NCBI RefSeq assembly: GCF_018736065.1 | Contig: NZ_CP076128.1 | Coordinates: forward strand, 2,418,001-2,482,000 | From: Flammeovirga kamogawensis | GTDB lineage: Bacteria > Bacteroidota > Bacteroidia > Cytophagales > Flammeovirgaceae | DNA length: 64,000 nucleotides | Reading direction: 5' to 3' | Shown here: positions 1 to 64,000 of the stretch, in pieces | Layout: every line of letters starts with the position of its first letter | How positions within the stretch are numbered: the first letter of the stretch is position 1 | Program-made: the position numbers and the translations under genes | Notes under the pieces: model-generated | Told to the model about the DNA's origin: nothing | Seen by the model: only the letters and a program-made list of their open reading frames with translations | Database searches by the model: none

Positions 1-318
1 AGCTTCTAAAGCAATTGGTTTAGCACCTTGCATCTTCTGCCAGAAGAATTGCCAGCCACCAGATACACCTTCTTTTTCAAAAGCTAAATCTTCTTCTGTT
101 TTTGGTGCAGATTGTAAACTTTCTTTTACAATAAAAAGAAGGCCTAAAGCCACTACCATTATACCAACAAACAGTAAGATTAATATAAATATCAATACAT
201 AGACAAGTACATCAAAGTTGTCTATACCATAAATCAACTGATCGGTTTGCGCAAATGCCGAATGCCCTGTGAGGAACATTGCCAGAAGCGCCATTATTTT
301 TCTACTTGCAGATTTCAT
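1..318 (-). CDS. ccoP: cbb3-type cytochrome c oxidase subunit III, N-terminal part (cut by window edge)
   Basis: The gene reads leftward from an ATG at 318 and runs off the window, so only 106 residues are seen. It starts with a signal-like hydrophobic stretch ending in AFAQ, then has one long membrane helix (about residues 36-64) and the start of a soluble part with the motif GGWQFFWQKM, typical of the N-terminal domain of Bacteroidota CcoP. The c-type heme domains expected in CcoP would lie outside the window. In the family, CcoP is the membrane-anchored diheme subunit that passes electrons to CcoO/CcoN of the high-affinity terminal oxidase. It is the last visible gene of the ccoS-ccoNO-ccoQ-small protein-ccoP series on this strand, which supports the call more than the short fragment does. 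Confidence 0.8.
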   Translation of the reverse strand, partial: MKSASRKIMALLAMFLTGHSAFAQTDQLIYGIDNFDVLVYVLIFILILLFVGIMVVALGLLFIVKESLQSAPKTEEDLAFEKEGVSGGWQFFWQKMQGAKPIALEA

Positions 319-356
319 GATTCTGTTCAATTTGAGAGTCAAAATAGATTAAACTA

Positions 357-599
357 TTATTGATTCGAGTGTTTTTTTGTTACTACTACAGTATAAAAGA
401 CCAATGCTAATACTAGGAAGATTAAGAAAAAAACAATGATGGCGAAACCTAACAATGTTACTGCCCACTCACTAGCACTCATCATGTTTAATGAATCTTG
501 TAATGAAGACTCTGCAAATGATGATGTTGCATTCAATAAGATTGCACCGATTGTCAAGACGAAAGACAATAGTGGTTTAGAAAGTTTACTTAAATTCAT
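357..599 (-). CDS. small membrane protein within the cbb3 oxidase operon
   Basis: This 80-residue protein has a cleavable-looking signal (SSFAE) and one strongly hydrophobic helix near residues 48-72, ending in a short basic tail. It starts inside the end of ccoQ (14-bp overlap) and is followed 38 bp later by ccoP, so it is almost certainly co-translated with the oxidase. Its layout, signal plus one helix, copies the N-terminal part of the neighbouring CcoP, but there is no heme motif. I do not recognise it as a named subunit. It may be a small accessory or assembly subunit of the oxidase, or a remnant of a duplicated CcoP N-terminus. That it is a real gene follows from its position and overlap; the role is inference. 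Confidence 0.65.
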   Translation of the reverse strand: MNLSKLSKPLLSFVLTIGAILLNATSSFAESSLQDSLNMMSASEWAVTLLGFAIIVFFLIFLVLALVFYTVVVTKKHSNQ

Positions 600-783
600 T
601 TGTGCTGTTATTTTCTGTCTCTTCTTCTAGATCTAATGGTAAACTTGATATTTCAGTAACAGTCTCTCCTTTCATCTTAAAAGCATATAAGCTCCATGTT
701 AAAAAGAAAGTAAAGAAAATAATAAATCCAATTACTGGAAATATATCAATCCCTTCTATAGATCTAAGTACATCTTTATACAT
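586..783 (-). CDS. ccoQ: cbb3 oxidase subunit IV-type small membrane protein (CcoQ)
   Basis: This 65-residue protein has one membrane helix (about residues 16-35) and an acidic C-terminal tail with LDLEEETE. Size, topology and position directly after the fused ccoNO gene fit CcoQ, the small subunit that stabilises the cbb3 oxidase. Sequence conservation in CcoQ is low, so the call rests mainly on synteny. A perfect hairpin lies between the ccoNO stop and this start, which could set the level of this gene relative to ccoNO. Its end overlaps the next small membrane gene by 14 bp, implying coupled translation. Confidence 0.75.
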   Translation of the reverse strand: MYKDVLRSIEGIDIFPVIGFIIFFTFFLTWSLYAFKMKGETVTEISSLPLDLEEETENNSTNEFK

Positions 784-803
784 AATATGTATTTTATAAA
801 AGC

Positions 804-831
804 CTCTCTTGGTAAATCACTACCAAGAGAG
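804..831 (-). terminator. hairpin between ccoNO and ccoQ, possible attenuator or mRNA-stability element
   Basis: A perfect 11-bp inverted repeat (arms 804-814 and 821-831) with a 6-nt loop lies in the 57 bp between the ccoNO stop and the ccoQ start. Read on the minus strand the second arm is followed by GGC and then TTTT, a weak terminator-like tail. Because the downstream genes belong to the same complex, partial termination or 3'-end protection of ccoNO mRNA seems more likely than full termination. Confidence 0.6.
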
Positions 832-840
832 TGCATTTTT

Positions 841-3003
841 TTATTTTAATGGAACGTCGTTCGCTTTACCAGCATCAACACCTAAGCGTTGTAAGTAAGC
901 AATTAAGGCTACAATTTCTTTACGAGGTGCAGTATCTGCTCCATCGTTAATTAGACTTTCAGTAATCTCTTTTCCTTGTTTATCAAGGTCAGAAACTGCT
1001 TTATCTTCATATCCTTCTTCGTATGGTACACCCAAGTTTCTCATTAATGAGATTTGAGCTGGTACATCATCCACAGAAATATCATCTTCTAATAACCATG
1101 GGTACGAAGGCATGATAGAACCTGGAGACATTGAACCTGGATCAAGCATATGATTATAATGCCATGAATCTGGGTATTTACCACCAACTCTAGCTAAATC
1201 TGGACCTGTACGTTTAGAACCCCATTGGAATGGATGGTCGTAAACAAACTCACCTGATTTAGAATAAGGACCGTATCTTTCTGTTTCAGAACGGAAAGGA
1301 CGAATCATTTGAGAGTGACATAAATAACATCCTTCACGGATATAAATATCACGTCCTTTTAATTCTAATGGTGTATATGGTTTTACCGTTGAGATAGTTG
1401 GTGTATTTTCTTTTACAAAATATGTAGGTAAGAATTCAACTAAACCACCGATAGAAATTGCAATTGTAGATAAGATCGTCATTTGGATAGGGCGAGCCTC
1501 AATCCATTCATGCCATCTTTTTACTTTATGAGTACCTTGTAATGGAGGTGCACTTGCTTCTTCATCTCTTAACAAGTTACCAGAAATAGCTGTCATATAA
1601 TAGTTATATGCTGCTATTAAAGCACCTACTAAGTAGAGTAAACCACCAAATGCTCTTAATGCGTACATTGGAACAATTTGCGTTACTGTTTCTAAAAAGT
1701 TAGGGTATTTTAAGAATCCTTCAGGAGTAAATTCTTTCCACATTAATGATTGTACTAAACCAGCCCAATACATTGGAACAACATAGAATACAATACCTAA
1801 AGTACCTAACCAGAAGTGAACATTTGCAAGCTTTAATGAGTGTAATTTTGTACGGTAAATTTTTGGAAATAACCAATACAATACACCAAACGTTAAGAAA
1901 CCATTCCATCCTAAAGCACCTACGTGAACGTGAGCAATTGTCCAGTCAGTATAATGCGTTATTGCATTTACGTTTTTGAAAGATAACATAGGACCTTCAA
2001 AAGTAGCCATACCGTAAGCAGTAAGTGCTACAACCATAAATTTCAAGATTGGTTCTGTACGAACTTTATCCCAAGCACCACGAAGTGTCAAAAGACCATT
2101 CAACATACCACCCCATGAAGGAGCAATCAACATTACAGAGAAAACTGTACCTAAAGATTGAGCCCAATCTGGAAGAGCTGTATATAATAAATGGTGAGGA
2201 CCTGCCCAGATATATATAAATATCAACGACCAAAAGTGAATAATAGATAGTCTGTAAGAATAAACTGGTCTATTAGCAGCTTTAGGTACGAAGTAATACA
2301 TTAAACCTAAATAAGGAGTAGTTAAGAAGAATGCAACTGCATTATGACCATACCACCATTGTACTAATGCATCTTGAACACCTGCAAATACAGAGTAAGA
2401 ATTAAACAATGATAATGGTAATGATAAACTATTTACAATGTGTAAAACAGCTACAGTAACAAATGTTGCTAGGTAGAACCAAATAGCTACATATAAATGA
2501 CGCTCACGTCTTTTTACTAGGGTCATGATCATATTAAGACCAAAAACAACCCAAATAACAGCTATAGCAATATCAATTGGCCACTCTAATTCAGCATATT
2601 CTTTACCTTGAGTAAATCCTAAAGGTAATGTTATTAATGCTGCAAGAATGATTAATTGCCATCCCCAGAAATGTATTTTACCTAAAAGGTCGCTATACAT
2701 TCTAGCTTTCACTAAACGTGGAAGTGAATAATAAACTCCGGCAAACATCCCATTACCTACAAATGCAAAAATAACTGCGTTTGTATGAAGAGGTCTAAGT
2801 CTACCAAATGTTAACCATGAAATCTCTCCAAGGTTAAAAATAGGGTTTGCTAATTGTAGCGCTATTAGTAGTCCTACGACCATACCGGCTACGCCCCAAA
2901 ACATTGTTGCAATTGCAAAATTCTTTACAATCACATTGTCGTACGCAAAGTGCTCTAAGTTAGCACTTGTCGTCCCTTTGTGCTGTTGTTCGTTGTCGAT
3001 CAT
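841..3003 (-). CDS. ccoNO: fused cbb3 cytochrome c oxidase subunits I and II (CcoN-CcoO)
   Basis: This 720-residue protein combines the heme-copper catalytic subunit with the monoheme cytochrome c subunit. The N-terminal part of about 480 residues is a many-helix CcoN, with the characteristic WWYGHNAVAFF region and further conserved histidines (for example in the segments AGPHHLLY and TIAHVHVGALG) that in the family bind hemes and CuB. The C-terminal part after one more helix is CcoO-like: CYLCHSQMIRP gives the CxxCH heme c site, RTGPDLARVGG follows, and IMPSYPWL supplies the likely Met ligand. Fusion of the two subunits is common in Bacteroidota. The protein reduces oxygen to water at low oxygen and pumps protons in the cytoplasmic membrane. 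The start overlaps ccoS by 44 bp. Confidence 0.97.
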   Translation of the reverse strand: MIDNEQQHKGTTSANLEHFAYDNVIVKNFAIATMFWGVAGMVVGLLIALQLANPIFNLGEISWLTFGRLRPLHTNAVIFAFVGNGMFAGVYYSLPRLVKARMYSDLLGKIHFWGWQLIILAALITLPLGFTQGKEYAELEWPIDIAIAVIWVVFGLNMIMTLVKRRERHLYVAIWFYLATFVTVAVLHIVNSLSLPLSLFNSYSVFAGVQDALVQWWYGHNAVAFFLTTPYLGLMYYFVPKAANRPVYSYRLSIIHFWSLIFIYIWAGPHHLLYTALPDWAQSLGTVFSVMLIAPSWGGMLNGLLTLRGAWDKVRTEPILKFMVVALTAYGMATFEGPMLSFKNVNAITHYTDWTIAHVHVGALGWNGFLTFGVLYWLFPKIYRTKLHSLKLANVHFWLGTLGIVFYVVPMYWAGLVQSLMWKEFTPEGFLKYPNFLETVTQIVPMYALRAFGGLLYLVGALIAAYNYYMTAISGNLLRDEEASAPPLQGTHKVKRWHEWIEARPIQMTILSTIAISIGGLVEFLPTYFVKENTPTISTVKPYTPLELKGRDIYIREGCYLCHSQMIRPFRSETERYGPYSKSGEFVYDHPFQWGSKRTGPDLARVGGKYPDSWHYNHMLDPGSMSPGSIMPSYPWLLEDDISVDDVPAQISLMRNLGVPYEEGYEDKAVSDLDKQGKEITESLINDGADTAPRKEIVALIAYLQRLGVDAGKANDVPLK

Positions 3004-3139
3004 CTTCTTCGAATAATATTCGGATGCTTGGAGTGTAAGTATCTTCGTACTGATTTGATTTTACAGACCAAATAAAAATGGCTAAGAAAGTCAAAGCTAT
3101 AATAAGGCTGATTCCGATCAATACAATGATTGCACTCAT
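2960..3139 (-). CDS. ccoS: cbb3-type oxidase assembly protein CcoS
   Basis: The chosen start MSAIIVLIG (ATG at 3137-3139) gives 59 residues with one N-terminal membrane helix and the FLAIFIWSVKSNQYED pattern typical of the CcoS/FixS family. A longer reading from 3166 is possible but would put nine extra residues before the conserved start. CcoS helps load heme b and copper into CcoN in the family. Here it opens the oxidase operon rather than following a copper ATPase as in proteobacteria, and its 3' end overlaps ccoNO by 44 bp. A -7-like element at 3178-3185 and three Crp/Fnr-like boxes lie just upstream. Confidence 0.88.
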   Translation of the reverse strand: MSAIIVLIGISLIIALTFLAIFIWSVKSNQYEDTYTPSIRILFEEDDRQRTTAQRDDKC

Positions 3140-3177
3140 AAGATATTTTAAATAAAAGAGTTCCAATTAATATTGCA

Positions 3178-3185
3178 CAAAGATA
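3178..3185 (-). promoter_or_regulatory. -7 promoter element of the cco operon
   Basis: On the minus strand this reads TATCTTTG, a full match to the Bacteroidota -7 consensus TAnnTTTG. It would place the transcript start near 3172-3175, about 35 nt before the ccoS ATG. No clear -33 TTG is seen at the usual distance; instead a Crp/Fnr-like box is centred roughly 41 bp upstream of the predicted start, the classic class II activator position. Confidence 0.6.
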
Positions 3186-3208
3186 ATTCTGATACACCAC
3201 CTCATTAC

Positions 3209-3222
3209 ATGACCGTTGTCAT
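3209..3222. promoter_or_regulatory. Crp/Fnr-type box 1 upstream of cco operon
   Basis: The palindrome ATGACCGTTGTCAT has perfect 5-bp arms (ATGAC/GTCAT) and a 4-nt centre. Its centre is about 41 bp from the predicted cco transcript start, where a Crp/Fnr dimer would contact RNA polymerase directly. Confidence 0.6.
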
Positions 3223-3230
3223 CTTTATGC

Positions 3231-3246
3231 ATTGACTTTTGTCAAT
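3231..3246. promoter_or_regulatory. Crp/Fnr-type box 2 upstream of cco operon
   Basis: ATTGACTTTTGTCAAT is a perfect 16-bp palindrome matching the TTGAC-N4-GTCAA pattern of Crp/Fnr-family regulators. Its centre is 23 bp from box 1, close to two helical turns, so two dimers could bind side by side on one DNA face. Confidence 0.65.
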
Positions 3247-3295
3247 AAATCAAAATGCAATGAATATACTAAGGGGCAAGTTTTACCATAGTAAA

Positions 3296-3311
3296 CATGA
3301 CATAGGTCATG
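3296..3311. promoter_or_regulatory. Crp/Fnr-type box 3 between cco operon and the EEP-family gene
   Basis: CATGACATAGGTCATG has perfect 6-bp arms around a 4-nt centre. It is 65 bp from box 2 and about 100 bp before the divergent gene at 3409, so it could serve either direction. Confidence 0.55.
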
Positions 3312-3397
3312 TTGTAATATGCTTTATGCAATACTTATTAAATTTAGAGAGATATTTTCAAAAAAAAGGTGATAAATAACAGGTTAAAGAAGTTTTT

Positions 3398-3405
3398 TAT
3401 ATTTG
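3398..3405 (+). promoter_or_regulatory. -7-like element directly before the EEP-family gene
   Basis: TATATTTG matches TAnnTTTG, but it ends only 3 nt before the ATG at 3409. If used, the transcript would start at or near the start codon and be leaderless. The match could also be chance in AT-rich DNA. Confidence 0.3.
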
Positions 3406-3408
3406 CCT

Positions 3409-4473
3409 ATGATTAGATTTTTTGGCGTTGTTATTTTATCATTCGCACTCTTTGCTAGACTTTCTGAAGCTGTAATGCCTCTAGCAATATTTTATTCATT
3501 AATAACACCTTTTTTAGGGATATTGTTTTTGGGATGTTTATTATTAGAAATCAAAAATAAACAAAAAGGTTACCTAATTTTCGTTCTTATTTATATTGTC
3601 GGTGTTATTTCTATACTTAGTGCTACCCTTCAATATTCCATAACATCAAAAACACAAAAATCATTCAGTATAATGAGTTATAATGTTTCTGTTTTTAATG
3701 TTTATGCTTATTTAAACCATGATTACTTAGAATCTCGAAATCTAATGAACTGGATTAAACAAGATAGTACTGATATTTATTGCTTCCAGGAATACTATAA
3801 CTGCGATACTTTAATGGTAAAGGAAAACCCCGATAAACTATTCACAATAAATAAAAAACTAGGAACACAACAAGGCTATCAAGTATATGCACCTCCCTTT
3901 CTAACCAATCATATTGGTGCTACTTTTGGATTAGCTATTTTTTCTAAATTTCCTATAATACATGCAGAGAAAATAGATTTTAAACACCTAGGAGGTTCTA
4001 CTACTAATGGATTACTCATTGCTGACTTAAAAATACCTAATCAAGATACCTTACGCATTATCAATTGTCATTTACAATCTATTATTCTAGATAATGGTGA
4101 ACCTATCAAAAATTCTTTTATCGAAAAATGCATTGCTAGTATTCAAAAAATACATAATGGTGCAATTATTAGAAGTAAACAGATTGACTTGTTAACTACC
4201 GTGATTAAAAAGAGTCCACACCCTGTAATTGTGTGCGGAGATTTTAATGAATCTTCTTACGGATATGCTTACAATCAGTTGCAAAAACTACTGTCTAATG
4301 GTTTTGAATCAAAAGGAACTGGTTTTGGGTTTACGTTAACCACACTTCCTTTTCGGATCGATCAATTATTTTTTGATGATGAAAGATTAAATATTGAGTC
4401 TTTTGAGACAAACTACTCACAGACTTACTCTGATCATTATCCAATTTCGGCACGATTATCATTTAAAAATTAA
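3409..4473 (+). CDS. membrane-anchored endonuclease/exonuclease/phosphatase family protein
   Basis: The ATG at 3409 is preferred over an upstream TTG at 3403. About 95 N-terminal residues contain three hydrophobic helices; the rest is an EEP-fold domain. Visible family motifs are IMSYNVSVFN at the domain start, CFQEYY (metal-binding Glu region), GDFNESSY (the Asp-x-Asn catalytic motif) and SDHYPISA near the end (the Asp-His pair). Members cleave phosphodiester or phosphate-ester bonds in nucleic acids, lipids or small molecules; the substrate cannot be read from sequence. The helix-then-EEP architecture is common in Bacteroidota and suggests activity at the membrane. It is divergent from the cco operon with the palindromes between them, and is followed by a terminator-like hairpin. 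Confidence 0.85.
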   Translation: MIRFFGVVILSFALFARLSEAVMPLAIFYSLITPFLGILFLGCLLLEIKNKQKGYLIFVLIYIVGVISILSATLQYSITSKTQKSFSIMSYNVSVFNVYAYLNHDYLESRNLMNWIKQDSTDIYCFQEYYNCDTLMVKENPDKLFTINKKLGTQQGYQVYAPPFLTNHIGATFGLAIFSKFPIIHAEKIDFKHLGGSTTNGLLIADLKIPNQDTLRIINCHLQSIILDNGEPIKNSFIEKCIASIQKIHNGAIIRSKQIDLLTTVIKKSPHPVIVCGDFNESSYGYAYNQLQKLLSNGFESKGTGFGFTLTTLPFRIDQLFFDDERLNIESFETNYSQTYSDHYPISARLSFKN

Positions 4474-4495
4474 AATATTATTTGTAGTCTTGAAC

Positions 4496-4526
4496 AAAGA
4501 AAGGGGTTTGCACCTTTTTCTTTTTA
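4496..4526 (+). terminator. terminator-like hairpin after the EEP-family gene
   Basis: An A-rich arm AAAGAAAGGGGT pairs, with two G-T wobbles, with ACCTTTTTCTTT across a 4-nt loop, and is followed by more T. It lies 23 bp after the stop codon. Confidence 0.55.
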
Positions 4527-4556
4527 CAGATTTGATTTAAACTTAGAAGTATAAAC

Positions 4557-6203
4557 ATGAAGAAATCAACCCTTTTGGTCGGTTTAGCACTAGGAACTGC
4601 ATTATTTTCAGGATGTAGTCACGAGAAAAAAACAGAAAAAAAAGAAGTAATTGTGCAGAAAAAAGTAAATAGTCTTGTTGAATACACTGACTTTACTTTA
4701 ACAGCCAATACTAGTAACCTGTCTTCTAACCAGAAGAAAATGATTAAAAACATGATCGAGGTTGCAAAAATCATGGACAACATTTTTTGGAAACAAGCAT
4801 ATGGTGACAAGAACTCTCTAATGGAATCTCTTCCAACTAAAGAGCTTAAAAAATATGCTGCAATCAATTATGGCCCTTGGGATAGATTACAAGACAATAA
4901 GCCATTTATTGATGGAATTGCTAAAAAGCCTCTTGGTGCTAATTTCTACCCTCAGGATATGACTAAAACTGAGTTTGAAGCATTAAAAAACAGCGATAAG
5001 ACTAGTTTATATACCGTTATTAGAAGAGATTCTAGAGGAGAATTAAAAGTTATTCCTTACTCAAAAGAATATAAGCATGAGTTAGAAGCAGCAGCTTCTT
5101 TACTTTCACAGTCAGCACAATTAGCAAATGACCCTGGTTTAAAAAAATATTTAGATCTTAGAGCAAAAGCACTACTTTCTAACGATTATTTCACTTCAGA
5201 TTTAGCTTGGATGGATATGAAATCGAATCCAATTGATTTTGTTGTTGGCCCCATAGAAAATTATGAAGATAAATTATTTGGTTATAAAACATCTTTTGAG
5301 GCTTATGTTCTAATAAAAGACATGAAATGGTCTAAAAAATTAGAAAAGTACGCATCGTTCTTACCTGAGTTACAAAGTGGATTACCTGTAAATAAGAAAT
5401 ACAAATCTGAGATGCCAGGTACAGATTCTCAATTGAATGCTTATGATGTTGTTTATTATGCCGGAGATTGTAATGCAGGTAGTAAAACAATCGCTATCAA
5501 CCTTCCAAATGATGAAAGAGTACAAGAACAAAAAGGGTCTCGTCGTCTGCAATTAAAAAATGCAATGAGAGCAAAATTTGATAAGATATTATTACCTATC
5601 TCAGATGTTCTTATCGATCCCTCACAACGTAAGTATGTAACTTTTGATGCATTCTTTGCAAATACAATGTTTCATGAAGTAGCACATGGCCTTGGAGTAA
5701 AAGAAACGATCAACGGGAAAGGTACAGTAAGAAAAGCACTCAAAGAACATGCATCGGCCTTAGAAGAAGGCAAAGCTGATATTCTTGGCTTATATATGGT
5801 TTCTCAGCTAAATAAAAAGGGTGAGCTTGATGGCAATATGAAAGAATATTACACCACTTTCTTAGCAGGAATATTTAGATCTGTACGTTTTGGTGCTGCT
5901 TCTGCTCATGGTGTTGCTAATATGATTCGTTTTAACTTCTTTAAGCAATATGGTGCTTTTGAACATGACACCAAAACAGGTTTCTACAAAGTAAACTATG
6001 CTAAGATGGAAGAAGCTATGAATGCACTTTCAGGTAAAATTTTACAACTTCAAGGAGATGGTGATTACAACGGAGTTTCTAACTTAGTTAAAGAAATGGG
6101 TAGAATTACTCCTGATCTTCAAAAAGACTTAGATAAAATTGATGCTGCTAATATCCCAACAGATGTAGTATTTAATCAAGGAATTAAAGCCTTGGGTATA
6201 TAA
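4557..6203 (+). CDS. lipoprotein metallopeptidase related to dipeptidyl-peptidase III (M49-like)
   Basis: The 548-residue product begins with a lipoprotein signal (ALFSGCSHEK), so it is probably attached to a periplasmic or surface membrane face. The zinc site is the segment FHEVAHGLG, an HExxH motif near residue 374, followed about 30 residues later by EEGKADILG, which supplies the third ligand and an acidic residue. This pairing resembles the dipeptidyl-peptidase III group, but classical M49 enzymes have HExxxH, so the spacing here is one residue shorter. Known relatives in bacteria are usually annotated Zn-dependent hydrolase or DPP3-family protein. Whether it acts as a dipeptidase is inference. 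It stands alone, with an inverted repeat directly after the stop. Confidence 0.75.
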   Translation: MKKSTLLVGLALGTALFSGCSHEKKTEKKEVIVQKKVNSLVEYTDFTLTANTSNLSSNQKKMIKNMIEVAKIMDNIFWKQAYGDKNSLMESLPTKELKKYAAINYGPWDRLQDNKPFIDGIAKKPLGANFYPQDMTKTEFEALKNSDKTSLYTVIRRDSRGELKVIPYSKEYKHELEAAASLLSQSAQLANDPGLKKYLDLRAKALLSNDYFTSDLAWMDMKSNPIDFVVGPIENYEDKLFGYKTSFEAYVLIKDMKWSKKLEKYASFLPELQSGLPVNKKYKSEMPGTDSQLNAYDVVYYAGDCNAGSKTIAINLPNDERVQEQKGSRRLQLKNAMRAKFDKILLPISDVLIDPSQRKYVTFDAFFANTMFHEVAHGLGVKETINGKGTVRKALKEHASALEEGKADILGLYMVSQLNKKGELDGNMKEYYTTFLAGIFRSVRFGAASAHGVANMIRFNFFKQYGAFEHDTKTGFYKVNYAKMEEAMNALSGKILQLQGDGDYNGVSNLVKEMGRITPDLQKDLDKIDAANIPTDVVFNQGIKALGI

Positions 6204-6208
6204 AATAA

Positions 6209-6243
6209 ATTGTAGAGGTACTATTTTTAGGTACCTCTACAAT
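6209..6243 (+). terminator. terminator-like hairpin after the M49-like gene
   Basis: A perfect 13-bp stem (6209-6221 with 6231-6243) and a 9-nt loop start 6 bp after the stop codon. The T-run after it is weak (ATTTCT). Confidence 0.6.
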
Positions 6244-6359
6244 ATTTCTATCTCATAATGAATGATATAAAAACAGGAGTTCTATTTTTTCTAGAAAGAA
6301 TTTGCATTATATCTACATTCAGCGTAATATTGTAATGTCTTAAGAAAACGGACACAAAC

Positions 6360-6432
6360 ACGGGCGTAGCTCAGTTGGTAGAGTTACGGTCTCCAAAACC
6401 GCAGGTCGTGGGTTCGAATCCTACCGCCCGTG
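6360..6432 (+). tRNA. tRNA-Trp (anticodon CCA)
   Basis: The 73-nt cloverleaf has acceptor arms ACGGGCG and CGCCCGT, a D arm GCTC/GAGT, anticodon loop CTCCAAA with anticodon CCA, and a T loop TTCGAAT closed by GTGGG/CCTAC. The discriminator base is G and the CCA end is not encoded. The bottom pair of the anticodon stem (27-43) is an A-C mismatch. The identity is clear from the anticodon. Confidence 0.96.
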
Positions 6433-6436
6433 CTAT

Positions 6437-6473
6437 AAACCACAAGTTCTTTAATAGAATTTGTGGTTTTTTG
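6437..6473 (+). terminator. terminator of tRNA-Trp
   Basis: AAACCACAA pairs with TTGTGGTTT, with an inner TTCT/AGAA extension, followed by TTTTG. It begins 5 nt after the tRNA and ends 43 bp before truA. Confidence 0.75.
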
Positions 6474-6516
6474 TTTATACTGCATTTTTAAACCCTTCCA
6501 ATTTCACTTTTAAAAA

Positions 6517-7278
6517 ATGAGATATTTTGCAGAAGTTGCCTACTTAGGAACAAATTACCACGGATGGCAAGTACAGCCTAATGCTAAAACTGTTCAAGGC
6601 AGGTTAGATTTTGTGTTATCAAAAATATTGAGAACAGAAATTAATACTATTGGAAGTGGTAGAACAGATACAGGGGTACACTGTTCGCAACAATACGCCA
6701 TGTTTGATTTTGATGGTGATCTTGAAGGACAAAACCTACTTCATAAAGTCAACTCCTTTTTAGAACATGATATTGTTGTTAAAAGTCTTTGGCTTATGAA
6801 AGACGATGCACATGCTCGTTTTGACGCTACAAAGAGAAGTTATAGGTATGATATTACTCTAGAAAAAGACCCCTTCAGAATTGACACAGCTTGGAGCTAT
6901 TTTAGAAAGCCTGATATCAATAAACTTCAAGCTGCAGCTAAAGTAATAATGGAGTTTGATGATTTTACGGCATTTTCTAAAAAAAGTGAAGATGTAAAAA
7001 CACATATCTGTGATATTATGCAATGCTATTGGCTAAATGATGGGGTTAATTACACATTCCATATTCAAGCCAATCGATTTTTAAGAGGTATGATCCGAAT
7101 TATTGTTGGCAACATGATGGAAGTTGGTATGGGTAGAATGTCTTTAGATTACATGAGAGAAACATTACGTTCTATGGATAGACAACGTGCAGCTAAATAC
7201 CTTGCTCCTGGCAAAGGTTTATTTCTTTCTGAAGTTTTATACCCTGAAGAACTTTTTATCAAAAAAATTGAGCGTTAA
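6517..7278 (+). CDS. truA: tRNA pseudouridine(38-40) synthase TruA
   Basis: The 253-residue protein has the TruA signature GSGRTDTGVH near residue 46, whose first Asp is the catalytic residue that attacks the uridine. Other family blocks are FDATKRSYRYDI, the FTAFSKK segment and the ANRFLRGMIRIIVG helix near the C-terminus. It converts uridines at positions 38-40 of the anticodon arm of many tRNAs to pseudouridine. Length is normal for the family. It stands between the tRNA-Trp terminator and a shared terminator with convergent pdhB. Confidence 0.96.
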   Translation: MRYFAEVAYLGTNYHGWQVQPNAKTVQGRLDFVLSKILRTEINTIGSGRTDTGVHCSQQYAMFDFDGDLEGQNLLHKVNSFLEHDIVVKSLWLMKDDAHARFDATKRSYRYDITLEKDPFRIDTAWSYFRKPDINKLQAAAKVIMEFDDFTAFSKKSEDVKTHICDIMQCYWLNDGVNYTFHIQANRFLRGMIRIIVGNMMEVGMGRMSLDYMRETLRSMDRQRAAKYLAPGKGLFLSEVLYPEELFIKKIER

Positions 7279-7390
7279 TACATCAGATAAATCAAAACAC
7301 ATACTCTTACTTTCTACTTTGTAAGTTTATCACAAAATCTGAAGTTCGCTTATTATTTCATAGAATAGATTTTTACATAAATACATAAAA

Positions 7391-7424
7391 AAACCCTTGA
7401 TAACGTAAAGTTATCAAGGGTTTT
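7391..7424. terminator. bidirectional terminator between truA and pdhB
   Basis: A perfect 14-bp stem (7391-7404 and 7410-7423) with a 5-nt loop is flanked by A-runs on the left and T-runs on the right, so it can end both convergent transcripts. Confidence 0.85.
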
Positions 7425-7448
7425 AATATATCTGTAATTTTACTAAGA

Positions 7449-8429
7449 CTATGCCTTGTAGATTACTTTTTTAACTGCTTCTATAGTACGCTCTACATTA
7501 GGAAGAATTTCCTCTATTAATGTAGGTGCATATGGAAGTGGTAAATCTTTATTTGTAATTCTAACAACAGGAGAATCTAAATAATCAAATGCATGTAATT
7601 GTACTTGATGAGCAATCTCTGATGAGATAGACGCTAAAGGCCAAGCCTCTTCAACTACAACTAAACGGTTTGTTTTCTTTACTGACTTTAAGATACAATC
7701 TAAATCGATTGGTCTTACAGTACGTAAATCAATTACTTCACATTCTATACCTTCTTTTGCTAATGTTGCAGCAGCTTCATTTACTACTTTCATCATTTTA
7801 CCAAAAGAAACTAATGTAACGTCAGCACCTTCTCTTACAAGATCTGCAACACCGATTGGAATAACATACTCACTCTCTGGTACCTCACCCTTATCAGCAT
7901 ACATTACTTCAGATTCCATAAAGATAACAGGATCGTTATCTCTGATAGATGCTTTAAGTAAACCTTTTGCATCTTTAGGATTAGAAGGTACAACAACTTT
8001 TAAACCTGGAGTATTTGCATACCAGTTTTCAAAGTTTTGTGAGTGCTGAGCACCTAATTGTCCAGCGTTACCAGTTGGTCCACGGAATACCATTGGAGCA
8101 GAATATTGCCCACCTGACATTGAGTGAATTTTTGCTGCACTGTTAATTATTTGGTCAATTGCTACCAACGAGAAGTTGAATGTCATAAATTCAACAATTG
8201 GACGTGTACCGTTCATTGCTGCACCAACACCAATACCTGCAAAACCAAGTTCTGCGATAGGAGTATCAATAACTCTATCTGGACCAAATTCGTCCAACAT
8301 ACCTTGAGTTACTTTATATGCACCATTGTATTCGGCTACTTCCTCACCCATGATAAAGACATCTTTGTCACGACGCATTTCTTCTTGCATCGCCTCTCTA
8401 AGTGCCTCTCTGAATTGAATTTCTCTCAT
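7449..8429 (-). CDS. pdhB: pyruvate dehydrogenase E1 component, beta subunit
   Basis: The 326-residue protein shows the transketolase-like pyrimidine-binding fold of E1 beta: [17 protein letters not shown] at the N-terminus with the Glu that activates thiamine diphosphate, [17 protein letters not shown], and the C-terminal transketolase domain with [12 protein letters not shown] and the VVEEAWP block. Together with E1 alpha it decarboxylates pyruvate and loads acetyl groups onto E2. The alpha subunit and E2/E3 genes are not in the window, so the complex is encoded at scattered loci here. Branched-chain 2-oxoacid E1 beta is a close relative, but length and motifs favour the pyruvate enzyme. 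Confidence 0.92.
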
Positions 8430-8507
8430 TACTTATTAAAAGTCTGGCTAATTATATCAGTATTTTCGTTTTCGGATGCCAAGATAGTAAGTTTTCGTCT
8501 ATTTTTT

Positions 8508-8563
8508 AAAGGTTCTCTTTATTAATTGCCACTAGATAGTTGATAATTAATAGAAGAACCTTT
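8508..8563. other. hairpin between the coiled-coil lipoprotein gene and pdhB
   Basis: AAAGGTTCT (8508-8516) pairs with AGAACCTTT (8555-8563), with an inner ATTAATT/AATTAAT pairing. No T-run follows on the minus strand, so it is not a classical terminator; it may be a leader structure of pdhB or protect the 3' end of the upstream transcript. Confidence 0.4.
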
Positions 8564-8596
8564 AGTAACCAATAGAATAGAGTATTTATTATAGTG

Positions 8597-9364
8597 TTAT
8601 TTTGTAATTTTTAGAACCTCTCCAAATTGAGATGGAATCCAATTAGATTTTAATTTATGCTTTTTCAACTCTATATCAACAGCTATTTTCAATGCATTAT
8701 AATTATTTTCTAAAAGTTGACTTTTCTTTTCTGCAGCGTTTTTTTGCATATCCACTCCTTTAATTGTGAACTCTAATTGTCCTTTATCATTTTGTAGTTG
8801 TTGAATTTGTAATTGCTGATTCACCGAACTGCTCTTTAATTTCTTTTTCTCTTGAACCAATTGATCTACCTGCTTCTTCAAGTTCATTTCATTTGCTTGA
8901 TAAGCTTTTATTTGACTCAAAGTAGTTGGATTTTTAGTTGCTGATGACTTTTTTAAATCATCTTTTAACTTCTTATTTTCAGTTAATGCTAAACTATACG
9001 CTCCTTTAATTTGGCTTAATTCAGTAGTAAGCTTACCAAGTAGCTGTCCATTAGAAGTCACATTACTTGTTGGCGTTGATGCTACAGGTGATGTCAAAGG
9101 AGTAGTAAGTGCCGTTGTTCCTATTGTGGGTACCGTAGAAACAGGGCTTGCTAAAGTTGACTGAACAGCAAGTAAATCATTCAGCTTCTTAAGAGAATCT
9201 AAGAGCTCTTTATTTTCAATAGACAATTCATCCATTCTATTTTGAGTAGATAATTTACTAAGAGCCATTAGATGAGATTCGTTTTCAACTTCTTTTTCCT
9301 CTTTATCTTTTGAACAAGAAAGTAATGAGATAAACAATGAGAGGGCAATAAAAATCTTTTTCAT
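8597..9364 (-). CDS. coiled-coil lipoprotein of unknown function
   Basis: The 255-residue product starts with a lipoprotein signal ending in LLSCSKDK, then an acidic segment, a Ser/Thr/Pro-rich linker at about residues 70-107 (SPVSTVPTIG and similar), and a long region rich in Lys, Gln, Leu and Asn that looks like coiled coil (about 108-235). I do not recognise a family. Such lipoproteins may act as periplasmic spacers or cell-envelope tethers, but this is a guess. It stands alone on the minus strand, and repeats of TTATAGACAAT lie in the 100 bp before it. Confidence 0.7.
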   Translation of the reverse strand: MKKIFIALSLFISLLSCSKDKEEKEVENESHLMALSKLSTQNRMDELSIENKELLDSLKKLNDLLAVQSTLASPVSTVPTIGTTALTTPLTSPVASTPTSNVTSNGQLLGKLTTELSQIKGAYSLALTENKKLKDDLKKSSATKNPTTLSQIKAYQANEMNLKKQVDQLVQEKKKLKSSSVNQQLQIQQLQNDKGQLEFTIKGVDMQKNAAEKKSQLLENNYNALKIAVDIELKKHKLKSNWIPSQFGEVLKITK

Positions 9365-9406
9365 AGGAAAATAATTATAAAATAAATAAAAATTGTTTGG
9401 GTGTCT

Positions 9407-9460
9407 TTATAGACAATACTTAAACAACTCTACTTACCTTATAGACAATTAGTTATTGTC
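9407..9460 (-). promoter_or_regulatory. repeats upstream of the coiled-coil lipoprotein gene
   Basis: TTATAGACAAT occurs at 9407-9417 and again at 9439-9449, offset 32 bp or about three helical turns. The second copy also forms an inverted repeat GACAAT-N5-ATTGTC (9444-9460). Located 43-96 bp before the start codon, it may be an operator. Confidence 0.35.
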
Positions 9461-9516
9461 AATAGACCTTAATAATGGAATAAGATTTAATCCAAAATAT
9501 AAAATTACATACAAAC

Positions 9517-9554
9517 AAAAAGACCCTTTCAGAATTAACTGAAAGGGTCTTTTT
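9517..9554 (-). terminator. terminator of the OmpA/TPR-like lipoprotein gene
   Basis: A 16-bp stem AAAAAGACCCTTTCAG with its complement around a 6-nt loop. It begins 21 bp after the minus-strand stop, and the stem ends in a U-run. Confidence 0.85.
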
Positions 9555-9575
9555 AAAGATTTATATATCTAAAAA

Positions 9576-11390
9576 CTACTTAGTAGCAGCTTTAAAATCT
9601 TCGTTATCCCATAAGCTGAAGAACTCAAGGTCCTGAGCAGCTTTAGTTTTCAAATCACCAGAAGCTTTGATTTCTTTGATAGCATCATCAGCTTTTGATT
9701 GTCTAGCAGCAACGATAGCAGCACCGTAGTGAGCCCATTCGTTATCTTTAGCATTGATAGACTCAGAGAAAGCTGAAGAAGCTTGAGAGTAATCAGATGC
9801 ACCAGACTTAGAAGCTTGTAATAGGTAAGCTAAACCTTTGTTGTAAAGAACATCAGAATCGTCTCCAGCAGAAGATAAGTACTGAATAGCACCATCGTAA
9901 TCGCCTTCTCCGATTGCAACATATCCTTTAACAGCGTTAACTGTTGCAGCTACTTGAGGGTTGCTAGAAGCAGCAGCCTTTTCAATGTCAGCTTGAGCAC
10001 CAGCAACATCACCTTTTAATAACTTAGCACCTGCAAGGTTAGCATAAGCTTCAGGAAGACTTTCTGACTTAGCAGCAGTCTCAAAGTGAGGAATTGCTTT
10101 TTCAACTAATGCCATAGCAGCATCTGCATCTTTAGCTTCTTTTGCTTGAGCAAAGAAAGTTGCACCTAAGTTGTTGTGAGCAATTGCACTGTCGTCTTTA
10201 CGTACAGCAGCTTCGTAAATTTTTACTTTTGCGTCTAAATCCGAAGATAAGTTCGCAGCGTAAAGTAACTCAGGAGTAGTTAATGAGTCTAAGCCCATTT
10301 GACCTTCAGAGATACTTGCAGCACGAGACTGAATCTCAGCATCAGTAAGCTTATCTTTGATCTGTAAGATCTCAGATTTAGCATTACGTAATGGTGGATA
10401 TACGTAACGGAATAATTTTTTGTAAGAAGCAAGAGACTGTAATTTCAATTGCTTAGATACGAAATCACCAGAACCGTTTACTACTGAAAGAACTTCGTCT
10501 TTTTCAGCATCTGTAAATTTATCTGAATCTTTCAAGATTGCTTTGAATGCAGTCCAGTTTTCAACAACTGGCTTAGTTACAAATTGAGGAGCATCTTCCT
10601 CAGCAACCTTATATTTTTTCATTAACGATGAGTAGTAAGCTTGAACCGCCTCAGGACGTTTGTTCGCTAACTTTGTATTCGCTTCAGTAGAACCCTCTGG
10701 AGAGTGAGAACCTGTAATAGTTACAGTTCTTGTTGGGTTAGCAGCAGATACGTAGTTTGTTAACTCTTTACCTTCTGCACCACGCTTCTCAGAAGAACGT
10801 AATACTGATGAACCTTGCATAAAGAAGAAATCTACGTTAGTAGGGATATATTCTTCTGCATTGTTGTAACCGTGATCTGCATAGTTAGCAATGAATGTAG
10901 GTTGTACATTCTCCACAGTAGTAATAACACCTTGACCTTGGCCATTAGGCATTGCAGCGAAAGCACCATCGTTACTTTCTTTTACTTTTTCATTTTTTAC
11001 TTTAGTCGCACGACCTAAGTATTCTAATTGTCCTCTTTTGAACTTATCCTCATAAGCAAAAGCCATGTGCTCGCTTAATGCAGGAGTAGCTTCAGGAGCA
11101 TCTGCATAATCGTCTCCGTTGAAACTTACCACACCAACTTCGATAGGCTCAGCATCGTTAGGGTTGTATTGTACTACAACGTCATACGTGTAACCTTTCT
11201 TTAATAGTTTAGGAGGTAACTTAGTTTCAATATCAAAAACTACAGAGTCACCGTGTAATTCAAGCGGTGAAGGATTTATTGTCATTCCTTGTTCCTCTGC
11301 CATCTTGTTTACATCCACATTCGAACAGTTTGTGAAAAACAAGGTGCCTGCAGCAAGAACTGTAGACAATGCACTAGTGTATTTGTTCAT
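9576..11390 (-). CDS. lipoprotein with OmpA-like segment and TPR repeats
   Basis: The ATG at 11388-11390 is preferred to one three codons upstream because it gives a clean lipoprotein signal ending in LFFTNCSN; GGATG lies at ribosome-binding distance. The 604-residue product has an N-terminal region of unknown fold, a middle part with TVTITGSHSPEGSTEAN resembling the OmpA-family peptidoglycan-binding pattern (TGHTD..GS...N..LS..RA), and a C-terminal half (about 370-590) of TPR-like helices with motifs such as AIAHNNLGATFFAQA and AYANLAGAKLLKGD. It is probably an abundant outer-membrane-linked scaffold; the function is unknown. A -7-like TATCTTTG lies at 11556-11563. Confidence 0.75.
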   Translation of the reverse strand: MNKYTSALSTVLAAGTLFFTNCSNVDVNKMAEEQGMTINPSPLELHGDSVVFDIETKLPPKLLKKGYTYDVVVQYNPNDAEPIEVGVVSFNGDDYADAPEATPALSEHMAFAYEDKFKRGQLEYLGRATKVKNEKVKESNDGAFAAMPNGQGQGVITTVENVQPTFIANYADHGYNNAEEYIPTNVDFFFMQGSSVLRSSEKRGAEGKELTNYVSAANPTRTVTITGSHSPEGSTEANTKLANKRPEAVQAYYSSLMKKYKVAEEDAPQFVTKPVVENWTAFKAILKDSDKFTDAEKDEVLSVVNGSGDFVSKQLKLQSLASYKKLFRYVYPPLRNAKSEILQIKDKLTDAEIQSRAASISEGQMGLDSLTTPELLYAANLSSDLDAKVKIYEAAVRKDDSAIAHNNLGATFFAQAKEAKDADAAMALVEKAIPHFETAAKSESLPEAYANLAGAKLLKGDVAGAQADIEKAAASSNPQVAATVNAVKGYVAIGEGDYDGAIQYLSSAGDDSDVLYNKGLAYLLQASKSGASDYSQASSAFSESINAKDNEWAHYGAAIVAARQSKADDAIKEIKASGDLKTKAAQDLEFFSLWDNEDFKAATK

Positions 11391-11555
11391 AATCGTCATC
11401 CAAAATTTATTCTATTCCTAGAAATCGCAATTTACCTGTCAATTGCCAAAATTCATCTTTACAGTACAAATCTTAACTTTTTTTAGAACTTTTAATTAAA
11501 AAAAAGAATAGATTGATATAATTTTAGCATTTTAGTCAGCTGAAATTTCAGTTTG

Positions 11556-11563
11556 CAAAGATA
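11556..11563 (-). promoter_or_regulatory. -7-like promoter element, minus strand
   Basis: TATCTTTG on the minus strand matches TAnnTTTG and is identical to the cco element. It lies 166 bp before the lipoprotein start, which would imply a long leader. No -33 box is evident. Confidence 0.3.
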
Positions 11564-11631
11564 TACTATTCATAATTAGGTAAGTGTAAGGCATTATCAT
11601 TATTTTAAAACATTAACAAATTATAATAAAT

Positions 11632-11859
11632 ATGAATACCCTTTTATTTCAAAAATTCATTGAGAAGCAAGCATTTGGAGTTTGTAGTAAGCTTGGAAAA
11701 AAGCTTAATATTGCCTCAAACAGTATTCGATTATACTTTATCTATGCTTCCTTATTCACTTTTGGTTCACCTATAATTTTATACTTTTCTTTACACTTTT
11801 TTATCAATATTAGAAAGTACATCAGACAATCTCAAAATGTTAGAGAAAAGCTTTTTTAA
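11632..11859 (+). CDS. PspC-domain small membrane protein
   Basis: This 75-residue protein has the PspC-domain pattern: FGVCSKLGKKLNIASNSIRL followed by two closely spaced hydrophobic segments and a basic end. In the family PspC takes part in the phage-shock/envelope-stress response at the inner membrane, but stand-alone short versions in Bacteroidota have no proven role. It starts 240 bp from the divergent lipoprotein gene. Its stop overlaps the stop of the convergent glycosyltransferase gene by 3 bp, so there is no room for a terminator between them and the two mRNAs will be complementary at their 3' ends. Confidence 0.75.
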   Translation: MNTLLFQKFIEKQAFGVCSKLGKKLNIASNSIRLYFIYASLFTFGSPIILYFSLHFFINIRKYIRQSQNVREKLF

Positions 11860-12896
11860 CTCCATTCTTTGAGGTGGTCAAATGTTGTATGTTTCTTTAG
11901 AAAGTATTCTTTCACAATCATGTGGTCATATACTACTTTAAAATCAATACGTTTTACTTTCACTTTCTTTCTCTGTTTTATTAAGTAGGGTAAAGTGAGG
12001 TAGAAATCCCTATGTGCTTTTAAAATACTCCAAAAGTTTGCCAATTCCATTCTTAATAAGAATCGAATTCCAGCTACACCATCTAATATCATTCTAAAAA
12101 AAAGAACCGATAACAATTTAGAAGCTGGTAAATTCTTAAAGAGTAAAAATAAGCCATTTCGAAAGTTGAGGTAGGTCTTTTTAGGGTTTTCTCTACTTAA
12201 CGTTCCTCCCCCAACATGATAAACTTCTGATGAACAGACTGCCTTAATTTTATGACCAGCACTTTTTAACCTCCAACAAAGGTCTATTTCTTCCATATGA
12301 GCAAAAAACTTATCATCTAAGCCTTCAAACTCATGGTATAAATCTGCTCTTATAAATAAGCAGGCTCCCGTAGCCCAAAAAATATCAATTGTAGTATCGT
12401 ATTGCCCTTTATCTTCTTCTAATGTATGCATTATACGTCCTCGGCAGAACGGATAACCCATATAATCCATGAATCCGCCAGCAGCACCAGCGTGTTCAAA
12501 ATATTTTTTATCAGAGAAAAGTTTGATTTTTGGCTGGCAAGCGGCAACTTCAGGAGAAGTCTCCATCAATTCTAATAATGGTGTCAACCAGCCTTCTGGC
12601 ACTTCAATATCAGAATTTAAAAGCACATAATATTTTGCTTTAATTTGATCAAGAGCTTTATTATAACCTCCTGTAAACCCGTAGTTTTTATCAAGAACAA
12701 TAGTACGTACAGTAGGATGATTATCTTTTAACCAAATTAATGAATCATCTGTTGATCCGTTATCAGCAATAATAACTTCTGCACCATCACTATTATTCAA
12801 TACTGATGGTAAAAATTCTTTTAAAAACTTTTTACCATTAAAATTGAGTATAACAACAGCTACTTCATTATAAGGTAATTTTTTTGTTGGCTCCAT
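11856..12896 (-). CDS. family 2 glycosyltransferase
   Basis: From MEPTKKL (ATG at 12894-12896, chosen over an upstream start) the protein has 346 residues. It begins with VVILNFNGKKFLKEFLPSVL and shows the GT-A pattern VIIADNGSTDDS, LNSDIEVPEGW (metal-binding DxE variant) and ATGACLFIRADLY, then EEIDLCWRLKSAGHKI, typical of GT2 enzymes of the rhamnosyltransferase type. A C-terminal hydrophobic stretch may associate with the membrane. It probably adds a sugar to a cell-surface polysaccharide or lipid; donor and acceptor cannot be inferred. It follows ybaB on the same strand behind a strong terminator, so it may have its own promoter. Confidence 0.9.
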   Translation of the reverse strand: MEPTKKLPYNEVAVVILNFNGKKFLKEFLPSVLNNSDGAEVIIADNGSTDDSLIWLKDNHPTVRTIVLDKNYGFTGGYNKALDQIKAKYYVLLNSDIEVPEGWLTPLLELMETSPEVAACQPKIKLFSDKKYFEHAGAAGGFMDYMGYPFCRGRIMHTLEEDKGQYDTTIDIFWATGACLFIRADLYHEFEGLDDKFFAHMEEIDLCWRLKSAGHKIKAVCSSEVYHVGGGTLSRENPKKTYLNFRNGLFLLFKNLPASKLLSVLFFRMILDGVAGIRFLLRMELANFWSILKAHRDFYLTLPYLIKQRKKVKVKRIDFKVVYDHMIVKEYFLKKHTTFDHLKEWS

Positions 12897-12941
12897 ATAT
12901 GTCAACAAACTTGTCTGATAGTTTATTTGTCTTAAAAAAAG

Positions 12942-12969
12942 AAATTGACAAGGCGAACCTTGTCAATTT
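12942..12969 (-). terminator. terminator after ybaB with a TTCG loop
   Basis: A perfect 12-bp stem (12942-12953 and 12958-12969) closes a TTCG tetraloop as read on the minus strand, and a run of seven T follows one base later. It starts 3 bp after the ybaB stop. Confidence 0.88.
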
Positions 12970-12971
12970 AT

Positions 12972-13301
12972 CTAGCCCATATTTCCAAAATCCATTCCTG
13001 GAATATTTGGCATCATTCCCTTAGTTGTTTTCATAAGGCGTTCTTGTCCTTTCTGATCAGCCTCGGCAATTGCTTTATTAACAGCTGCGATAACTAGATC
13101 TTGTAACATTTCACGATCTTCTTCTTTACATAATAAAGGATCGATTTCAAGCTTTATAACTTGTTTTTTTGCGTTTGCTGTTGCACGAACCATTCCTCCA
13201 CCAGCATCTGCTTCTGCTACTACATTCACTAACTCTTCTTGTGCCAGTTTTAATTTTTCTTGAACATCTTTAAGCTGTCCAAACATATTGCTAAAATCCA
13301 T
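12972..13301 (-). CDS. ybaB: YbaB/EbfC-family nucleoid-associated protein
   Basis: The start MDFSNMFGQLKDVQEKL (ATG at 13299-13301) gives 109 residues, the usual family length; the longer open frame adds 15 residues with no family match. The protein shows the helix rich in Gln/Glu/Lys followed by the conserved strand VRATANAKKQVIKLEIDP and an acidic stretch, as in YbaB/EbfC, then a Gly/Met-rich C-terminus. In the family it binds DNA as a dimer and may act in nucleoid structure or recombination. It lies downstream of clpX with a hairpin between them. Confidence 0.92.
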   Translation of the reverse strand: MDFSNMFGQLKDVQEKLKLAQEELVNVVAEADAGGGMVRATANAKKQVIKLEIDPLLCKEEDREMLQDLVIAAVNKAIAEADQKGQERLMKTTKGMMPNIPGMDFGNMG

Positions 13302-13337
13302 AATATATCGATTATATGTGAGGTTAAATATAAACAC

Positions 13338-13373
13338 AAACAGCAAAGCACTCTAAGAGTGTCTTTGCTGTTT
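13338..13373 (-). terminator. terminator-like hairpin after clpX
   Basis: AAACAGCAAAG pairs with CTTTGCTGTTT, with a second inner CACTC/GAGTG stem, a one-base bulge and a 3-nt loop. The following T-run is broken, so termination may be partial and ybaB may be reached by readthrough. Confidence 0.65.
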
Positions 13374-13408
13374 GCTATTTTATAAAATAAATGGTGATGT
13401 AGAACTTC

Positions 13409-14644
13409 TTAAGCTACTCTTAAGTTTTTTGCATGAGAAGAGCTTTCAAATTTCAATGAGGCATATTCTCTATCTACAACAAATTTATCAATTTTCTCTT
13501 CTTTTGATGGGATTTCGTACATTGCATCAAGCATAATTGCTTCTAAAATACTACGTAACCCTCTTGCTCCTAGATCGTATTCCATTGCTTTATCAACAAT
13601 GTAATCTAATGCATCATCTGTAATTTCTAACTCGATATCCTCCATTGCAAACAATTTTTGATATTGTTTAGTTAATGCGTTCTTCGGTTCTGTTAGAATA
13701 TTTCTTAGAGCATCCTTATCTAGAGGCTTTAAGTAAGTAACTAAAGGCAAACGACCAATAAGTTCTGGTATAATTCCAAAACGCTTTAAATCTTGTGCTG
13801 TTACAAACTCTAATAATTCTTCTTTATCTAATACTGGCTGGTCTTCTTTCTCTCCTGCAAATCCAATAGGACGTGTATTTAATCTAGAAGCGATCATATC
13901 TGCAATTCCTGCAAATGCACCACCACAGATAAACAAGATGTTTTCTGTATTTACTGAAATCAATTTTTGCTCTGGGTGTTTACGACCTCCTTGTGGTGGA
14001 ACGTTAACAATAGAACCTTCTAATAATTTCAATAAAGCTTGCTGTACACCTTCTCCACTTACATCACGAGTGATAGATGGATTATCAGATTTACGAGCAA
14101 TTTTATCAATTTCATCAATATAAACAATACCACGTTCTGCTTGCTCAACGTTATAGTCTGCAGCTTGTAATAAACGTGTTAAGATTGTCTCTACATCTTC
14201 ACCAACATACCCTGCCTCTGTAATTACAGTTGCATCTGCTATACAGAATGGTACTTGTAATGCTTTTGCTAATGTTTTAGCCAATAAAGTTTTACCAGTA
14301 CCTGTATTTCCAGTCATGATAATATTTGATTTTTCAATCACGATATCATCAGGATCTGATTTTTGATTCAGACGTTTATAGTGGTTATATACAGCTACAG
14401 ATAATACTCTTTTTGCTTTATCTTGACCAATAATATATTCATCAAGATGTTTTTTCATTTCTGCAGGTGTTTTCAGAGCAAATTCAGACGACTCCTCATC
14501 TTTTTTACGAGGTTTTCTTTCCTCCATTAAGATTTGGTGTACTTGCTCAATACAGTTATTACATATTTGGGCGTTTTGGCCTGAAACCATTAATTCAACC
14601 GTGTCTTTCGGTGCGCCACAAAATGAACAGAAATTACCTTTCAT
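13409..14644 (-). CDS. clpX: ATP-dependent Clp protease ATP-binding subunit ClpX
   Basis: The 411-residue protein has the N-terminal C4 zinc finger (CSFCGAP and CNNCIEQ), then the AAA+ core: Walker [15 protein letters not shown], Walker [14 protein letters not shown], and the ClpX pore motif region with [14 protein letters not shown] and the RxGAR-like end [11 protein letters not shown]. It unfolds tagged proteins and feeds them to ClpP. Length and motifs are normal. It lies downstream of clpP on the same strand across 264 bp that contain two hairpins, so the pair may not be one simple transcript. Confidence 0.97.
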
Positions 14645-14739
14645 TTATTCTCTCCTTGCCTTTTCTCTCCTAAATGATGAAGAGATCCCTTCTCTTCACA
14701 GAAACATCTTAATAATCAAGATGTTTATTCATATAATTA

Positions 14740-14811
14740 AAGTGCAAGTTACATATTTAATTGCACTTTTATACAATGAGTAAGAGGGAAATGTACAAAC
14801 ACTTCCCTCTT
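14740..14811 (-). terminator. two hairpins between clpP and clpX
   Basis: AAAGTGCAA pairs with TTGCACTTT (about 14740-14770), and AAGAGGGAA (14782-14790) pairs with TTCCCTCTT (14803-14811). The T-runs are weak, so the pair may attenuate rather than fully stop clpP transcription before clpX. Confidence 0.5.
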
Positions 14812-14908
14812 CTAATTATTCATTCACACTATTTGTAAAATTTTAATTTATGATAAGCTTGAATTGTTACCATATAAAAGTTGATACAAACAGAATAATG
14901 ATTATTTA

Positions 14909-15589
14909 TTACTTATCACCAGGGTTTCTAGTCAATACCTCATCGATTAGACCGTATTCCTTAGCAGCTTGAGCACGCATCCAGTAATCACGATCAGAAT
15001 CTTGCCATACTTTATCATAAGGCTGACCTGAATGTTTTGCTAGAATCTCATACAATTCTTTCTTTAATTTTTGAATCTCACGAGCTGTGATTTCAATATC
15101 TGAAGCTTGACCTTGTGCACCTCCTAATGGTTGGTGGATCATGATTCTTGAATGTGGAAGAGCAGCTCTTTTACCTTCAGCACCACCAGCTAATAATACA
15201 GCACCCATAGATGCAGCTAGACCAGTACAGATTGTTGCTACGTCTGGACGTACATATTGCATAGTGTCATACATTCCTAAACCTGCATATACAGAACCAC
15301 CTGGGCTATTAATGTACATCAAGATATCTTTCTTAGCATCAAGAGATTCTAAAAATAGTAATTGAGCAATCACAATATTTGAAATATTATCATCTACCTG
15401 AGTACCCATAAAAATGATTCGGTCAGCAATTAAACGAGAGAACACATCAATTTCTGCAAATCGACGATCACGCTCTTCAATTACTGTACGTGTCATGTTT
15501 TCAAAATTACCAATATAACTATCCATGTGAAGGCTTGAGATGCCTTGGTCTTTCATGGCAAATTTCTTGAATTCGTTCTTAAAGTCCAT
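14909..15589 (-). CDS. clpP: ATP-dependent Clp protease proteolytic subunit
   Basis: The 226-residue protein has the serine protease triad of the ClpP family: Ser in [12 protein letters not shown] near residue 125, His in [10 protein letters not shown] near residue 150, and Asp near residue 199 in [21 protein letters not shown] forms the substrate-binding strand. It assembles as a tetradecamer and degrades proteins delivered by ClpX. It has an extended N-terminal segment before the usual mature start, which may be removed by self-processing. It is the first gene of the clpP-clpX-ybaB series; trigger factor, often before clpP elsewhere, is absent. Confidence 0.96.
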
Positions 15590-15756
15590 ATATTAAAATT
15601 TTATGAGTTATCGCTTATTAGTATCGATTTTCTAATAAAAAAAGTTCTATCAGAGGGATTTTTAATGCTTCCCTATACAAATATAAAATAATACCGTTAC
15701 GAGAGAAGAAAAATCTTTACTGATTACCGTTTTTTTTGAAGTTTTTTCGAAAAAAT

Positions 15757-16893
15757 TTACCTTCTGCCGAAAGCTCTTCCTACTTTAATTGATAAACTCA
15801 CAAAAATTATCTTTGCATTTCCGTTCCTTTCAATAAAATAATAAGCGTCGTTAAAACTGTTCACAAGTACCGGAAGGTTTGAATCTGTTAATACGGAAGA
15901 AAAGTTTTTAGCAAATTCATGAGCTTCTTGATCAAGTCTTACAACTGCATCCGCCTCATTCTTAATAAGCATTGCTTCTCTAAATAAGGTAAGACCAAAT
16001 TTAAAAAAGTTCTTCTGCCCCTCTTTTCCTAATTTATTAAACTCTTCAGACCACTTTGTGATAATTTCAGTATAGCTTGCCTTAAAACAAGATCTCATCC
16101 AAGACTTAAATAATTGTTCACTTTGATCTGGAACATCTGAAGCTATTCGTAATGCTTCTCGAATGTTACCATCAGAAAGGAATGCAACTCTCTTTGCCTT
16201 TTCTAGCTCCATATTTTGCTTTACCAAAAATGAGGTCAAATCTTCATCACTTGGAGTTGGAACATATACTTTTTGTGTTCTTGATAAAATAGTTGCAATT
16301 AATTTCTCTGCATCATTAGTTACCATAAAAAACAAAGTCTTTTCTGGTGGTTCTTCTAGGATCTTTAATACTGCATTAGCTGCTGGTGCTTGCATTAATT
16401 CAGGCATCCAAATCAATACAATTTTATATCCTCCTTGATGTGCTTTGACAGATAGTGCTTTTATAATCTCTCTACTTTCTTGACGAGTAATTATAGCCTG
16501 TTTGTTTTCTCCACCGATATGTTCTACCCAGTCAGCTACATTTTTATAAAGTCCATTTTCCTCGTTAATAAACGACCTCCAATCTGGTAAAAACTTTTCT
16601 GTTGTAGCTTGATCTCTTTTTGTCACTTTCTTAGTTACTGCGGTTGGCAATACAAAGTGAAGGTCTGGATACATTAATTTTGCTGCATTTCTACATGATC
16701 TACATGTACCACAAGCATCTTCAGGAGTAGGATTCTCACAATTTAAATAAGTAGCATAAGCAAGTGCTACACCTAATTGAGCTCCTCCTTCTTTACCTAT
16801 AAATAATTGAGCATGAGCAATCTTGTTTTGCTGTGCAACTTGGATCAATAATTTTTTAACGTCTGACGCTCCGGGTACTTGTGCAAAAAGCAT
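15757..16893 (-). CDS. holB: DNA polymerase III delta' subunit (clamp loader)
   Basis: The 378-residue protein has the delta'/DnaX-like fold: AHAQLFIGKEGGAQLGVALAY at the P-loop position, where the usual GKT is lost (as in delta', which does not hydrolyse ATP), and a zinc-binding cluster with CENPTP and ACGTCRSC. LKILEEPPEKTLFFM is the conserved motif around the sensor region. Delta' is a rigid part of the clamp loader that opens the sliding clamp. The end basic stretch KVGRAFGRR is near the C-terminus. A gene for the small lipoprotein at 17078 lies upstream on the same strand. Confidence 0.88.
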   Translation of the reverse strand: MLFAQVPGASDVKKLLIQVAQQNKIAHAQLFIGKEGGAQLGVALAYATYLNCENPTPEDACGTCRSCRNAAKLMYPDLHFVLPTAVTKKVTKRDQATTEKFLPDWRSFINEENGLYKNVADWVEHIGGENKQAIITRQESREIIKALSVKAHQGGYKIVLIWMPELMQAPAANAVLKILEEPPEKTLFFMVTNDAEKLIATILSRTQKVYVPTPSDEDLTSFLVKQNMELEKAKRVAFLSDGNIREALRIASDVPDQSEQLFKSWMRSCFKASYTEIITKWSEEFNKLGKEGQKNFFKFGLTLFREAMLIKNEADAVVRLDQEAHEFAKNFSSVLTDSNLPVLVNSFNDAYYFIERNGNAKIIFVSLSIKVGRAFGRR

Positions 16894-17036
16894 GAAATTC
16901 GGTTTAATTAAAACTTAGACAAAGTTCGATGAATCATTGATTTTTACAAGTATTTCTATCTTTATTTAATCAGTAATTTATTCTAAAGATTATTCACTAT
17001 TCTTTTGTTCTTACATTAAAAACATATCATAAAAAA

Positions 17037-17066
17037 AACGTACTCCTTATTTATAAAGAGTACGTT
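17037..17066 (-). terminator. terminator of the small lipoprotein gene
   Basis: AACGTACTC (17037-17045) pairs with GAGTACGTT (17058-17066). On the minus strand a long T-run (17038 down to 17031) follows. It is 12 bp after the stop of the 44-residue lipoprotein. Confidence 0.8.
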
Positions 17067-17077
17067 CATGGTATATC

Positions 17078-17212
17078 TTATTCGTGTGCCAGATGATAAA
17101 TATTATCAGTATCGTTGGGGTTATACCCTGCTTGTACTGCACTTTTGTAAGACACACAGCTAGTCATTGCCATCATAAATAAGAGTAGTAGCAGTAGTTT
17201 GAGATATTTCAT
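17078..17212 (-). CDS. 44-residue lipoprotein of unknown function
   Basis: A short open frame, ATG at 17210-17212 and TAA at 17078-17080, encodes a 44-residue protein: basic N-terminus, a hydrophobic run of leucines, lipobox AMTSC, then about 25 polar residues with YNPNDTDN. A clean terminator follows the stop, which supports it being a real transcript. It resembles many Bacteroidota mini-lipoproteins but I recognise no family. It would be a periplasmic or outer-membrane peptide; the function is unknown. Confidence 0.7.
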   Translation of the reverse strand: MKYLKLLLLLLFMMAMTSCVSYKSAVQAGYNPNDTDNIYHLAHE

Positions 17213-17354
17213 AGTGTTATTTTATTAGTGATAATCAGAGCAGAGCGTGACTTCTACTTTCTTAAAATTAACCATTGTTTACATATTTTACAAACTTATC
17301 GTAACACATGTGAACCTTAATAGGGTAAGAAAACGAATATACCGGCTTTGTTTG

Positions 17355-17362
17355 TACCTTTG
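17355..17362 (+). promoter_or_regulatory. -7-like element upstream of trmD
   Basis: TACCTTTG matches TAnnTTTG, 43 bp before the trmD ATG. No -33 TTG is seen at the normal spacing. Confidence 0.4.
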
Positions 17363-17405
17363 TAAAAATTGATATAATTCTTAAAACAGATATAAATAGT
17401 TCAAC

Positions 17406-18137
17406 ATGCGTATAGATATCATATCATGTGTTCCTAAACTTTTAGACAGCCCTTTTTCACACTCTATTTTACAGAGAGCAAATAACAAAGCATTGTCTGA
17501 AGTACATGTGCATGACCTAAGAAAGTATGCCAACAATAAGCACAACAGAATAGATGATTATGCTTACGGACATGGTGCAGGTATGGTAATAATGGCTGAC
17601 CCTATTTTTAATTGCATTAATGATTTAAAAAAGGAACGTGATTACCAAGAAGTAATTTATATGACTCCTGATGGTGAAGTTTTTAATCAACAAATTGCTA
17701 ATCATCTTTCTATTTCTTGTGAGAACATCATTATTCTATGTGGTCATTATAAAGGAATTGATCAAAGAGTACGTGATGAAATAATTACTAGAGAAATTAG
17801 CATTGGAGATTACGTATTGTCTGGTGGAGAACTAGCTGCTGCTATTGTTGCAGATGCTGTCATTCGTCTTTTACCTGGAGTATTAGGTGATGAGACATCA
17901 GCTTTAACTGATTCTTTCCAAGATGGCTTATTAGCACCTCCTGTTTACACAAGGCCAAAAGAATGGAAAGGACAAGAAGTTCCTGATATCTTATTATCAG
18001 GTCATGAATCTAAAATTGATGAATGGCGTTTAGAAGAATCTGTAAAACGCACTCAGAAACGAAGACCTGACTTATGGGATAGCTATTTAAAAGCTCACCC
18101 TGAAGTGAAAGAGACGAAGCAAAGAAAAAAGAAATAA
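17406..18137 (+). CDS. trmD: tRNA (guanine37-N1)-methyltransferase TrmD
   Basis: The 243-residue protein has the SPOUT trefoil-knot motifs [14 protein letters not shown] and [15 protein letters not shown], which bind S-adenosylmethionine, and the YGHGAGMVI loop near residue 57. It methylates G37 next to the anticodon to prevent frameshifting. Length matches the family. It appears transcribed alone from a nearby -7-like element. The IS3-family element begins 8 bp after its stop codon, so its original terminator is displaced by 1.4 kb. Confidence 0.96.
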
Positions 18138-18145
18138 TTATTATA

Positions 18146-18170
18146 TGTCTAGTCCGTCCATAGCGTTACA
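18146..18170. repeat. left inverted repeat of the IS3-family element
   Basis: A 25-bp end beginning TGTCTAGTCC and ending GTTACA, which matches the right end at 18 of 25 positions. Confidence 0.85.
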
Positions 18171-18181
18171 GGTTTAGACTA

Positions 18182-19039
18182 TTATATATTGATAGCATCG
18201 GGTGTAGACTCGGTGCTATTTTTACTTTTATAAGTTCTCATTTTTATTTCACTTTGCTGATGCATCTCAACAGGTGTCTTCATATAATTACTCCAATGAG
18301 GCCTTTCATTATTGTAAATATATACAGATTCTCTAATAAATTTATTCATTAAATCGAGATCATTAATTTTTATTCCTAAAATAAATTCTTGCTTAAGAAT
18401 TCCGTTTATTCTTTCTGCTACCGCATTTTGATAAGGATCGTAAGATTCCGTCATCGAGCACAATACTTTATTTTCCTGAAGATGTCGTTGATACTCGTGA
18501 CTACAATATTGTAATCCTCTATCTGAATGGTGTATCATTGGTAAATCAACATAGTTTCTATTTTTCAGTGCTTCTTTTAATGCTGCAATAGCTCCATTTG
18601 CATTCAAACTATCTGATACGTTTAACCCCATTATTTTCTTAGAATAAGCATCTGTTACCAAGGAGAGATACATTGGGTTACTTCGCTCACCTATGTAAGT
18701 TATATCAGAAACTAATACTTGTTCAGGTCTATTTATTTCCAAATGCTCAATAAGATTTTTATGCTTTTTAAATCTGTGATGAGAATTTGTAGTGACATGA
18801 TATTGTTTTTTAGGCTTGATATCGAGTCGATTAGCCCTCATGATATCAAAAAGCTTATCTCTACCTACATTTAGTAATTGCAATTCAGGAAGAAGTAATT
18901 GATATAATTTCCTTGTCCCTATTTTAGTTTGCTTCAAACGAATTCTTTTCACTAAGTCTACTACTTTAGATGCAATACTATTATTCTTTTTTACTTTCCT
19001 TTTCGAACGATAATAAATTTGTCGATTTAACCCAAGCAA
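18182..19039 (-). CDS. IS3-family transposase OrfB (DDE catalytic domain)
   Basis: The 285-residue reading has an HTH_21-like N-terminus (RIRLKQTKIGTRKLYQLL) and an integrase core with the DDE triad: Asp in VSDITYIG, Asp in HHSDRGLQYCS and Glu in AVAERINGILK. There is no convincing ATG; the frame opens upstream without a stop and overlaps the end of orfA in the -1 frame. It is therefore probably made as an OrfAB fusion by -1 frameshifting at AAAAAAG (minus strand, 19078 to 19072), as known for IS150-type IS3 elements. It cuts and joins the element ends. Confidence 0.92.
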   Translation of the reverse strand: MLGLNRQIYYRSKRKVKKNNSIASKVVDLVKRIRLKQTKIGTRKLYQLLLPELQLLNVGRDKLFDIMRANRLDIKPKKQYHVTTNSHHRFKKHKNLIEHLEINRPEQVLVSDITYIGERSNPMYLSLVTDAYSKKIMGLNVSDSLNANGAIAALKEALKNRNYVDLPMIHHSDRGLQYCSHEYQRHLQENKVLCSMTESYDPYQNAVAERINGILKQEFILGIKINDLDLMNKFIRESVYIYNNERPHWSNYMKTPVEMHQQSEIKMRTYKSKNSTESTPDAINI

Positions 19040-19059
19040 TTCACAAGTCGGTTTGACTC

Positions 19060-19488
19060 CTATTTTTTCTTCTTTTTTGAATTGGTCAACTGCTTGGGTA
19101 AAGACTTTTTTCTAATAGGAATATTAAACTCATCCTCAGCAATATCGATCATCATATCAAAGAAAATTGCTTTTTTATCTGTTACGTAGAGTTGTTTTTC
19201 TAAAGAAGCTTTTTGCTTCTCTAATAATAGAACCTTTTGTTCTAGCTCCAATAATTTTTGTTCTGGTGTCTTTCCCATTTTTAAATCAGATTTATTATCC
19301 CAATCTAAATTACCATACTTTCTTATCCAAGTACGGATGGTACCATGACCTTGTATTCCATATTTAAGTCTTGCTGCTGTTATACCTATTTCCCCTCGTT
19401 CCACTTCATCTACAACTTGTAATTTAAAAGAGTAGCTGTAATCTTTTTGCGTACGCTTAGTGTACTGATATTCTTGATCTTCATTCAT
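19060..19488 (-). CDS. IS3-family transposase OrfA (helix-turn-helix)
   Basis: The 142-residue protein has an N-terminal helix-turn-helix of the transposase_8/IS3 OrfA type (YSYSFKLQVVDEVERGEIG, then GIQGHGTIRTWIRKYG) and a leucine-zipper-like coiled coil (KLLELEQKVLLLEKQ). In the family it binds the terminal repeats and supplies the N-terminal part of the OrfAB transposase. The stop at 19060 follows a run of Lys codons holding the slippery heptamer A AAA AAG. Confidence 0.92.
   Translation of the reverse strand: MNEDQEYQYTKRTQKDYSYSFKLQVVDEVERGEIGITAARLKYGIQGHGTIRTWIRKYGNLDWDNKSDLKMGKTPEQKLLELEQKVLLLEKQKASLEKQLYVTDKKAIFFDMMIDIAEDEFNIPIRKKSLPKQLTNSKKKKK
19072..19078 (-). other. slippery heptamer for -1 frameshift in the IS element
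   Basis: The minus strand reads A AAA AAG in the orfA frame, 12 nt before the orfA stop. A -1 slip joins orfA to the orfB frame with no intervening stop, as established for IS3-family elements. Confidence 0.8.
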
Positions 19489-19502
19489 AATGTTACGTTT
19501 TG

Positions 19503-19527
19503 TGTAACACTAATTCAGGACGAGACA
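19503..19527. repeat. right inverted repeat of the IS3-family element
   Basis: The 25-bp right end, TGTCTCGTCC at its outer tip when read inward on the minus strand. The ATA at 19528-19530 is the target duplication partner of 18143-18145. Confidence 0.85.
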
Positions 19528-19536
19528 ATATAAATA

Positions 19537-19576
19537 AAAAGGCAATCAAGAAGATCACTTCAAGATTGCCTTTTTT
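19537..19576. terminator. terminator of the aminotransferase gene
   Basis: GGCAATC (19541-19547) pairs with GATTGCC (19564-19570), with an inner GAAG/CTTC stem and an ATCA loop. A-runs on the left and T-runs on the right allow use from both strands; before the IS insertion it may also have served trmD. Confidence 0.85.
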
Positions 19577-19598
19577 ATTTTACTGCTTTACGCAAAGA

Positions 19599-20675
19599 TT
19601 AGATCTTGTAAGTCCATCCTTTTGTATCTTCCAATTCTCCTTTTTGGATACCTTGGAATTTAGCTTTTAATTCTAGAGAGAAAGTATAATCCGTTGGTAA
19701 ATCGTAATCAATACCATCTTCTGCAATTGTAGCAAAAGGGGCAATTGTTACTGCAGTACCAATACCGAATGCTCCACGAAGTTTGCCATTCTTAATTGAA
19801 GAAATAACTTCTTCAACAGAAATATGACGTTCTTCTACCTTTTTACCCATGTCTTGTAATAATTCTATTACAGTTAAACGAGTAACAGATCTAAGGATAG
19901 TATCCTCTACAGGAATAGTAGGTGCCGTTACAAACGTTCCGTCTATATCAAACATTACGTTCATAGTACCCGACTCCTCAATATATTTATGTTCTTTGGC
20001 ATCTGTCCAAAGTAATTGATCATAACCTTGTTCTGCAGCTAATTTTGCAGGCAATAAAGATGCAGCATAATTACCTGCTACTTTTGCATAACCTGTTCCA
20101 CCTGGTGACGTTCTGCTAAATTCCTTTTCTACTTTTACTTTTAATGCTTTAGAGTAATATTTACCCGCTGGAGCTGTAATAATAGCAAAAGTATATGTTT
20201 CAGAAGGACGCATTCCTAAGAAATTATCTGTAGCAAACATAAATGGACGGATATACAAAGAGCTATCTTCTGTATCTGGAACCCAATCTCTATCTACTTC
20301 AAGTAATTTATGTAAGCCTTGCATAAATATTTCTTCTGGCAATGTAGCCATACAAATACGTTCTGCAGAAACATTCATTCTTCTAGCATTTTCTTCTGGA
20401 CGAAATACTAAAATTTCATCAGGGTTTTGTGCATTTCTAAAACCTTTAAGTCCTTCAAATATTGCTTGCCCATAATGTAAAGATGATGTTGCTGGTCCTA
20501 ATTGAAAATTATCATAAGGGACGACTCTCAGATCATGCCATTTTCCATCGCTGTAATCTGCCACAAACATGTGGTCAGCCATAATCTTACCAAATGGGAT
20601 ATTATTAAAATCAACTTCGCTTAAGCGAGAATTTTGCGTTTTCTCAACGCGAATATCTAATGCTAAATCCTTCAT
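19599..20675 (-). CDS. ilvE: branched-chain amino acid aminotransferase
   Basis: The 358-residue protein belongs to the class IV PLP aminotransferases, type II BCAT. YAKVAGNYAASL holds the lysine that binds pyridoxal phosphate, SLYIRPFMFATD and the downstream EESGTMNVMF block are family motifs, and GTAVTIAPFATI lies near the C-terminus. It catalyses the last step of Leu, Ile and Val synthesis and the first step of their breakdown, swapping amino groups with glutamate. Length is typical. It is monocistronic, divergent from the CorC-type gene 138 bp away. Confidence 0.95.
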   Translation of the reverse strand: MKDLALDIRVEKTQNSRLSEVDFNNIPFGKIMADHMFVADYSDGKWHDLRVVPYDNFQLGPATSSLHYGQAIFEGLKGFRNAQNPDEILVFRPEENARRMNVSAERICMATLPEEIFMQGLHKLLEVDRDWVPDTEDSSLYIRPFMFATDNFLGMRPSETYTFAIITAPAGKYYSKALKVKVEKEFSRTSPGGTGYAKVAGNYAASLLPAKLAAEQGYDQLLWTDAKEHKYIEESGTMNVMFDIDGTFVTAPTIPVEDTILRSVTRLTVIELLQDMGKKVEERHISVEEVISSIKNGKLRGAFGIGTAVTIAPFATIAEDGIDYDLPTDYTFSLELKAKFQGIQKGELEDTKGWTYKI

Positions 20676-20724
20676 AATTTTATCCTAACAATTTTTGCGA
20701 TGTAAAATGTGTCATAAATATAGA

Positions 20725-20732
20725 TACATTTG
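20725..20732 (+). promoter_or_regulatory. -7-like element upstream of the CorC/CNNM-type gene
   Basis: TACATTTG matches TAnnTTTG, 82 bp before the ATG. A TTTTG at 20693-20697 is 27 bp upstream, further than the usual -33 spacing. Confidence 0.4.
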
Positions 20733-20813
20733 TACTATTGAGACGAAAATTTTCAAGATTTGTGAAAGAGTTGCCTACTTTTTTTGATCTTAGATAAGAA
20801 ATTAACGTAAAAT

Positions 20814-22121
20814 ATGAACGAAAATATAATTTATATAGGACTTTGCCTTTTGTTTTCAGCCTTCTTTTCTGCAACAGAAATCGCCTTTGTTTCAGCAAAT
20901 AGGTTACATATAGAAGTACAAAGAACAAAGGATTCTTTTACAGGAAGATTAATCAATAAATTTTTTGAGAATAAATCTACCTTCATTACTACCATTTTAA
21001 TCGGAAATACTTCTGCGTTAGTAATGTATGGTATCTTTGTATCAAATGTTCTTGATCCAGTTCTTCAAGCATTTTTTATAAAGCAGCTTCCTACATTAGA
21101 TAGTAGTACTTTAGAAATTTCAGTATTAATTTCTCAAACTGTATTATCTACTATAGTGGTTTTAATTACAGCAGAGTTTCTTCCAAAAAGCTTAACGATG
21201 CTTAACCCAGATGTTTTTCTAAATATTGCAGCACCACCAATGAACGTAATCTACATTGTTATGTATCCGATTACGTGGGTAGTAGAAAAACTTTCTCAGT
21301 TTACTATCAGATATTTAATGGGTATTAAAAGTGAAGAAAAAGAAACACCTTTTAACCTCACAGACCTAGGGCAGTACATACAAGAAATTGATATTGCTAG
21401 CCAAGATGATGATGATACTGAATCTGAAAGTATAGATAAAAAATTCTTTGAAAATGCTCTAGAATTTAAAGAAGTAAGAGCAAGAGATGTAATGATACCT
21501 AGAAAGGAAGTTGTTGCTTTAGATATTGAAGAAGATATTGATGCACTTAAAAAGTTATTTATTGAAAGTGGACATTCTAAAATCCCAATATATAGAGATG
21601 ATCTTGACAATATTATAGGGTACTGCCATGCAAGACAGCTGTTTAAGAAACCTCAGAAAATAGAAGAAATTATACATGAAATGCCTTCTAAACCTGAAAC
21701 TGCTGCAGCTGATGAAATGATGGCCTTTATGATGGCTGAACAAAAAAGTATGGTATGTATTATTGATGAGTATGGAGGTACCGCTGGTATTGCCACTTTA
21801 GAAGATATTACTGAAGAAATAGTTGGTGAAATTGAAGATGAACATGACGAAGAGGACTTACCCTTCTTTAAAGAAGATGAGAATACTTTCTTACTCACTG
21901 CCCGCCATGAAATTGATTTATTAAATGAAAAATACGGTTGGAATATAGAAGAAGAGGGGGAATATGATACTTTAGGGGGGTATATTTTATACCATCACAG
22001 GAACATTCCTAGTATTGATGAAGAAATTGATATTGACGGCTACATATTTGATATTGTAACAATGGATGGTGCAAGAATTGATATGGTTAGAGTACATTTC
22101 CCTATTGTTGAAGAAGACTAA
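20814..22121 (+). CDS. CorC/HlyC (CNNM-type) membrane protein with CBS pair
   Basis: The 435-residue protein has the DUF21/CNNM transmembrane domain with its hallmark start FSAFFSATEIAFVSANR and two or three further helices to about residue 160. Then come an acidic helix, a CBS pair with ARDVMIPRKEVVALD, SGHSKIPIYRDDLDNIIGY and IIDEYGGTAGIATLEDITEE, and a C-terminal CorC_HlyC domain. In the family such proteins act in magnesium/cobalt efflux or sensing. Bacteroidota also carry GldE, a gliding protein with this architecture and length; without gldD or ssb next to it I cannot tell the two apart. Its stop abuts the stop of the convergent AraC gene with no gap. Confidence 0.88.
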   Translation: MNENIIYIGLCLLFSAFFSATEIAFVSANRLHIEVQRTKDSFTGRLINKFFENKSTFITTILIGNTSALVMYGIFVSNVLDPVLQAFFIKQLPTLDSSTLEISVLISQTVLSTIVVLITAEFLPKSLTMLNPDVFLNIAAPPMNVIYIVMYPITWVVEKLSQFTIRYLMGIKSEEKETPFNLTDLGQYIQEIDIASQDDDDTESESIDKKFFENALEFKEVRARDVMIPRKEVVALDIEEDIDALKKLFIESGHSKIPIYRDDLDNIIGYCHARQLFKKPQKIEEIIHEMPSKPETAAADEMMAFMMAEQKSMVCIIDEYGGTAGIATLEDITEEIVGEIEDEHDEEDLPFFKEDENTFLLTARHEIDLLNEKYGWNIEEEGEYDTLGGYILYHHRNIPSIDEEIDIDGYIFDIVTMDGARIDMVRVHFPIVEED

Positions 22122-23108
22122 TTAACGTAAACCTGAAGGTTTATATTTAGAAGGAGGTACTCCAAATTGCTTTTTAAAAGTATTAGAAAAATGAGCCATA
22201 TCTGTAAAGCCATAATCATAAGCTATTTCTTTTATGGCTGATTTTTGTAATTCTATTTCTAATGCAGCTGCCTTTAAACGTTTATATTGATAGTAATTAT
22301 AGATGGTATAGCCAAAAATAGATTGAAACATTAATTCTAGTTTATTTAGATGAATACCTACTTTTTTACTAATCTTTTCAATAGAAGGTTTTTCTGATAA
22401 ATCTTTGATGATTTCTCTTTTTATATCAAAAAGTATTGCGACCTCTTTATCACTAATATTTGCATTGACAAAATTTATTTTTGAATTTAAACTAAGCGAT
22501 TCAATCTCACCTAAAATTAAATAGAATAGTGCTCCCAACTGAAAGTACAACCTATTTTCTAATAAGTGGTAGTTCTGCTTTAAACTCTTTTTTAAGAGAA
22601 AATTATAGAATTCTAACTCTTGTATATCATCAAAGTAATGATAAAACTTATCTGAACTAAAGAGTTTTTTAGCTGCATCTTTAGATAGCTTTCTCGAGAT
22701 AAATTCTTTTGTTACAAAAAATACAACCACTAGGTTATCTACCCCTTTGTTTAAATTACCATCAATCTGGATATGATTTGATGAAGTGTAAATACCGTAA
22801 TTTCTTTTGCTACTTGTTACTGAATGTTCTTGGTCTGTTTCATTAAATTTAACCAAGTCTCCTGTTGTAAAAACACCAAATATATAATCGTATTCTTTTA
22901 ACGATCTATAATCTAACTCCAATTTAATGTTCTCTTTTATCTTGTAACGCTGTACTACACAAGCAAGGCCTACTTCTAGTTCAACCTTCTTAATTATGCC
23001 TTCACACCTTTCATTATCTATTTCGATTGTTGTATTTGAAACCTCAACTCCGCCATATATTTCTATAAGAGCCGCTGTATATTCTTTAAAGGAATTTATT
23101 TTAAACAT
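22122..23108 (-). CDS. AraC-family transcriptional regulator
   Basis: The ATG at 23106-23108 is chosen over a TTG one codon upstream. The 328-residue protein has an N-terminal region of about 230 residues with no clear family and a C-terminal AraC double helix-turn-helix: KISKKVGIHLNKLELMFQSIFG, AIKEIAYDYGFTDMAHFSNTF and the end KKQFGVPPSKYK. The N-terminal part probably senses a ligand. It is divergent from an outer-membrane barrel gene whose promoter holds an AACTTA-N3-TAAGTT repeat, which makes that gene a likely target. Two other AraC proteins in the window share the same size and layout. Confidence 0.9.
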   Translation of the reverse strand: MFKINSFKEYTAALIEIYGGVEVSNTTIEIDNERCEGIIKKVELEVGLACVVQRYKIKENIKLELDYRSLKEYDYIFGVFTTGDLVKFNETDQEHSVTSSKRNYGIYTSSNHIQIDGNLNKGVDNLVVVFFVTKEFISRKLSKDAAKKLFSSDKFYHYFDDIQELEFYNFLLKKSLKQNYHLLENRLYFQLGALFYLILGEIESLSLNSKINFVNANISDKEVAILFDIKREIIKDLSEKPSIEKISKKVGIHLNKLELMFQSIFGYTIYNYYQYKRLKAAALEIELQKSAIKEIAYDYGFTDMAHFSNTFKKQFGVPPSKYKPSGLR

Positions 23109-23285
23109 CAATTATTATTGTTTATAATTAAACTAAAATTAACTGATAAAATAAGATATAAAACACAAAATTAAATTGTAAAATAAATAGCAAAAATATC
23201 TTAATTTACGCTTATATTCACTTTAAAAAAAAGTAAAAACTCAATATAACTTATATTATTTTACAACTAAAAAATATTTTGTTAC

Positions 23286-23316
23286 AACTTAAACTAAGTT
23301 AAGATAAGTACATTTG
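23286..23316 (+). promoter_or_regulatory. inverted repeat and -7 element before the outer-membrane barrel gene
   Basis: AACTTA (23286-23291), 3-nt spacer, TAAGTT (23295-23300) form a perfect inverted repeat that ends 8 bp before TACATTTG (23309-23316), a TAnnTTTG match 73 bp before the ATG. A regulator bound here would sit in the promoter spacer. The same half-sites occur as AACTTATATAAGTT at 28690-28703. Confidence 0.5.
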
Positions 23317-23389
23317 TATAATCAATGAATTAACGGAAACATTTTAATTTTTTGATACTAAAATATACTTCAATTTAACATAGAAAAAA

Positions 23390-24208
23390 ATGAAAAAATC
23401 ATTATTAGTTATTTCAGCATTGCTTATTTCAACTTTTACATTTGCACAAAACAATCCTACTACCAAAAATTCAAAACAGGAAATGTCTGTTGATGCATTA
23501 AATCCAACAGCAAAAATTTACAAATTTATATTTATGAATAATACCTCTTTAGGGACTAAAAATACAAATACACTATATATTGAACCTGCTATTCCTGTAA
23601 ATATTTCTAAGAAAATTAAATTAATAAACTTTGCAATGATACCAATTGATACACGTAGATCTTCTGATGGTAGTGTATCTGAAACATCTTTAGGTAATAT
23701 TCAATATTCTGCCAATTTTACTCCAATGCACCCCTTTAAAGTGGGAAGTGGAATCTTAGCTCCCCTTTTAGGGCCTGCTGTTATGTTTAACTCTAATACT
23801 TACGGCGATTTAAAATCTCCAAATGATGATAGTTGGAATGTAGGTCTTAACATGGGGGCTACTTATAAAAACAAAGGTTTCTTGGCTGTTGCATCTTATT
23901 CTCCTACATGGGGTGTAGGAGGAGCAAAAATGGATGTTACAACTGTGCAATATATATTTAACTACTCGTTTAAATCTGGTACAGGTATTAATACTTCTCC
24001 ATTACTGATGAAAAATGAAGGTTTTGAAGGAGAGCAAAAATGGTTAATTCCTGTAGGAATTGGCGTGTCTCAGATAATAAAAACTAAAAAAGCAATTTTT
24101 AATATTGCGGTAAGTGCTTACTATAATGCAGTAAGACCAGATGTTATGGAAGATCAGAAAATGCAAGTACAAGTTAAGTTTTATGTAATGCTTCCATCAA
24201 GAAGATAA
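23390..24208 (+). CDS. predicted outer-membrane beta-barrel protein ("neuromedin U"-annotated family)
   Basis: The 272-residue product has a cleavable signal (STFTFAQ) and then alternates short strands rich in aromatic and Gly residues. Segments such as FIFMNNTSLG, NTLYIEPAIPVNI, QKWLIPVGIGVSQI and AYYNAVRP match the recurring blocks of a porin-like family often misnamed neuromedin U in databases, which consists of outer-membrane barrels of unknown substrate. It is divergent from an AraC regulator and likely controlled by it. Transport of a small hydrophobic or nutrient compound is possible but unproven. Confidence 0.7.
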   Translation: MKKSLLVISALLISTFTFAQNNPTTKNSKQEMSVDALNPTAKIYKFIFMNNTSLGTKNTNTLYIEPAIPVNISKKIKLINFAMIPIDTRRSSDGSVSETSLGNIQYSANFTPMHPFKVGSGILAPLLGPAVMFNSNTYGDLKSPNDDSWNVGLNMGATYKNKGFLAVASYSPTWGVGGAKMDVTTVQYIFNYSFKSGTGINTSPLLMKNEGFEGEQKWLIPVGIGVSQIIKTKKAIFNIAVSAYYNAVRPDVMEDQKMQVQVKFYVMLPSRR

Positions 24209-24270
24209 TTAATATAATTTAAGGATAATTTTTAATTTGTGTTAATTTGAATTAACTTGGTAATACAAAA

Positions 24271-24320
24271 AAATAAACCCTGTACACACAAGCTCTCTCA
24301 AATAGTGGCAGGGTTTATTT
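24271..24320 (+). terminator. terminator of the outer-membrane barrel gene
   Basis: AAATAAACCCTG (24271-24282) pairs with CAGGGTTTATTT (24309-24320) across a 26-nt loop, followed by T. It lies 62 bp after the stop. Confidence 0.65.
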
Positions 24321-24332
24321 TTAACTAAATAG

Positions 24333-24370
24333 AAAGGCCTCACATACACTAAATATGTGAGGCCTTTTTT
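24333..24370. terminator. terminator of tpx
   Basis: A perfect 14-bp stem AAAGGCCTCACATA with TATGTGAGGCCTTT and a 7-nt loop, flanked by T on the right. It lies 22 bp from the tpx stop. Confidence 0.8.
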
Positions 24371-24391
24371 ATTTCCTAAAAGGATTTTTAA

Positions 24392-24889
24392 TTATAAAGC
24401 GGCAATAGCAGCTTCGTAATTAGGCTCGTCAACAGTTTCTTTCACTTGTTCAGTGTAAACTACTTTACCTTCTTCGTCTAAAACAACTACTGATCTAGAA
24501 CATAAACCTGCTAAAGGACCTGTAGTGATTTTTAAACCGTAAGCGTCTTCAAAAGCTGTACTTCTAAATGCAGAACCTGTAATAACAGCATCTAAACCTT
24601 CTGCACCACAGAATCTACCAAAAGCAAATGGTAAATCTTTAGATACACAAACAACAACAGTATTTTCTAAACCTGATGCTTTTGCATTAAACGTACGAGT
24701 AGACATTGCACAAGTACCTGTATCCACACTTGGAAAGATGTTTAAGATTACTTTTTTACCTTTTAAATCAGATAATGATACTTCTGAAAGGTCTGCTTTT
24801 ACTAATGTAAAGTCTGGTGCTTGAGAACCTACTGTTGGTAATTCGCCAATAGTTTGAATTGCGTTCCCCTTTAATGTAATTTCTGCCAT
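24392..24889 (-). CDS. tpx: thiol peroxidase (2-Cys peroxiredoxin, Tpx)
   Basis: The 165-residue protein has the Tpx signature: [19 protein letters not shown] with the peroxidatic Cys near residue 60, and [13 protein letters not shown] with the resolving Cys near residue 93. PSVDT in place of PxxxT(S/P)xC is typical of Tpx. It reduces hydrogen peroxide and alkyl hydroperoxides using thioredoxin. Length is exact for the family. It is transcribed alone, divergent from the HD-domain gene. Confidence 0.95.
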
Positions 24890-24970
24890 TTGATTTGGAA
24901 GAGTTTAATGATAGTTTATAAATTCGCCTAGAATACTAGACCTAATCACAAGTTAATAGATACAATTAAT

Positions 24971-25630
24971 ATGAATCCATCTCAACAAGAAATAATTAAT
25001 AAAACAGCCAAATTTATAGAAGAAAAGTTTGCAGGTGAAGGTACTGGCCATGATTGGCACCACATTTACCGTGTTTGGAAATCTGCAGAACAAATTGCTA
25101 AAACTGAGAACTGTAACGCTTATGTTGTTTCCCTCTCTGCTCTTCTACATGATATCGCAGACCACAAATTTTACAATGGAGATCTATTAGAAGGTAGTAG
25201 ACAAACAAGAACTTGGTTAGAACAAGCTGGAGCCGATAAAGGTACTATTGATCAAGTAGCTGATATTGTAAAAAGAGTCTCGTTTAAAGGGGCAAATGTT
25301 AAAGATGAAATGCCTTCTATAGAAGGACAAGTTGTGCAAGATGCGGATAGGTTAGATGCTATTGGTGCCATTGGAATAGCAAGAGCTTTTGCCTACGGTG
25401 GTAGTAAACATCGCTCTCTTTATGAGCCTAAAGAGGTATATGAAATGCATAAAGATTTTGATAGTTATCACAAAAGTGAATCATCTACTGTAGCACACTT
25501 CTACGAAAAACTTCTTCTTTTAAAAGATAGAATGCATACAGAAACGGCTAAAAAAATTGCTGATAAACGCCATCAATATATGGAAGGATTTCTAAAACAG
25601 TTTTATGGAGAATGGGAGGGTAAACTATAA
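24971..25630 (+). CDS. HD-domain phosphohydrolase
   Basis: The 219-residue protein has an HD domain with HDWHHIYRVWK (first His), LLHDIADHKF (the HD pair), and QDADRLDAIGAIGIARAF (the final Asp with the DxDRLDA pattern). These are the metal-binding residues of HD hydrolases related to YedJ-type or uncharacterised nucleotide hydrolases. The substrate is unknown; phosphates of nucleotides or sugar esters are likely from family knowledge. It is followed by a small membrane gene on the same strand 81 bp on. Confidence 0.88.
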   Translation: MNPSQQEIINKTAKFIEEKFAGEGTGHDWHHIYRVWKSAEQIAKTENCNAYVVSLSALLHDIADHKFYNGDLLEGSRQTRTWLEQAGADKGTIDQVADIVKRVSFKGANVKDEMPSIEGQVVQDADRLDAIGAIGIARAFAYGGSKHRSLYEPKEVYEMHKDFDSYHKSESSTVAHFYEKLLLLKDRMHTETAKKIADKRHQYMEGFLKQFYGEWEGKL

Positions 25631-25711
25631 TTTTGATAAAAAATTTAATTTAGGTGTAATAAATTTGACTTGAAGGTTACTAACTATTATGAACACCAAA
25701 AGTTAAATAAA

Positions 25712-26161
25712 ATGAACATTACCAAAATTCAAAAAAGAGCTACTGCAGAAGAAAATAAAAAGTTACTTTCTCTGTATTCTAAAATTGAAAATTTACTTAC
25801 TGCCATTGGTCAAAAGGAGTTACCGGAAAGTGAGATCAGTTCTATAAACGAACAAGTTGATAGTATTAATTCATTTGATGGAAACGATAAAGCACTCATC
25901 AAATTATTAAAACGTACCTACTCTACTTTAATTAGTCACTTTGAAACTAAATTTAGCTATACGGGTAAAAACTATTACCGCAATCGTTGGTTAGCTATTG
26001 GTATGATGGGCGGTGTTATTATTGGCACACTTACAAACGCAATTAATATCGGTATTGGTTTAAGTATCGGACTGTGTTTAGGAATTGCTTACGGTACTCA
26101 TTTGGATAAAAAAGCAGCCGAAAATGGTAATCAATTAGCTATAGAAATAAGCGAATATTAG
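25712..26161 (+). CDS. small membrane protein with a glycine-rich hydrophobic pair
   Basis: The ATG at 25712 is preferred to an upstream TTG at 25670. The 149-residue protein has a charged, helical N-terminal half (KIQKRATAEENKK) and a C-terminal hairpin of two glycine-rich helices (GMMGGVIIGTL, GIGLSIGLCLGIAYG) resembling glycine-zipper or Ycf-like membrane segments. I recognise no named family. It is probably co-transcribed with the HD hydrolase, or has its own promoter in the 81-bp gap. Confidence 0.6.
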   Translation: MNITKIQKRATAEENKKLLSLYSKIENLLTAIGQKELPESEISSINEQVDSINSFDGNDKALIKLLKRTYSTLISHFETKFSYTGKNYYRNRWLAIGMMGGVIIGTLTNAINIGIGLSIGLCLGIAYGTHLDKKAAENGNQLAIEISEY

Positions 26162-26178
26162 TATTTATTCTATATATG

Positions 26179-26246
26179 AAGGAATCAAAAATTATCAGTT
26201 CTATTTAGAGTCAAATTCTAAATTAGCTAATAATTTTTGATTCCTT
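26179..26246. terminator. long inverted repeat after the small membrane gene
   Basis: A perfect 17-bp pair: AAGGAATCAAAAATTAT (26179-26195) and its complement (26230-26246) with a 34-nt loop; TTATTTTA follows. It can serve as a terminator on either strand between the convergent genes. Confidence 0.7.
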
Positions 26247-26320
26247 ATTTTATTATGACTGTACGTACATTAATCATTACTTAAATAACTAATAGCAAGT
26301 ACTACATAATGTTATTCTTA

Positions 26321-26872
26321 CTAATCAATGTTCTTTAACGTCAATCTAACATTAGATTCTTTTAATGTTGGAGCTGTAGAATCATCAAAAATTGGATCTA
26401 AAAAGCATAAACAGTTATAATACCAATCTAAATTCCATAAGTCGAAAACTATATCAACTCTTACAATAGAATCACTGCTATTTTCAACTAACAAGTCACA
26501 AATTAAAGTGCTTTCATCAAACCATCCATTCCTTCCTGGGGCATAAGTACTCTCACTACCATTACGATACCTAACATAAACTCTCAAGTTTTCTACAAAG
26601 TTAGGTAACAACAAATATGGAGCACCTTCTAGTTGACTTACATAGCTGACTTTAATATTGTTAAAATCATCAGTGGCCTTAATTTTATTCTGAAACCTTG
26701 TTGTATACTCCATCACTGGAGGTTCTGACAATGGCGATGAATTAAATGTTGTTACTTGAAGTTCATTTGCTGTTGTTTCTTTAATTGGATTTAAGTTAGA
26801 TTCTTCGATTATGTTGCAAGAATGTATACAAAGAAGTAGAATAATTGATAGAGCTGGAATTAAAGTTTTCAT
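26321..26872 (-). CDS. lipoprotein of unknown function
   Basis: The ATG at 26870-26872 opens MKTLIPALSIILLLCIHSCN, a good lipoprotein signal; the longer reading from 26920 adds residues with no signal logic. The 183-residue product is polar, with two beta-like segments (VRVYVRYRNGSESTY-like and VRVDIVFDLWNLDWY) and CDLLVENSSD. I recognise no family. It is flanked by long AT-rich DNA and stands alone. Confidence 0.6.
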   Translation of the reverse strand: MKTLIPALSIILLLCIHSCNIIEESNLNPIKETTANELQVTTFNSSPLSEPPVMEYTTRFQNKIKATDDFNNIKVSYVSQLEGAPYLLLPNFVENLRVYVRYRNGSESTYAPGRNGWFDESTLICDLLVENSSDSIVRVDIVFDLWNLDWYYNCLCFLDPIFDDSTAPTLKESNVRLTLKNID

Positions 26873-27621
26873 AAATAAAATTGTAGTTATTAAGTTTAAT
26901 AATTTTACAGTAAGTGGCATCCTTTTTTAAAGAAATGCTTTTTTGAGACTATCTTCCTAAATAAAACCACCTTAAAAAAATCAGTTATAATAATTCTAAT
27001 AGAATACTTTTAAAGTAAAAAATATGATTTTTGCAATTCAAATTAATTATCGCTGGTTTTTAAGAGTTTCTGGCTGAAAAGATAGTTTTACGTTTTTGTT
27101 TTAAAGGTTTCTCATTTTAAGTAATTATGAAGAAGTTGGTAATAGTTTACAAGAGGTTTTTTGATTCATACAATATTAAATTTTAGTTAGCCTTTTAAAC
27201 TAAAAAAAACTGTAATAATAGATCTGATTATAGCTGCTTGTAATTGATTAATAGTTGTCTAGACACCTAAATATAAAAGAAAAATAAGTTACTAAATTGT
27301 AAATATTTCCAAATAGTGCATATTGTTATTCGCTTAGTTTTTAAAAGTTTAAAACTTAATAATCAAATAATTACATTTTGAATCAGCTTATAAAAAATAG
27401 TCGGAATTTAAATTAAACACACTTTTTAGCTATTAATACAAACATGAGTGTTCATTAATAATAAAAATATAAAAGCAACTTTATTGATAGTATCCAATTG
27501 ATAAATAAGAGACTTAAAAAATAAAATAAAATTCTATTTCTTACTTATAAATAGGCAAAATTACATAAATCAAGAACACGCTATTACTTATAAATAGCGT
27601 ATTTTTGATTTGTATGAATTC
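26873..27621. other. AT-rich gap without recognised genes
   Basis: About 750 bp of AT-rich DNA with no long open frame and no homology I recognise. It contains the upstream region of the lipoprotein gene and, near 27567-27612, a terminator-like inverted repeat of the methyltransferase gene. Several short tandem AT runs are present but no repeat array. Confidence 0.5.
27567..27612 (-). terminator. terminator-like inverted repeat after the methyltransferase gene
   Basis: ACGCTATT (27578-27585) pairs with AATAGCGT (27593-27600), and outer AAATCAA pairs with TTGATTT. No strong T-run follows on the minus strand. Confidence 0.4.
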
Positions 27622-28413
27622 CTACTTTGAGGTAAATGTACCTCGAACATCAAATAATTTCATTGACATAGAAATAGCAGCAGTTTTTACCCATTCTTCA
27701 TAAGTTTCTTTTGCTTTAATTCTTTCCTTTTGGGTAAAATATCCTTCTTCTATTATTTGCTTTAAATCTGCAACATGAGACCAAATATTTAAACGGTCTT
27801 CAAAATCATTTCTATCTCTTGTATAATCTTCTTGAGCATTAATAGAATGTATGTTTTCAAATCCAACTTCTTCCAATAAATGAAGTAAGTCAGAACCTAT
27901 TGCATTATTCATACCTGCTTCTTTTCTCCAAAGTAAAAATGCTTTATAAAAACGTTGCATAGAAATTGGTGGTTGAGGAACCCACTCTAATCGGTTATGA
28001 TTATAATCTAAAATAGAAACTTGTCCACCATCTTTTAATAAACTTTTGATTTTTACTAAAGCTTCTTTGGGTGTACTTAACCATTGTAAAACTCTAGCAC
28101 CCACAATTAAATCAAACTTTTCGTCTGAATAAAAATCAAATAGATCAACTGCTTTTAATGTCAAATTAGGTACATCTCCATAGGCTTGTTTACCATTCTC
28201 TATTGCTGATGCTGTTCTATCTATTCCTATCACATGACCTTTATTACCTATAAATTCAGCAATATCTCTAGAAATTGCACCTGTTCCACAGCCAATATCC
28301 AATACTTTCATACCTGGCTTTAAAATTGACTTTAAGGTGCGATAGTCATTATCTAAAGTTCTACGATTATAGACTGTATTCGCTTCTTCTGGTCTTTCTA
28401 CTTTTTTGTTCAT
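27622..28413 (-). CDS. class I SAM-dependent methyltransferase
   Basis: The start MNKKVERPEEANTVYNRRT (ATG at 28411-28413) gives 263 residues. The Rossmann fold is clear: VLDIGCGTGAISRDIA (motif I), GHVIGIDRTASAI (motif II), DLFDFYSDEKFDLIV and ARVLQWL (motif IV), with LLKDGGQVSILDYN. It resembles ubiquinone/menaquinone-type or phosphoethanolamine-type methyltransferases, but the substrate is not determined. It is divergent from the START-domain gene, 314 bp apart, and a 16-bp palindrome lies between them, closer to the START gene. Confidence 0.85.
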   Translation of the reverse strand: MNKKVERPEEANTVYNRRTLDNDYRTLKSILKPGMKVLDIGCGTGAISRDIAEFIGNKGHVIGIDRTASAIENGKQAYGDVPNLTLKAVDLFDFYSDEKFDLIVGARVLQWLSTPKEALVKIKSLLKDGGQVSILDYNHNRLEWVPQPPISMQRFYKAFLLWRKEAGMNNAIGSDLLHLLEEVGFENIHSINAQEDYTRDRNDFEDRLNIWSHVADLKQIIEEGYFTQKERIKAKETYEEWVKTAAISMSMKLFDVRGTFTSK

Positions 28414-28727
28414 GAGTTGAATTTGTTTTTGAATTATAAATTGTGATTCGAAAAACAAATATTTAAATTGAATTATAAATCTACAATAAAAAAGTGATTT
28501 ATAAGTTGAGAAATTGATAAATAAAAACCACTCCTAAATCACTGAAAAACACCAAAATAGAAGTATAAAAAGATAATTATTCTTTATATAAAGTTCAAAA
28601 TTATTGTAAAAATAAATACGACTTCTAACTTCACTAAAAGCATTTTTAAATAAAAATCTATTGGAACTGAAGTTTCATTTTTTTGTTGTAACTTATATAA
28701 GTTAACCCATCACTAAATATTAATTAT
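28414..28727. promoter_or_regulatory. divergent control region of methyltransferase and START-domain genes
   Basis: A 314-bp AT-rich gap with no gene. Its one clear element is TAACTTATATAAGTTA (28689-28704), a perfect 16-bp palindrome 24 bp before the START-gene ATG. No -7/-33 pair is convincing. Confidence 0.45.
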
Positions 28728-29351
28728 ATGTCAATTCAATCTAGTTGGAAGTCGTTAGGCTCACATACTATCCCCTCTCCAGAAAAAATAGAAGTTGCAC
28801 TTAGCAGTCAAGACACAGGCGATGTAAGTACTTATAAAGGTGTTGCTCAACTACCATTTAGTATTCCTAGACTTGCTTTTATTCTAGAAGATATAGAAAC
28901 TCGTAAAAAATGGGTTTCTAGATTGGCAGATGAAATCCTAATTGCTCAAAATGAAGAAGACTTCTCTTTTGTTACATATGAGCATTACGATATGCAGTGG
29001 CCTGTAAGCGATAGAGAATATGTGTTAGAGGGAAAATGGACTATTTTAGAAGATACACCCACTACTGCTGTTAGTTTATTGGTTCATTCTATAGAAAGAG
29101 ATGAATACCCTTTAAGAAAAGATCGGGTTCGAGGAGATTTAAAAAGATTGTACTATTTATTTGAAAGAGTAAGCACCAATGAAACCAAAATAACAGTAGA
29201 AATTCAAGTAGATCCAGAAGGTGATTTACCAAATTTCTTTGTAAATATGATACAAAAGAACTGGCCTCTAAATACACTTACGGCACTCTATAACGAAAGT
29301 AAAAAAGGAGAACAAGAACATGATTTACTAAAAAAAGCACTGAATAAGTAA
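28728..29351 (+). CDS. START-domain (lipid-binding) protein
   Basis: The 207-residue protein begins directly with the START fold and has no signal. It shows the family blocks ILEDIETRKKWVSRLADE, HYDMQWPVSDREYVLEGKW and WPLNTLTALYNESKKG near the C-terminal helix. START domains bind sterols or phospholipids in a deep pocket; in bacteria they may act in lipid sensing or transport. Its stop lies 4 bp from the stop of the convergent AraC gene. Placement between a methyltransferase and an AraC regulator suggests a small-molecule or lipid response unit, but the link is inference. Confidence 0.8.
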   Translation: MSIQSSWKSLGSHTIPSPEKIEVALSSQDTGDVSTYKGVAQLPFSIPRLAFILEDIETRKKWVSRLADEILIAQNEEDFSFVTYEHYDMQWPVSDREYVLEGKWTILEDTPTTAVSLLVHSIERDEYPLRKDRVRGDLKRLYYLFERVSTNETKITVEIQVDPEGDLPNFFVNMIQKNWPLNTLTALYNESKKGEQEHDLLKKALNK

Positions 29352-29355
29352 AAGG

Positions 29356-30366
29356 TTAATTTTTATATTTTACAGATATTTCTTTTGGCGTTACGCCATA
29401 ATGTTTTTTAAAGATAGATGAAAATTTAGATGTTGATGAAAAACCAACAATTCGTGCCACCTCAATAATAGATTTATGCTCTGTAGAAAGAATAGTATAT
29501 GCCGTTTCTAACCTAAAGTTTTGATGAAAACGAGGTACCGTAGTTCCAAAAACTACTTTAAAATCTCTTTTTAATTTAGATTCTGATATACCATATTTTT
29601 TTGCTAATTCTGGCAGTAAAGGTGTTTTATCAAAAAGTTGCGTAAGTTCTTCTTTTAGGTTAAACATAAGTTTAAGGTCATTTTCATGTAATGATTTATT
29701 AAACGAGTTGTCTTCTCTTTTCAACATTCTATCCACAAAAACACCTACCATCTCAATTGTCTTACCAAGAATAATACTTTTCTTAAGGGCAATTGAGGTG
29801 TCTTTTTTTAAAGTGAAAATTTTCTCTAACATTAAAATAACTTCAACAGGAGCTATCTCGAAATAAGCCCAGCGCTGTTCAATATCAAAAATTTTAAAAA
29901 AGTTATTGTAGATAATAGTAGCATTATTCTCTAAAAAATCTTTTGATATTCTTACAGATAGCCATCTACTTCTTTCGCCCTTCATTCCCTTTATTACCAC
30001 TGCTCTTTGGGTACTAAACATTGACATACAATTCACTGCATTTTGCAACTTATACTGGGTAGGGTCATTGACATCAAATACTATATTTCCTTTGTATTCA
30101 AATCTATAATAAATATACTTCGCGGCTTCATTATTCCCCTCAATATTAATGTCTACATTTTGTTTAAAATAAACATCATGAAGTAATATACCTAACCCTT
30201 CAAAGGTGTCTATTTTTTCATAAGAGAGTTCAAGAAAAGGATGATGTACCGTAAGAATATTATTTTCTATAGTACCATTCAATTCTGTTTTCAATTGCTC
30301 TAAGACATAATCAACTGAGCCTGTTTGGAAAGAAATAATATTAGAAGTTGTCGTATCCATATTCAT
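29356..30366 (-). CDS. AraC-family transcriptional regulator
   Basis: The 336-residue protein has an N-terminal sensor part of about 230 residues and a C-terminal AraC domain with LAKKYGISESKLKRDFKVVFG, SIIEVARIVGFSSTSKFSSIF and the end KHYGVTPKEIS. It shares size and layout with the AraC proteins at 22122 and 62762. It is convergent with the START-domain gene (4-bp gap) and divergent from the amidohydrolase gene, either of which may be a target. Confidence 0.9.
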   Translation of the reverse strand: MNMDTTTSNIISFQTGSVDYVLEQLKTELNGTIENNILTVHHPFLELSYEKIDTFEGLGILLHDVYFKQNVDINIEGNNEAAKYIYYRFEYKGNIVFDVNDPTQYKLQNAVNCMSMFSTQRAVVIKGMKGERSRWLSVRISKDFLENNATIIYNNFFKIFDIEQRWAYFEIAPVEVILMLEKIFTLKKDTSIALKKSIILGKTIEMVGVFVDRMLKREDNSFNKSLHENDLKLMFNLKEELTQLFDKTPLLPELAKKYGISESKLKRDFKVVFGTTVPRFHQNFRLETAYTILSTEHKSIIEVARIVGFSSTSKFSSIFKKHYGVTPKEISVKYKN

Positions 30367-30663
30367 TTATTTTACTGAAAGATATACATAAATTGACCTA
30401 ATTAGTACATTAAAAGCTTATTTTTATACTGATATAAATATTAAATCAATGATTAAACAACTATAATAATATCACTTAAAACACATGAGTTATATATTTT
30501 TTGATTTCTAAAAAGAATAGAAACAAGTTATGAATATAAAGAGATGCCGTAAAAAAGTATCTTTTTTTTAATGATAAAATAGGGGTTTCTCACTCGTTCT
30601 TCCCTTCTACTTATGAAAGCATTACTTATCATCTTTCATATTCATCAATAAAATTCTTAAGTC

Positions 30664-32499
30664 ATGAAATCTAAATATATACTTCTTCTATTTATCTCAA
30701 TATTCATTGCTTCTTGTAATTCATCAACAATAGAAAAAGCAGACATTATTTTTACAAATGGAAAAATATATACCGTTAATGATGACCAACCTTGGGCAGA
30801 AGCAGTAGGTATAAAAGACAATAAAATTATTTTTGTCGGCTCTTCTACAGACGCTAAAAAGTACATTGGAAAAGCCACTGAAGTAAATAATTTACATGGC
30901 AAAATGATGTTACCTGGTTTTGTTAGCGGACACGACCATTTAATCTCATCGAATTGGATGAAAGCTGGAGTGCCTCTTTTTGAAGCTAAATCTAAAGCTG
31001 ATTATTTAAGAATGATTAAAGATTATGCCGATAAAAATCCTAATGAACCTATTGTTTTTGGATACGGTTGGAATAAAGATGCATATGGTGGATGGCCAAC
31101 TGCAAAAGACTTAGATGAAGCTGTTCCTGACCGCCCAGCTATGATTTTTGATTTTACAATCCATGATATGTGGTTTAATACAAAAGGGTTAGCTGCAGGT
31201 AAAATATCGAAAAACACAAAAGATCCTAACCCTGGGCTTACCTATTGGAGAAGAGATGCCAATGGTGCTCCGGAAGGTGTTGCCGTAGAATTGGCCTGGT
31301 TAGATGCTTTTATTACTGCAGGTGCTTGGAACCCATCTAAAATGATGAAAGAAAGCCAAGAATTATTGTACGATAAAGCTGCTTCTTGTGGGTTAACTTC
31401 GGTTATTAATCAAGGGCTAATTACTCCAAATATTACCAACTTAAAAGTATATAAAGAAGATATGAAATGGTCTTTTGAGTACTTAGATAAACTAGATAAG
31501 GAAGGTAAATTAAAGCTACGTACATTTCAGAATTATGTATATAAAAATAGTAAAGATGATGTCGACCTGTTAATTTCTGAAGCACTTGCTTTAAAAGAAA
31601 AATACAATAGCGATCGTTTAAGAATGCATGGTATTAAAGTGCATCCTGAAGGAAATTGGAACTCTAATACTTCTTTAATGCTTGAACCATTTTTAAATAC
31701 AGGTACAGTTGGAGTTTCTGGAGTAAAAGAAAACCTTCTGTTAGAAATCCATAATAAAGCGAATGACAACGGTTTAGATGTACATGTGCATGTAGATGGT
31801 TCTGCTACTACTCGTTTTACAATTAATGCTATCGAAGCTTCTCGTAAAAGAGGAAATACAGCTGCTCGAAATGTACTTCAACATTATTTCTGGACACATC
31901 CAGAAGATCATAAACGTGTAGTAGAAATGAATATCCCTGTAAATACAACACCTTTGTTTGGAACTGATTGGCAAGGACAAGCAAAAGATGCTTATAAATT
32001 TTTAGGAGAAGAGCGTGTAAATACCTATTTCATGAAATACACTTCTTTATCAAAAGATGGGAGTCATAATGTAAGCATATCTGCAGATGTTCCTAGTTCT
32101 CCTGTAGAATTATTAGATCCACTTTTTAACTTAGAAACTGCCGTAACACTACAAGATCCTCAGAACGAAAAATCTCAAGCTTTTCCTCCTACAGAAATTC
32201 CATTAGACCTGATTACAGGTATTAAAGCCTTAACAATTTATCCTGCTTGGCAGGCACGTATGGAAGATAAAATTGGTAGTATAGAAGTAGGGAAATATGC
32301 CGATTTAGTCGTTCTTGAAGACAATATATTTGAAGTAGGAAAAAGAGATCTTTCAAAAATTAAAGTACATGCTACCATGATGGATGGTAAATTTACTTTC
32401 AAAAGACAAAAAGGAGTTTCCGTTAACTACAATCCAAAGCACGAAATAAGTATCCCTTCTCAAATTGGGTGTTGTGAACATGGTAATCATAAGCATTAA
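30664..32499 (+). CDS. lipoprotein amidohydrolase (YtcJ-like, metal-dependent)
   Basis: The 611-residue protein has a lipoprotein signal (FIASCNSS), then an amidohydrolase-3 domain: ADIIFTNGKIYTVND at the N-terminal beta-sandwich, VSGHDHLISS as the metal-binding HxH site, HVDGSATTRFTINAIEA with another metal His, and IGSIEVGKYADLVVLEDN at the C-terminal sandwich. Family members hydrolyse amides and esters of varied substrates. The C-terminal tail ends with GCCEHGNHKH, rich in Cys and His, unusual for the family and a possible metal-binding extension. It is divergent from the AraC gene across about 300 bp and followed by a terminator. Confidence 0.88.
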   Translation: MKSKYILLLFISIFIASCNSSTIEKADIIFTNGKIYTVNDDQPWAEAVGIKDNKIIFVGSSTDAKKYIGKATEVNNLHGKMMLPGFVSGHDHLISSNWMKAGVPLFEAKSKADYLRMIKDYADKNPNEPIVFGYGWNKDAYGGWPTAKDLDEAVPDRPAMIFDFTIHDMWFNTKGLAAGKISKNTKDPNPGLTYWRRDANGAPEGVAVELAWLDAFITAGAWNPSKMMKESQELLYDKAASCGLTSVINQGLITPNITNLKVYKEDMKWSFEYLDKLDKEGKLKLRTFQNYVYKNSKDDVDLLISEALALKEKYNSDRLRMHGIKVHPEGNWNSNTSLMLEPFLNTGTVGVSGVKENLLLEIHNKANDNGLDVHVHVDGSATTRFTINAIEASRKRGNTAARNVLQHYFWTHPEDHKRVVEMNIPVNTTPLFGTDWQGQAKDAYKFLGEERVNTYFMKYTSLSKDGSHNVSISADVPSSPVELLDPLFNLETAVTLQDPQNEKSQAFPPTEIPLDLITGIKALTIYPAWQARMEDKIGSIEVGKYADLVVLEDNIFEVGKRDLSKIKVHATMMDGKFTFKRQKGVSVNYNPKHEISIPSQIGCCEHGNHKH

Positions 32500-32516
32500 T
32501 ATATAATATTTCAGGT

Positions 32517-32547
32517 CCTATCAATTACTTAGTAATTGATAGGGCTT
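32517..32547 (+). terminator. terminator of the amidohydrolase gene
   Basis: A perfect 12-bp stem (32517-32528 with 32532-32543) closed by a 3-nt loop TTA, then GCTTTT. It begins 18 bp after the stop. Confidence 0.8.
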
Positions 32548-32676
32548 TTAGTACATATAAATGAAACCTATTTGATTATCAATAAATTAATAGTAATTTT
32601 ATAACAGAAACTAATACAATTGTTATTTATAGAACAATCTTATCACTAACAAAAACCAGTTAACCTAACTAAAAAA

Positions 32677-33876
32677 ATGGCACACGCAAAATTTAATCTA
32701 GCGATAGCTCTATTCTTGGGCTTCCTAATCATTTCATGTACTCCAAAAGAAAATCTAAGCATCGATCAACCTGTTAAACCTCAAGATCTCACCACACAAG
32801 TAAAAGACACCTATATTGTATTATTAAAAAACCAGCTATCCAATGCAAGAACCCAAAATGCTCCTGTAGATTTTGCACAACGACAAATTGATATGCGCAT
32901 TCAAGCAGAAAGCTTTGTAGAAGAATTCGAAATTCCTAAAGCAATGATAGACCGAGTTTATGGAGGGGTAGTAAATGGGTTTACAGTTAAAATTTCTGAT
33001 CAGAAAACACTAGAAGCTCTTAAAGCTGATGATAGGATTTTTAGTATTGAAAAAGATGAAGTTTTTCTTTTAGACAATACAGAAAATACCATAATTAATA
33101 GTGTTTCTACACAAACAACACCTTGGGGAATTACTCGTGTTGGCGGAGCATTAACTTACACAGGTACTAACGTAGCCTATATTATTGATTCAGGTATTGA
33201 TTTAAACCACCCCGACTTAAATGTTGATGAAACAAAAGGCTATAATATTTTTAAATTTGGAATAGATAGCCGAACACTAGACGATACATTTGGACATGGT
33301 ACTCACGTTGCTGGTACTGTTGCTGCAATAGATAACAGTATTGGTGTAGTAGGTGTAGCTGCAGGAGCATCTGTTATTCCTGTTAAAGTTGTTACTTACT
33401 ATGGCGGAGGAACTGCTTCTGGGATAATTGAAGGTGTTAATTTTGTAGGTACAAATGGGCAAAGTGGCGATGTAGCAAATATGAGCCTTGGTATTCCAAG
33501 AAATGCATCTTTAGACAGAGCTGTAAAAGTTGCAGCAGCTAAAGGTATCAAATTTATTCTTGCTGCCGGAAATGAATCTCAAAATACAAGTAATGTTTCT
33601 CCAGCAGGAGCTGACGGTACCAATGTCTATACAATTTCAGCAATTGATAGTACAGACACTTTCGCCTATTTTTCTAATTTTGGTGCTTCTGTAGATTGGG
33701 CTGCTCCTGGTGTTAGTGTTCTGTCTACTACAATAAATGGACAATATGGTCTTAAAAGTGGAACATCGATGGCAGCTCCTCATGCTGCAGGAGTTTTACT
33801 TTTAGGTGCTCCTAGAGCTTCTGGCAATGTAAAAAATGATCCAGATAGTACTACTGACGCTATAATAAGTAGATAA
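32677..33876 (+). CDS. surface-anchored subtilisin-like serine protease (S8)
   Basis: The 399-residue protein has a lipoprotein-like signal (FLIISCTP), an inhibitor-I9-like propeptide (YIVLLKNQL, ending near FSIEKDE), and an S8 catalytic domain with Asp in AYIIDSGIDLNHPDL, His in FGHGTHVAGTVAA and Ser in SGTSMAAPHAAGVLL. It probably degrades extracellular protein while held at the outer membrane. Unlike many Bacteroidota subtilases it has no T9SS tail; the lipobox is the export signal. The C-terminal end after the Ser is short. It is transcribed alone with a terminator downstream. Confidence 0.9.
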   Translation: MAHAKFNLAIALFLGFLIISCTPKENLSIDQPVKPQDLTTQVKDTYIVLLKNQLSNARTQNAPVDFAQRQIDMRIQAESFVEEFEIPKAMIDRVYGGVVNGFTVKISDQKTLEALKADDRIFSIEKDEVFLLDNTENTIINSVSTQTTPWGITRVGGALTYTGTNVAYIIDSGIDLNHPDLNVDETKGYNIFKFGIDSRTLDDTFGHGTHVAGTVAAIDNSIGVVGVAAGASVIPVKVVTYYGGGTASGIIEGVNFVGTNGQSGDVANMSLGIPRNASLDRAVKVAAAKGIKFILAAGNESQNTSNVSPAGADGTNVYTISAIDSTDTFAYFSNFGASVDWAAPGVSVLSTTINGQYGLKSGTSMAAPHAAGVLLLGAPRASGNVKNDPDSTTDAIISR

Positions 33877-34738
33877 AACTTAATACCAGATAACGGTTGT
33901 ATAAATTATTAAAAGTGATAAGAATGCAAAAGGTTATTCCTTATACAAAAAGGGGTAACCTTTTTTTAATAAAGCAGTTTTTGACCTGTATACTCAACTA
34001 TTTTTTAACATAAAATAGTTAACAAATGTAATTAATACTATTCTTTAAGTTTCATTCACAAATTGATATATAAATATTAACTTACTTTAGGGATCAATAG
34101 ACCTATTCATCTAAATAACAACTATTTAAAATCAGAAACTGTATTAATTTCATTTAGAAAAATATAACTATTATTCCGACATATATAAGTAGATAATCAT
34201 AGGTTATCATCCATTTTTAAATGTAATCTTCATAGCCATATTCAAGGTAAAAATTAGGTATCACCTTGTCATTTTAAAATGATAAATTGACCTATAAGTT
34301 ATTTTTAATAATACTATGATTTATGTATACCTACTACAATCTAACTTTCAGTAAATAGTATACTAACAGTATACTCTGTTCCATTTTTCTTAAAAGTTTA
34401 AACATTGTTTTTATGATAAAACTCTAAGTCAAAAACATTAGGATACACTCTGTCACTATATTTCAAAGTTTTGATAGGGATTTTAATTGGATCAATCTAT
34501 TCTTTCTTGTGCACAAATACTGTAACCTAAGATAGATTAGACCCAAGTATTTTATAAAACATATCTGCAAACCTGATTTTCATTTATAAGAATGAATTGT
34601 AGAGATAAGAGTAACATTTAATAATTCTTGTCAATCAGTTAGCTAAAAACCGAAACAACTAACACTAAGTAATCAAGTCTTTAGGATGCTATTGGCTTGG
34701 TTACTTTTCTTAATTTTTTTTATAACTATTTCAAAATA
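33877..34738. other. gene-free AT-rich interval between subtilase and GLPGLI genes
   Basis: About 860 bp without a recognised gene. It contains the subtilase terminator (33928-33967) and two copies of the 8-bp palindrome AGTATACT (34357-34364 and 34368-34375) offset by 11 bp. No tRNA, array or transposon trace is seen. Confidence 0.5.
33928..33967 (+). terminator. terminator of the subtilase gene
   Basis: AAAAGGTTA pairs with TAACCTTTT, and a run of T extends to 33967. It lies 51 bp after the stop. Confidence 0.78.
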
Positions 34739-35530
34739 ATGACAAAGCTATCTCAGCACTTTATTCTATTTTTACTAATTTATTTTGTGTTTACCTTTTG
34801 TGTTTGTGCTCAATCATCTTTGTATGATTTTCTGACACCTTTAAAAATTGAAGCTTTTTATAGATTTGATTTTAAAGATGATAATTCTGATAACACTTTC
34901 TACATTAATTCATTTGTTCTACAAATTGGAGCAGATAACAAATCAAAATTTAGTAGCCATGAAAAATTACTTTCTGATGAATTCAATATGAGTTCAAATG
35001 TAAGTAAAGATCATTTAAACTATACAATTGATGATAATTCTGCAGCTCCATTAAATCTACAAAGTGAACTTTTTAGAGAGAATGATCAGATTATACATTA
35101 CAACAGAGTAGGTTTTGATATTTACTCTTATACAGAATCAATTGCTACAATATTAGACTGGAAAATCTCTAACGAGAAAAAAAGGATTGAAGGTTATGTT
35201 TGTCAAAAAGCCACTTGTTCTTATGGTAATAAAACCTACGAAGCTTGGTTTACAAAACAAGTTCCAATTGCTGAAGGCCCATACAAATTTAAGGGACTTC
35301 CAGGCTTAATCGTCAAACTCTATGACTTAGATAAAGACTATGTTTTTACATTAGTCTATTTAAAAAAATTGGCATCGAATAAACGTATTATTGTAGAAAA
35401 ATCATATCAAAATTCTACAACTATTAATAAAAACGCCTACCATTCTATTCTTACAAAAAGAATAAAGAACATCTCCCTTAATTTACCTACTGAACTAGGT
35501 TGTAATAGATATGGGCTACATAACCATTAA
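34739..35530 (+). CDS. GLPGLI-family secreted protein
   Basis: The ATG at 34739 opens MTKLSQHFILFLLIYFVFTF, a strong signal ending in VCAQ; the upstream start at 34697 is not ATG-favoured. The 263-residue mature protein carries FKGLPGLIVKLYDLDKDYVF, the namesake GLPGLI motif, preceded by EAWFTKQVPIAEGPYKF. This family is common in Bacteroidota, often in large paralogous sets, with unknown function. It is followed by 800 bp of gene-free DNA holding a terminator at 35927. Confidence 0.85.
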   Translation: MTKLSQHFILFLLIYFVFTFCVCAQSSLYDFLTPLKIEAFYRFDFKDDNSDNTFYINSFVLQIGADNKSKFSSHEKLLSDEFNMSSNVSKDHLNYTIDDNSAAPLNLQSELFRENDQIIHYNRVGFDIYSYTESIATILDWKISNEKKRIEGYVCQKATCSYGNKTYEAWFTKQVPIAEGPYKFKGLPGLIVKLYDLDKDYVFTLVYLKKLASNKRIIVEKSYQNSTTINKNAYHSILTKRIKNISLNLPTELGCNRYGLHNH

Positions 35531-35926
35531 CTTAGTGAGTTAACAACTATGCTTCCTAATAAAGGAAATTTATGTATTCCTAACATACATGTTTTTAATT
35601 AAAAATACTTTGAAGAGGTTATTAGTTTTTTATAAAAAATTGATCATCCTCTCTCCTCCTATCAAAAAAACACAAAAAGCATATTATTAAACCCACCCTT
35701 AACACTAAACACCTCCTTTAATATGTAATCACAAATAAAGGGATTATATTCGCTTTATAAAATTAACAATATCTCGCTATGAGATAATATTACAGTGATA
35801 TACTATGATATTTACCCTAAATTGTTGTACTGCTTAAAACTTATTTTAATACTAACAAATACTATTTAAAAGTATCTTTTTATCAAAGAAGTTTACGACT
35901 TTCAACATTTTGATTAAACGATATTT

Positions 35927-35960
35927 GGCCTTTCTCTTTTTTTAGAGTGAGGCCTTTTTT
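35927..35960 (+). terminator. terminator-like hairpin in the gene-free interval
   Basis: GGCCTTTCTCT pairs, with two mismatches, with AGAGTGAGGCC and is followed by six T. It lies about 400 bp after the GLPGLI stop, so that transcript may have a long 3' tail or another short transcript may end here. Confidence 0.65.
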
Positions 35961-36074
35961 AATAAAAGAATTATAAAATATTTTTAGCTAAATCATTTAC
36001 AACAACAAATACATTACACAGGTGAACTCTATTACTCCGTACATCAACTTTTACGTAATATTATCTCTATAGTA

Positions 36075-36105
36075 CTATAAAAATGGATAATGATCCATTT
36101 TATAG
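36075..36105. other. inverted repeat upstream of the giant adhesin gene
   Basis: CTATAAAAATGGAT and ATCCATTTTATAG form a 13-bp stem with one bulged A and an AATG loop. No T-run follows. It may be an operator or a leader structure. Confidence 0.35.
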
Positions 36106-36339
36106 CTATGAACATTCAAATAGTATTATGTAAGGTATAGCAAAATCGTTAAGTTATTAACAATTCACTTTTATAATACCTATCAAATACTTTTTTCTAT
36201 TACATCATTAAACCTTTCTTAAAAACTATTAAAGAACTTCTTCAAATAAGAAAATGTTATGCACTCGTTGGTATTTGTAATAATATCATAATTGACTTAA
36301 AACTACTATTTATCCTATTAACTTATTTACCCATTTAAA

Positions 36340-39300
36340 ATGAGAAGCATACTATTTACCCTTAGAACATTTATTCTAACTTCACTTACCCTACTCTATT
36401 CTTTGAGTAGCTATGCACAACCAGGTGATTTTGATTGCCAATATGGAAGTCATGGATTTAAACATCCAGAAGGAAAATCACAATTAAACACTGCCTACAT
36501 TTATACCTCTGGTACTTATGAAGGAAAAATGTTAATGGTTGGTTCTACCTATGAAGGTAGTACAGCTAAATTTGGTATTTGTAGAGTTAATAATGATGGA
36601 ACTTTAGACACCACATTTGGAACTAATGGATGGACAAAAGCAGATTTCTTTAATTATTATCAACATCCTTATGGAATTGCTGTTAATAGTGAAAATGAGA
36701 TTTATATTGTTGGTAATGCAGCAACTCCAAGTCCAGGTAAACTCCACGGTGTTATTTTAAAACTTACAGAACATGGTTTAAAAGATACAAGCTTTTCTGG
36801 GGATGGTATGGTTTCACACTTATCATCAGGAAGTAGTCATACATATTTTAATGATGTGATTATACAGTCTGATGGAAAAATTGTAGTTGGAGGATCATCT
36901 AATGAGAACGATGACAAGATCTTATTTATGAGATTTACTACTACAGGAAGTATAGATACATCTTTTGGTAGTAACGGATCATTAAAAGTAAATGTCTCTC
37001 AAGAGGGAACTTTTTCAGAAGGACTTTCAAACATGTGCATGGCTTCTGATGGTGACATTTTAGCTACCGGTGGAGCAAATGTAATATTTGGAAGTAGTAA
37101 CCAAAATGAAGCTTTTGCTTGTCGAATTACAAGTAATGGAGCTATTGACACATCTTTTGATGGAGATGGAGTTAAAATTATTGATTTAGGTAGTAAATAT
37201 TCAGCGGGTAAAGGTATTCATGAAGACAGTAACGGTAAAATTTATATTGGCGGTAATAGTAATAACCTACATGCTGACGGTAATGTATATAGAACTATGG
37301 CTGCCGTAAGATTAAACGCTGATGGTTCTTATGATACTTCTTTTTCTGATGATGGAATTGATGAAATTTTTGTTGTTGATCCAGACTATGGAACTTATAG
37401 TGTAGAAGTACATGGATCTACCTTACAATCTGATGGTAAATTTTTAGTTACAGGTGGTTCTTACGGTACAACTATAGCAAGATGGGATACAGATGGGAAT
37501 TTAGATACTTCATTTTCTGATGATGGAATTGTATATCAAAGTGGTTTAAATAATGATTGGGGGTATGAAATTTTAGAATATGGAGATCGCCTTTATCAAT
37601 TTGGATGGTCAGATGATCCTAGTACTGGAGAAACCGACAGAAGATTTGCATTATTTAGACTCTTTAAAGATGATGTTGATATGATGTTTGATGACATCAG
37701 TCCAAATAATCCAAGTGCAGCTGTTACAAAATCAGGAAGTACTGTGTCAGTATTATCTGTTACTCCTTTTGTTTGTGGCATTTTAAATCCACTTACTATA
37801 AACAGTATGACATTCACTACTGATGGCACTACAGATGTGAGTGATTTAAATAGTGCCTCATTATATTACAGTTCTTCCAACTCTTTAGATGATGCTGTTC
37901 TGTATGGTACTCCAATATCTAACCCTAACGGTGAAATGGTATTTACGAGTGACATTGCTTTGGCTAAAGGAGATAATAGTTTTTGGTTAGTATACACATT
38001 AAATAATAGTGCTCCAGAAGGAAATATTTTAGATGCTTCTTTTACTAAGTTTTCTTTAAATTCTGTAGAAGAAATACCATCTACAACTACAACTTCAGGT
38101 AGTATTACAATACAAAATTTCATCTTTTTAGAAACAATAGGTGATGGATCTTGTACTATTCCTACAGATTGGACTACTGTTGATGAAGACGGTGATGGCC
38201 ACAATTGGTATGTTACAGATACTAAAAATGATTTTCCACAAGGAGATGTTTCATTAATAACTCCAAAATCAGGTTGTTTGATTGCTAGTGATTCTTATGA
38301 AGAAGTTAACTATGGTGAATTAGGACCAAAGAATTGGTTAATTTCAAAACAAATAGACCTTACTAATTTTACTGATGTAGACCTATCCTATTGGTACGCT
38401 TCCTATGATAATGATTTTGCACATGAAGAACTTTCAGTTTTAGTATCCACAACTACAAATGACATATCAAGTTTTACGGCTGTTGTACCTGCTTATACAA
38501 TTCAATCTCATGAATGGACAGAAAAAGTTGTTGATTTATCTGCTTATGATGGGCAATCCATTTATATCGCTTTTAAGCATGAAGAAGGTATTGATGACGG
38601 TTATGGATGGGGAGTTGCATTAGACGATATAAAACTTAATGGTACAGAACAGACTCCAAACACTCCCCCAGCAGTTGCTACAAATAATACCCTTACACTT
38701 AACGAGGGCGGAGACGGTACTATTACACCTAATTATTTATCAGCCTCTGATGTAGAAGAATCAGGAACAGATTTAACTTTTACTGTTACTACTTCTGCTA
38801 CTAATGGGCAATTGTACTTAGAAGATAATGACGGTAGAAAAGCCGCTGCTACTTCTATTACACAAACTGATTTAAATAACAATCGAGTGAGCTATACACA
38901 TGATGGATCAAATACTACTTCAGACCAAGTGATATTTACATTGTCAGATGGGAAAGATGAAATCACTAATGTTACATTTAATATCACGATTACCGCAATA
39001 GATGACACCACACCTACGCTGTCAAATAATACAGGAACTTCTTTAGCAGAAGGAGCTACAGCTAATATAAGTAGTACTCAATTATTAGCATCTGATGAAG
39101 ACTCTGAAGATACATCAATAATATTTGCTATTTCTACCCTGCCAACAAATGGTACTTTATATAAATCAGGTACTCCACTTACTACCCAAAGTACTTTTAC
39201 AAATACAGAAATAGATCAGCTATCGTATATACATAACCATAGTAATACTACTTCAGATCAGTTTTCATTTACTGTTTCAGATGGTACAAATACATCAACA

Positions 39301-42300
39301 ATACAAAATTTTAGTTTTACTATTACACCTGTAGACGATACCCCTCCCGTAGTAACAAACAATGGAAAAACAATTAATGAAGGAACAACTCATACATTTA
39401 CAGTAACAGAATTTACAGCAAGTGATGAAGACTCTGACGATGCTACTCTTGTTTTTACAATCAATAGTTTACCTATAAATGGTACCCTAAAATTAAACGG
39501 TACACCAGTTACAGTAGCTGCTACTTTTAACAGTAGTAATATCGAAAACCTTACATACGAACATAGCGGTGATGAAACTACAACGGATAGTTTTAATTTT
39601 ATTGTCTCAGATGGTACAAATACAACATCAGAACAAACCTTTGCTTGGACAATTACTGCCGTTAATGATGCTCCAACAGTTACTGTAAATACAGGTAAAA
39701 CTCTAAGTCATTCTGCTACACATACTTTTACACTTTCAGAAATTAATGCTTCTGATACAGATAATGATGCTGTAGATTTATATTTAATTATAGATGATGT
39801 ACTTCCTACTAGGGGTACACTCTATTTAAATGACAATGCACTTACAACGGGTAGTCAAGTAACTTTAGCAGAGATTAATAATGGTGCATTTACTTATTCA
39901 CCTTCTGATCCATCTGCTACCTCAGATTCTTTTACCTTTACAATTTCTGATGGTACAGATGCAAGTAGTATTGCTATTTTTAATTACTCTATAACCAACC
40001 AAGCACCAACTGTATCAATAAATAATAACCAAACAGTACTGGTTAACGATACATATATTTTTACTACACTTGTACTTAATGTTACAGATACAGATGATAC
40101 AGATAGTAATCTCAAGATTGTGATAGACGATGTTCTTCCTCAATCTGGTACACTTTACTTAAACACTACTCCATTAACAACAGGTAGTGAATTCAGTTTA
40201 CAAGATTTAATAGATGGAAATATTTCGTATCAAAATAATGGAGCAACAGCTACATCAGATAGTTTTAGTTTCAGAGTATATGATGGAATAAATTATTCTG
40301 TAATTACAGTTTTCAATTTTACCATTACTCAAAACGCCCCTCCTTTAGTTACTATTAATACGGGGAAAACAACAACAGAGGGTAGTGAATTTACAATAGA
40401 CAATACCTTAATTTTTGGTAGCGATGCAGACGATGCTGATTTTGTTTTTATGTTAGCTACTGTTCCTACAAATGGTACATTATACTATCAAGGTACAACT
40501 GTAATGGAGGCAGATAATGCATTCTTACAGAGCAGTCTAATTAATGGAGATATCAAGTATGTTCATAATGGAAGTAACACAACTTCTGATAGTTTTAACT
40601 TTGTTGTCACCGATTTAAAAGCTGTTTCAGATATTGCTACCTTTAGTATAGTTATAACTCCTGTAGATGATGACACGCCTATTCTTGTAAATAATACAGG
40701 AAACACAATTGATGAAGGCGGAAACTATTTATTTACCAGTACAATGTTATCTGCTTCTGATACAGATACTGATGATACTACTTTAACCTATACATTAAAT
40801 AGTGCCCCTAGTCAAGGTACAATTACTGTTAACGGTACTGCAATAGGTACTAATGGAACATTTACCACTGCTGATATATCAAATGCTATGGTACGTTATA
40901 CCCACAATGGCAGTAATTCTACTGCCGATAATTTCAATTTTACTGTAACAGATGGCACAAATACTTCAGTAGTAAAAACATTTACCACTACAATTACCCC
41001 TGTAGATGATGATGTTCCATATATCACATTAAATACAGGAAATACAATAGATGAAGGCGGAAATTATGCGTTATCATTAGCCATGTTAAATGCTTTAGAT
41101 AATGATACTGATGCTAGTAGTTTAAACTTCACATTAAGTAGTGTTCCTACTCAAGGTACATTAGCACTAAGTGGAACTCCACTTACAATAGGAAGCACAT
41201 TCAACCTTTCTCATTTATCAGATTTTATAGTTGTCTATACTCATAACGGAAGTAACTCAACTGCAGATAATTTCAATTTTACCGTAACAGACGGTACAAA
41301 TACTTCTACAGTTAAAACGTTTACAACTACTATTAATCCAATAGATGATGACCTCCCTTACATTACAGTAAATACAGGTAAAACTATAGATGAAGGTGGC
41401 AATTTCACGTTCTCTTCTACTTTACTTGATATAAGTGATAATGATACAGATTTAAGTAGTCTTCTTTACACATTAACCACAATACCTACCAATGGTAATT
41501 TAACTTTATCATCAACGATATTATCTGTTGGCGATACATTTACCAGAGCTGATGTTGCTAATTTAATGTATCAGCATGATGACAGTAATACTAGTTCGGA
41601 CCAGTTAGCTTTTACGCTCACAGATGGAACCAACACCACTGCAGAAATTACTTTTGCCATTTCAATTACATTATTAGATGATGATGCACCAACAATGGTG
41701 GTAGAAAATACTTCTCTGTTATTGGAGGGTGCTACCTTAAACTTTAGTTCAGCTGAATTTGATGCAACAGATGGTGAAATTGATAATGCAGCTATTATTG
41801 TAACAATAACTAGTTTACCTGTAAATGGTCAGTTAAAAAATAATGGTACTGTAATCGCATTAAACGAAACCTTCTTGTTTGGTGATATTGGAAACATCTC
41901 TTACGAGCACGATGATACCAACACAACTTCAGATCAGTTTAGCTTTACTTTAGGCGATGGTATTAATACCACTACAGTATTTACAGAGCAGATTATTATT
42001 ACCGCAATTGATGATGACGCTCCAGTATTGACCACTAATACAAGCCTTACACTTTTAGAAGGTGATGCTGCGAATATATCAAATAGTAATTTAGTAGCTG
42101 AAGATACTGATTCTGATAACAATGGATTAACTTATACTTTACTAAGTAATGTAACAAATGGTCGTTTATCAATAGGTAGAAAAACACTTTCTGCTAATAG
42201 TACTTTTACGCAAAACCAGGTAGATGGATCACAAATAAAATACACTCACAATGGTAGTAATACTGTTTTAGACTCAATCAAAATAAAAATTACAGATGGG

Positions 42301-43629
42301 ACACAAACCTCAGCAATAGAAACCTTCTATTTTGTAATTAGTCCTATTGATGATGATGCTCCTATTGTATCAATAAATACAGGAGCAACTATTGATGAGG
42401 GAGAATCTATTAATTTATCTACTTCAATTCTTGCTGCTACAGATGTAGATATTGATAATAATAACTTGAAATTCTTTATTGTTGATGGTGTTTCTAACGG
42501 TAAGATGAGTAAAGGTAGAAAGAGGTACAATTCAGGCAGCTATTTTACATTAAGTGATATTGCAAGTGGCAGTATTAAATATACACATGATCATAGCAAT
42601 ACCACTGAAGATCATTTTACTTTTTATGTTTCTGACGGTACATTAACTTCTTCTACCCAAAGCTTTATAATTACATTAAATGCTATTGATGATGATGTGC
42701 CTGAAATGATAACAATGACCGATTTGTTTTTGCATATTGACAGTACGGATGTTATGATTACGCATGATGATCTTCATTTTTCTGATGATTTATCTAGTTC
42801 AGAAATGATTAATTATCAAGTGATTGATGCTCCTGAACATGGTTTACTATACAATATTTCTTTAGGTTCAGAAGTAGATTATTTCTCACAAGATGATATT
42901 GACAACAACATTATTCAGTATCAATTAACAAGTGAAGATATCTCTACAGATGAGTTTACTATTATGGTTTCTGATAGTGTAAAGAATACATCGAGCATGT
43001 ATACTGTAATAATTGATATTATGGCTGAAGATGATTTTACCAATATCTATGCAGGAACAATTAAAGCTCCTAGTAATACTTCAGTGCCTGTATCTAAGCA
43101 ATTATACCATTCACTTTATTTAGATCAGATTCCAATGGAAACGAATCTTCGTATGCTTACTTCTACTATACACGGTACAATTAGCTACGGAACAGAGGTG
43201 TTTACAGATTCAACTAATTTTAGAATTGAGCGTATTCTTACAGATAGTATAATGTATAATGCAAAAGAGGTAGATATTGTTACCTATGACTCAGTATTAT
43301 TTATAATTGAACATGCACTTACTGATGATAAAATTTATCAAATAAATTTTAAAATTTCTCCAGATGCCAGTGTCACTTCACTTGTTAGTGAATTAAAGGC
43401 CAATATTAAGACATACCCTATGCCTTTTGATAATACATTTACTATTGAAAGTGATCTTCTATTTAATCGTTATAGGTTACTGTCTAATACAGGGCATTTA
43501 ATTACACAAGATGCTTTTGATATGGTTGGCAGAAAAAATATTAATATTGGTACTATTTCTAGTGGAGTCTACCTATTAGAATTGACGACAAAAGAGGGTA
43601 TCATTCATAAAAAAATAGTGAAGAAATAA
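36340..43629 (+). CDS. giant secreted protein with delta-60, CSPG repeats and T9SS sorting domain
   Basis: The 2429-residue protein begins with a signal (SSYAQPGDFD). Residues about 30-450 hold delta-60-type repeats (LDTTFGTNGW, IDTSFGSNG and similar) forming a predicted propeller. About 450-590 resembles the BNR-associated N-terminal domain (TNSFWLVYTL). About 595-765 is a choice-of-anchor J (MAM-like) domain ending GVALDDIKLNG. From 773 to about 2345 run twelve good and two decayed cadherin-like CSPG repeats of about 112 residues, with blocks such as YTHNGSNTTSD and PVDDDTP. The last 75 residues form a T9SS type A sorting domain (KTYPMPFDNTF). It is probably a surface adhesin or matrix protein. 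Calcium binding by the DDD/DxD loops is inferred from the family. Confidence 0.9.
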   Translation: MRSILFTLRTFILTSLTLLYSLSSYAQPGDFDCQYGSHGFKHPEGKSQLNTAYIYTSGTYEGKMLMVGSTYEGSTAKFGICRVNNDGTLDTTFGTNGWTKADFFNYYQHPYGIAVNSENEIYIVGNAATPSPGKLHGVILKLTEHGLKDTSFSGDGMVSHLSSGSSHTYFNDVIIQSDGKIVVGGSSNENDDKILFMRFTTTGSIDTSFGSNGSLKVNVSQEGTFSEGLSNMCMASDGDILATGGANVIFGSSNQNEAFACRITSNGAIDTSFDGDGVKIIDLGSKYSAGKGIHEDSNGKIYIGGNSNNLHADGNVYRTMAAVRLNADGSYDTSFSDDGIDEIFVVDPDYGTYSVEVHGSTLQSDGKFLVTGGSYGTTIARWDTDGNLDTSFSDDGIVYQSGLNNDWGYEILEYGDRLYQFGWSDDPSTGETDRRFALFRLFKDDVDMMFDDISPNNPSAAVTKSGSTVSVLSVTPFVCGILNPLTINSMTFTTDGTTDVSDLNSASLYYSSSNSLDDAVLYGTPISNPNGEMVFTSDIALAKGDNSFWLVYTLNNSAPEGNILDASFTKFSLNSVEEIPSTTTTSGSITIQNFIFLETIGDGSCTIPTDWTTVDEDGDGHNWYVTDTKNDFPQGDVSLITPKSGCLIASDSYEEVNYGELGPKNWLISKQIDLTNFTDVDLSYWYASYDNDFAHEELSVLVSTTTNDISSFTAVVPAYTIQSHEWTEKVVDLSAYDGQSIYIAFKHEEGIDDGYGWGVALDDIKLNGTEQTPNTPPAVATNNTLTLNEGGDGTITPNYLSASDVEESGTDLTFTVTTSATNGQLYLEDNDGRKAAATSITQTDLNNNRVSYTHDGSNTTSDQVIFTLSDGKDEITNVTFNITITAIDDTTPTLSNNTGTSLAEGATANISSTQLLASDEDSEDTSIIFAISTLPTNGTLYKSGTPLTTQSTFTNTEIDQLSYIHNHSNTTSDQFSFTVSDGTNTSTIQNFSFTITPVDDTPPVVTNNGKTINEGTTHTFTVTEFTASDEDSDDATLVFTINSLPINGTLKLNGTPVTVAATFNSSNIENLTYEHSGDETTTDSFNFIVSDGTNTTSEQTFAWTITAVNDAPTVTVNTGKTLSHSATHTFTLSEINASDTDNDAVDLYLIIDDVLPTRGTLYLNDNALTTGSQVTLAEINNGAFTYSPSDPSATSDSFTFTISDGTDASSIAIFNYSITNQAPTVSINNNQTVLVNDTYIFTTLVLNVTDTDDTDSNLKIVIDDVLPQSGTLYLNTTPLTTGSEFSLQDLIDGNISYQNNGATATSDSFSFRVYDGINYSVITVFNFTITQNAPPLVTINTGKTTTEGSEFTIDNTLIFGSDADDADFVFMLATVPTNGTLYYQGTTVMEADNAFLQSSLINGDIKYVHNGSNTTSDSFNFVVTDLKAVSDIATFSIVITPVDDDTPILVNNTGNTIDEGGNYLFTSTMLSASDTDTDDTTLTYTLNSAPSQGTITVNGTAIGTNGTFTTADISNAMVRYTHNGSNSTADNFNFTVTDGTNTSVVKTFTTTITPVDDDVPYITLNTGNTIDEGGNYALSLAMLNALDNDTDASSLNFTLSSVPTQGTLALSGTPLTIGSTFNLSHLSDFIVVYTHNGSNSTADNFNFTVTDGTNTSTVKTFTTTINPIDDDLPYITVNTGKTIDEGGNFTFSSTLLDISDNDTDLSSLLYTLTTIPTNGNLTLSSTILSVGDTFTRADVANLMYQHDDSNTSSDQLAFTLTDGTNTTAEITFAISITLLDDDAPTMVVENTSLLLEGATLNFSSAEFDATDGEIDNAAIIVTITSLPVNGQLKNNGTVIALNETFLFGDIGNISYEHDDTNTTSDQFSFTLGDGINTTTVFTEQIIITAIDDDAPVLTTNTSLTLLEGDAANISNSNLVAEDTDSDNNGLTYTLLSNVTNGRLSIGRKTLSANSTFTQNQVDGSQIKYTHNGSNTVLDSIKIKITDGTQTSAIETFYFVISPIDDDAPIVSINTGATIDEGESINLSTSILAATDVDIDNNNLKFFIVDGVSNGKMSKGRKRYNSGSYFTLSDIASGSIKYTHDHSNTTEDHFTFYVSDGTLTSSTQSFIITLNAIDDDVPEMITMTDLFLHIDSTDVMITHDDLHFSDDLSSSEMINYQVIDAPEHGLLYNISLGSEVDYFSQDDIDNNIIQYQLTSEDISTDEFTIMVSDSVKNTSSMYTVIIDIMAEDDFTNIYAGTIKAPSNTSVPVSKQLYHSLYLDQIPMETNLRMLTSTIHGTISYGTEVFTDSTNFRIERILTDSIMYNAKEVDIVTYDSVLFIIEHALTDDKIYQINFKISPDASVTSLVSELKANIKTYPMPFDNTFTIESDLLFNRYRLLSNTGHLITQDAFDMVGRKNINIGTISSGVYLLELTTKEGIIHKKIVKK

Positions 43630-43649
43630 ATAAAAATCAGTTTTATATG

Positions 43650-43682
43650 AGTCCTTTATCCAAATGGATAAAGGACTTTTTT
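43650..43682 (+). terminator. terminator of the giant adhesin gene
   Basis: A perfect 12-bp stem AGTCCTTTATCC with GGATAAAGGACT and an AAAT loop, then five T. It begins 21 bp after the stop. Confidence 0.85.
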
Positions 43683-43803
43683 ATTAAATGGAATGCTGAA
43701 AAACTATATTGAACCTATCACAAGCTAAAATTAAACAAAAAAATACCCCCTTCATTTTTCAACAAAGAGGGCTATATGTTTGTAGGTTAGTCATGTATAA
43801 TTT

Positions 43804-44715
43804 CTACTTAAAACGTCCCATTCCGGCACCTTCTACGCTATCACCATATCCACCAGCTTTAGTAAATTTCTCATTTAAGATAGCTTGTCTATGTCCCCAT
43901 GTTCCTTTATTGGCAGGGCCATTTCCATCATCAACAATCCACCCTTTAACTGCATTTTTTGGGTCACTATCTGCTTTCCATCTAGGTCCCATTATTTCTG
44001 CAGAACCTTTTTCTTCTTTTTTACTTAATTCAAAACCAATCCATCTTTTAGGATCAGTACTAAAATCACCATGTCCATCTAAAGTTTTTTTACCTGGAGC
44101 ACTATCAGATCTACCATCTACAGTAGCATAAAATTCCCATTTATCTATTCTATTTACATGAGAAAGATAAAATACACTCCACTTATAACAACCAATTGTA
44201 AGTTGTTCATCATAAGTAACATCCTGAGGGTTATGCCCAGTTTTAGAAATTTGATTACTTACTTCTGCATAACTCATTTGGTTTTGAACTAACTTCTTGT
44301 TTAAATCAACACCTAAATAATCTTTAAGGTAACTTTCCCAAGCTGCAGCTCCATTTCTATAAGCTTCTCTGGCTTTATTTACTTCTGAAATAAAACCATC
44401 TGCCCATTTCTTTTCTTCTGCTGAAATAGAAGATTTATTAATTAAATCGTATAATTCTTGTTTAGTTAATAGCTCAGATCCCTTTGGTGACCCCGGATAA
44501 TCATAAGCAACAATACCTGTACTAGAAATATGACTTGTTAAACCTGCTATTTTTATTGAGCTATTTTCTTTATTTTCTTTATTTGCTTTACTAACTACTT
44601 CTTCAGTACGGAAACCTTCTATGTCTTTTTTAGGTTTTATATCACTTTCTTTATTTTTTGAACATGAAAAGCTAAGGGCAACTAAAGCTGCGAAAAGTAT
44701 TTTTTTTGTATGCAT
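43804..44715 (-). CDS. CAP-like lipoprotein
   Basis: The 303-residue product has a lipoprotein signal ending in ALSFSCSKN, a Lys-rich and acidic region, then a helical part, and a C-terminal domain with YDEQLTIGCYKWSVFYLSHV and WGHRQAILNEKFTKAGGYGDS, which resembles the end of CAP (SCP/PR-1) domains. The family covers secreted proteins that bind lipids, act on peptidoglycan or protect against stress; the mechanism is unclear. The CAP assignment is moderate because the domain start is divergent. It stands alone on the minus strand, convergent with the adhesin gene. Confidence 0.6.
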   Translation of the reverse strand: MHTKKILFAALVALSFSCSKNKESDIKPKKDIEGFRTEEVVSKANKENKENSSIKIAGLTSHISSTGIVAYDYPGSPKGSELLTKQELYDLINKSSISAEEKKWADGFISEVNKAREAYRNGAAAWESYLKDYLGVDLNKKLVQNQMSYAEVSNQISKTGHNPQDVTYDEQLTIGCYKWSVFYLSHVNRIDKWEFYATVDGRSDSAPGKKTLDGHGDFSTDPKRWIGFELSKKEEKGSAEIMGPRWKADSDPKNAVKGWIVDDGNGPANKGTWGHRQAILNEKFTKAGGYGDSVEGAGMGRFK

Positions 44716-44867
44716 AATGTTTTTGATTGAAGATGAACGATTGACATATTAAAGACATCTCCCAAATAGAATTAGACATTTTTACCCCTATAATAAGCGT
44801 TAATACTAGGTTAGGTTTAACCGTTATGAAATAGTATAAAATCTAAAAAAATATTCCATCAAAAAAC

Positions 44868-44914
44868 AAGAAGAGCGTATCATCAATTACTTAGTAGATG
44901 ATACGCTCTTCTTC
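44868..44914 (-). terminator. terminator of the acyl-CoA thioesterase gene
   Basis: A perfect 15-bp stem GAAGAGCGTATCATC with its complement (44870-44884 and 44897-44911) and a 12-nt loop. It lies 15 bp after the minus-strand stop, with CTTGTTTTTT downstream on that strand. Confidence 0.85.
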
Positions 44915-44928
44915 ATTTAAATATTTTA

Positions 44929-45339
44929 TTAAGCCAAAGCAAATTCTCTTTCGAACCTACTGTAATCAATTCTTACAGGCTTATTGTTATCATTTAACGC
45001 TACAAAAATAAATACGCTTTCCATTACTTTTTCTCTAGTATCAGAAAACATGTCTTCTGCATACATTTCTAACACCACACGTAATTTAATTGGGTCTGCT
45101 TTTTCCACCCTGCCAATTACTTCTACAATGCTATTAGGTGCAATTGTCTTTAAAAACTTAATATCTTCCGTTTTTAAAGTAAACATTTTCTGCCTTGTGA
45201 ACCTCGTGGCTGTTATATAAGCTACTTCGTCCATCCATTTCATAGCTTCTCCGCCAAATAAAGTATTATTGGCGTTCAATGTATTAGGAAAAATCACCTT
45301 ACATTGCTTTGTCACCGTTCTTCTTATTCTCTCTTCCAT
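44929..45339 (-). CDS. acyl-CoA thioesterase (hotdog fold)
   Basis: The ATG at 45337-45339 (MEERIRRTVTK) is preferred because a rare clear Shine-Dalgarno, AAAGGAGC, lies just before it; the longer frame adds 25 residues without family match. The 136-residue protein has the hotdog pattern VIFPNTLNANNTLFGGEAMKWMDEVAY, with the conserved Asn-x-x-x-x-x-x-GG and the catalytic Asp in the MDEV helix, as in YciA/BACH-type thioesterases. It hydrolyses acyl-CoA to free acid and CoA. It is transcribed alone. Confidence 0.9.
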   Translation of the reverse strand: MEERIRRTVTKQCKVIFPNTLNANNTLFGGEAMKWMDEVAYITATRFTRQKMFTLKTEDIKFLKTIAPNSIVEVIGRVEKADPIKLRVVLEMYAEDMFSDTREKVMESVFIFVALNDNNKPVRIDYSRFEREFALA

Positions 45340-45444
45340 AGCTCCTTTAAAAATAGTATGTAAAGTTAAAAACATTGTGAAGGATGTTGACCATTTAAAT
45401 GAGTAAAGATTCACTTAATTACGATTTCTAAAATTGGGTTAAAT

Positions 45445-45485
45445 AAAAAAAATCCCTGAAATGTAACTAAATACACTTCAGGGAT
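45445..45485 (-). terminator. terminator of the small secreted TPR-like gene
   Basis: ATCCCTGAAATGTA pairs with TACACTTCAGGGAT (one mismatch) and is followed on the minus strand by a T-run (45451 down to 45445). It lies 30 bp after the stop. Confidence 0.82.
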
Positions 45486-45515
45486 ACTAATAAAATTTAA
45501 CTTAACTACTGAATA

Positions 45516-45917
45516 CTATTTCTTAAGTTCTTTAGCGTAAACCATTACTTTTCTTTGTAAACGGTCTATATTTTCTGTGTTCGTAATATTAATTTCAATT
45601 GCCTCCATATAAGCTGAAAATGCTTTTTCTTCGTCACCTAAACGAGCATAATAGTCACCTAATATTTCTAATGTTTTATTATTTCTTTCTACTGTAATTG
45701 CATGGTCTATCCATTCTTTTGCTAAAGCTAAATCTCCATTCCAATTAATAGATAATTCAGCTGCTTTAGCGTAAGTTGCCCAATCAGATGAAGTTGTATT
45801 TTCTATCATTTCAACTAATTTTTCTGCAGTAGCATTAGATGGCTTTTCAACTGGAGCAGCAGCAAATAATGTAATAGAGAATAAAGTTGCGATTAAAGAT
45901 GTAATTAGAGTTTTCAT
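45516..45917 (-). CDS. small secreted TPR-like protein
   Basis: The 133-residue product has a signal (SITLFAAAPVEK) and a helical mature part with two TPR-like hairpins (LALAKEWIDHAITVERNNKT and GDYYARLGDEEKAFSAYMEA). It may mediate protein contacts in the periplasm. No family name is recognised. It is monocistronic, lying between the thioesterase gene and the large sensor-regulator gene, with a clear terminator. Confidence 0.65.
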   Translation of the reverse strand: MKTLITSLIATLFSITLFAAAPVEKPSNATAEKLVEMIENTTSSDWATYAKAAELSINWNGDLALAKEWIDHAITVERNNKTLEILGDYYARLGDEEKAFSAYMEAIEINITNTENIDRLQRKVMVYAKELKK

Positions 45918-46104
45918 AGTAATGTTATGTAATTAATTTGACACTTGTTATTTGTCTATAGTAAATCCATAGTTATGCCAATAAAATACAACCACCTAAA
46001 TATCAGCTAATTAAGACACAGATATACAATTAATTACATTTACACTTGTTCACTATCGAACACGAGATTTCCATAGTAGTACAGTTTTCGTTCACTTTAG
46101 AGCA

Positions 46105-49074
46105 TTAGATATTATCCAGCACGTCTTTAAAGTTTTCACCAGCATTTAAACCAATTTTTTTTCTTAAACGGTATCTAGCTTTTTCTACACCTCTTGTAGA
46201 AATATTTAATAGTGTTGCTATTTCTTTGGTAGTCAGTTCTAACTTTAAATAAGCCATTAATTTTAAATAGGTAAGCGTTAAATCTGGGTATTTTTCTTTC
46301 GCTCTTTTAAAGAAGTCTTTATGAATTTGGTCAAAATGTTGTTCAAAATATTCCCAATCATCTTCAATCTTAAAGCCTGTATCAATTATTTTTAGTAACC
46401 CTCCTACTTCTTTCTTTACTTCTTCATTTTCTATATTATCAGAGAAATTATTTATGTTTGATTTCACCTGATTCATCATTTCATTTTTATTGACCATAAG
46501 TAAAGTATTAGACATCAATTTGGTATTATGAAGATCCAATTCGGCTTTTTTCTCTTTTACTTCACTTTCTAGCTGTAGTTTTTCTAATTTAATTTGATCC
46601 TGCTCAGACTTAACTCTTTCTAGTTCTACTTCACGTTCTAAGAATTCTTTTTCTCTTTTCATTTTGAGGTACCTTAAACGCCAAAACAACCAAAATAAAA
46701 AGAGCACAATTACACCAATTATTATTTTAAATGATCTGGTTTCGTAAAAAGGTGGAAGTATCTTAAATTTTATTGCTTTTGATGGCTGAACAGGCCCCAT
46801 ATTATTTACTCTCACTCGTAAAGTATAATCACCTTGGTCTAAATTGGTAAAAGTAACAGATCGTCCTTTAGGCAAAGTGATCCAATATTTATTAAAACCT
46901 TCCAAGTAATATTCAAAAGTCACTTTTTCTGAATAAGCGTAAGTAACGGCAGAAAAGGTAAATGTGAGTACATTCTCTTTTTTAAAGAATTGAAGTTCCT
47001 CTTTCATTAAAAGCGGTTTATCTAAAACAACTCTATCGTTAATTGATTTACCCACAGAAATATCCTCATTAAATATTTTTAATCCCGTAAAAATTACATC
47101 AATTTTTTCGTGTTGTTCATTTATCTCTTTGGGTGTGAAAAACACTAATCCGTTTACCGTACCTAAGTAGATTTCTCCTGTTGGAGACTTTTCGACTGCT
47201 CCGTGAAAAAAAGTATTTTCTATAAGTCCATCACTTTCATCAAATCGAATGATTGTTTCATCCTCCTTCACTTTTGAAAGTCCATTATCTGTAGTAATCC
47301 ATAAGTTCTGATTGTTATCTTCAATTACCCCTACAATGATATCACTTGATAATCCATCTTTTTTCTTTAGTACACTAAAACTGTCTTTATTTCTATTGTA
47401 TTGGTACAGTCCTTCTCCAGTTCCTATCCATAAACGGCCTTTAGTATCTTCATGAATAGCATTGATATATCCATTTTTTAATGTAGAATTTTCATCTTCT
47501 GGCAAGTAAACTCTCCATCTTTTTTGAACAGGATCATAACAGTTTAAACCGTAAGATGTTCCCATCCAGATCAAGCCATAGCTATCTCTAGTAATTGCTC
47601 TAATAAAATTGATAGATAAGTTACTATTTGGATCATGGGATTGTAAAAGCTCTACAGATTTATCTTTTAAATCAAGAATAAGAACACCTCCACCATGTGT
47701 TCCAATCCACATTTCTTGGTGTATATCTTCATAAAAACACCGTACATCTCTATCTGGTAATTCTATTCCCCAATCCTTTTCTATATTAATAAATTTATTT
47801 TCTTTTGGCTGATAAATGTAGACTCCTTCCAAGTAGGTTCCCATCCAAATCCATCCTCTACTATCTTTATATAAGCTTAGAATTTTATCAGGAACATCAC
47901 GATTACACAATTGATCTACCACTTGAACTTTCCCTTCTGATAGAACATTTAGTTTTCCGCCATCTGTACCGATCCATAATTTATCTTTATCATAAAGTAA
48001 TGTTGCTACTTGAGAGTGGCTTAAAGAATATTTTTCTGTTGGATTATATGGAATACTTTTTAATCCTTTTGTGTGGTTTTTAATACTTACTCCTCCTTGA
48101 TAATGTCCCACCCAGAGGTTTTGTTTTTTATCAATAAATAATGATCTCACCACATTATTAGCTAATACATTGGCTTGGTTTACTTTCTTATCCCAATGTG
48201 TACTCTTTCCTGATGCTATATCATAAGTATAAATACCCTGCCCATCTGTGGCAATATATAACTTACCATTACTCTGTTCTAGATCAAAAATAAGTGATGA
48301 TGTACTTTTAGATGAAGCTGAATAATTTACTTTAGAAAACTGAAATGTTGTGATATCATATTTATATAAACCATCTCCATAAGAAGAAATAAGTAGTGTA
48401 TTATTACCAATATCTTCGGCATCACTAAATGCAAAAAATGGTTCATATTTATCGTAACCAGTAAACTCATAAACAATTTTATCCATTGTAGAATTAAGAA
48501 CAACAATTCCTTTCTCATGAGAAAAAATCCATAATTGTCCTCTTTTATCTAAAAATAAATTCTCTATTCTTATTCCAACATCTTTAACTATTCTCTTATT
48601 TACAATCGAAAAAAAACTCTTCGTATTCGTATTAAATCCTCTAACACCACCACCGTTTGTTCCTACTATTAAAACTGAATCTGATAATGATAGAATTCTC
48701 ATTATTGGTACATCATAATTGCTGTACGGACTTTTTGATGGGTATTGTTTGAAGGTATCGTCTTCTATATTAAAAAGATCTAAAGAACTTGCTGTTCCAA
48801 CCCAAAATTCTTTCTCATTAATATATAAAAGAGAAAGTACTTGATTGTTTGAAAGACCCTTACTCGTTGACTTCGTATAATTTTTAAAAGAATGTGCATC
48901 ATACCTTGATAATCCATTATCTGTTGCCACCCAAATAAACCCAAAGTCATCCTGACAAAACTGATTTATTGTATTGTGAGGCAAACCATCTTTCATAGAG
49001 AGCGTATGAAAAACAGGAAGTTGCCCATACATTTTTAATGAAATTAGAAGTAAGAAGAGTGTTAGTTGTTTCAT
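46105..49074 (-). CDS. membrane-spanning sensor-regulator: propeller repeats, Y_Y_Y domain, LuxR-type HTH
   Basis: The 989-residue protein has a signal (LKMYGQLPVF), then two-component-regulator propeller repeats to about residue 690 (FGFIWVATDNGLSRYD, RGWIWMGTYLEGVYIY and further WxGT units), a Y_Y_Y domain near 700-785 (FEYYLEGFNKYWITLP), one membrane helix near 790-810, a long coiled coil, and a C-terminal HTH: LTTKEIATLLNISTRGVEKARYRLRKK. There is no histidine kinase, so it is a one-piece membrane transcription factor that probably binds oligosaccharides outside and DNA inside. It lies downstream of the GH8 and GH5 genes on the same strand and is the best nearby candidate to bind the TACGAC repeats. 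Confidence 0.88.
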   Translation of the reverse strand: MKQLTLFLLLISLKMYGQLPVFHTLSMKDGLPHNTINQFCQDDFGFIWVATDNGLSRYDAHSFKNYTKSTSKGLSNNQVLSLLYINEKEFWVGTASSLDLFNIEDDTFKQYPSKSPYSNYDVPIMRILSLSDSVLIVGTNGGGVRGFNTNTKSFFSIVNKRIVKDVGIRIENLFLDKRGQLWIFSHEKGIVVLNSTMDKIVYEFTGYDKYEPFFAFSDAEDIGNNTLLISSYGDGLYKYDITTFQFSKVNYSASSKSTSSLIFDLEQSNGKLYIATDGQGIYTYDIASGKSTHWDKKVNQANVLANNVVRSLFIDKKQNLWVGHYQGGVSIKNHTKGLKSIPYNPTEKYSLSHSQVATLLYDKDKLWIGTDGGKLNVLSEGKVQVVDQLCNRDVPDKILSLYKDSRGWIWMGTYLEGVYIYQPKENKFINIEKDWGIELPDRDVRCFYEDIHQEMWIGTHGGGVLILDLKDKSVELLQSHDPNSNLSINFIRAITRDSYGLIWMGTSYGLNCYDPVQKRWRVYLPEDENSTLKNGYINAIHEDTKGRLWIGTGEGLYQYNRNKDSFSVLKKKDGLSSDIIVGVIEDNNQNLWITTDNGLSKVKEDETIIRFDESDGLIENTFFHGAVEKSPTGEIYLGTVNGLVFFTPKEINEQHEKIDVIFTGLKIFNEDISVGKSINDRVVLDKPLLMKEELQFFKKENVLTFTFSAVTYAYSEKVTFEYYLEGFNKYWITLPKGRSVTFTNLDQGDYTLRVRVNNMGPVQPSKAIKFKILPPFYETRSFKIIIGVIVLFLFWLFWRLRYLKMKREKEFLEREVELERVKSEQDQIKLEKLQLESEVKEKKAELDLHNTKLMSNTLLMVNKNEMMNQVKSNINNFSDNIENEEVKKEVGGLLKIIDTGFKIEDDWEYFEQHFDQIHKDFFKRAKEKYPDLTLTYLKLMAYLKLELTTKEIATLLNISTRGVEKARYRLRKKIGLNAGENFKDVLDNI

Positions 49075-49201
49075 AGCTGGTAAAATAAATATCGTTAGAA
49101 TATAGTAGGAGTAAACACTCCAATATAATCATGTTTGCATAAAAAATTGTTAACGCTAAAAGTAACAACTTTAATTTAGTTCTTTCCTAAAAAAATAGAA
49201 T

Positions 49202-49241
49202 AAAAAAAACTTCTCTCCTACAGTATAGAAGAGAAGTTCTT
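49202..49241 (-). terminator. terminator of the GH8 gene
   Basis: AACTTCTCT (49208-49216) pairs with AGAGAAGTT (49230-49238), and the minus strand continues into a T-run from 49209 down to 49202. It closely resembles the GH5 terminator at 51961-52000. Confidence 0.82.
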
Positions 49242-49262
49242 TCTGTTAAAATTGATGTGAAA

Positions 49263-51626
49263 TTACTTTACAATCAATTTAATTTTTTGAATACTATCTA
49301 CATATTCAACTGTAATAATATAAAGCCCTTTATTAAAGACACTTCTTGCTATTTGTGTTTTATTTGATATTGTTTGAGTAGAATAGATAGTTTTACCTTC
49401 CAAATCAAATACTCTTACTTGTGCACCTATAGTGTTAGCAGGATGATTAATAAATACATCTTCTTCTGTAACAGGGTTTGGATAAACTACTGTTTCTGTA
49501 AAGTTAGAAGTTAAAGACTCGGCAGATGTACGTCCATTAGAAGACGTTCCCATAATCTCTACATGTGCCCAACTTTCTTGTCCTTTAAAAGTAACATAAT
49601 ATTTACCGTCTTGCTTTGCAGGAAGATTATTCATCCATAAATTTGTTACATCTACTCCATTAATTGTAACAGATTGTGCCCCCCAAGAGTTGATATAATC
49701 AATATCTTCAGAAGTAACCCAACATTGTTCCTCTACACCATCATAAGAAAAATCTAATGTTATAGGCTGTGAAGTTTCACAACCTCCAGTTTCATCACCT
49801 TCTGTCACAGTAATCATTACTGCTGCATTAATTTGTGCGTTACTACTTTGAGCCGTAATTGTTGCTTGTCCTTTTGCAACAGCTACTACTTCTCCTGTTG
49901 AACTTACTGTAGCAATTGATGTGTTTGAAGACGACCACGTAATACTTTTATCGGTAGCATTTGCAGGTACTACTTCTGCTGATAATTGAGTTGTAGCATT
50001 CACTTTTAAAGTTGTTGCATTCGCTTGAAGATTTAAGCCTGAAACAGCAATATCATTACCACCAACTTTAGAAAAAGAAAACCAATTGATGTTGAAACCT
50101 CCAATGTTTGCTTTAATACCAATTTCATATTCACCAGCTGATAAAGCTATTGTATGTTCAACAGTTTCCCAGTTTTGCCATCCACCTGTAGAAGGTATTG
50201 CAACTGTACCTAAAACATTTGCACCTGCATTTGTATCAATTTGTAGTTCGTTACCCCCGTTTAAAGAAGCAATTCTATACGATACTTTATAATTGCCAGC
50301 TTCAGCTACAGAAATTTTGTAACTCATCCAATCTTCGTCATCAATGTAACCAATGTTAGACCCACCGTTATTATCTAAAGTAGCTTCTACTTGTATTCCA
50401 GACATTGCACAAAAATCTTCGCTTTCTATTTGAGCAGGAAGAGCTACAGCAGTACATTCTACAGGTCCGCCCTCTAATGGATTCCAGAAGTTACCTGTAA
50501 TTGTAAACATGTACAAAGCGTACAACGTAGTGTTAAAATAGCCACTTGGCGATTTATTTACTAAATAGTTATACGCTCCATCTATCTTATCCTGACCTGC
50601 TGGTGCATACATATAAGATGTTGCAAATGCTCCAGAGAAAGTTGCACTGTTATTTGTTCCGTAAGATGATCCATCCATATTGTAACCATCTACAATACTT
50701 CCTAAGCCACCTTTTGCTTCTGTAAATTGGTAACTTTGATTTATGTAATCACCTGCTTCAGAAACACCGAACCAAGCATAATCTGTTGCCATTCTCCAAG
50801 GAGTACGAGCCGCATCGTAATGATATTTTGTTCCACCTTGAAAATATCCACTAGCATCACCAGAAAAAGATCCACCCGAAGTACACCAGTCTGGAACTAA
50901 TCCATAAGAAGGGTTTAAAGTTGATTTTATGTTAGCTAGTATCTCATAACATTTTGCTACCACTCCATTCCAATAGCCTTGATCGTTAGTATATTCTCCA
51001 AATACTCTAAAGTAAGCAGGTGTAAAATAAGATGGGTTAGTAATGTTATCGCCACCCCAACCTGGGCCAGGTCTAGGCACAAGCGTTGAAGAGATTTCTT
51101 TGTCTTTAATAATACCAATCATGTCTCTGGCTAAAGCTCCATAATTTAGAGCTCCTCCGCTACCCCAATTTGCTTCTGCAACTATTAGAGCAAAAGCATA
51201 ATCAAATTCTGCATCGGCAGCACCACCTGTGCATCGGCCATCACCGTAGCCACAATCTGTAGCTACTTCCCAACAACCTTGGATTTTCCAATCCATTACA
51301 CCATCCGCATTTTTAAAACGGTTATAGTACTTTGTTAGACCATCAAAAACATCTCTGTCTTTTGCATAAGCAGAAAGAAGCATACCGTATGCAATACCTT
51401 CAGAAACAGATTGGCTAGGGTTATCGAATCTTACTCTAAATTCTCCTGTTTCGTTACAATACTCTAAATAACCGTTTTTCCAGTTATTATAAGAAGCCAT
51501 TGCTGCACTGTTGCTTCTTGCACTTGGCATATTACCATGTGGATAGTTTACTGAGTTTAGCGACTGACCAAGTAGTAAATGGCTCGTCAAAATCATAGTA
51601 AATAAAAAAATAATTCTTTTCATCAT
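49263..51626 (-). CDS. GH8 glycoside hydrolase with CBM6, Ig-like, CBM64-like and T9SS modules
   Basis: The 787-residue protein has a signal ending LLLGQ, a GH8 catalytic domain (about 25-390) with QSVSEGIAYGMLLSAYA (general acid Glu) and DAEFDYAFALIVAE, then a CBM6 (about 400-520, ending GGFNINWFSFS), a BIG2 Ig-like domain (about 530-605, SITWSSSNTSIATVS), a CBM64-like module (about 615-690, with FSYDGVEEQCWVTS, INSWG, NLWMN and SWAHVEI), and a T9SS sorting domain. GH8 enzymes cut beta-1,4-glucans, mixed-linkage glucan or chitosan; the CBM64-like module points to crystalline cellulose. Its promoter shares the TACGAC repeat with the GH5 gene. Confidence 0.92.
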   Translation of the reverse strand: MMKRIIFLFTMILTSHLLLGQSLNSVNYPHGNMPSARSNSAAMASYNNWKNGYLEYCNETGEFRVRFDNPSQSVSEGIAYGMLLSAYAKDRDVFDGLTKYYNRFKNADGVMDWKIQGCWEVATDCGYGDGRCTGGAADAEFDYAFALIVAEANWGSGGALNYGALARDMIGIIKDKEISSTLVPRPGPGWGGDNITNPSYFTPAYFRVFGEYTNDQGYWNGVVAKCYEILANIKSTLNPSYGLVPDWCTSGGSFSGDASGYFQGGTKYHYDAARTPWRMATDYAWFGVSEAGDYINQSYQFTEAKGGLGSIVDGYNMDGSSYGTNNSATFSGAFATSYMYAPAGQDKIDGAYNYLVNKSPSGYFNTTLYALYMFTITGNFWNPLEGGPVECTAVALPAQIESEDFCAMSGIQVEATLDNNGGSNIGYIDDEDWMSYKISVAEAGNYKVSYRIASLNGGNELQIDTNAGANVLGTVAIPSTGGWQNWETVEHTIALSAGEYEIGIKANIGGFNINWFSFSKVGGNDIAVSGLNLQANATTLKVNATTQLSAEVVPANATDKSITWSSSNTSIATVSSTGEVVAVAKGQATITAQSSNAQINAAVMITVTEGDETGGCETSQPITLDFSYDGVEEQCWVTSEDIDYINSWGAQSVTINGVDVTNLWMNNLPAKQDGKYYVTFKGQESWAHVEIMGTSSNGRTSAESLTSNFTETVVYPNPVTEEDVFINHPANTIGAQVRVFDLEGKTIYSTQTISNKTQIARSVFNKGLYIITVEYVDSIQKIKLIVK

Positions 51627-51657
51627 AAAAAATATTTATTAGTGTATTTAGAACACT

Positions 51658-51665
51658 CAAATATT
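51658..51665 (-). promoter_or_regulatory. -7-like element of the GH8 gene
   Basis: The minus strand reads AATATTTG (with TA just before, TAATATTTG), close to TAnnTTTG, 31 bp before the ATG. The identical octamer is found at the same place relative to the operator in front of the GH5 gene. Confidence 0.6.
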
Positions 51666-51697
51666 AGCTATTGGATCTTGAGTTCTATTTTTTTAGG

Positions 51698-51714
51698 TAC
51701 GACAACCCTACGAC
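51698..51714 (-). promoter_or_regulatory. TACGAC-N5-TACGAC direct repeat upstream of the GH8 gene
   Basis: TACGAC at 51698-51703 and 51709-51714 (GTCGTA on the coding strand), an 11-bp period, so both copies face one side of DNA. It ends exactly 32 nt before the -7-like element. The GH5 gene has the same arrangement. Confidence 0.7.
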
Positions 51715-51960
51715 TTCCACTGTTATTGATGTAGACAAAAACTCCCTTCATATAAAAAACATTTCGTTTTCTAAGATGAAGTAAACACCCAACCTGTTTA
51801 TTTTTAACAAGTTAACTATACGTTAAGAATACTATTTAGAATAAGACAGATAAACGAAAGTAGACTGTTTAATAAACATAGATTTGAAACTAGACTCTGC
51901 TGATATCTCAATAATAAAAACCTTACTCAGTGTATTATTTAAACGGTAGTAATGTATTTA

Positions 51961-52000
51961 AACAAAGAAACTTCTCTCCCACATAGCAGAAGAGAAGTTC
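51961..52000 (-). terminator. terminator of the GH5 gene
   Basis: AACTTCTCT (51969-51977) pairs with AGAGAAGTT (51991-51999), close in sequence to the GH8 terminator, with a T-rich stretch after it on the minus strand. It begins 24 bp after the stop. Confidence 0.8.
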
Positions 52001-52023
52001 TATTCCAATTTACAATACAATAA

Positions 52024-54945
52024 TTATTGCACAACTAATTTTATCTTTTCAACCTTATCTAAATACTGAATAGTAATAATATACAATCCTTTATTGAAGG
52101 TCTTTTTATCTATTTTTGTTTCTTCTGATGTGACAATAGAAGAATAAACATTCTTTCCCTCTACATCAAAAATATTTATTTCTGCTCCTAGAGATTCAAT
52201 AGGATGACTAATATGAACACTACCTGTAGAAATAGGGTTTGGATATACCTTAGAAGAAACCTTATTGAGTTCACTATTCAAACTTTCTCTCTGATTAGAA
52301 TTACCTGCTCCTTCAATTTCGATATGCGCCCAAGATTCAGCCCCCTTAAAAGTGATGTAATATTTCCCATTCTCTTTTGCAGGAAAGTTATTCACCCAAA
52401 GGTTTGTAATATCAACCCCATTAATAGTAACAGATTGCGTACCCCAAGAGTTAATATAATTAATAGTACCAGATACTACCCAACATTGTTCTTCTACACC
52501 ATCATATGAGAAATTTAAAGTAATTGGTGTTGCACTTTCACAACCTCCTACTATTTCTTCATTTTCCACGGTAATTGTACATAATGCATTCACCTGTGCA
52601 TTACTACTTTGTGCTGTAATAATAACATTCCCTTCTGCTAATGTAATTACTTCTCCTGTCGAAGAAACAGTAGCAACCGCTGTATTAGAAGACGTCCAAG
52701 TCACCGACTTATCAGATGCATTTGCAGGTAAAACAGCTGCTGATAATTGTAATGACTGATTTACTGATAAGTTTGCTGTTGCTTGTGATAAAGATAATCC
52801 TGTAACTGCTACAGTCTCACTCGTTGTTTTAGAAAATTGAAGTGCTTTAATGTTAAAACCACCTTTTTCAAATACAAACTTTACTTCTTTAGTACCTGTA
52901 GTTACAGACGCTGTTCCGCTTTCTTGAATTGAAAATGCTTCCCATCCTCCTGTGCTACTTACCTGTTTAGTTCCTGTCACATTTACACCGTCAATCTCAA
53001 TATGATATTCTCCTCCAGTACTATTTGCTGCTAAAGAAGTAGAAATCACGTATTCTCCGCCTTCTGTAAAATTCACGGTATATTTTAACCACTCATTATC
53101 CTTTGTCTCTCCAATATAATAGGCACCATTTCCACCAATTTGATAGATATCTACCGCATCGTTTCTAAAAGTCCAATTAACATTCCATATGGCTCCATCT
53201 CCATAATCACCAACTGCTCCTTGTTCAAAGTAAGCGTAGCCTTGTTTTCCTAAATCATAATTTACAGCTGTAATATTATCCGAAGGAATGTTTACCATTT
53301 CATAAGCCTTAGTTACTGTTGTCCCTACTCCTCTTGTTGTGGCATCAATAACAGAATAATTATATACACAGTTATCTATTCTTGTGTTAGTAGCCCATTG
53401 CATTAAAGCAGCTTTTGCATTGGCTACAGATGGTTTTGCTCCTTCACCATTCCAATATTTCAATACATCTTGCATTCCTTGTGGCATATCAACTTTTAAT
53501 AAACCTTGAATTTGATTTATCTTTTTTAAAGGCCAGAAAGAGTAACCAATATTATTCGAGTTAAGTAATTCAAAATTCTCACTATACCATTGGTTAGAGT
53601 TTTCTCCAGTTTCTCCACACCATATAGGCGTATTTGTTGAGTTTCTAAGGTCTATAAATTCTTGGATTGATCCCTGATCTACATCTGACCAATATTTATG
53701 AAAAGCATACACCATATTATTATCAAAGGCAGGAGTCAAACCTCTAAAATCATTTGCCCACCAGTTACCTTCTATAAATACAATATGATTACTATCTACT
53801 TGTCTTAACTCCCATAAAATAGATGTATAAAGGTCAGATAGCATTTCATTCTGATCGCCTAATTCCCAATTTGTCTCATTTAATAAATCGTAGCCTGCAA
53901 TCCACTCTTCATCAGCATATCTAGATGCAATTTCTCTCCATAAATGTACTGTTTTTGATCTATTCTCTCCGCTTTCCCATAACGATGGATAGGCTGGATT
54001 ATAATCTGATATTGGCTGATCCTCACCTTGACCACCTGGAGCTGCATGTAAATCTAAAATTAAATAAACTTGATGTTGCTTACACCAAGCTAACAAATTA
54101 TCGATAAGGTTATAACCTCTAGAAATAACCGTACTTTGCCCCTCCACAGGTTCCTCTTGAATAGGTAACGTGAATAAATTATAGTGCAATGGCACACGAA
54201 TACTATTAAAACCCCATTCTTTTATTTGAATAACATCTGCTTCCGTTACCATATTGTCTAACCAAGCATCATAAAATTCTTGTTTGTTTTGTTCGCCAAT
54301 TACATCAATAATTCCTTGCTCAATTTCCCATTGTGGACCAAAAGGAACTTCCATTATATAGCCTTCTTGTACCATCCAACCATCAAGGTTTATAGCATTT
54401 AATAGAATATTAGTTCCATTTCCATCTACAATGTTTTTTCCAGAAGTATGTAAGAAATTATTTTGAGGTTGTACATTTCCTGTAATACTAAACCAATTGA
54501 TGTTAAACCCACCAATGTTTGCTTTAATACCAATTTCATACTCTCCTTGAGGAAGTGAAATATCATGAGTTATTGTTTGCCAAGTTTGCCATCCACCTGT
54601 TGCAGGTACAGTAATAGTACCTAAAACAGTTGCGCCTTTATCTTTGTCAATCTGAATTTCGTTACCTCCATTAGCAGAAGCCACTCTGTAAGATAGCGTA
54701 TAAGTACCACTTGCAGGTACACTGATATTGTAACTCATCCAATCGTCATCGTCAATATAACCTATATTAAGGTTACCCGATTCGTCTTGTGTTTGCTCGG
54801 TTTGTATTCCCGACATTCCACAGTAATTTTCACTCTCAATTTGAGATGGAATTACTATAGTGTTACAGTTATTAATAGTTAGTATTTCTCCTACTACAAT
54901 CTGGTTTGCAAGTAATAGAAGTAAAATAGAAAGAGCTTGTTTCAT
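52024..54945 (-). CDS. GH5 endoglucanase with CBM6 modules, Ig-like, CBM64-like and T9SS modules
   Basis: The 973-residue protein starts with a signal (LLLANQIVVGE), an N-terminal CBM6 (about 25-155, ending GGFNINWFSITG), a GH5 catalytic domain (about 160-510) with LILDLHAAPGGQG, the acid/base Glu in YDLLNETNW and the nucleophile Glu in WCGETGEN, then a second CBM6/35-like module (about 560-690, GGFNIKALQFSK), a BIG2 domain (about 695-775), a CBM64-like module (about 785-865, with FSYDGVEEQCWVVS, NLWVN, SWAHIEI) and a T9SS sorting domain. GH5 of this type cuts beta-1,4-glucans. The tail modules and terminator are closely related to those of the GH8 gene, and the two enzymes probably work together on cellulose. 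Confidence 0.93.
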   Translation of the reverse strand: MKQALSILLLLLANQIVVGEILTINNCNTIVIPSQIESENYCGMSGIQTEQTQDESGNLNIGYIDDDDWMSYNISVPASGTYTLSYRVASANGGNEIQIDKDKGATVLGTITVPATGGWQTWQTITHDISLPQGEYEIGIKANIGGFNINWFSITGNVQPQNNFLHTSGKNIVDGNGTNILLNAINLDGWMVQEGYIMEVPFGPQWEIEQGIIDVIGEQNKQEFYDAWLDNMVTEADVIQIKEWGFNSIRVPLHYNLFTLPIQEEPVEGQSTVISRGYNLIDNLLAWCKQHQVYLILDLHAAPGGQGEDQPISDYNPAYPSLWESGENRSKTVHLWREIASRYADEEWIAGYDLLNETNWELGDQNEMLSDLYTSILWELRQVDSNHIVFIEGNWWANDFRGLTPAFDNNMVYAFHKYWSDVDQGSIQEFIDLRNSTNTPIWCGETGENSNQWYSENFELLNSNNIGYSFWPLKKINQIQGLLKVDMPQGMQDVLKYWNGEGAKPSVANAKAALMQWATNTRIDNCVYNYSVIDATTRGVGTTVTKAYEMVNIPSDNITAVNYDLGKQGYAYFEQGAVGDYGDGAIWNVNWTFRNDAVDIYQIGGNGAYYIGETKDNEWLKYTVNFTEGGEYVISTSLAANSTGGEYHIEIDGVNVTGTKQVSSTGGWEAFSIQESGTASVTTGTKEVKFVFEKGGFNIKALQFSKTTSETVAVTGLSLSQATANLSVNQSLQLSAAVLPANASDKSVTWTSSNTAVATVSSTGEVITLAEGNVIITAQSSNAQVNALCTITVENEEIVGGCESATPITLNFSYDGVEEQCWVVSGTINYINSWGTQSVTINGVDITNLWVNNFPAKENGKYYITFKGAESWAHIEIEGAGNSNQRESLNSELNKVSSKVYPNPISTGSVHISHPIESLGAEINIFDVEGKNVYSSIVTSEETKIDKKTFNKGLYIITIQYLDKVEKIKLVVQ

Positions 54946-54974
54946 AATCTAAAAATTAGTGTTGATAATACACA

Positions 54975-54982
54975 AATATTCA
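54975..54982 (-). promoter_or_regulatory. -7-like element of the GH5 gene
   Basis: AATATTTG on the minus strand, 29 bp before the ATG, identical to the octamer before the GH8 gene. Confidence 0.6.
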
Positions 54983-55014
54983 TTAAAGCATCAAAAAAGC
55001 CATATTTTTCACTA

Positions 55015-55031
55015 CGACAAACCTACGACAA
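55015..55031 (-). promoter_or_regulatory. TACGAC-N5-TACGAC direct repeat upstream of the GH5 gene
   Basis: Part of a tandem repeat of CTACGACAAAC: TACGAC at 55015-55020 and 55026-55031. The spacing to the -7-like element is 32 nt, identical to the GH8 promoter. Confidence 0.72.
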
Positions 55032-55250
55032 ACCCTCTTTATATGTAAATAAGAGCACTTTTTAGAGATAAATCAGTTTGACAAGATAAAATACAGAGAA
55101 AAATTTAAAAATGATTTTCAAAAGAGTTACTCATCTTTTTTTAAAGAAAATATTTATAAAGACAGTTCATTTACTAATATCAAAAAATATATAATTTGTA
55201 TTTAGCTTAGAAATCAACAAACTTAGCTTAATGAAAAAAAGCTACTGCAA

Positions 55251-56951
55251 ATGATTAAAATTAGAACTTCCTTTACATTATTATTTAGCACTGTAATTCT
55301 ATTTTTATTAATTATCTTAATCATCTTTTTAAGATTACTTGATAACAGAAAAGAGTTTGGCAGTATGCAATTTCAACGTCAAAATTCTTTTGCATTAAGT
55401 GATTATTTAATTGATAGAAATAATGAACTGACTCGGCTTTGTACCAATTCTATTTATAGTAAAAACGAAATATGGCAAGAGACCTATCAAAAGTTTTTAA
55501 ATTATGATGATCCCGCTTTTCTATTTCTTAAAAGTGATTTTAAAGAAGACAGCCTACAAGCAAAAGGCTTTACTACTCAAGAAATTCAATTGATTAATAA
55601 TGCCCTTTTACTTTCTAATAAAGCTATTCAGATAGAAAAAAAGGCTTTAGCATTACCTACTCAAGGTACTGCATTGGCTTTACTTCAGCAGACAGAATAT
55701 TTAGATGCTAAGAACAATGCAAATGCACTTTTACTTTCTTTGGAAAAAACAATAGATTCTCGGACTACAAAAACATGGAACGATAGTAAAGAAGAAGGCT
55801 TCACTCTTTTTTATACTTTATTGATACTTTTACTTTTTGTACTGCTGTTTTCTACAGCCTCTTATTACTTAATTAGATTAAGGTTAAAAAGACAAGAACG
55901 CATTGACAAAAAGTTTAAAGAAAGCGTAGTCGAATTACAATCTACAAAAGATAATTTAGTAGAAAGTGACCATCGATTTACATTGGCTACCCAAGGAACG
56001 GGTATTTTAATTTGGGAATATGATTTAATAAGTAAGCAAATCAATTGGTTTCCTAAAAACAGTAAGCTGTTAGACTTTCCTTCTGAAAAATTGACGCCTT
56101 CTATAACATCAATTCAAGAACAAATTCATAAAGGAGATCTCGATCAATTTAATCAACAGTTTAAAAATTGTATTGAAAATGGTAGTGCTATAAGTATTGA
56201 TGTACGTTGTTATAATGCTATAAAAGAGCTAAAGTGGTATAACTTTAGAAGTGCATCAATAAAAAAAAGCAAACAAATTGTTGGTACTTTTTCTGATATA
56301 AACGAGCAAATGAAGCAAGAAGAAAAAGTAATTAACGCTATATTAGAAACAGAGGATAAAGAGAGAAGTAGAATTGCAAGAGATATACATGATAGTCTCC
56401 AACAAACCATGTCTACCTCTTTACTTAATCTTGAAAAAGTGCGAGTATCTAATGAAATCTCTGATAGGGAGCTCGTAAATAAATTTGATATTGGCTACAA
56501 CTACCTGAAAAAAGCCATTCAAGAAAGTAGAACTTTGGCTTATAATCTTATGCCTAAAGTGATCCATCAAAATGGAATTTCTCCAGCAATTCAAGCTCTA
56601 ATAAGTGCATTAGAAGGATCTACTACTACTCAAATTATTTTTTACGACAATCTTAATGAGGAACGATTAAAACTTTCTGTAGAAATGACTTTATACAGAA
56701 TTGTACAAGAGAGTATCAATAATGTCATCAAATACTCTGAAGCAGAAAAATGCACTATACAATTATTAAAATATAGCGATTTACTCGTTTTAACTATAGA
56801 AGATAATGGTGTTGGGTTTGACTTATCAACAACAAAAAATACCTTTGGCTTAAATAGTTTAAAAACAAGAGCTGAGGCGATTGGAGCTTATCTTCAAATA
56901 TCATCAGTTAAAAATAAAGGAACCGAAATAGTCTTAGAATTGGCTTTATAA
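55251..56951 (+). CDS. membrane histidine kinase (HisKA_3/NarX-like)
   Basis: The 566-residue protein has two membrane helices (about 7-30 and 185-207) flanking an external region, a PAS-like domain (about 235-350, TGILIWEYDLISKQINWFPK), then HisKA_3 with the phospho-acceptor His near residue 380 in RIARDIHDSLQQ and a HATPase_c domain with VQESINNVIKYSEA and IEDNGVGFDLS. It is followed after 2 nt by its response regulator, so the two form a co-translated pair. It is divergent from the GH5 gene and may sense cellulose breakdown products or an envelope signal; the ligand is unknown. Confidence 0.92.
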   Translation: MIKIRTSFTLLFSTVILFLLIILIIFLRLLDNRKEFGSMQFQRQNSFALSDYLIDRNNELTRLCTNSIYSKNEIWQETYQKFLNYDDPAFLFLKSDFKEDSLQAKGFTTQEIQLINNALLLSNKAIQIEKKALALPTQGTALALLQQTEYLDAKNNANALLLSLEKTIDSRTTKTWNDSKEEGFTLFYTLLILLLFVLLFSTASYYLIRLRLKRQERIDKKFKESVVELQSTKDNLVESDHRFTLATQGTGILIWEYDLISKQINWFPKNSKLLDFPSEKLTPSITSIQEQIHKGDLDQFNQQFKNCIENGSAISIDVRCYNAIKELKWYNFRSASIKKSKQIVGTFSDINEQMKQEEKVINAILETEDKERSRIARDIHDSLQQTMSTSLLNLEKVRVSNEISDRELVNKFDIGYNYLKKAIQESRTLAYNLMPKVIHQNGISPAIQALISALEGSTTTQIIFYDNLNEERLKLSVEMTLYRIVQESINNVIKYSEAEKCTIQLLKYSDLLVLTIEDNGVGFDLSTTKNTFGLNSLKTRAEAIGAYLQISSVKNKGTEIVLELAL

Positions 56952-56953
56952 TT

Positions 56954-57610
56954 ATGAATACCCCTATAAAAGTACTTTTAGTTGATGATCATAACATGAT
57001 CCGAGAGGGATTAAAATCTTTCTTAGACAAAGAACATTTTGATATTATCGGCGAAGCAGTGAATGGTGTTGAGGCACTTCTTTTATTAGAAAAACACAAA
57101 GTTGATGTTGTAATTACAGACATTATGATGCCTGAAAAAGACGGTATAACATTGTGTAAAGAAATTACGGCACAATATCCTTCTATTCATGTTCTCGCAC
57201 TTACAATGATGAACGAAAGTTATAACATCAAAAAAATGCTAAATGCAGGTGCTAAAGGATATATTCTTAAAGATTGTACACAAGATGAATTACGAAAGGC
57301 CATTACATCTGTAGCCGCTGGAGAAAATTATTACTCTTCTGAGGTTACTTCAATTATTATGCAAGGGCTTTCTTCTCAGCCTGCTGTAAAGAAAAGGGTT
57401 TTGACAGAAATACCTTTAACGGAAAGAGAAATGGAGGTTTTACACCTTATTTGTAAGGAATTTTCAAATATAGAAATTGGAGAAAAGTTATTTATTTCTC
57501 CGCGAACAGTAGAAACACACAAAAGAAATTTAGTTGAAAAAACAGGTGCTAAAAATGTGGCAGGATTAGTTTTATATGCTATTGAAAGAAATCTATTTAC
57601 AGACCTTTAA
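56954..57610 (+). CDS. NarL/LuxR-type response regulator
   Basis: The 218-residue protein has a receiver domain with Asp11-Asp12, phospho-acceptor Asp56 in VVITDIMMPEKDG and the conserved Lys in AKGYILKDCT, then a GerE/LuxR helix-turn-helix (LTEREMEVLHLICKEFSNIEIGEKL and SPRTVETHKRNL). It starts 2 nt after the kinase stop. NarL-type proteins often bind direct or inverted repeats of short sites, so it is a second candidate, with the Y_Y_Y regulator, for the TACGAC repeats before GH8 and GH5. Confidence 0.94.
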   Translation: MNTPIKVLLVDDHNMIREGLKSFLDKEHFDIIGEAVNGVEALLLLEKHKVDVVITDIMMPEKDGITLCKEITAQYPSIHVLALTMMNESYNIKKMLNAGAKGYILKDCTQDELRKAITSVAAGENYYSSEVTSIIMQGLSSQPAVKKRVLTEIPLTEREMEVLHLICKEFSNIEIGEKLFISPRTVETHKRNLVEKTGAKNVAGLVLYAIERNLFTDL

Positions 57611-57735
57611 AATCTTCTAAGGGATTCCCGTATTTACAAGAACTCTGCTTTTTACGTACAATTATGGCCTTTAAAACCGCCACCTTTGATTCACATTAGA
57701 GGCATATAATTTTCAATCAATAAAGTAAAATTCAG

Positions 57736-57900
57736 ATGAAAAATTTAAGATTAATAGGTAAAATCACAGTGCTATTTTTAACAATAGGCTTTTTCTCATG
57801 CAATAATGATAACAACGAATTAGGTCCGATAGAAACTCCAGAACATCCAATTGCAGATCCTGGCCCTGTACAACCTACACCACCGGTTATCAACAATTAA
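57736..57900 (+). CDS. 54-residue proline-rich lipoprotein
   Basis: ATG at 57736 and TAA at 57898-57900 encode a 54-residue protein with a lipoprotein signal (LTIGFFSCNND) and a short Pro-rich tail (PIADPGPVQPTPP). A clean terminator follows. No family is recognised. It lies 125 bp after the response regulator and might be part of its regulon. Confidence 0.65.
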   Translation: MKNLRLIGKITVLFLTIGFFSCNNDNNELGPIETPEHPIADPGPVQPTPPVINN

Positions 57901-57929
57901 GTTACTTTTACTTAGCTAATTCTAATCCT

Positions 57930-57959
57930 GTCCTCATGGTTTATCATGAGGACTTTTTT
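57930..57959 (+). terminator. terminator of the small Pro-rich lipoprotein gene
   Basis: GTCCTCATG (57930-57938) pairs with CATGAGGAC (57945-57953), loop 6 nt, then six T. Confidence 0.88.
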
Positions 57960-58041
57960 ATGTTCCAACTTCTCTTTCTATGTGTTTCCCGTAGTTTTCT
58001 AATATGGTTAATTCCCTCTCAAATTTGAGTGGTTGATAGAA

Positions 58042-58049
58042 TAAATTTG
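58042..58049 (+). promoter_or_regulatory. -7-like element of the sulfatase gene
   Basis: TAAATTTG matches TAnnTTTG, 32 bp before the ATG. A TTTG at 58024-58027 is close but only 14 bp upstream. Confidence 0.5.
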
Positions 58050-58081
58050 CTGTATATCAATTACAAAAAGAATACAACAAT

Positions 58082-59602
58082 ATGAAAAATCTATTAATTA
58101 CTACCGCATTTTGGTGTATATCATTACTCAGTTTTGCACAACAAAAACCAAATATCGTTGTCATCATGACCGATGATGTGGCCCCTCAAGATATCTCTGC
58201 TTACCATAGAGGATTAGGTGCCGTTAGTACACCAAATATAGACCAAATAGCAGATGAAGGATTATTAATTAATGATTATTACGCACAACAAAGCTGTACC
58301 GCTGGTCGGTCTTCATTTATAACAGGACAATATCCAATTAGAACAGGACTTACTTCGGTTGGACAGCCAGGGTCTAAAATTGGTTTACAAGCAGAAGATG
58401 TTACGCTTGCTGAAATGCTAAAAGACCAAGGATATGCCACAGCTCATTTTGGAAAAAGTCATTTAGGAGATAGAAATGAACACCTTCCAACTGCACATGG
58501 TTTTGATGAGTTTTATGGTTTCTTATATCATTTAAATATGATGGAAATGCCAGAACAACCAGAGTTTCCAAAAGATAAAGACTTTGTAGGTAGACCAAGA
58601 AACGTGATTTACAGTAAAGCAACAACTATTGATGATCCAACTATTGACCCAAGATGGGGCAGAGTAGGTAAAATTACTGTAGAAGATAAAGGCGAGTTAG
58701 GTGCATTACGCCAAGAAACATTTGATGATGAAGTTTTAGAAATTTCTCAAAAATGGATGAAAAAGAAACAAAAAGAAGATGCTCCTTTCTTCTTATGGTT
58801 TAACCCTTCTAGAATGCACCAAGAAATTTATGTTTCAGAAAAATGGCAAGGTAAAAGTGGGCATAGCACCTATGCTGATGGACTTCTACATTTAGATTAC
58901 TTGGTTGGTGAGTTATTACAAACGCTAGAAGATATAGGTGAAAAAGAGAATACAATTGTCTTATTTACTTCTGACAATGGAGTAAACCTTGCCCACTGGC
59001 CTAGTGCTGGAACGGCATCTTTTAGAGGAGAAAAAGGAACTACTTGGGATGGAGGCTTCCGTGTTCCAATGTTAGTAATGTGGCCTGAACATATACCTGC
59101 AGGAAAGTGGAGTGGAGAGTTAATGACATCAGAAGATTGGGTACCAACATTAATGGCTGCCATTGGTGAACCTAACATTAAAGAGGAGCTTCTTGAAGGG
59201 AAAAAAATAAATAATAAGGAGTACAAAGTACATCTTGATGGGTACAACCAACTTGATTTAATTACTAAAAATGGGAAATCAAACAGAAGGGAATTCTTCT
59301 ACTTTGCAGAAAATGATTTACAAGCAATCCGTGTAGACCATTGGAAAATACATTTAGCAATTAAAGATGAATGGCTAAAAAGTGCAGAAAAATTACCTGC
59401 TGGTATGATTATCAACTTAAAGCTGGACCCTTACGAACGTACACCAGAAACGCCCGGTCATTTTCTATGGATGAAAGAAAAAACTTGGATACTGCCAACA
59501 ATTGTTCCTCCATTAAAACAATTTGGTAAAAGCATGAAAGAGTTTCCTCCTCGTCAGAAAGGAACAGGGATTGGGGCTGGAGCCATTATGAATCAGAAAT
59601 AA
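58082..59602 (+). CDS. secreted sulfatase (S1 family)
   Basis: The 506-residue protein has a signal (SLLSFAQQ) and a sulfatase domain with NIVVIMTDDVAPQD (metal-binding Asp pair), AQQSCTAGRSSFITGQYP, where Cys in CTAGR fits the formylglycine-forming C-x-(P/A)-x-R motif, and VLFTSDNGVNLAHWP (further metal ligands). It needs a maturase (FGE or anSME) to be active, encoded elsewhere. Substrate may be a sulfated polysaccharide, common in algal cell walls, but cannot be told from sequence. It lies before the DUF1254 gene by 40 bp, suggesting one operon. There is no T9SS tail. Confidence 0.92.
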   Translation: MKNLLITTAFWCISLLSFAQQKPNIVVIMTDDVAPQDISAYHRGLGAVSTPNIDQIADEGLLINDYYAQQSCTAGRSSFITGQYPIRTGLTSVGQPGSKIGLQAEDVTLAEMLKDQGYATAHFGKSHLGDRNEHLPTAHGFDEFYGFLYHLNMMEMPEQPEFPKDKDFVGRPRNVIYSKATTIDDPTIDPRWGRVGKITVEDKGELGALRQETFDDEVLEISQKWMKKKQKEDAPFFLWFNPSRMHQEIYVSEKWQGKSGHSTYADGLLHLDYLVGELLQTLEDIGEKENTIVLFTSDNGVNLAHWPSAGTASFRGEKGTTWDGGFRVPMLVMWPEHIPAGKWSGELMTSEDWVPTLMAAIGEPNIKEELLEGKKINNKEYKVHLDGYNQLDLITKNGKSNRREFFYFAENDLQAIRVDHWKIHLAIKDEWLKSAEKLPAGMIINLKLDPYERTPETPGHFLWMKEKTWILPTIVPPLKQFGKSMKEFPPRQKGTGIGAGAIMNQK

Positions 59603-59642
59603 TAATTATTTGCTATATCAATACTATAAACATCTAGTTTGT

Positions 59643-61070
59643 ATGAAAACAAGAACATTATATACCCTACCGATACTTTTCATTTCACTATTTTTTGGAT
59701 GTAATACCTCGCAAAATAGTCCAGAAAAAGTATCCGAAAATTTATCCTTAGAAGAACAAGTAATATATCAGCGTGCTTTTGAAGCAATAGTATGGGGAAT
59801 GCCAGCCACTGCTATTTATAGATTACGTGAAGGTTTTTTAGAGTTACCAGAAGTTGATAATAATGTAATTGTTGCCTACTCAAAACCAGCATTATCAAAA
59901 CATAAAGCAATTACGGCCAATACAGCAACTCCTTATATTACTGCTTATACCGATTTACGTGAAGGACCTGTGGTATTAGATATTCCTGCAGTAAGCAATA
60001 AAGCTAGTTTATATGGTCAAGTTGTAGATGCATGGCAATCAACAATTGCAGGTGTTGGTCCATCAGGAGCTGATAAAGGTAAAGGAGGAAAATACCTTTT
60101 TCTACCTCCTAATTATGATGGTGATGTTCCTCAAGGATATTTCGTTGTTCAATCAACAACTTATCGTCTTGCTTTAGTATTTCGATCAATAAGAGGAAAA
60201 AATGCTACAGATAAGGATGCCTATGATTATACACAACAAATGAAGATGTATTATTTATCAGAAGGTGAACAACCTACAAAATTTGTTGATGGTATTCCTT
60301 TTCCCTTGCAATCATTACCTCGTTATGATTACCATGCACTTGAAGACATTCATGCCATATTTAGTGTTGAACCAGTTTTAGAGAGAGACAAAGTAATGAT
60401 GGGGATGTTGGCTACAATAGGTATTAAACCAAATAAACCATTTAACCCTGACAAAAAGACAAAGGCAATATTTAATAAAGCTGCTAAAGATGCTTATGAT
60501 TACATGCACCAATTGGTAAAAAAACATCATGAAGATGGGTTATATTGGGAAGATCGACAATGGAGTTTTGTTATGCGTACAGATGATGCTGATGGATTCG
60601 ATTTTGTTTCTGATACACAAATTGAAATTGATAAAAGAGCTGCTGCTTGGAGTTTTTTCACCTTATACCCTCAAAAATTAGGGAAGCACCCTGCTACGGT
60701 TTATTTAGCTCCAACTGCAGATGCTAACGGTAATACTTTAGAAGCTGGAAAGCTTTACAAAATCAATGTTCCTAAAAATATACCTGCAAAACAGTTTTGG
60801 TCCATTACCGTATATGACGATTCAACCTGGGCATTTATTAATAATCCACTTGGACGTTCTGGGCTTGGTCAATTTAATTTACCAGATATGGAAGTAAATC
60901 TAGATGGTAGTATTGACATATATGTTGGTCCTGATGCTCCAAAAGGAGTTGTATCAAACTGGATACCAACATCTGGTAAAAAACCATATATCTGGCTAAG
61001 GTTATACGGCCCAAAAGATACATTTTGGGAAAAGTCATTTGTTATGCCAGATGTAGAGTTGGTGCAGTAA
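59643..61070 (+). CDS. DUF1254/DUF1214 domain lipoprotein
   Basis: The ATG at 59643 opens MKTRTLYTLPILFISLFFGC, a lipoprotein signal; an upstream TTG at 59610 is less likely. The 475-residue protein has the DUF1254 N-terminal part (VWGMPATAIYRLREG, TANTATPYITAYTDLREGP, VDAWQS) and DUF1214 C-terminal part (FWSITVYDDSTWAFIN, DIYVGPDAPKG). The fold is widespread, with unknown function. It follows the sulfatase gene by 40 bp on the same strand. It is a relative of the convergent protein at 61229. Confidence 0.88.
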   Translation: MKTRTLYTLPILFISLFFGCNTSQNSPEKVSENLSLEEQVIYQRAFEAIVWGMPATAIYRLREGFLELPEVDNNVIVAYSKPALSKHKAITANTATPYITAYTDLREGPVVLDIPAVSNKASLYGQVVDAWQSTIAGVGPSGADKGKGGKYLFLPPNYDGDVPQGYFVVQSTTYRLALVFRSIRGKNATDKDAYDYTQQMKMYYLSEGEQPTKFVDGIPFPLQSLPRYDYHALEDIHAIFSVEPVLERDKVMMGMLATIGIKPNKPFNPDKKTKAIFNKAAKDAYDYMHQLVKKHHEDGLYWEDRQWSFVMRTDDADGFDFVSDTQIEIDKRAAAWSFFTLYPQKLGKHPATVYLAPTADANGNTLEAGKLYKINVPKNIPAKQFWSITVYDDSTWAFINNPLGRSGLGQFNLPDMEVNLDGSIDIYVGPDAPKGVVSNWIPTSGKKPYIWLRLYGPKDTFWEKSFVMPDVELVQ

Positions 61071-61156
61071 TAATGCTATAGTTTATATATTTTATTTAAA
61101 ATATAAATTACCACAACTCATTAAAAATAAAGAGATTAATCATATTAATTGATAAA

Positions 61157-61193
61157 CAAAAAGAGCACGACCATTTATTTGATCGTGCTCTTA
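61157..61193. terminator. terminator between the two convergent DUF1254 genes
   Basis: AAGAGCACGA (61161-61170) pairs with TCGTGCTCTT (61183-61192); A-runs on the left make it a good minus-strand terminator for the second gene. Confidence 0.75.
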
Positions 61194-61228
61194 ATTATAT
61201 ATTTAAAATCTGATATATACCGTTGATA

Positions 61229-62659
61229 TTATTTATTATCAACTACTTTTTTTATACCAGGCATAGTCCATGTTTTATTTAAAACCTCTTCTTTTGGCCA
61301 ATACATTCTGAATGTCAACTCAAAATCTACCCCCTCTTTTGTTGAAGGTAACCAATTCTTTTCATGCCCTTTAGGAGCATCTTTTTGAATATAAATATCT
61401 AATGATCCATCTTTATTGTAGACCATATCTTTTTTATCTCCAAGATTGTATCTATCAATTGAATTTTCTACTAAAAATCCAGTTTTATCATACATTGTAA
61501 TTGACCAAAAGCCTTCTACAGGAGGTAATTTATCTGCAGCAAAATGAAGAATATATTTATTCGAACCATTTAATAAATTGCCGTCAACATCAACTGCCGT
61601 ATTTGGATAAACTGCATCTTCTCCTAAATTAGCACCAAAACCTATTTTAGTAACATAAGCTCTAAAAGCATAATTAGTACCGTATTTACCTAAACCAGTT
61701 GTTGTTACAAACCAACCGTTTTGTAAACTTTCTGCTTTTGGTCTTGCCGTAATTTGTTTAAAAATAGCCTGTGCTTTTGCAGGAATTTCCTGAATTGTAG
61801 CTTGCTCTTCAGCTGTAAATTGAGATAAATCAAATGTGCCGCCAGCAGTAATTCCAACTTCTTTAAGTTGTGTAATAAAATCTGTATCTGCTGCTAAAGG
61901 AGGGTTAGAAACCATTAATGCCATCATCTTATTAAAATAATCTGTAACATTAAGATTGTCTACAACTTGCATTGGCACAAAATTATTTTCCTCTTTAAAA
62001 TTTCCTTCTGGAACTTTGTAATTTTTATTATTTCGTTCAGATAATGGACGGACAATTATTTTATTTGCAAAGTTTTTTACTTCTTTTTTACCGTCTTTAT
62101 CGTCAGTTACTTGAACTCTACCTAATAACCAGTTTAAATTCGTTTCCGATTTAATTATTGTAACATCCTTAGGTAAGTCTCCGGTATAATTTGGCCCAAC
62201 TAAAACTATATTTAACTCTCCTTGTCCAGTTGTTCTAGAACCTAAAGTAGAAATTACATCTGTATAGGCATTTAAAACAGGAATAAGGTAATATCGTTTT
62301 GTTGCTGGAATTTGAATAAATAAGGGTTCTTCAGATAAATCTGCATAAACTATATTATAATATGTATCTAAATTAGGCCTTACAACTCCTTTAAAATCAG
62401 CTTTAGGAAAAGGATATAAACATGCCAATTGGTTTATTGGTGCTTTGCCTTTAAAATGATTAGATGTTACAATGTTGGTTGATACCTTAAATGTTTCACC
62501 CATTGTCAATAGTGGGTAACCATAAAAATAGGCCTGTGTAAGCAATTCTATTTTCTGATCTACACTTTTATTAGTAGTATGTTGGTTATCCTGAGCCATT
62601 GATTTTGTAATAAAACTTGATAAAAGGAGTGTGATTAAAAAGGTTAATTTATTTTTCAT
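61229..62659 (-). CDS. secreted DUF1254/DUF1214 domain protein
   Basis: The 476-residue protein has a signal ending in TKSMAQ, then DUF1254 (AYFYGYPLLTMGETFK, VRPNLDTYYNIVYADLSEEP, TKRYYLIPVLNAYTDV) and DUF1214 (GFWSITMYDKTGFLVEN, DIYIQKDAPKG). Function of the fold is unknown. It is a diverged paralogue of the convergent lipoprotein. Between it and the upstream AraC gene lies a pair of ATCAGATTAT repeats, 21 bp apart, likely a regulator site. Confidence 0.88.
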   Translation of the reverse strand: MKNKLTFLITLLLSSFITKSMAQDNQHTTNKSVDQKIELLTQAYFYGYPLLTMGETFKVSTNIVTSNHFKGKAPINQLACLYPFPKADFKGVVRPNLDTYYNIVYADLSEEPLFIQIPATKRYYLIPVLNAYTDVISTLGSRTTGQGELNIVLVGPNYTGDLPKDVTIIKSETNLNWLLGRVQVTDDKDGKKEVKNFANKIIVRPLSERNNKNYKVPEGNFKEENNFVPMQVVDNLNVTDYFNKMMALMVSNPPLAADTDFITQLKEVGITAGGTFDLSQFTAEEQATIQEIPAKAQAIFKQITARPKAESLQNGWFVTTTGLGKYGTNYAFRAYVTKIGFGANLGEDAVYPNTAVDVDGNLLNGSNKYILHFAADKLPPVEGFWSITMYDKTGFLVENSIDRYNLGDKKDMVYNKDGSLDIYIQKDAPKGHEKNWLPSTKEGVDFELTFRMYWPKEEVLNKTWTMPGIKKVVDNK

Positions 62660-62726
62660 AACTGAATCATTATAGTTAAAATCCTTATTTACACTATTAT
62701 AAAACGATAATATTGAAAAATAAATT

Positions 62727-62757
62727 ATCAGATTATTTTATAAAAACATCAGATTAT
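62727..62757 (-). promoter_or_regulatory. direct repeat (ATCAGATTAT twice) between AraC and DUF1254 genes
   Basis: ATCAGATTAT at 62727-62736 and 62748-62757, offset 21 bp (two helical turns), 68-98 bp before the DUF1254 ATG. The AraC family typically binds direct repeats so spaced, and the AraC gene ends 5 bp away. Confidence 0.6.
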
Positions 62758-62761
62758 AACA

Positions 62762-63688
62762 TTAAGTTCTAAACTGCAGTTGGAATTTTTTAGGAGTAAT
62801 ATCAAATTCTTTTTTAAATAAAGATGAAAAATGACTCATACTAGAAAAGCCTAAGTCTGCAGAAATCATAAAGATGGATTTATCTCCCTTCATTAATGCT
62901 TTTTTTGCTTGTTCTAAACGTACTTGTTGTTGAAATTGATAAACGGGTAACCCAAATGCTTTTTTAAATTGAGATCTGAGACTACTAACACTAATTCCAC
63001 ATTCTTTTGCTAGAAAATCTATTTCTAACGGTATACCTTCCGTTTCAGAAATCATATACCTGGCCTTCATTAATAATTTAATATTTAATGAATTCCCCTC
63101 TTCTTCTTTTATCTTTTCTCTCTGAGATAAACTTTCAATTAATAAATGAAAAATATAGAAGCTACAAGCAAACAATAATTCTTGTTTATAAAGAGAATGT
63201 TGAATCTCAAACATTCTATAGAAAGACCCCTTCATTAATGGTGTCATTTCTTCAAAAACAGTATATACTTGTTCTGGGTTACATAAAGATTTTAAAGAAG
63301 GTGCTCTTTCTATTAACTTATAAAAGTAGTTATACTCTACTCTTAACATTACAAGTTGGATTCTTCTGTTAACTGATAACTCCCAAGCTAGATTTTCTTT
63401 ATTATTAGAAAGTAAAACACCATTTAATGCTTCATTAATTCTTCCTCCAAGAAATATACTAGAGGCATCTCCAAAAATTATTGGAAGGTATTTATCTTCA
63501 TCTTCAAAAATAAAAGGTTCTCCTGTTAGCTTTTGATGCAAAAAGATATCTATTCTAATAAACTTAGTTCTAGAAGTAAGCTCATAAGCCTCTATAAAGC
63601 CATTGCCCAATTCATTATCAAACTTAAGAACAGTTTCATCTACCTCACCTTGAAGGGTCTGGTTCCAATAATGTAATAATTTTTCCAT
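62762..63688 (-). CDS. AraC-family transcriptional regulator
   Basis: The 308-residue protein has an N-terminal sensor-like part (about 200 residues) and a C-terminal AraC domain: LAKECGISVSSLRSQFKKAFG, SIFMISADLGFSSMSHFSSLF and KKEFDITPKKFQ. It lies directly upstream of the DUF1254 gene on the same strand, with the ATCAGATTAT pair between them. It is the likely controller of that gene. Confidence 0.9.
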   Translation of the reverse strand: MEKLLHYWNQTLQGEVDETVLKFDNELGNGFIEAYELTSRTKFIRIDIFLHQKLTGEPFIFEDEDKYLPIIFGDASSIFLGGRINEALNGVLLSNNKENLAWELSVNRRIQLVMLRVEYNYFYKLIERAPSLKSLCNPEQVYTVFEEMTPLMKGSFYRMFEIQHSLYKQELLFACSFYIFHLLIESLSQREKIKEEEGNSLNIKLLMKARYMISETEGIPLEIDFLAKECGISVSSLRSQFKKAFGLPVYQFQQQVRLEQAKKALMKGDKSIFMISADLGFSSMSHFSSLFKKEFDITPKKFQLQFRT

Positions 63689-63747
63689 TGTATTCTTTTT
63701 CTTTGAATAAGATACTCAAATTCAAGGAAAAATTATGAATATATATT

Positions 63748-64000
63748 TCAGTTATTTATAACTTTTTGATTTAAATATATATACCCCATCCACAGGTTAT
63801 TTTCTCGTCTGCGATTGTACCTGCTAACAGGAAATTTTTCAGGCTCTTTAAATTGGTTTAAATCAATTGATCCAGAAAATGGAGGAGAATAAAGTATTGT
63901 ATCTGAATTTTTTATTTTGAGTCGTAATTTTGTTTTAAAATCACCTTTATAAACTGGGATATTAAAATAGGCATACTGATTTGGAATCATAGTATAAAAA
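63748..64000 (-). CDS. C-terminal part of an unidentified protein (cut by window edge)
   Basis: The minus-strand frame ending at 63748 is open to the window end; the first visible ATG is at 63988-63990 and no stop lies upstream of it. The visible 80 residues include KLRLKIKNSDTILYSPPFS, FPVSRYNRRRENN and LWMGYIYLNQK. I do not recognise a family. A C-terminal fragment of a longer protein is as likely as a short gene. Confidence 0.45.
   Translation of the reverse strand, partial: FYTMIPNQYAYFNIPVYKGDFKTKLRLKIKNSDTILYSPPFSGSIDLNQFKEPEKFPVSRYNRRRENNLWMGYIYLNQKVINN

Follow-up and report, generated by a model that had tools for sequence, protein, structure and literature searches.

Within the 64,000-nt stretch of DNA from a marine Flammeovirga bacterium analysed here (the window), the minus strand carries the genes for a GH8 enzyme (49263..51626) and a GH5 enzyme (52024..54945), each with CBM6, Big_2 and CBM64 modules and a T9SS tail according to Pfam and NCBIfam. 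The gene directly after GH8 on the same strand encodes P0003 (46105..49074), a Reg_prop/Y_Y_Y regulator with a C-terminal HTH domain (Pfam, hhalign), which we call SusR-type, a term that here names the domain architecture rather than orthology to the SusR of Bacteroides (BT3705). Divergent from GH5 are the genes for a histidine kinase, a NarL-type response regulator (56954..57610, plus strand) and a sulfatase (Pfam).

Tandem sites in front of GH8 and GH5

Upstream of both genes, read on their coding (minus) strand, stands GTCGTA-N5-GTCGTA, two half-sites with an 11-bp period. The putative GH8 operator, GTCGTA-GGGTT-GTCGTA, occupies 51698..51714 (plus-strand reading TACGACAACCCTACGAC) and is identical in the sister genome G006; the putative GH5 operator, GTCGTA-GGTTT-GTCGTA, occupies 55013..55029 (plus-strand reading TACGACAAACCTACGAC), is kept in G006, and is present with another spacer in F. 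aprica. A 32-nt spacer (51666..51697 for GH8, 54981..55012 for GH5, minus strand) leads from each site to the octamer AATATTTG (51658..51665 and 54973..54980, minus strand), a predicted -7-like promoter element that differs by one mismatch from TAnnTTTG, the Bacteroidota -7 consensus in the available text of PMC7366714. The two genes also have ACACTAAT in common before the ATG. Both sites carry two repeats only, and the lack of a third repeat counts against reading by a SusR-type regulator, the interpretation that we favour below.

The original prediction, made from the window alone, had placed the first pair correctly and the second at 55015-55031, two positions off; the gap of exactly 32 nt to AATATTTG holds at both genes, and the window indeed contains no further exact pair. 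The distance from octamer to ATG, given as 29-31 bp, is 31 bp at GH8 but 27 bp at GH5. Since the two 32-nt spacers are identical at 15 of 32 positions, a likeness equally high in 61 of 20,000 shuffles, the claim that the promoters otherwise differ was slightly overstated; further upstream, beyond the sites, 23 of 65 positions agree. A run of eight matching bases, equally far downstream of the two sites, was obtained in 44 of 20,000 mononucleotide shuffles.

Frequency of the exact and the relaxed pair

A genome-wide search for the pair had been proposed together with the prediction. Applied to the 6,968,008 bases of the genome to which the window belongs (G000), it returned two matches only, those before the T9SS-tailed GH8 and GH5, against about 0.14 expected from the frequency of GTCGTA in the window and none for the motif read backwards. 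With up to two mismatches, the window holds three sites against 1.08 expected, a number reached in 8 of 100 shuffles, and the genome 117, which is no excess over the 349 of the backwards control. Six sites in the genome have one mismatch (L003-L008); the one before a GH65 gene (L008) alone is both upstream of a gene and in the right orientation, and another (L006) lies 9 bp before an ATG in the opposite orientation. When spacings were compared with one mismatch allowed, spacing 5 showed no excess (7 versus 5-28), which we count against a SusR-type reader.

When the third base of each half-site is left free (GTNGTA-N5-GTNGTA), G000 contains 18 pairs, 12 of them within ORFs of at least 90 aa, four in promoter position and two with no gene of at least 120 aa within 700 bp downstream. 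The four in promoter position lie, in the right orientation, 84-314 bp before GH8, GH5, SusC and GH65, the last two sharing one glucan locus, SusC-SusD-GH65-GH3-SusR_A-GH5-GH5-SusR_B. About 46 SusC genes of G000 exceed the curated cut-off, and none lies within 700 bp downstream of any other relaxed pair. The backwards control outnumbers the relaxed pair, in G000 (26 versus 18) as in the nine genus genomes together (292 versus 145), and this too counts against a SusR-type reader. A further result of this kind is the pair at G000:C2:1134567, which is followed by no nearby gene in G000 and is closely matched by a pair in G006.

The other eight genomes contain 127 relaxed pairs, which were reduced to 114 distinct sites by leaving out eight (four each in G005 and G010) and merging repeated sequences. 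Of these, 77 are coding, 28 precede a gene by at most 800 bp, with L031 counted among them though inside an ORF just below the 100-aa limit, and 9 fall elsewhere. Fifteen of the 28 stand before genes labelled as glycan-related, the labels having been assigned non-blind through Pfam or through likeness to genes so labelled; the 13 without the label, such as the site before an AraC-type regulator (L252), weigh against a SusR-type reader. One site (L354) was counted as glycan on the strength of its second downstream gene, which encodes a SusC-type receptor (Pfam) and is followed by an ORF judged SusD-like by eye.

In a set of 593 upstream regions, taken from 67 stretches that mostly surround SusR-type genes and include two chosen for GH5 (L092 of F. 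aprica, L093 of G003), the relaxed pair in gene orientation occurs eight times at spacing 5, in about five independent loci, versus 0-3 times at each other spacing from 0 to 19. The surroundings of further SusR-type genes, 60 stretches of 20 kb (L165-L224), contained an exact relaxed pair ahead of a gene in one case, a SusR_A stretch (L191). The notion of a cellulose regulon marked by the site fares unevenly: the exact pair stands before two genes only, whereas the relaxed motif stands before glycan genes beside SusR/Y_Y_Y-type regulators. Likewise, T9SS cellulases as targets fit GH8 and GH5, but the relaxed motif takes in glycan genes more broadly (SusC, GH65, GH5, GH8).

Conservation in relatives

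Among 18 genomes of the family, the exact GTCGTA pair occurs at seven sites in four genomes, one of them (L031, in G003) within a short ORF, a distribution too narrow for a genus-wide cellulase marker. In G006, these two genes carry the same upstream sites as in G000, and a GH65 gene is preceded by a third exact pair. In F. aprica (G004), the GH5 orthologue (81% identity) is preceded by GTCGTA-AAAGT-GTCGTA-N32-AATATTTG. Here the half-sites are unchanged at 12 of 12 bases, and the octamer and the length of the N32 are retained, while the N32 itself is identical to that of the window GH5 at 14 of 32 positions, that is, the spacers have diverged. The arrangement thus looks constrained, which upholds the earlier view that the fixed spacing argues for function. 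The GH5 orthologue of G003 (80% identity) has the relaxed pair only, GTAGTA-ATAAT-GTTGTA, located upstream at a distance of 238 bp from the first ATG, and the octamer is missing. Neither a GH5 match above 43% nor an exact pair was found in G005 and G007-G010, and no pair was seen upstream of the GH5 gene among more distant homologues (L098-L105). GH8 has an orthologue in G006 only (98%), other matches in the 18 family genomes being 28-31% identical. A collection of genome contigs, which may leave out the genome of the window and its near relatives, gave two stretches with the combined operator and promoter pattern, one from F. aprica and one from a planctomycete.

A third repeat in 11-bp phase

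The SusC promoter has a block in 11-bp register common to all seven aligned species, roughly NNNGTAATAAT-GTNGTATTARA-AGTGTAAAAAW-GTR, whose second half-site has a constant GT.GTA and a variable third base. The three-repeat form recurs before GH65 (G000 and G006), before one GH5 of G003 and before a second SusC operon (G004, G007, G008, G009). We compared 131 distinct relaxed pairs, namely the 18 of G000 and the 114 merged sites, the GH5 site being identical in G000 and G006; orthologous sites within this set are not independent. A third GTA in phase accompanies 10 of 18 glycan-upstream sites, representing four independent loci, versus 0 of 113 others, and at other offsets the glycan sites have none at 20-24 and 26-30 and one (1/18) at offset 31. 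TTTG at N29-N38 follows 11 of 18 glycan-upstream sites versus 1 of 113 others, a contrast that, like that in A/T, is partly an effect of composition since the 113 are mostly coding. The SusC promoters of G000 and G006 have no TTTG at the expected distance, another point against a SusR-type reader, and no common block was seen in the alignment portions listed for the regions upstream of GH65 of G003 and G004, of GH5b and of SusR_A.

Candidate regulators

P0003 and its paralogue SusR_A both have the Reg_prop propeller and Y_Y_Y above the Pfam cut-off, and Pfam finds neither a receiver nor an AraC domain in them. The C-terminal HTH of SusR_A matches GerE (1.8e-9, Pfam); for that of P0003 Pfam gives a weak Sigma70_r4_2 match only, below cut-off, and hhalign aligns the P0003 family with GerE of response regulators (probability 93.9, E 1.6e-7). 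Compared over the full length, no proteins of G000 match P0003 better than the two SusR-type proteins of the glucan locus; the C-terminal query from P0003 has 16 matches in this genome, 10 with open frames above 880 aa. When the HTH domain is considered by itself, P0003 is nearer to other SusR groups, which counts against reading by SusR-type proteins. So does the distribution of P0003: G006 alone among the other eight genus genomes has an orthologue (95%), the best matches in the remaining seven, F. aprica and G003 included, being about 30-31% identical. Since the GH5 site persists in F. aprica without this orthologue, P0003 cannot be the sole reader, and something else must serve GH5 there and in G003. 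SusR_A-like proteins occur in all nine genus genomes, so that SusR_A is available wherever GH5 occurs, but this distribution does not discriminate; the SusC stretches of G005 and G010 have no pair though SusR_A-like proteins are present, and we count this against the SusR-type reading as well. The sites lie ahead of SusC/SusD or glycoside hydrolase genes with a SusR-type gene nearby, except at GH5 of F. aprica, where none was found in the 20 kb retrieved around the site.

Discussion

The sequence and position of the sites, their conservation and their association with SusR-type loci are direct observations. Since the same repeat precedes GH8 and GH5 and its relaxed form precedes other genes for sugar polymers, it probably is the site of one regulator family, where sugar-sensing regulators of a single kind would dock. 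We lean, with some reserve, towards the paired GTCGTA being an activator operator read by a SusR-type membrane regulator, be it P0003, SusR_A or both; a SusR-type reader is favoured, and P0003 and SusR_A are not separable. Binding, activation and ligand sensing, as well as any choice between these two proteins, we infer from the sequences. The reader would be a one-component membrane protein made of a Reg_prop propeller, Y_Y_Y, a membrane helix and a GerE-like HTH, and by analogy the propeller domain might sense glucan fragments in the periplasm. Two HTH domains could then occupy adjacent positions on the same face of the double helix, one turn (11 bp) apart, on an operator just upstream of the promoter with its -7-like AATATTTG fixed 32 nt downstream, and the bound regulator perhaps would aid RNA polymerase when glucan fragments are present. 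Let us assume further that Flammeovirga SusR-type regulators read 11-bp-phased NNNGTA arrays with a free third base, with two copies at the secreted cellulases and three at SusC, GH65 and the second SusC operon; scattered glucan loci would then form one regulon. This extension we offer tentatively and think somewhat less probable than its opposite.

The original prediction had named either the Y_Y_Y regulator or the NarL-type response regulator as the activator. The association with glycan loci supports the Y_Y_Y kind, and distribution makes the NarL-type protein, which adjoins GH5 in G000 and G006 and lies about 6 kb from GH5 in F. aprica, a very improbable reader. GerE domains can bind tandem sites, and no orthologue was found in G003, which is also without the exact pair before GH5. 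However, its orthologues (71-74% identity in G004, G005 and G007-G010) have near-identical recognition helices, yet in G005 and G007-G010 the exact pair is absent and GH5 matches do not exceed 43%, and all six stretches with histidine kinase, response regulator and sulfatase (L355-L360) contain 0 GTNGTA pairs. The likeness of the two promoters may also be partly due to copying, as suggested by the shared CBM6, Big_2, CBM64 and T9SS tail of the two enzymes and by their similar spacers, with ACACTAAT before both start codons pointing the same way. That the GH8 promoter was simply copied from GH5 or the reverse along with the shared modules, so that the resemblance reflects recent common origin and says little on the regulator, nevertheless seems rather improbable to us, given the identity of 23/65 upstream of the sites and the F. 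aprica GH5 promoter, where half-sites, octamer and spacing are retained while other bases have changed; moreover, origin by copying would not exclude function.

A reader encoded elsewhere, perhaps an ECF sigma factor, an AraC-type hybrid two-component system, a Crp-type or an unknown protein, ranks above these rivals, although we still consider it unlikely. The SusR-type link would then be incidental. In favour of such a reader, the F. aprica site is retained though the 20 kb retrieved around it showed no SusR-type gene; one relaxed site (L354) stands before a locus encoding an AraC-type hybrid two-component system, and according to a review an ECF system governs cellulase genes in Cytophaga hutchinsonii (available text of PMC10766802). 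Against a distant reader, the three-repeat form sits in the promoters of SusR_A's own locus, and the sole exact relaxed pair upstream of a gene among the 60 further SusR-type stretches belongs to a SusR_A stretch.

Seen beside known systems, the SusR-type operator proposed here resembles in layout the PhoB-type tandem operators, in which a pair of half-sites with an 11-bp period, one turn of the helix, precedes the promoter; PhoB belongs to another protein family, and no PhoB-type regulator is encoded beside our sites (Pfam). The Bacteroides SusR-like regulons are similar in that direct-repeat sites precede SusC/SusD and glycoside hydrolase genes and that the regulators are large membrane proteins with a C-terminal HTH, but the repeats are predicted at 67 or 77 bp in the available text of Ravcheev et al. 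2013 (PMC3878776), whereas here the near-repeat period is 11 bp with two or three copies; this comparison covers spacing and copy number. If a SusR-type protein does read these sites, their phasing at 11 bp in two or three copies looks like an arrangement differing from those Bacteroides predictions, as far as the source describes them. The AraC-type HTCS motifs of Bacteroides, also direct repeats before polysaccharide utilisation genes, have an average distance of about 21 bp and an AraC-type HTH in the same text, unlike P0003 and SusR_A. The Cytophaga hutchinsonii case likewise concerns control of cellulose genes in Bacteroidota, but by a sigma factor (available text of PMC10766802), where our case has tandem half-sites ahead of a -7-like element. 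Among the titles listed by searches of the openly licensed PMC literature, we recognised none as describing this repeat.

If the array reading offered tentatively above is true, the operator grammar would be unlike the long-spaced Bacteroides SusR repeats, and membrane-anchored regulators could pack side by side on DNA. SusR-type regulators are numerous in this genome, and for their sites PMC3878776 offers predictions only. The operator would also link secreted cellulases without a neighbouring SusC/SusD pair to a glucan locus elsewhere on the chromosome. The operator is short, conserved across species, helix-phased and at a fixed distance from the promoter, and can be tested directly at the bench.

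The block formed by the genes for a histidine kinase, a NarL-type regulator and a sulfatase (window 55251-59602) is found again in F. aprica (G004) and in five other Flammeovirga genomes (G005, G007-G010). Because these genomes that have the block are without GH8, and mostly without GH5, the two cellulase genes of the window seem to have been added next to a histidine kinase/NarL-type regulator/sulfatase block that is older. Elsewhere in the window, an AraC-type regulator gene (62762-63688) adjoins two convergent genes (59610-62659) that carry the domains DUF1254 and DUF1214.

The SusC leader of the glucan locus (L095, about 597-911), when aligned with the SusC leaders of six other species, contains another conserved block 3' of the repeat array, around TATGACGTCA. 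In G004 and G007-G009 this second block is the palindrome TGACGTCA, and in F. kamogawensis (G000) and its sister genome (G006) it reads ATACGACGTCG.

The relaxed pair (GTNGTA-N5-GTNGTA) designated L361 (G000:C2:1134567-1134583) has no gene of at least 120 aa closely downstream, and a SusC-type gene lies ~1.9 kb off on the opposite side; its 30-bp continuation is similar to that of the relaxed pair L307 in the sister species (G006:C2:371006-371022). A relaxed pair in G008, another Flammeovirga genome, precedes the gene for a 2304-aa secreted protein (L353:3101-10015) that carries PKD, CBM_3 and cytochrome c domains as well as a T9SS tail.
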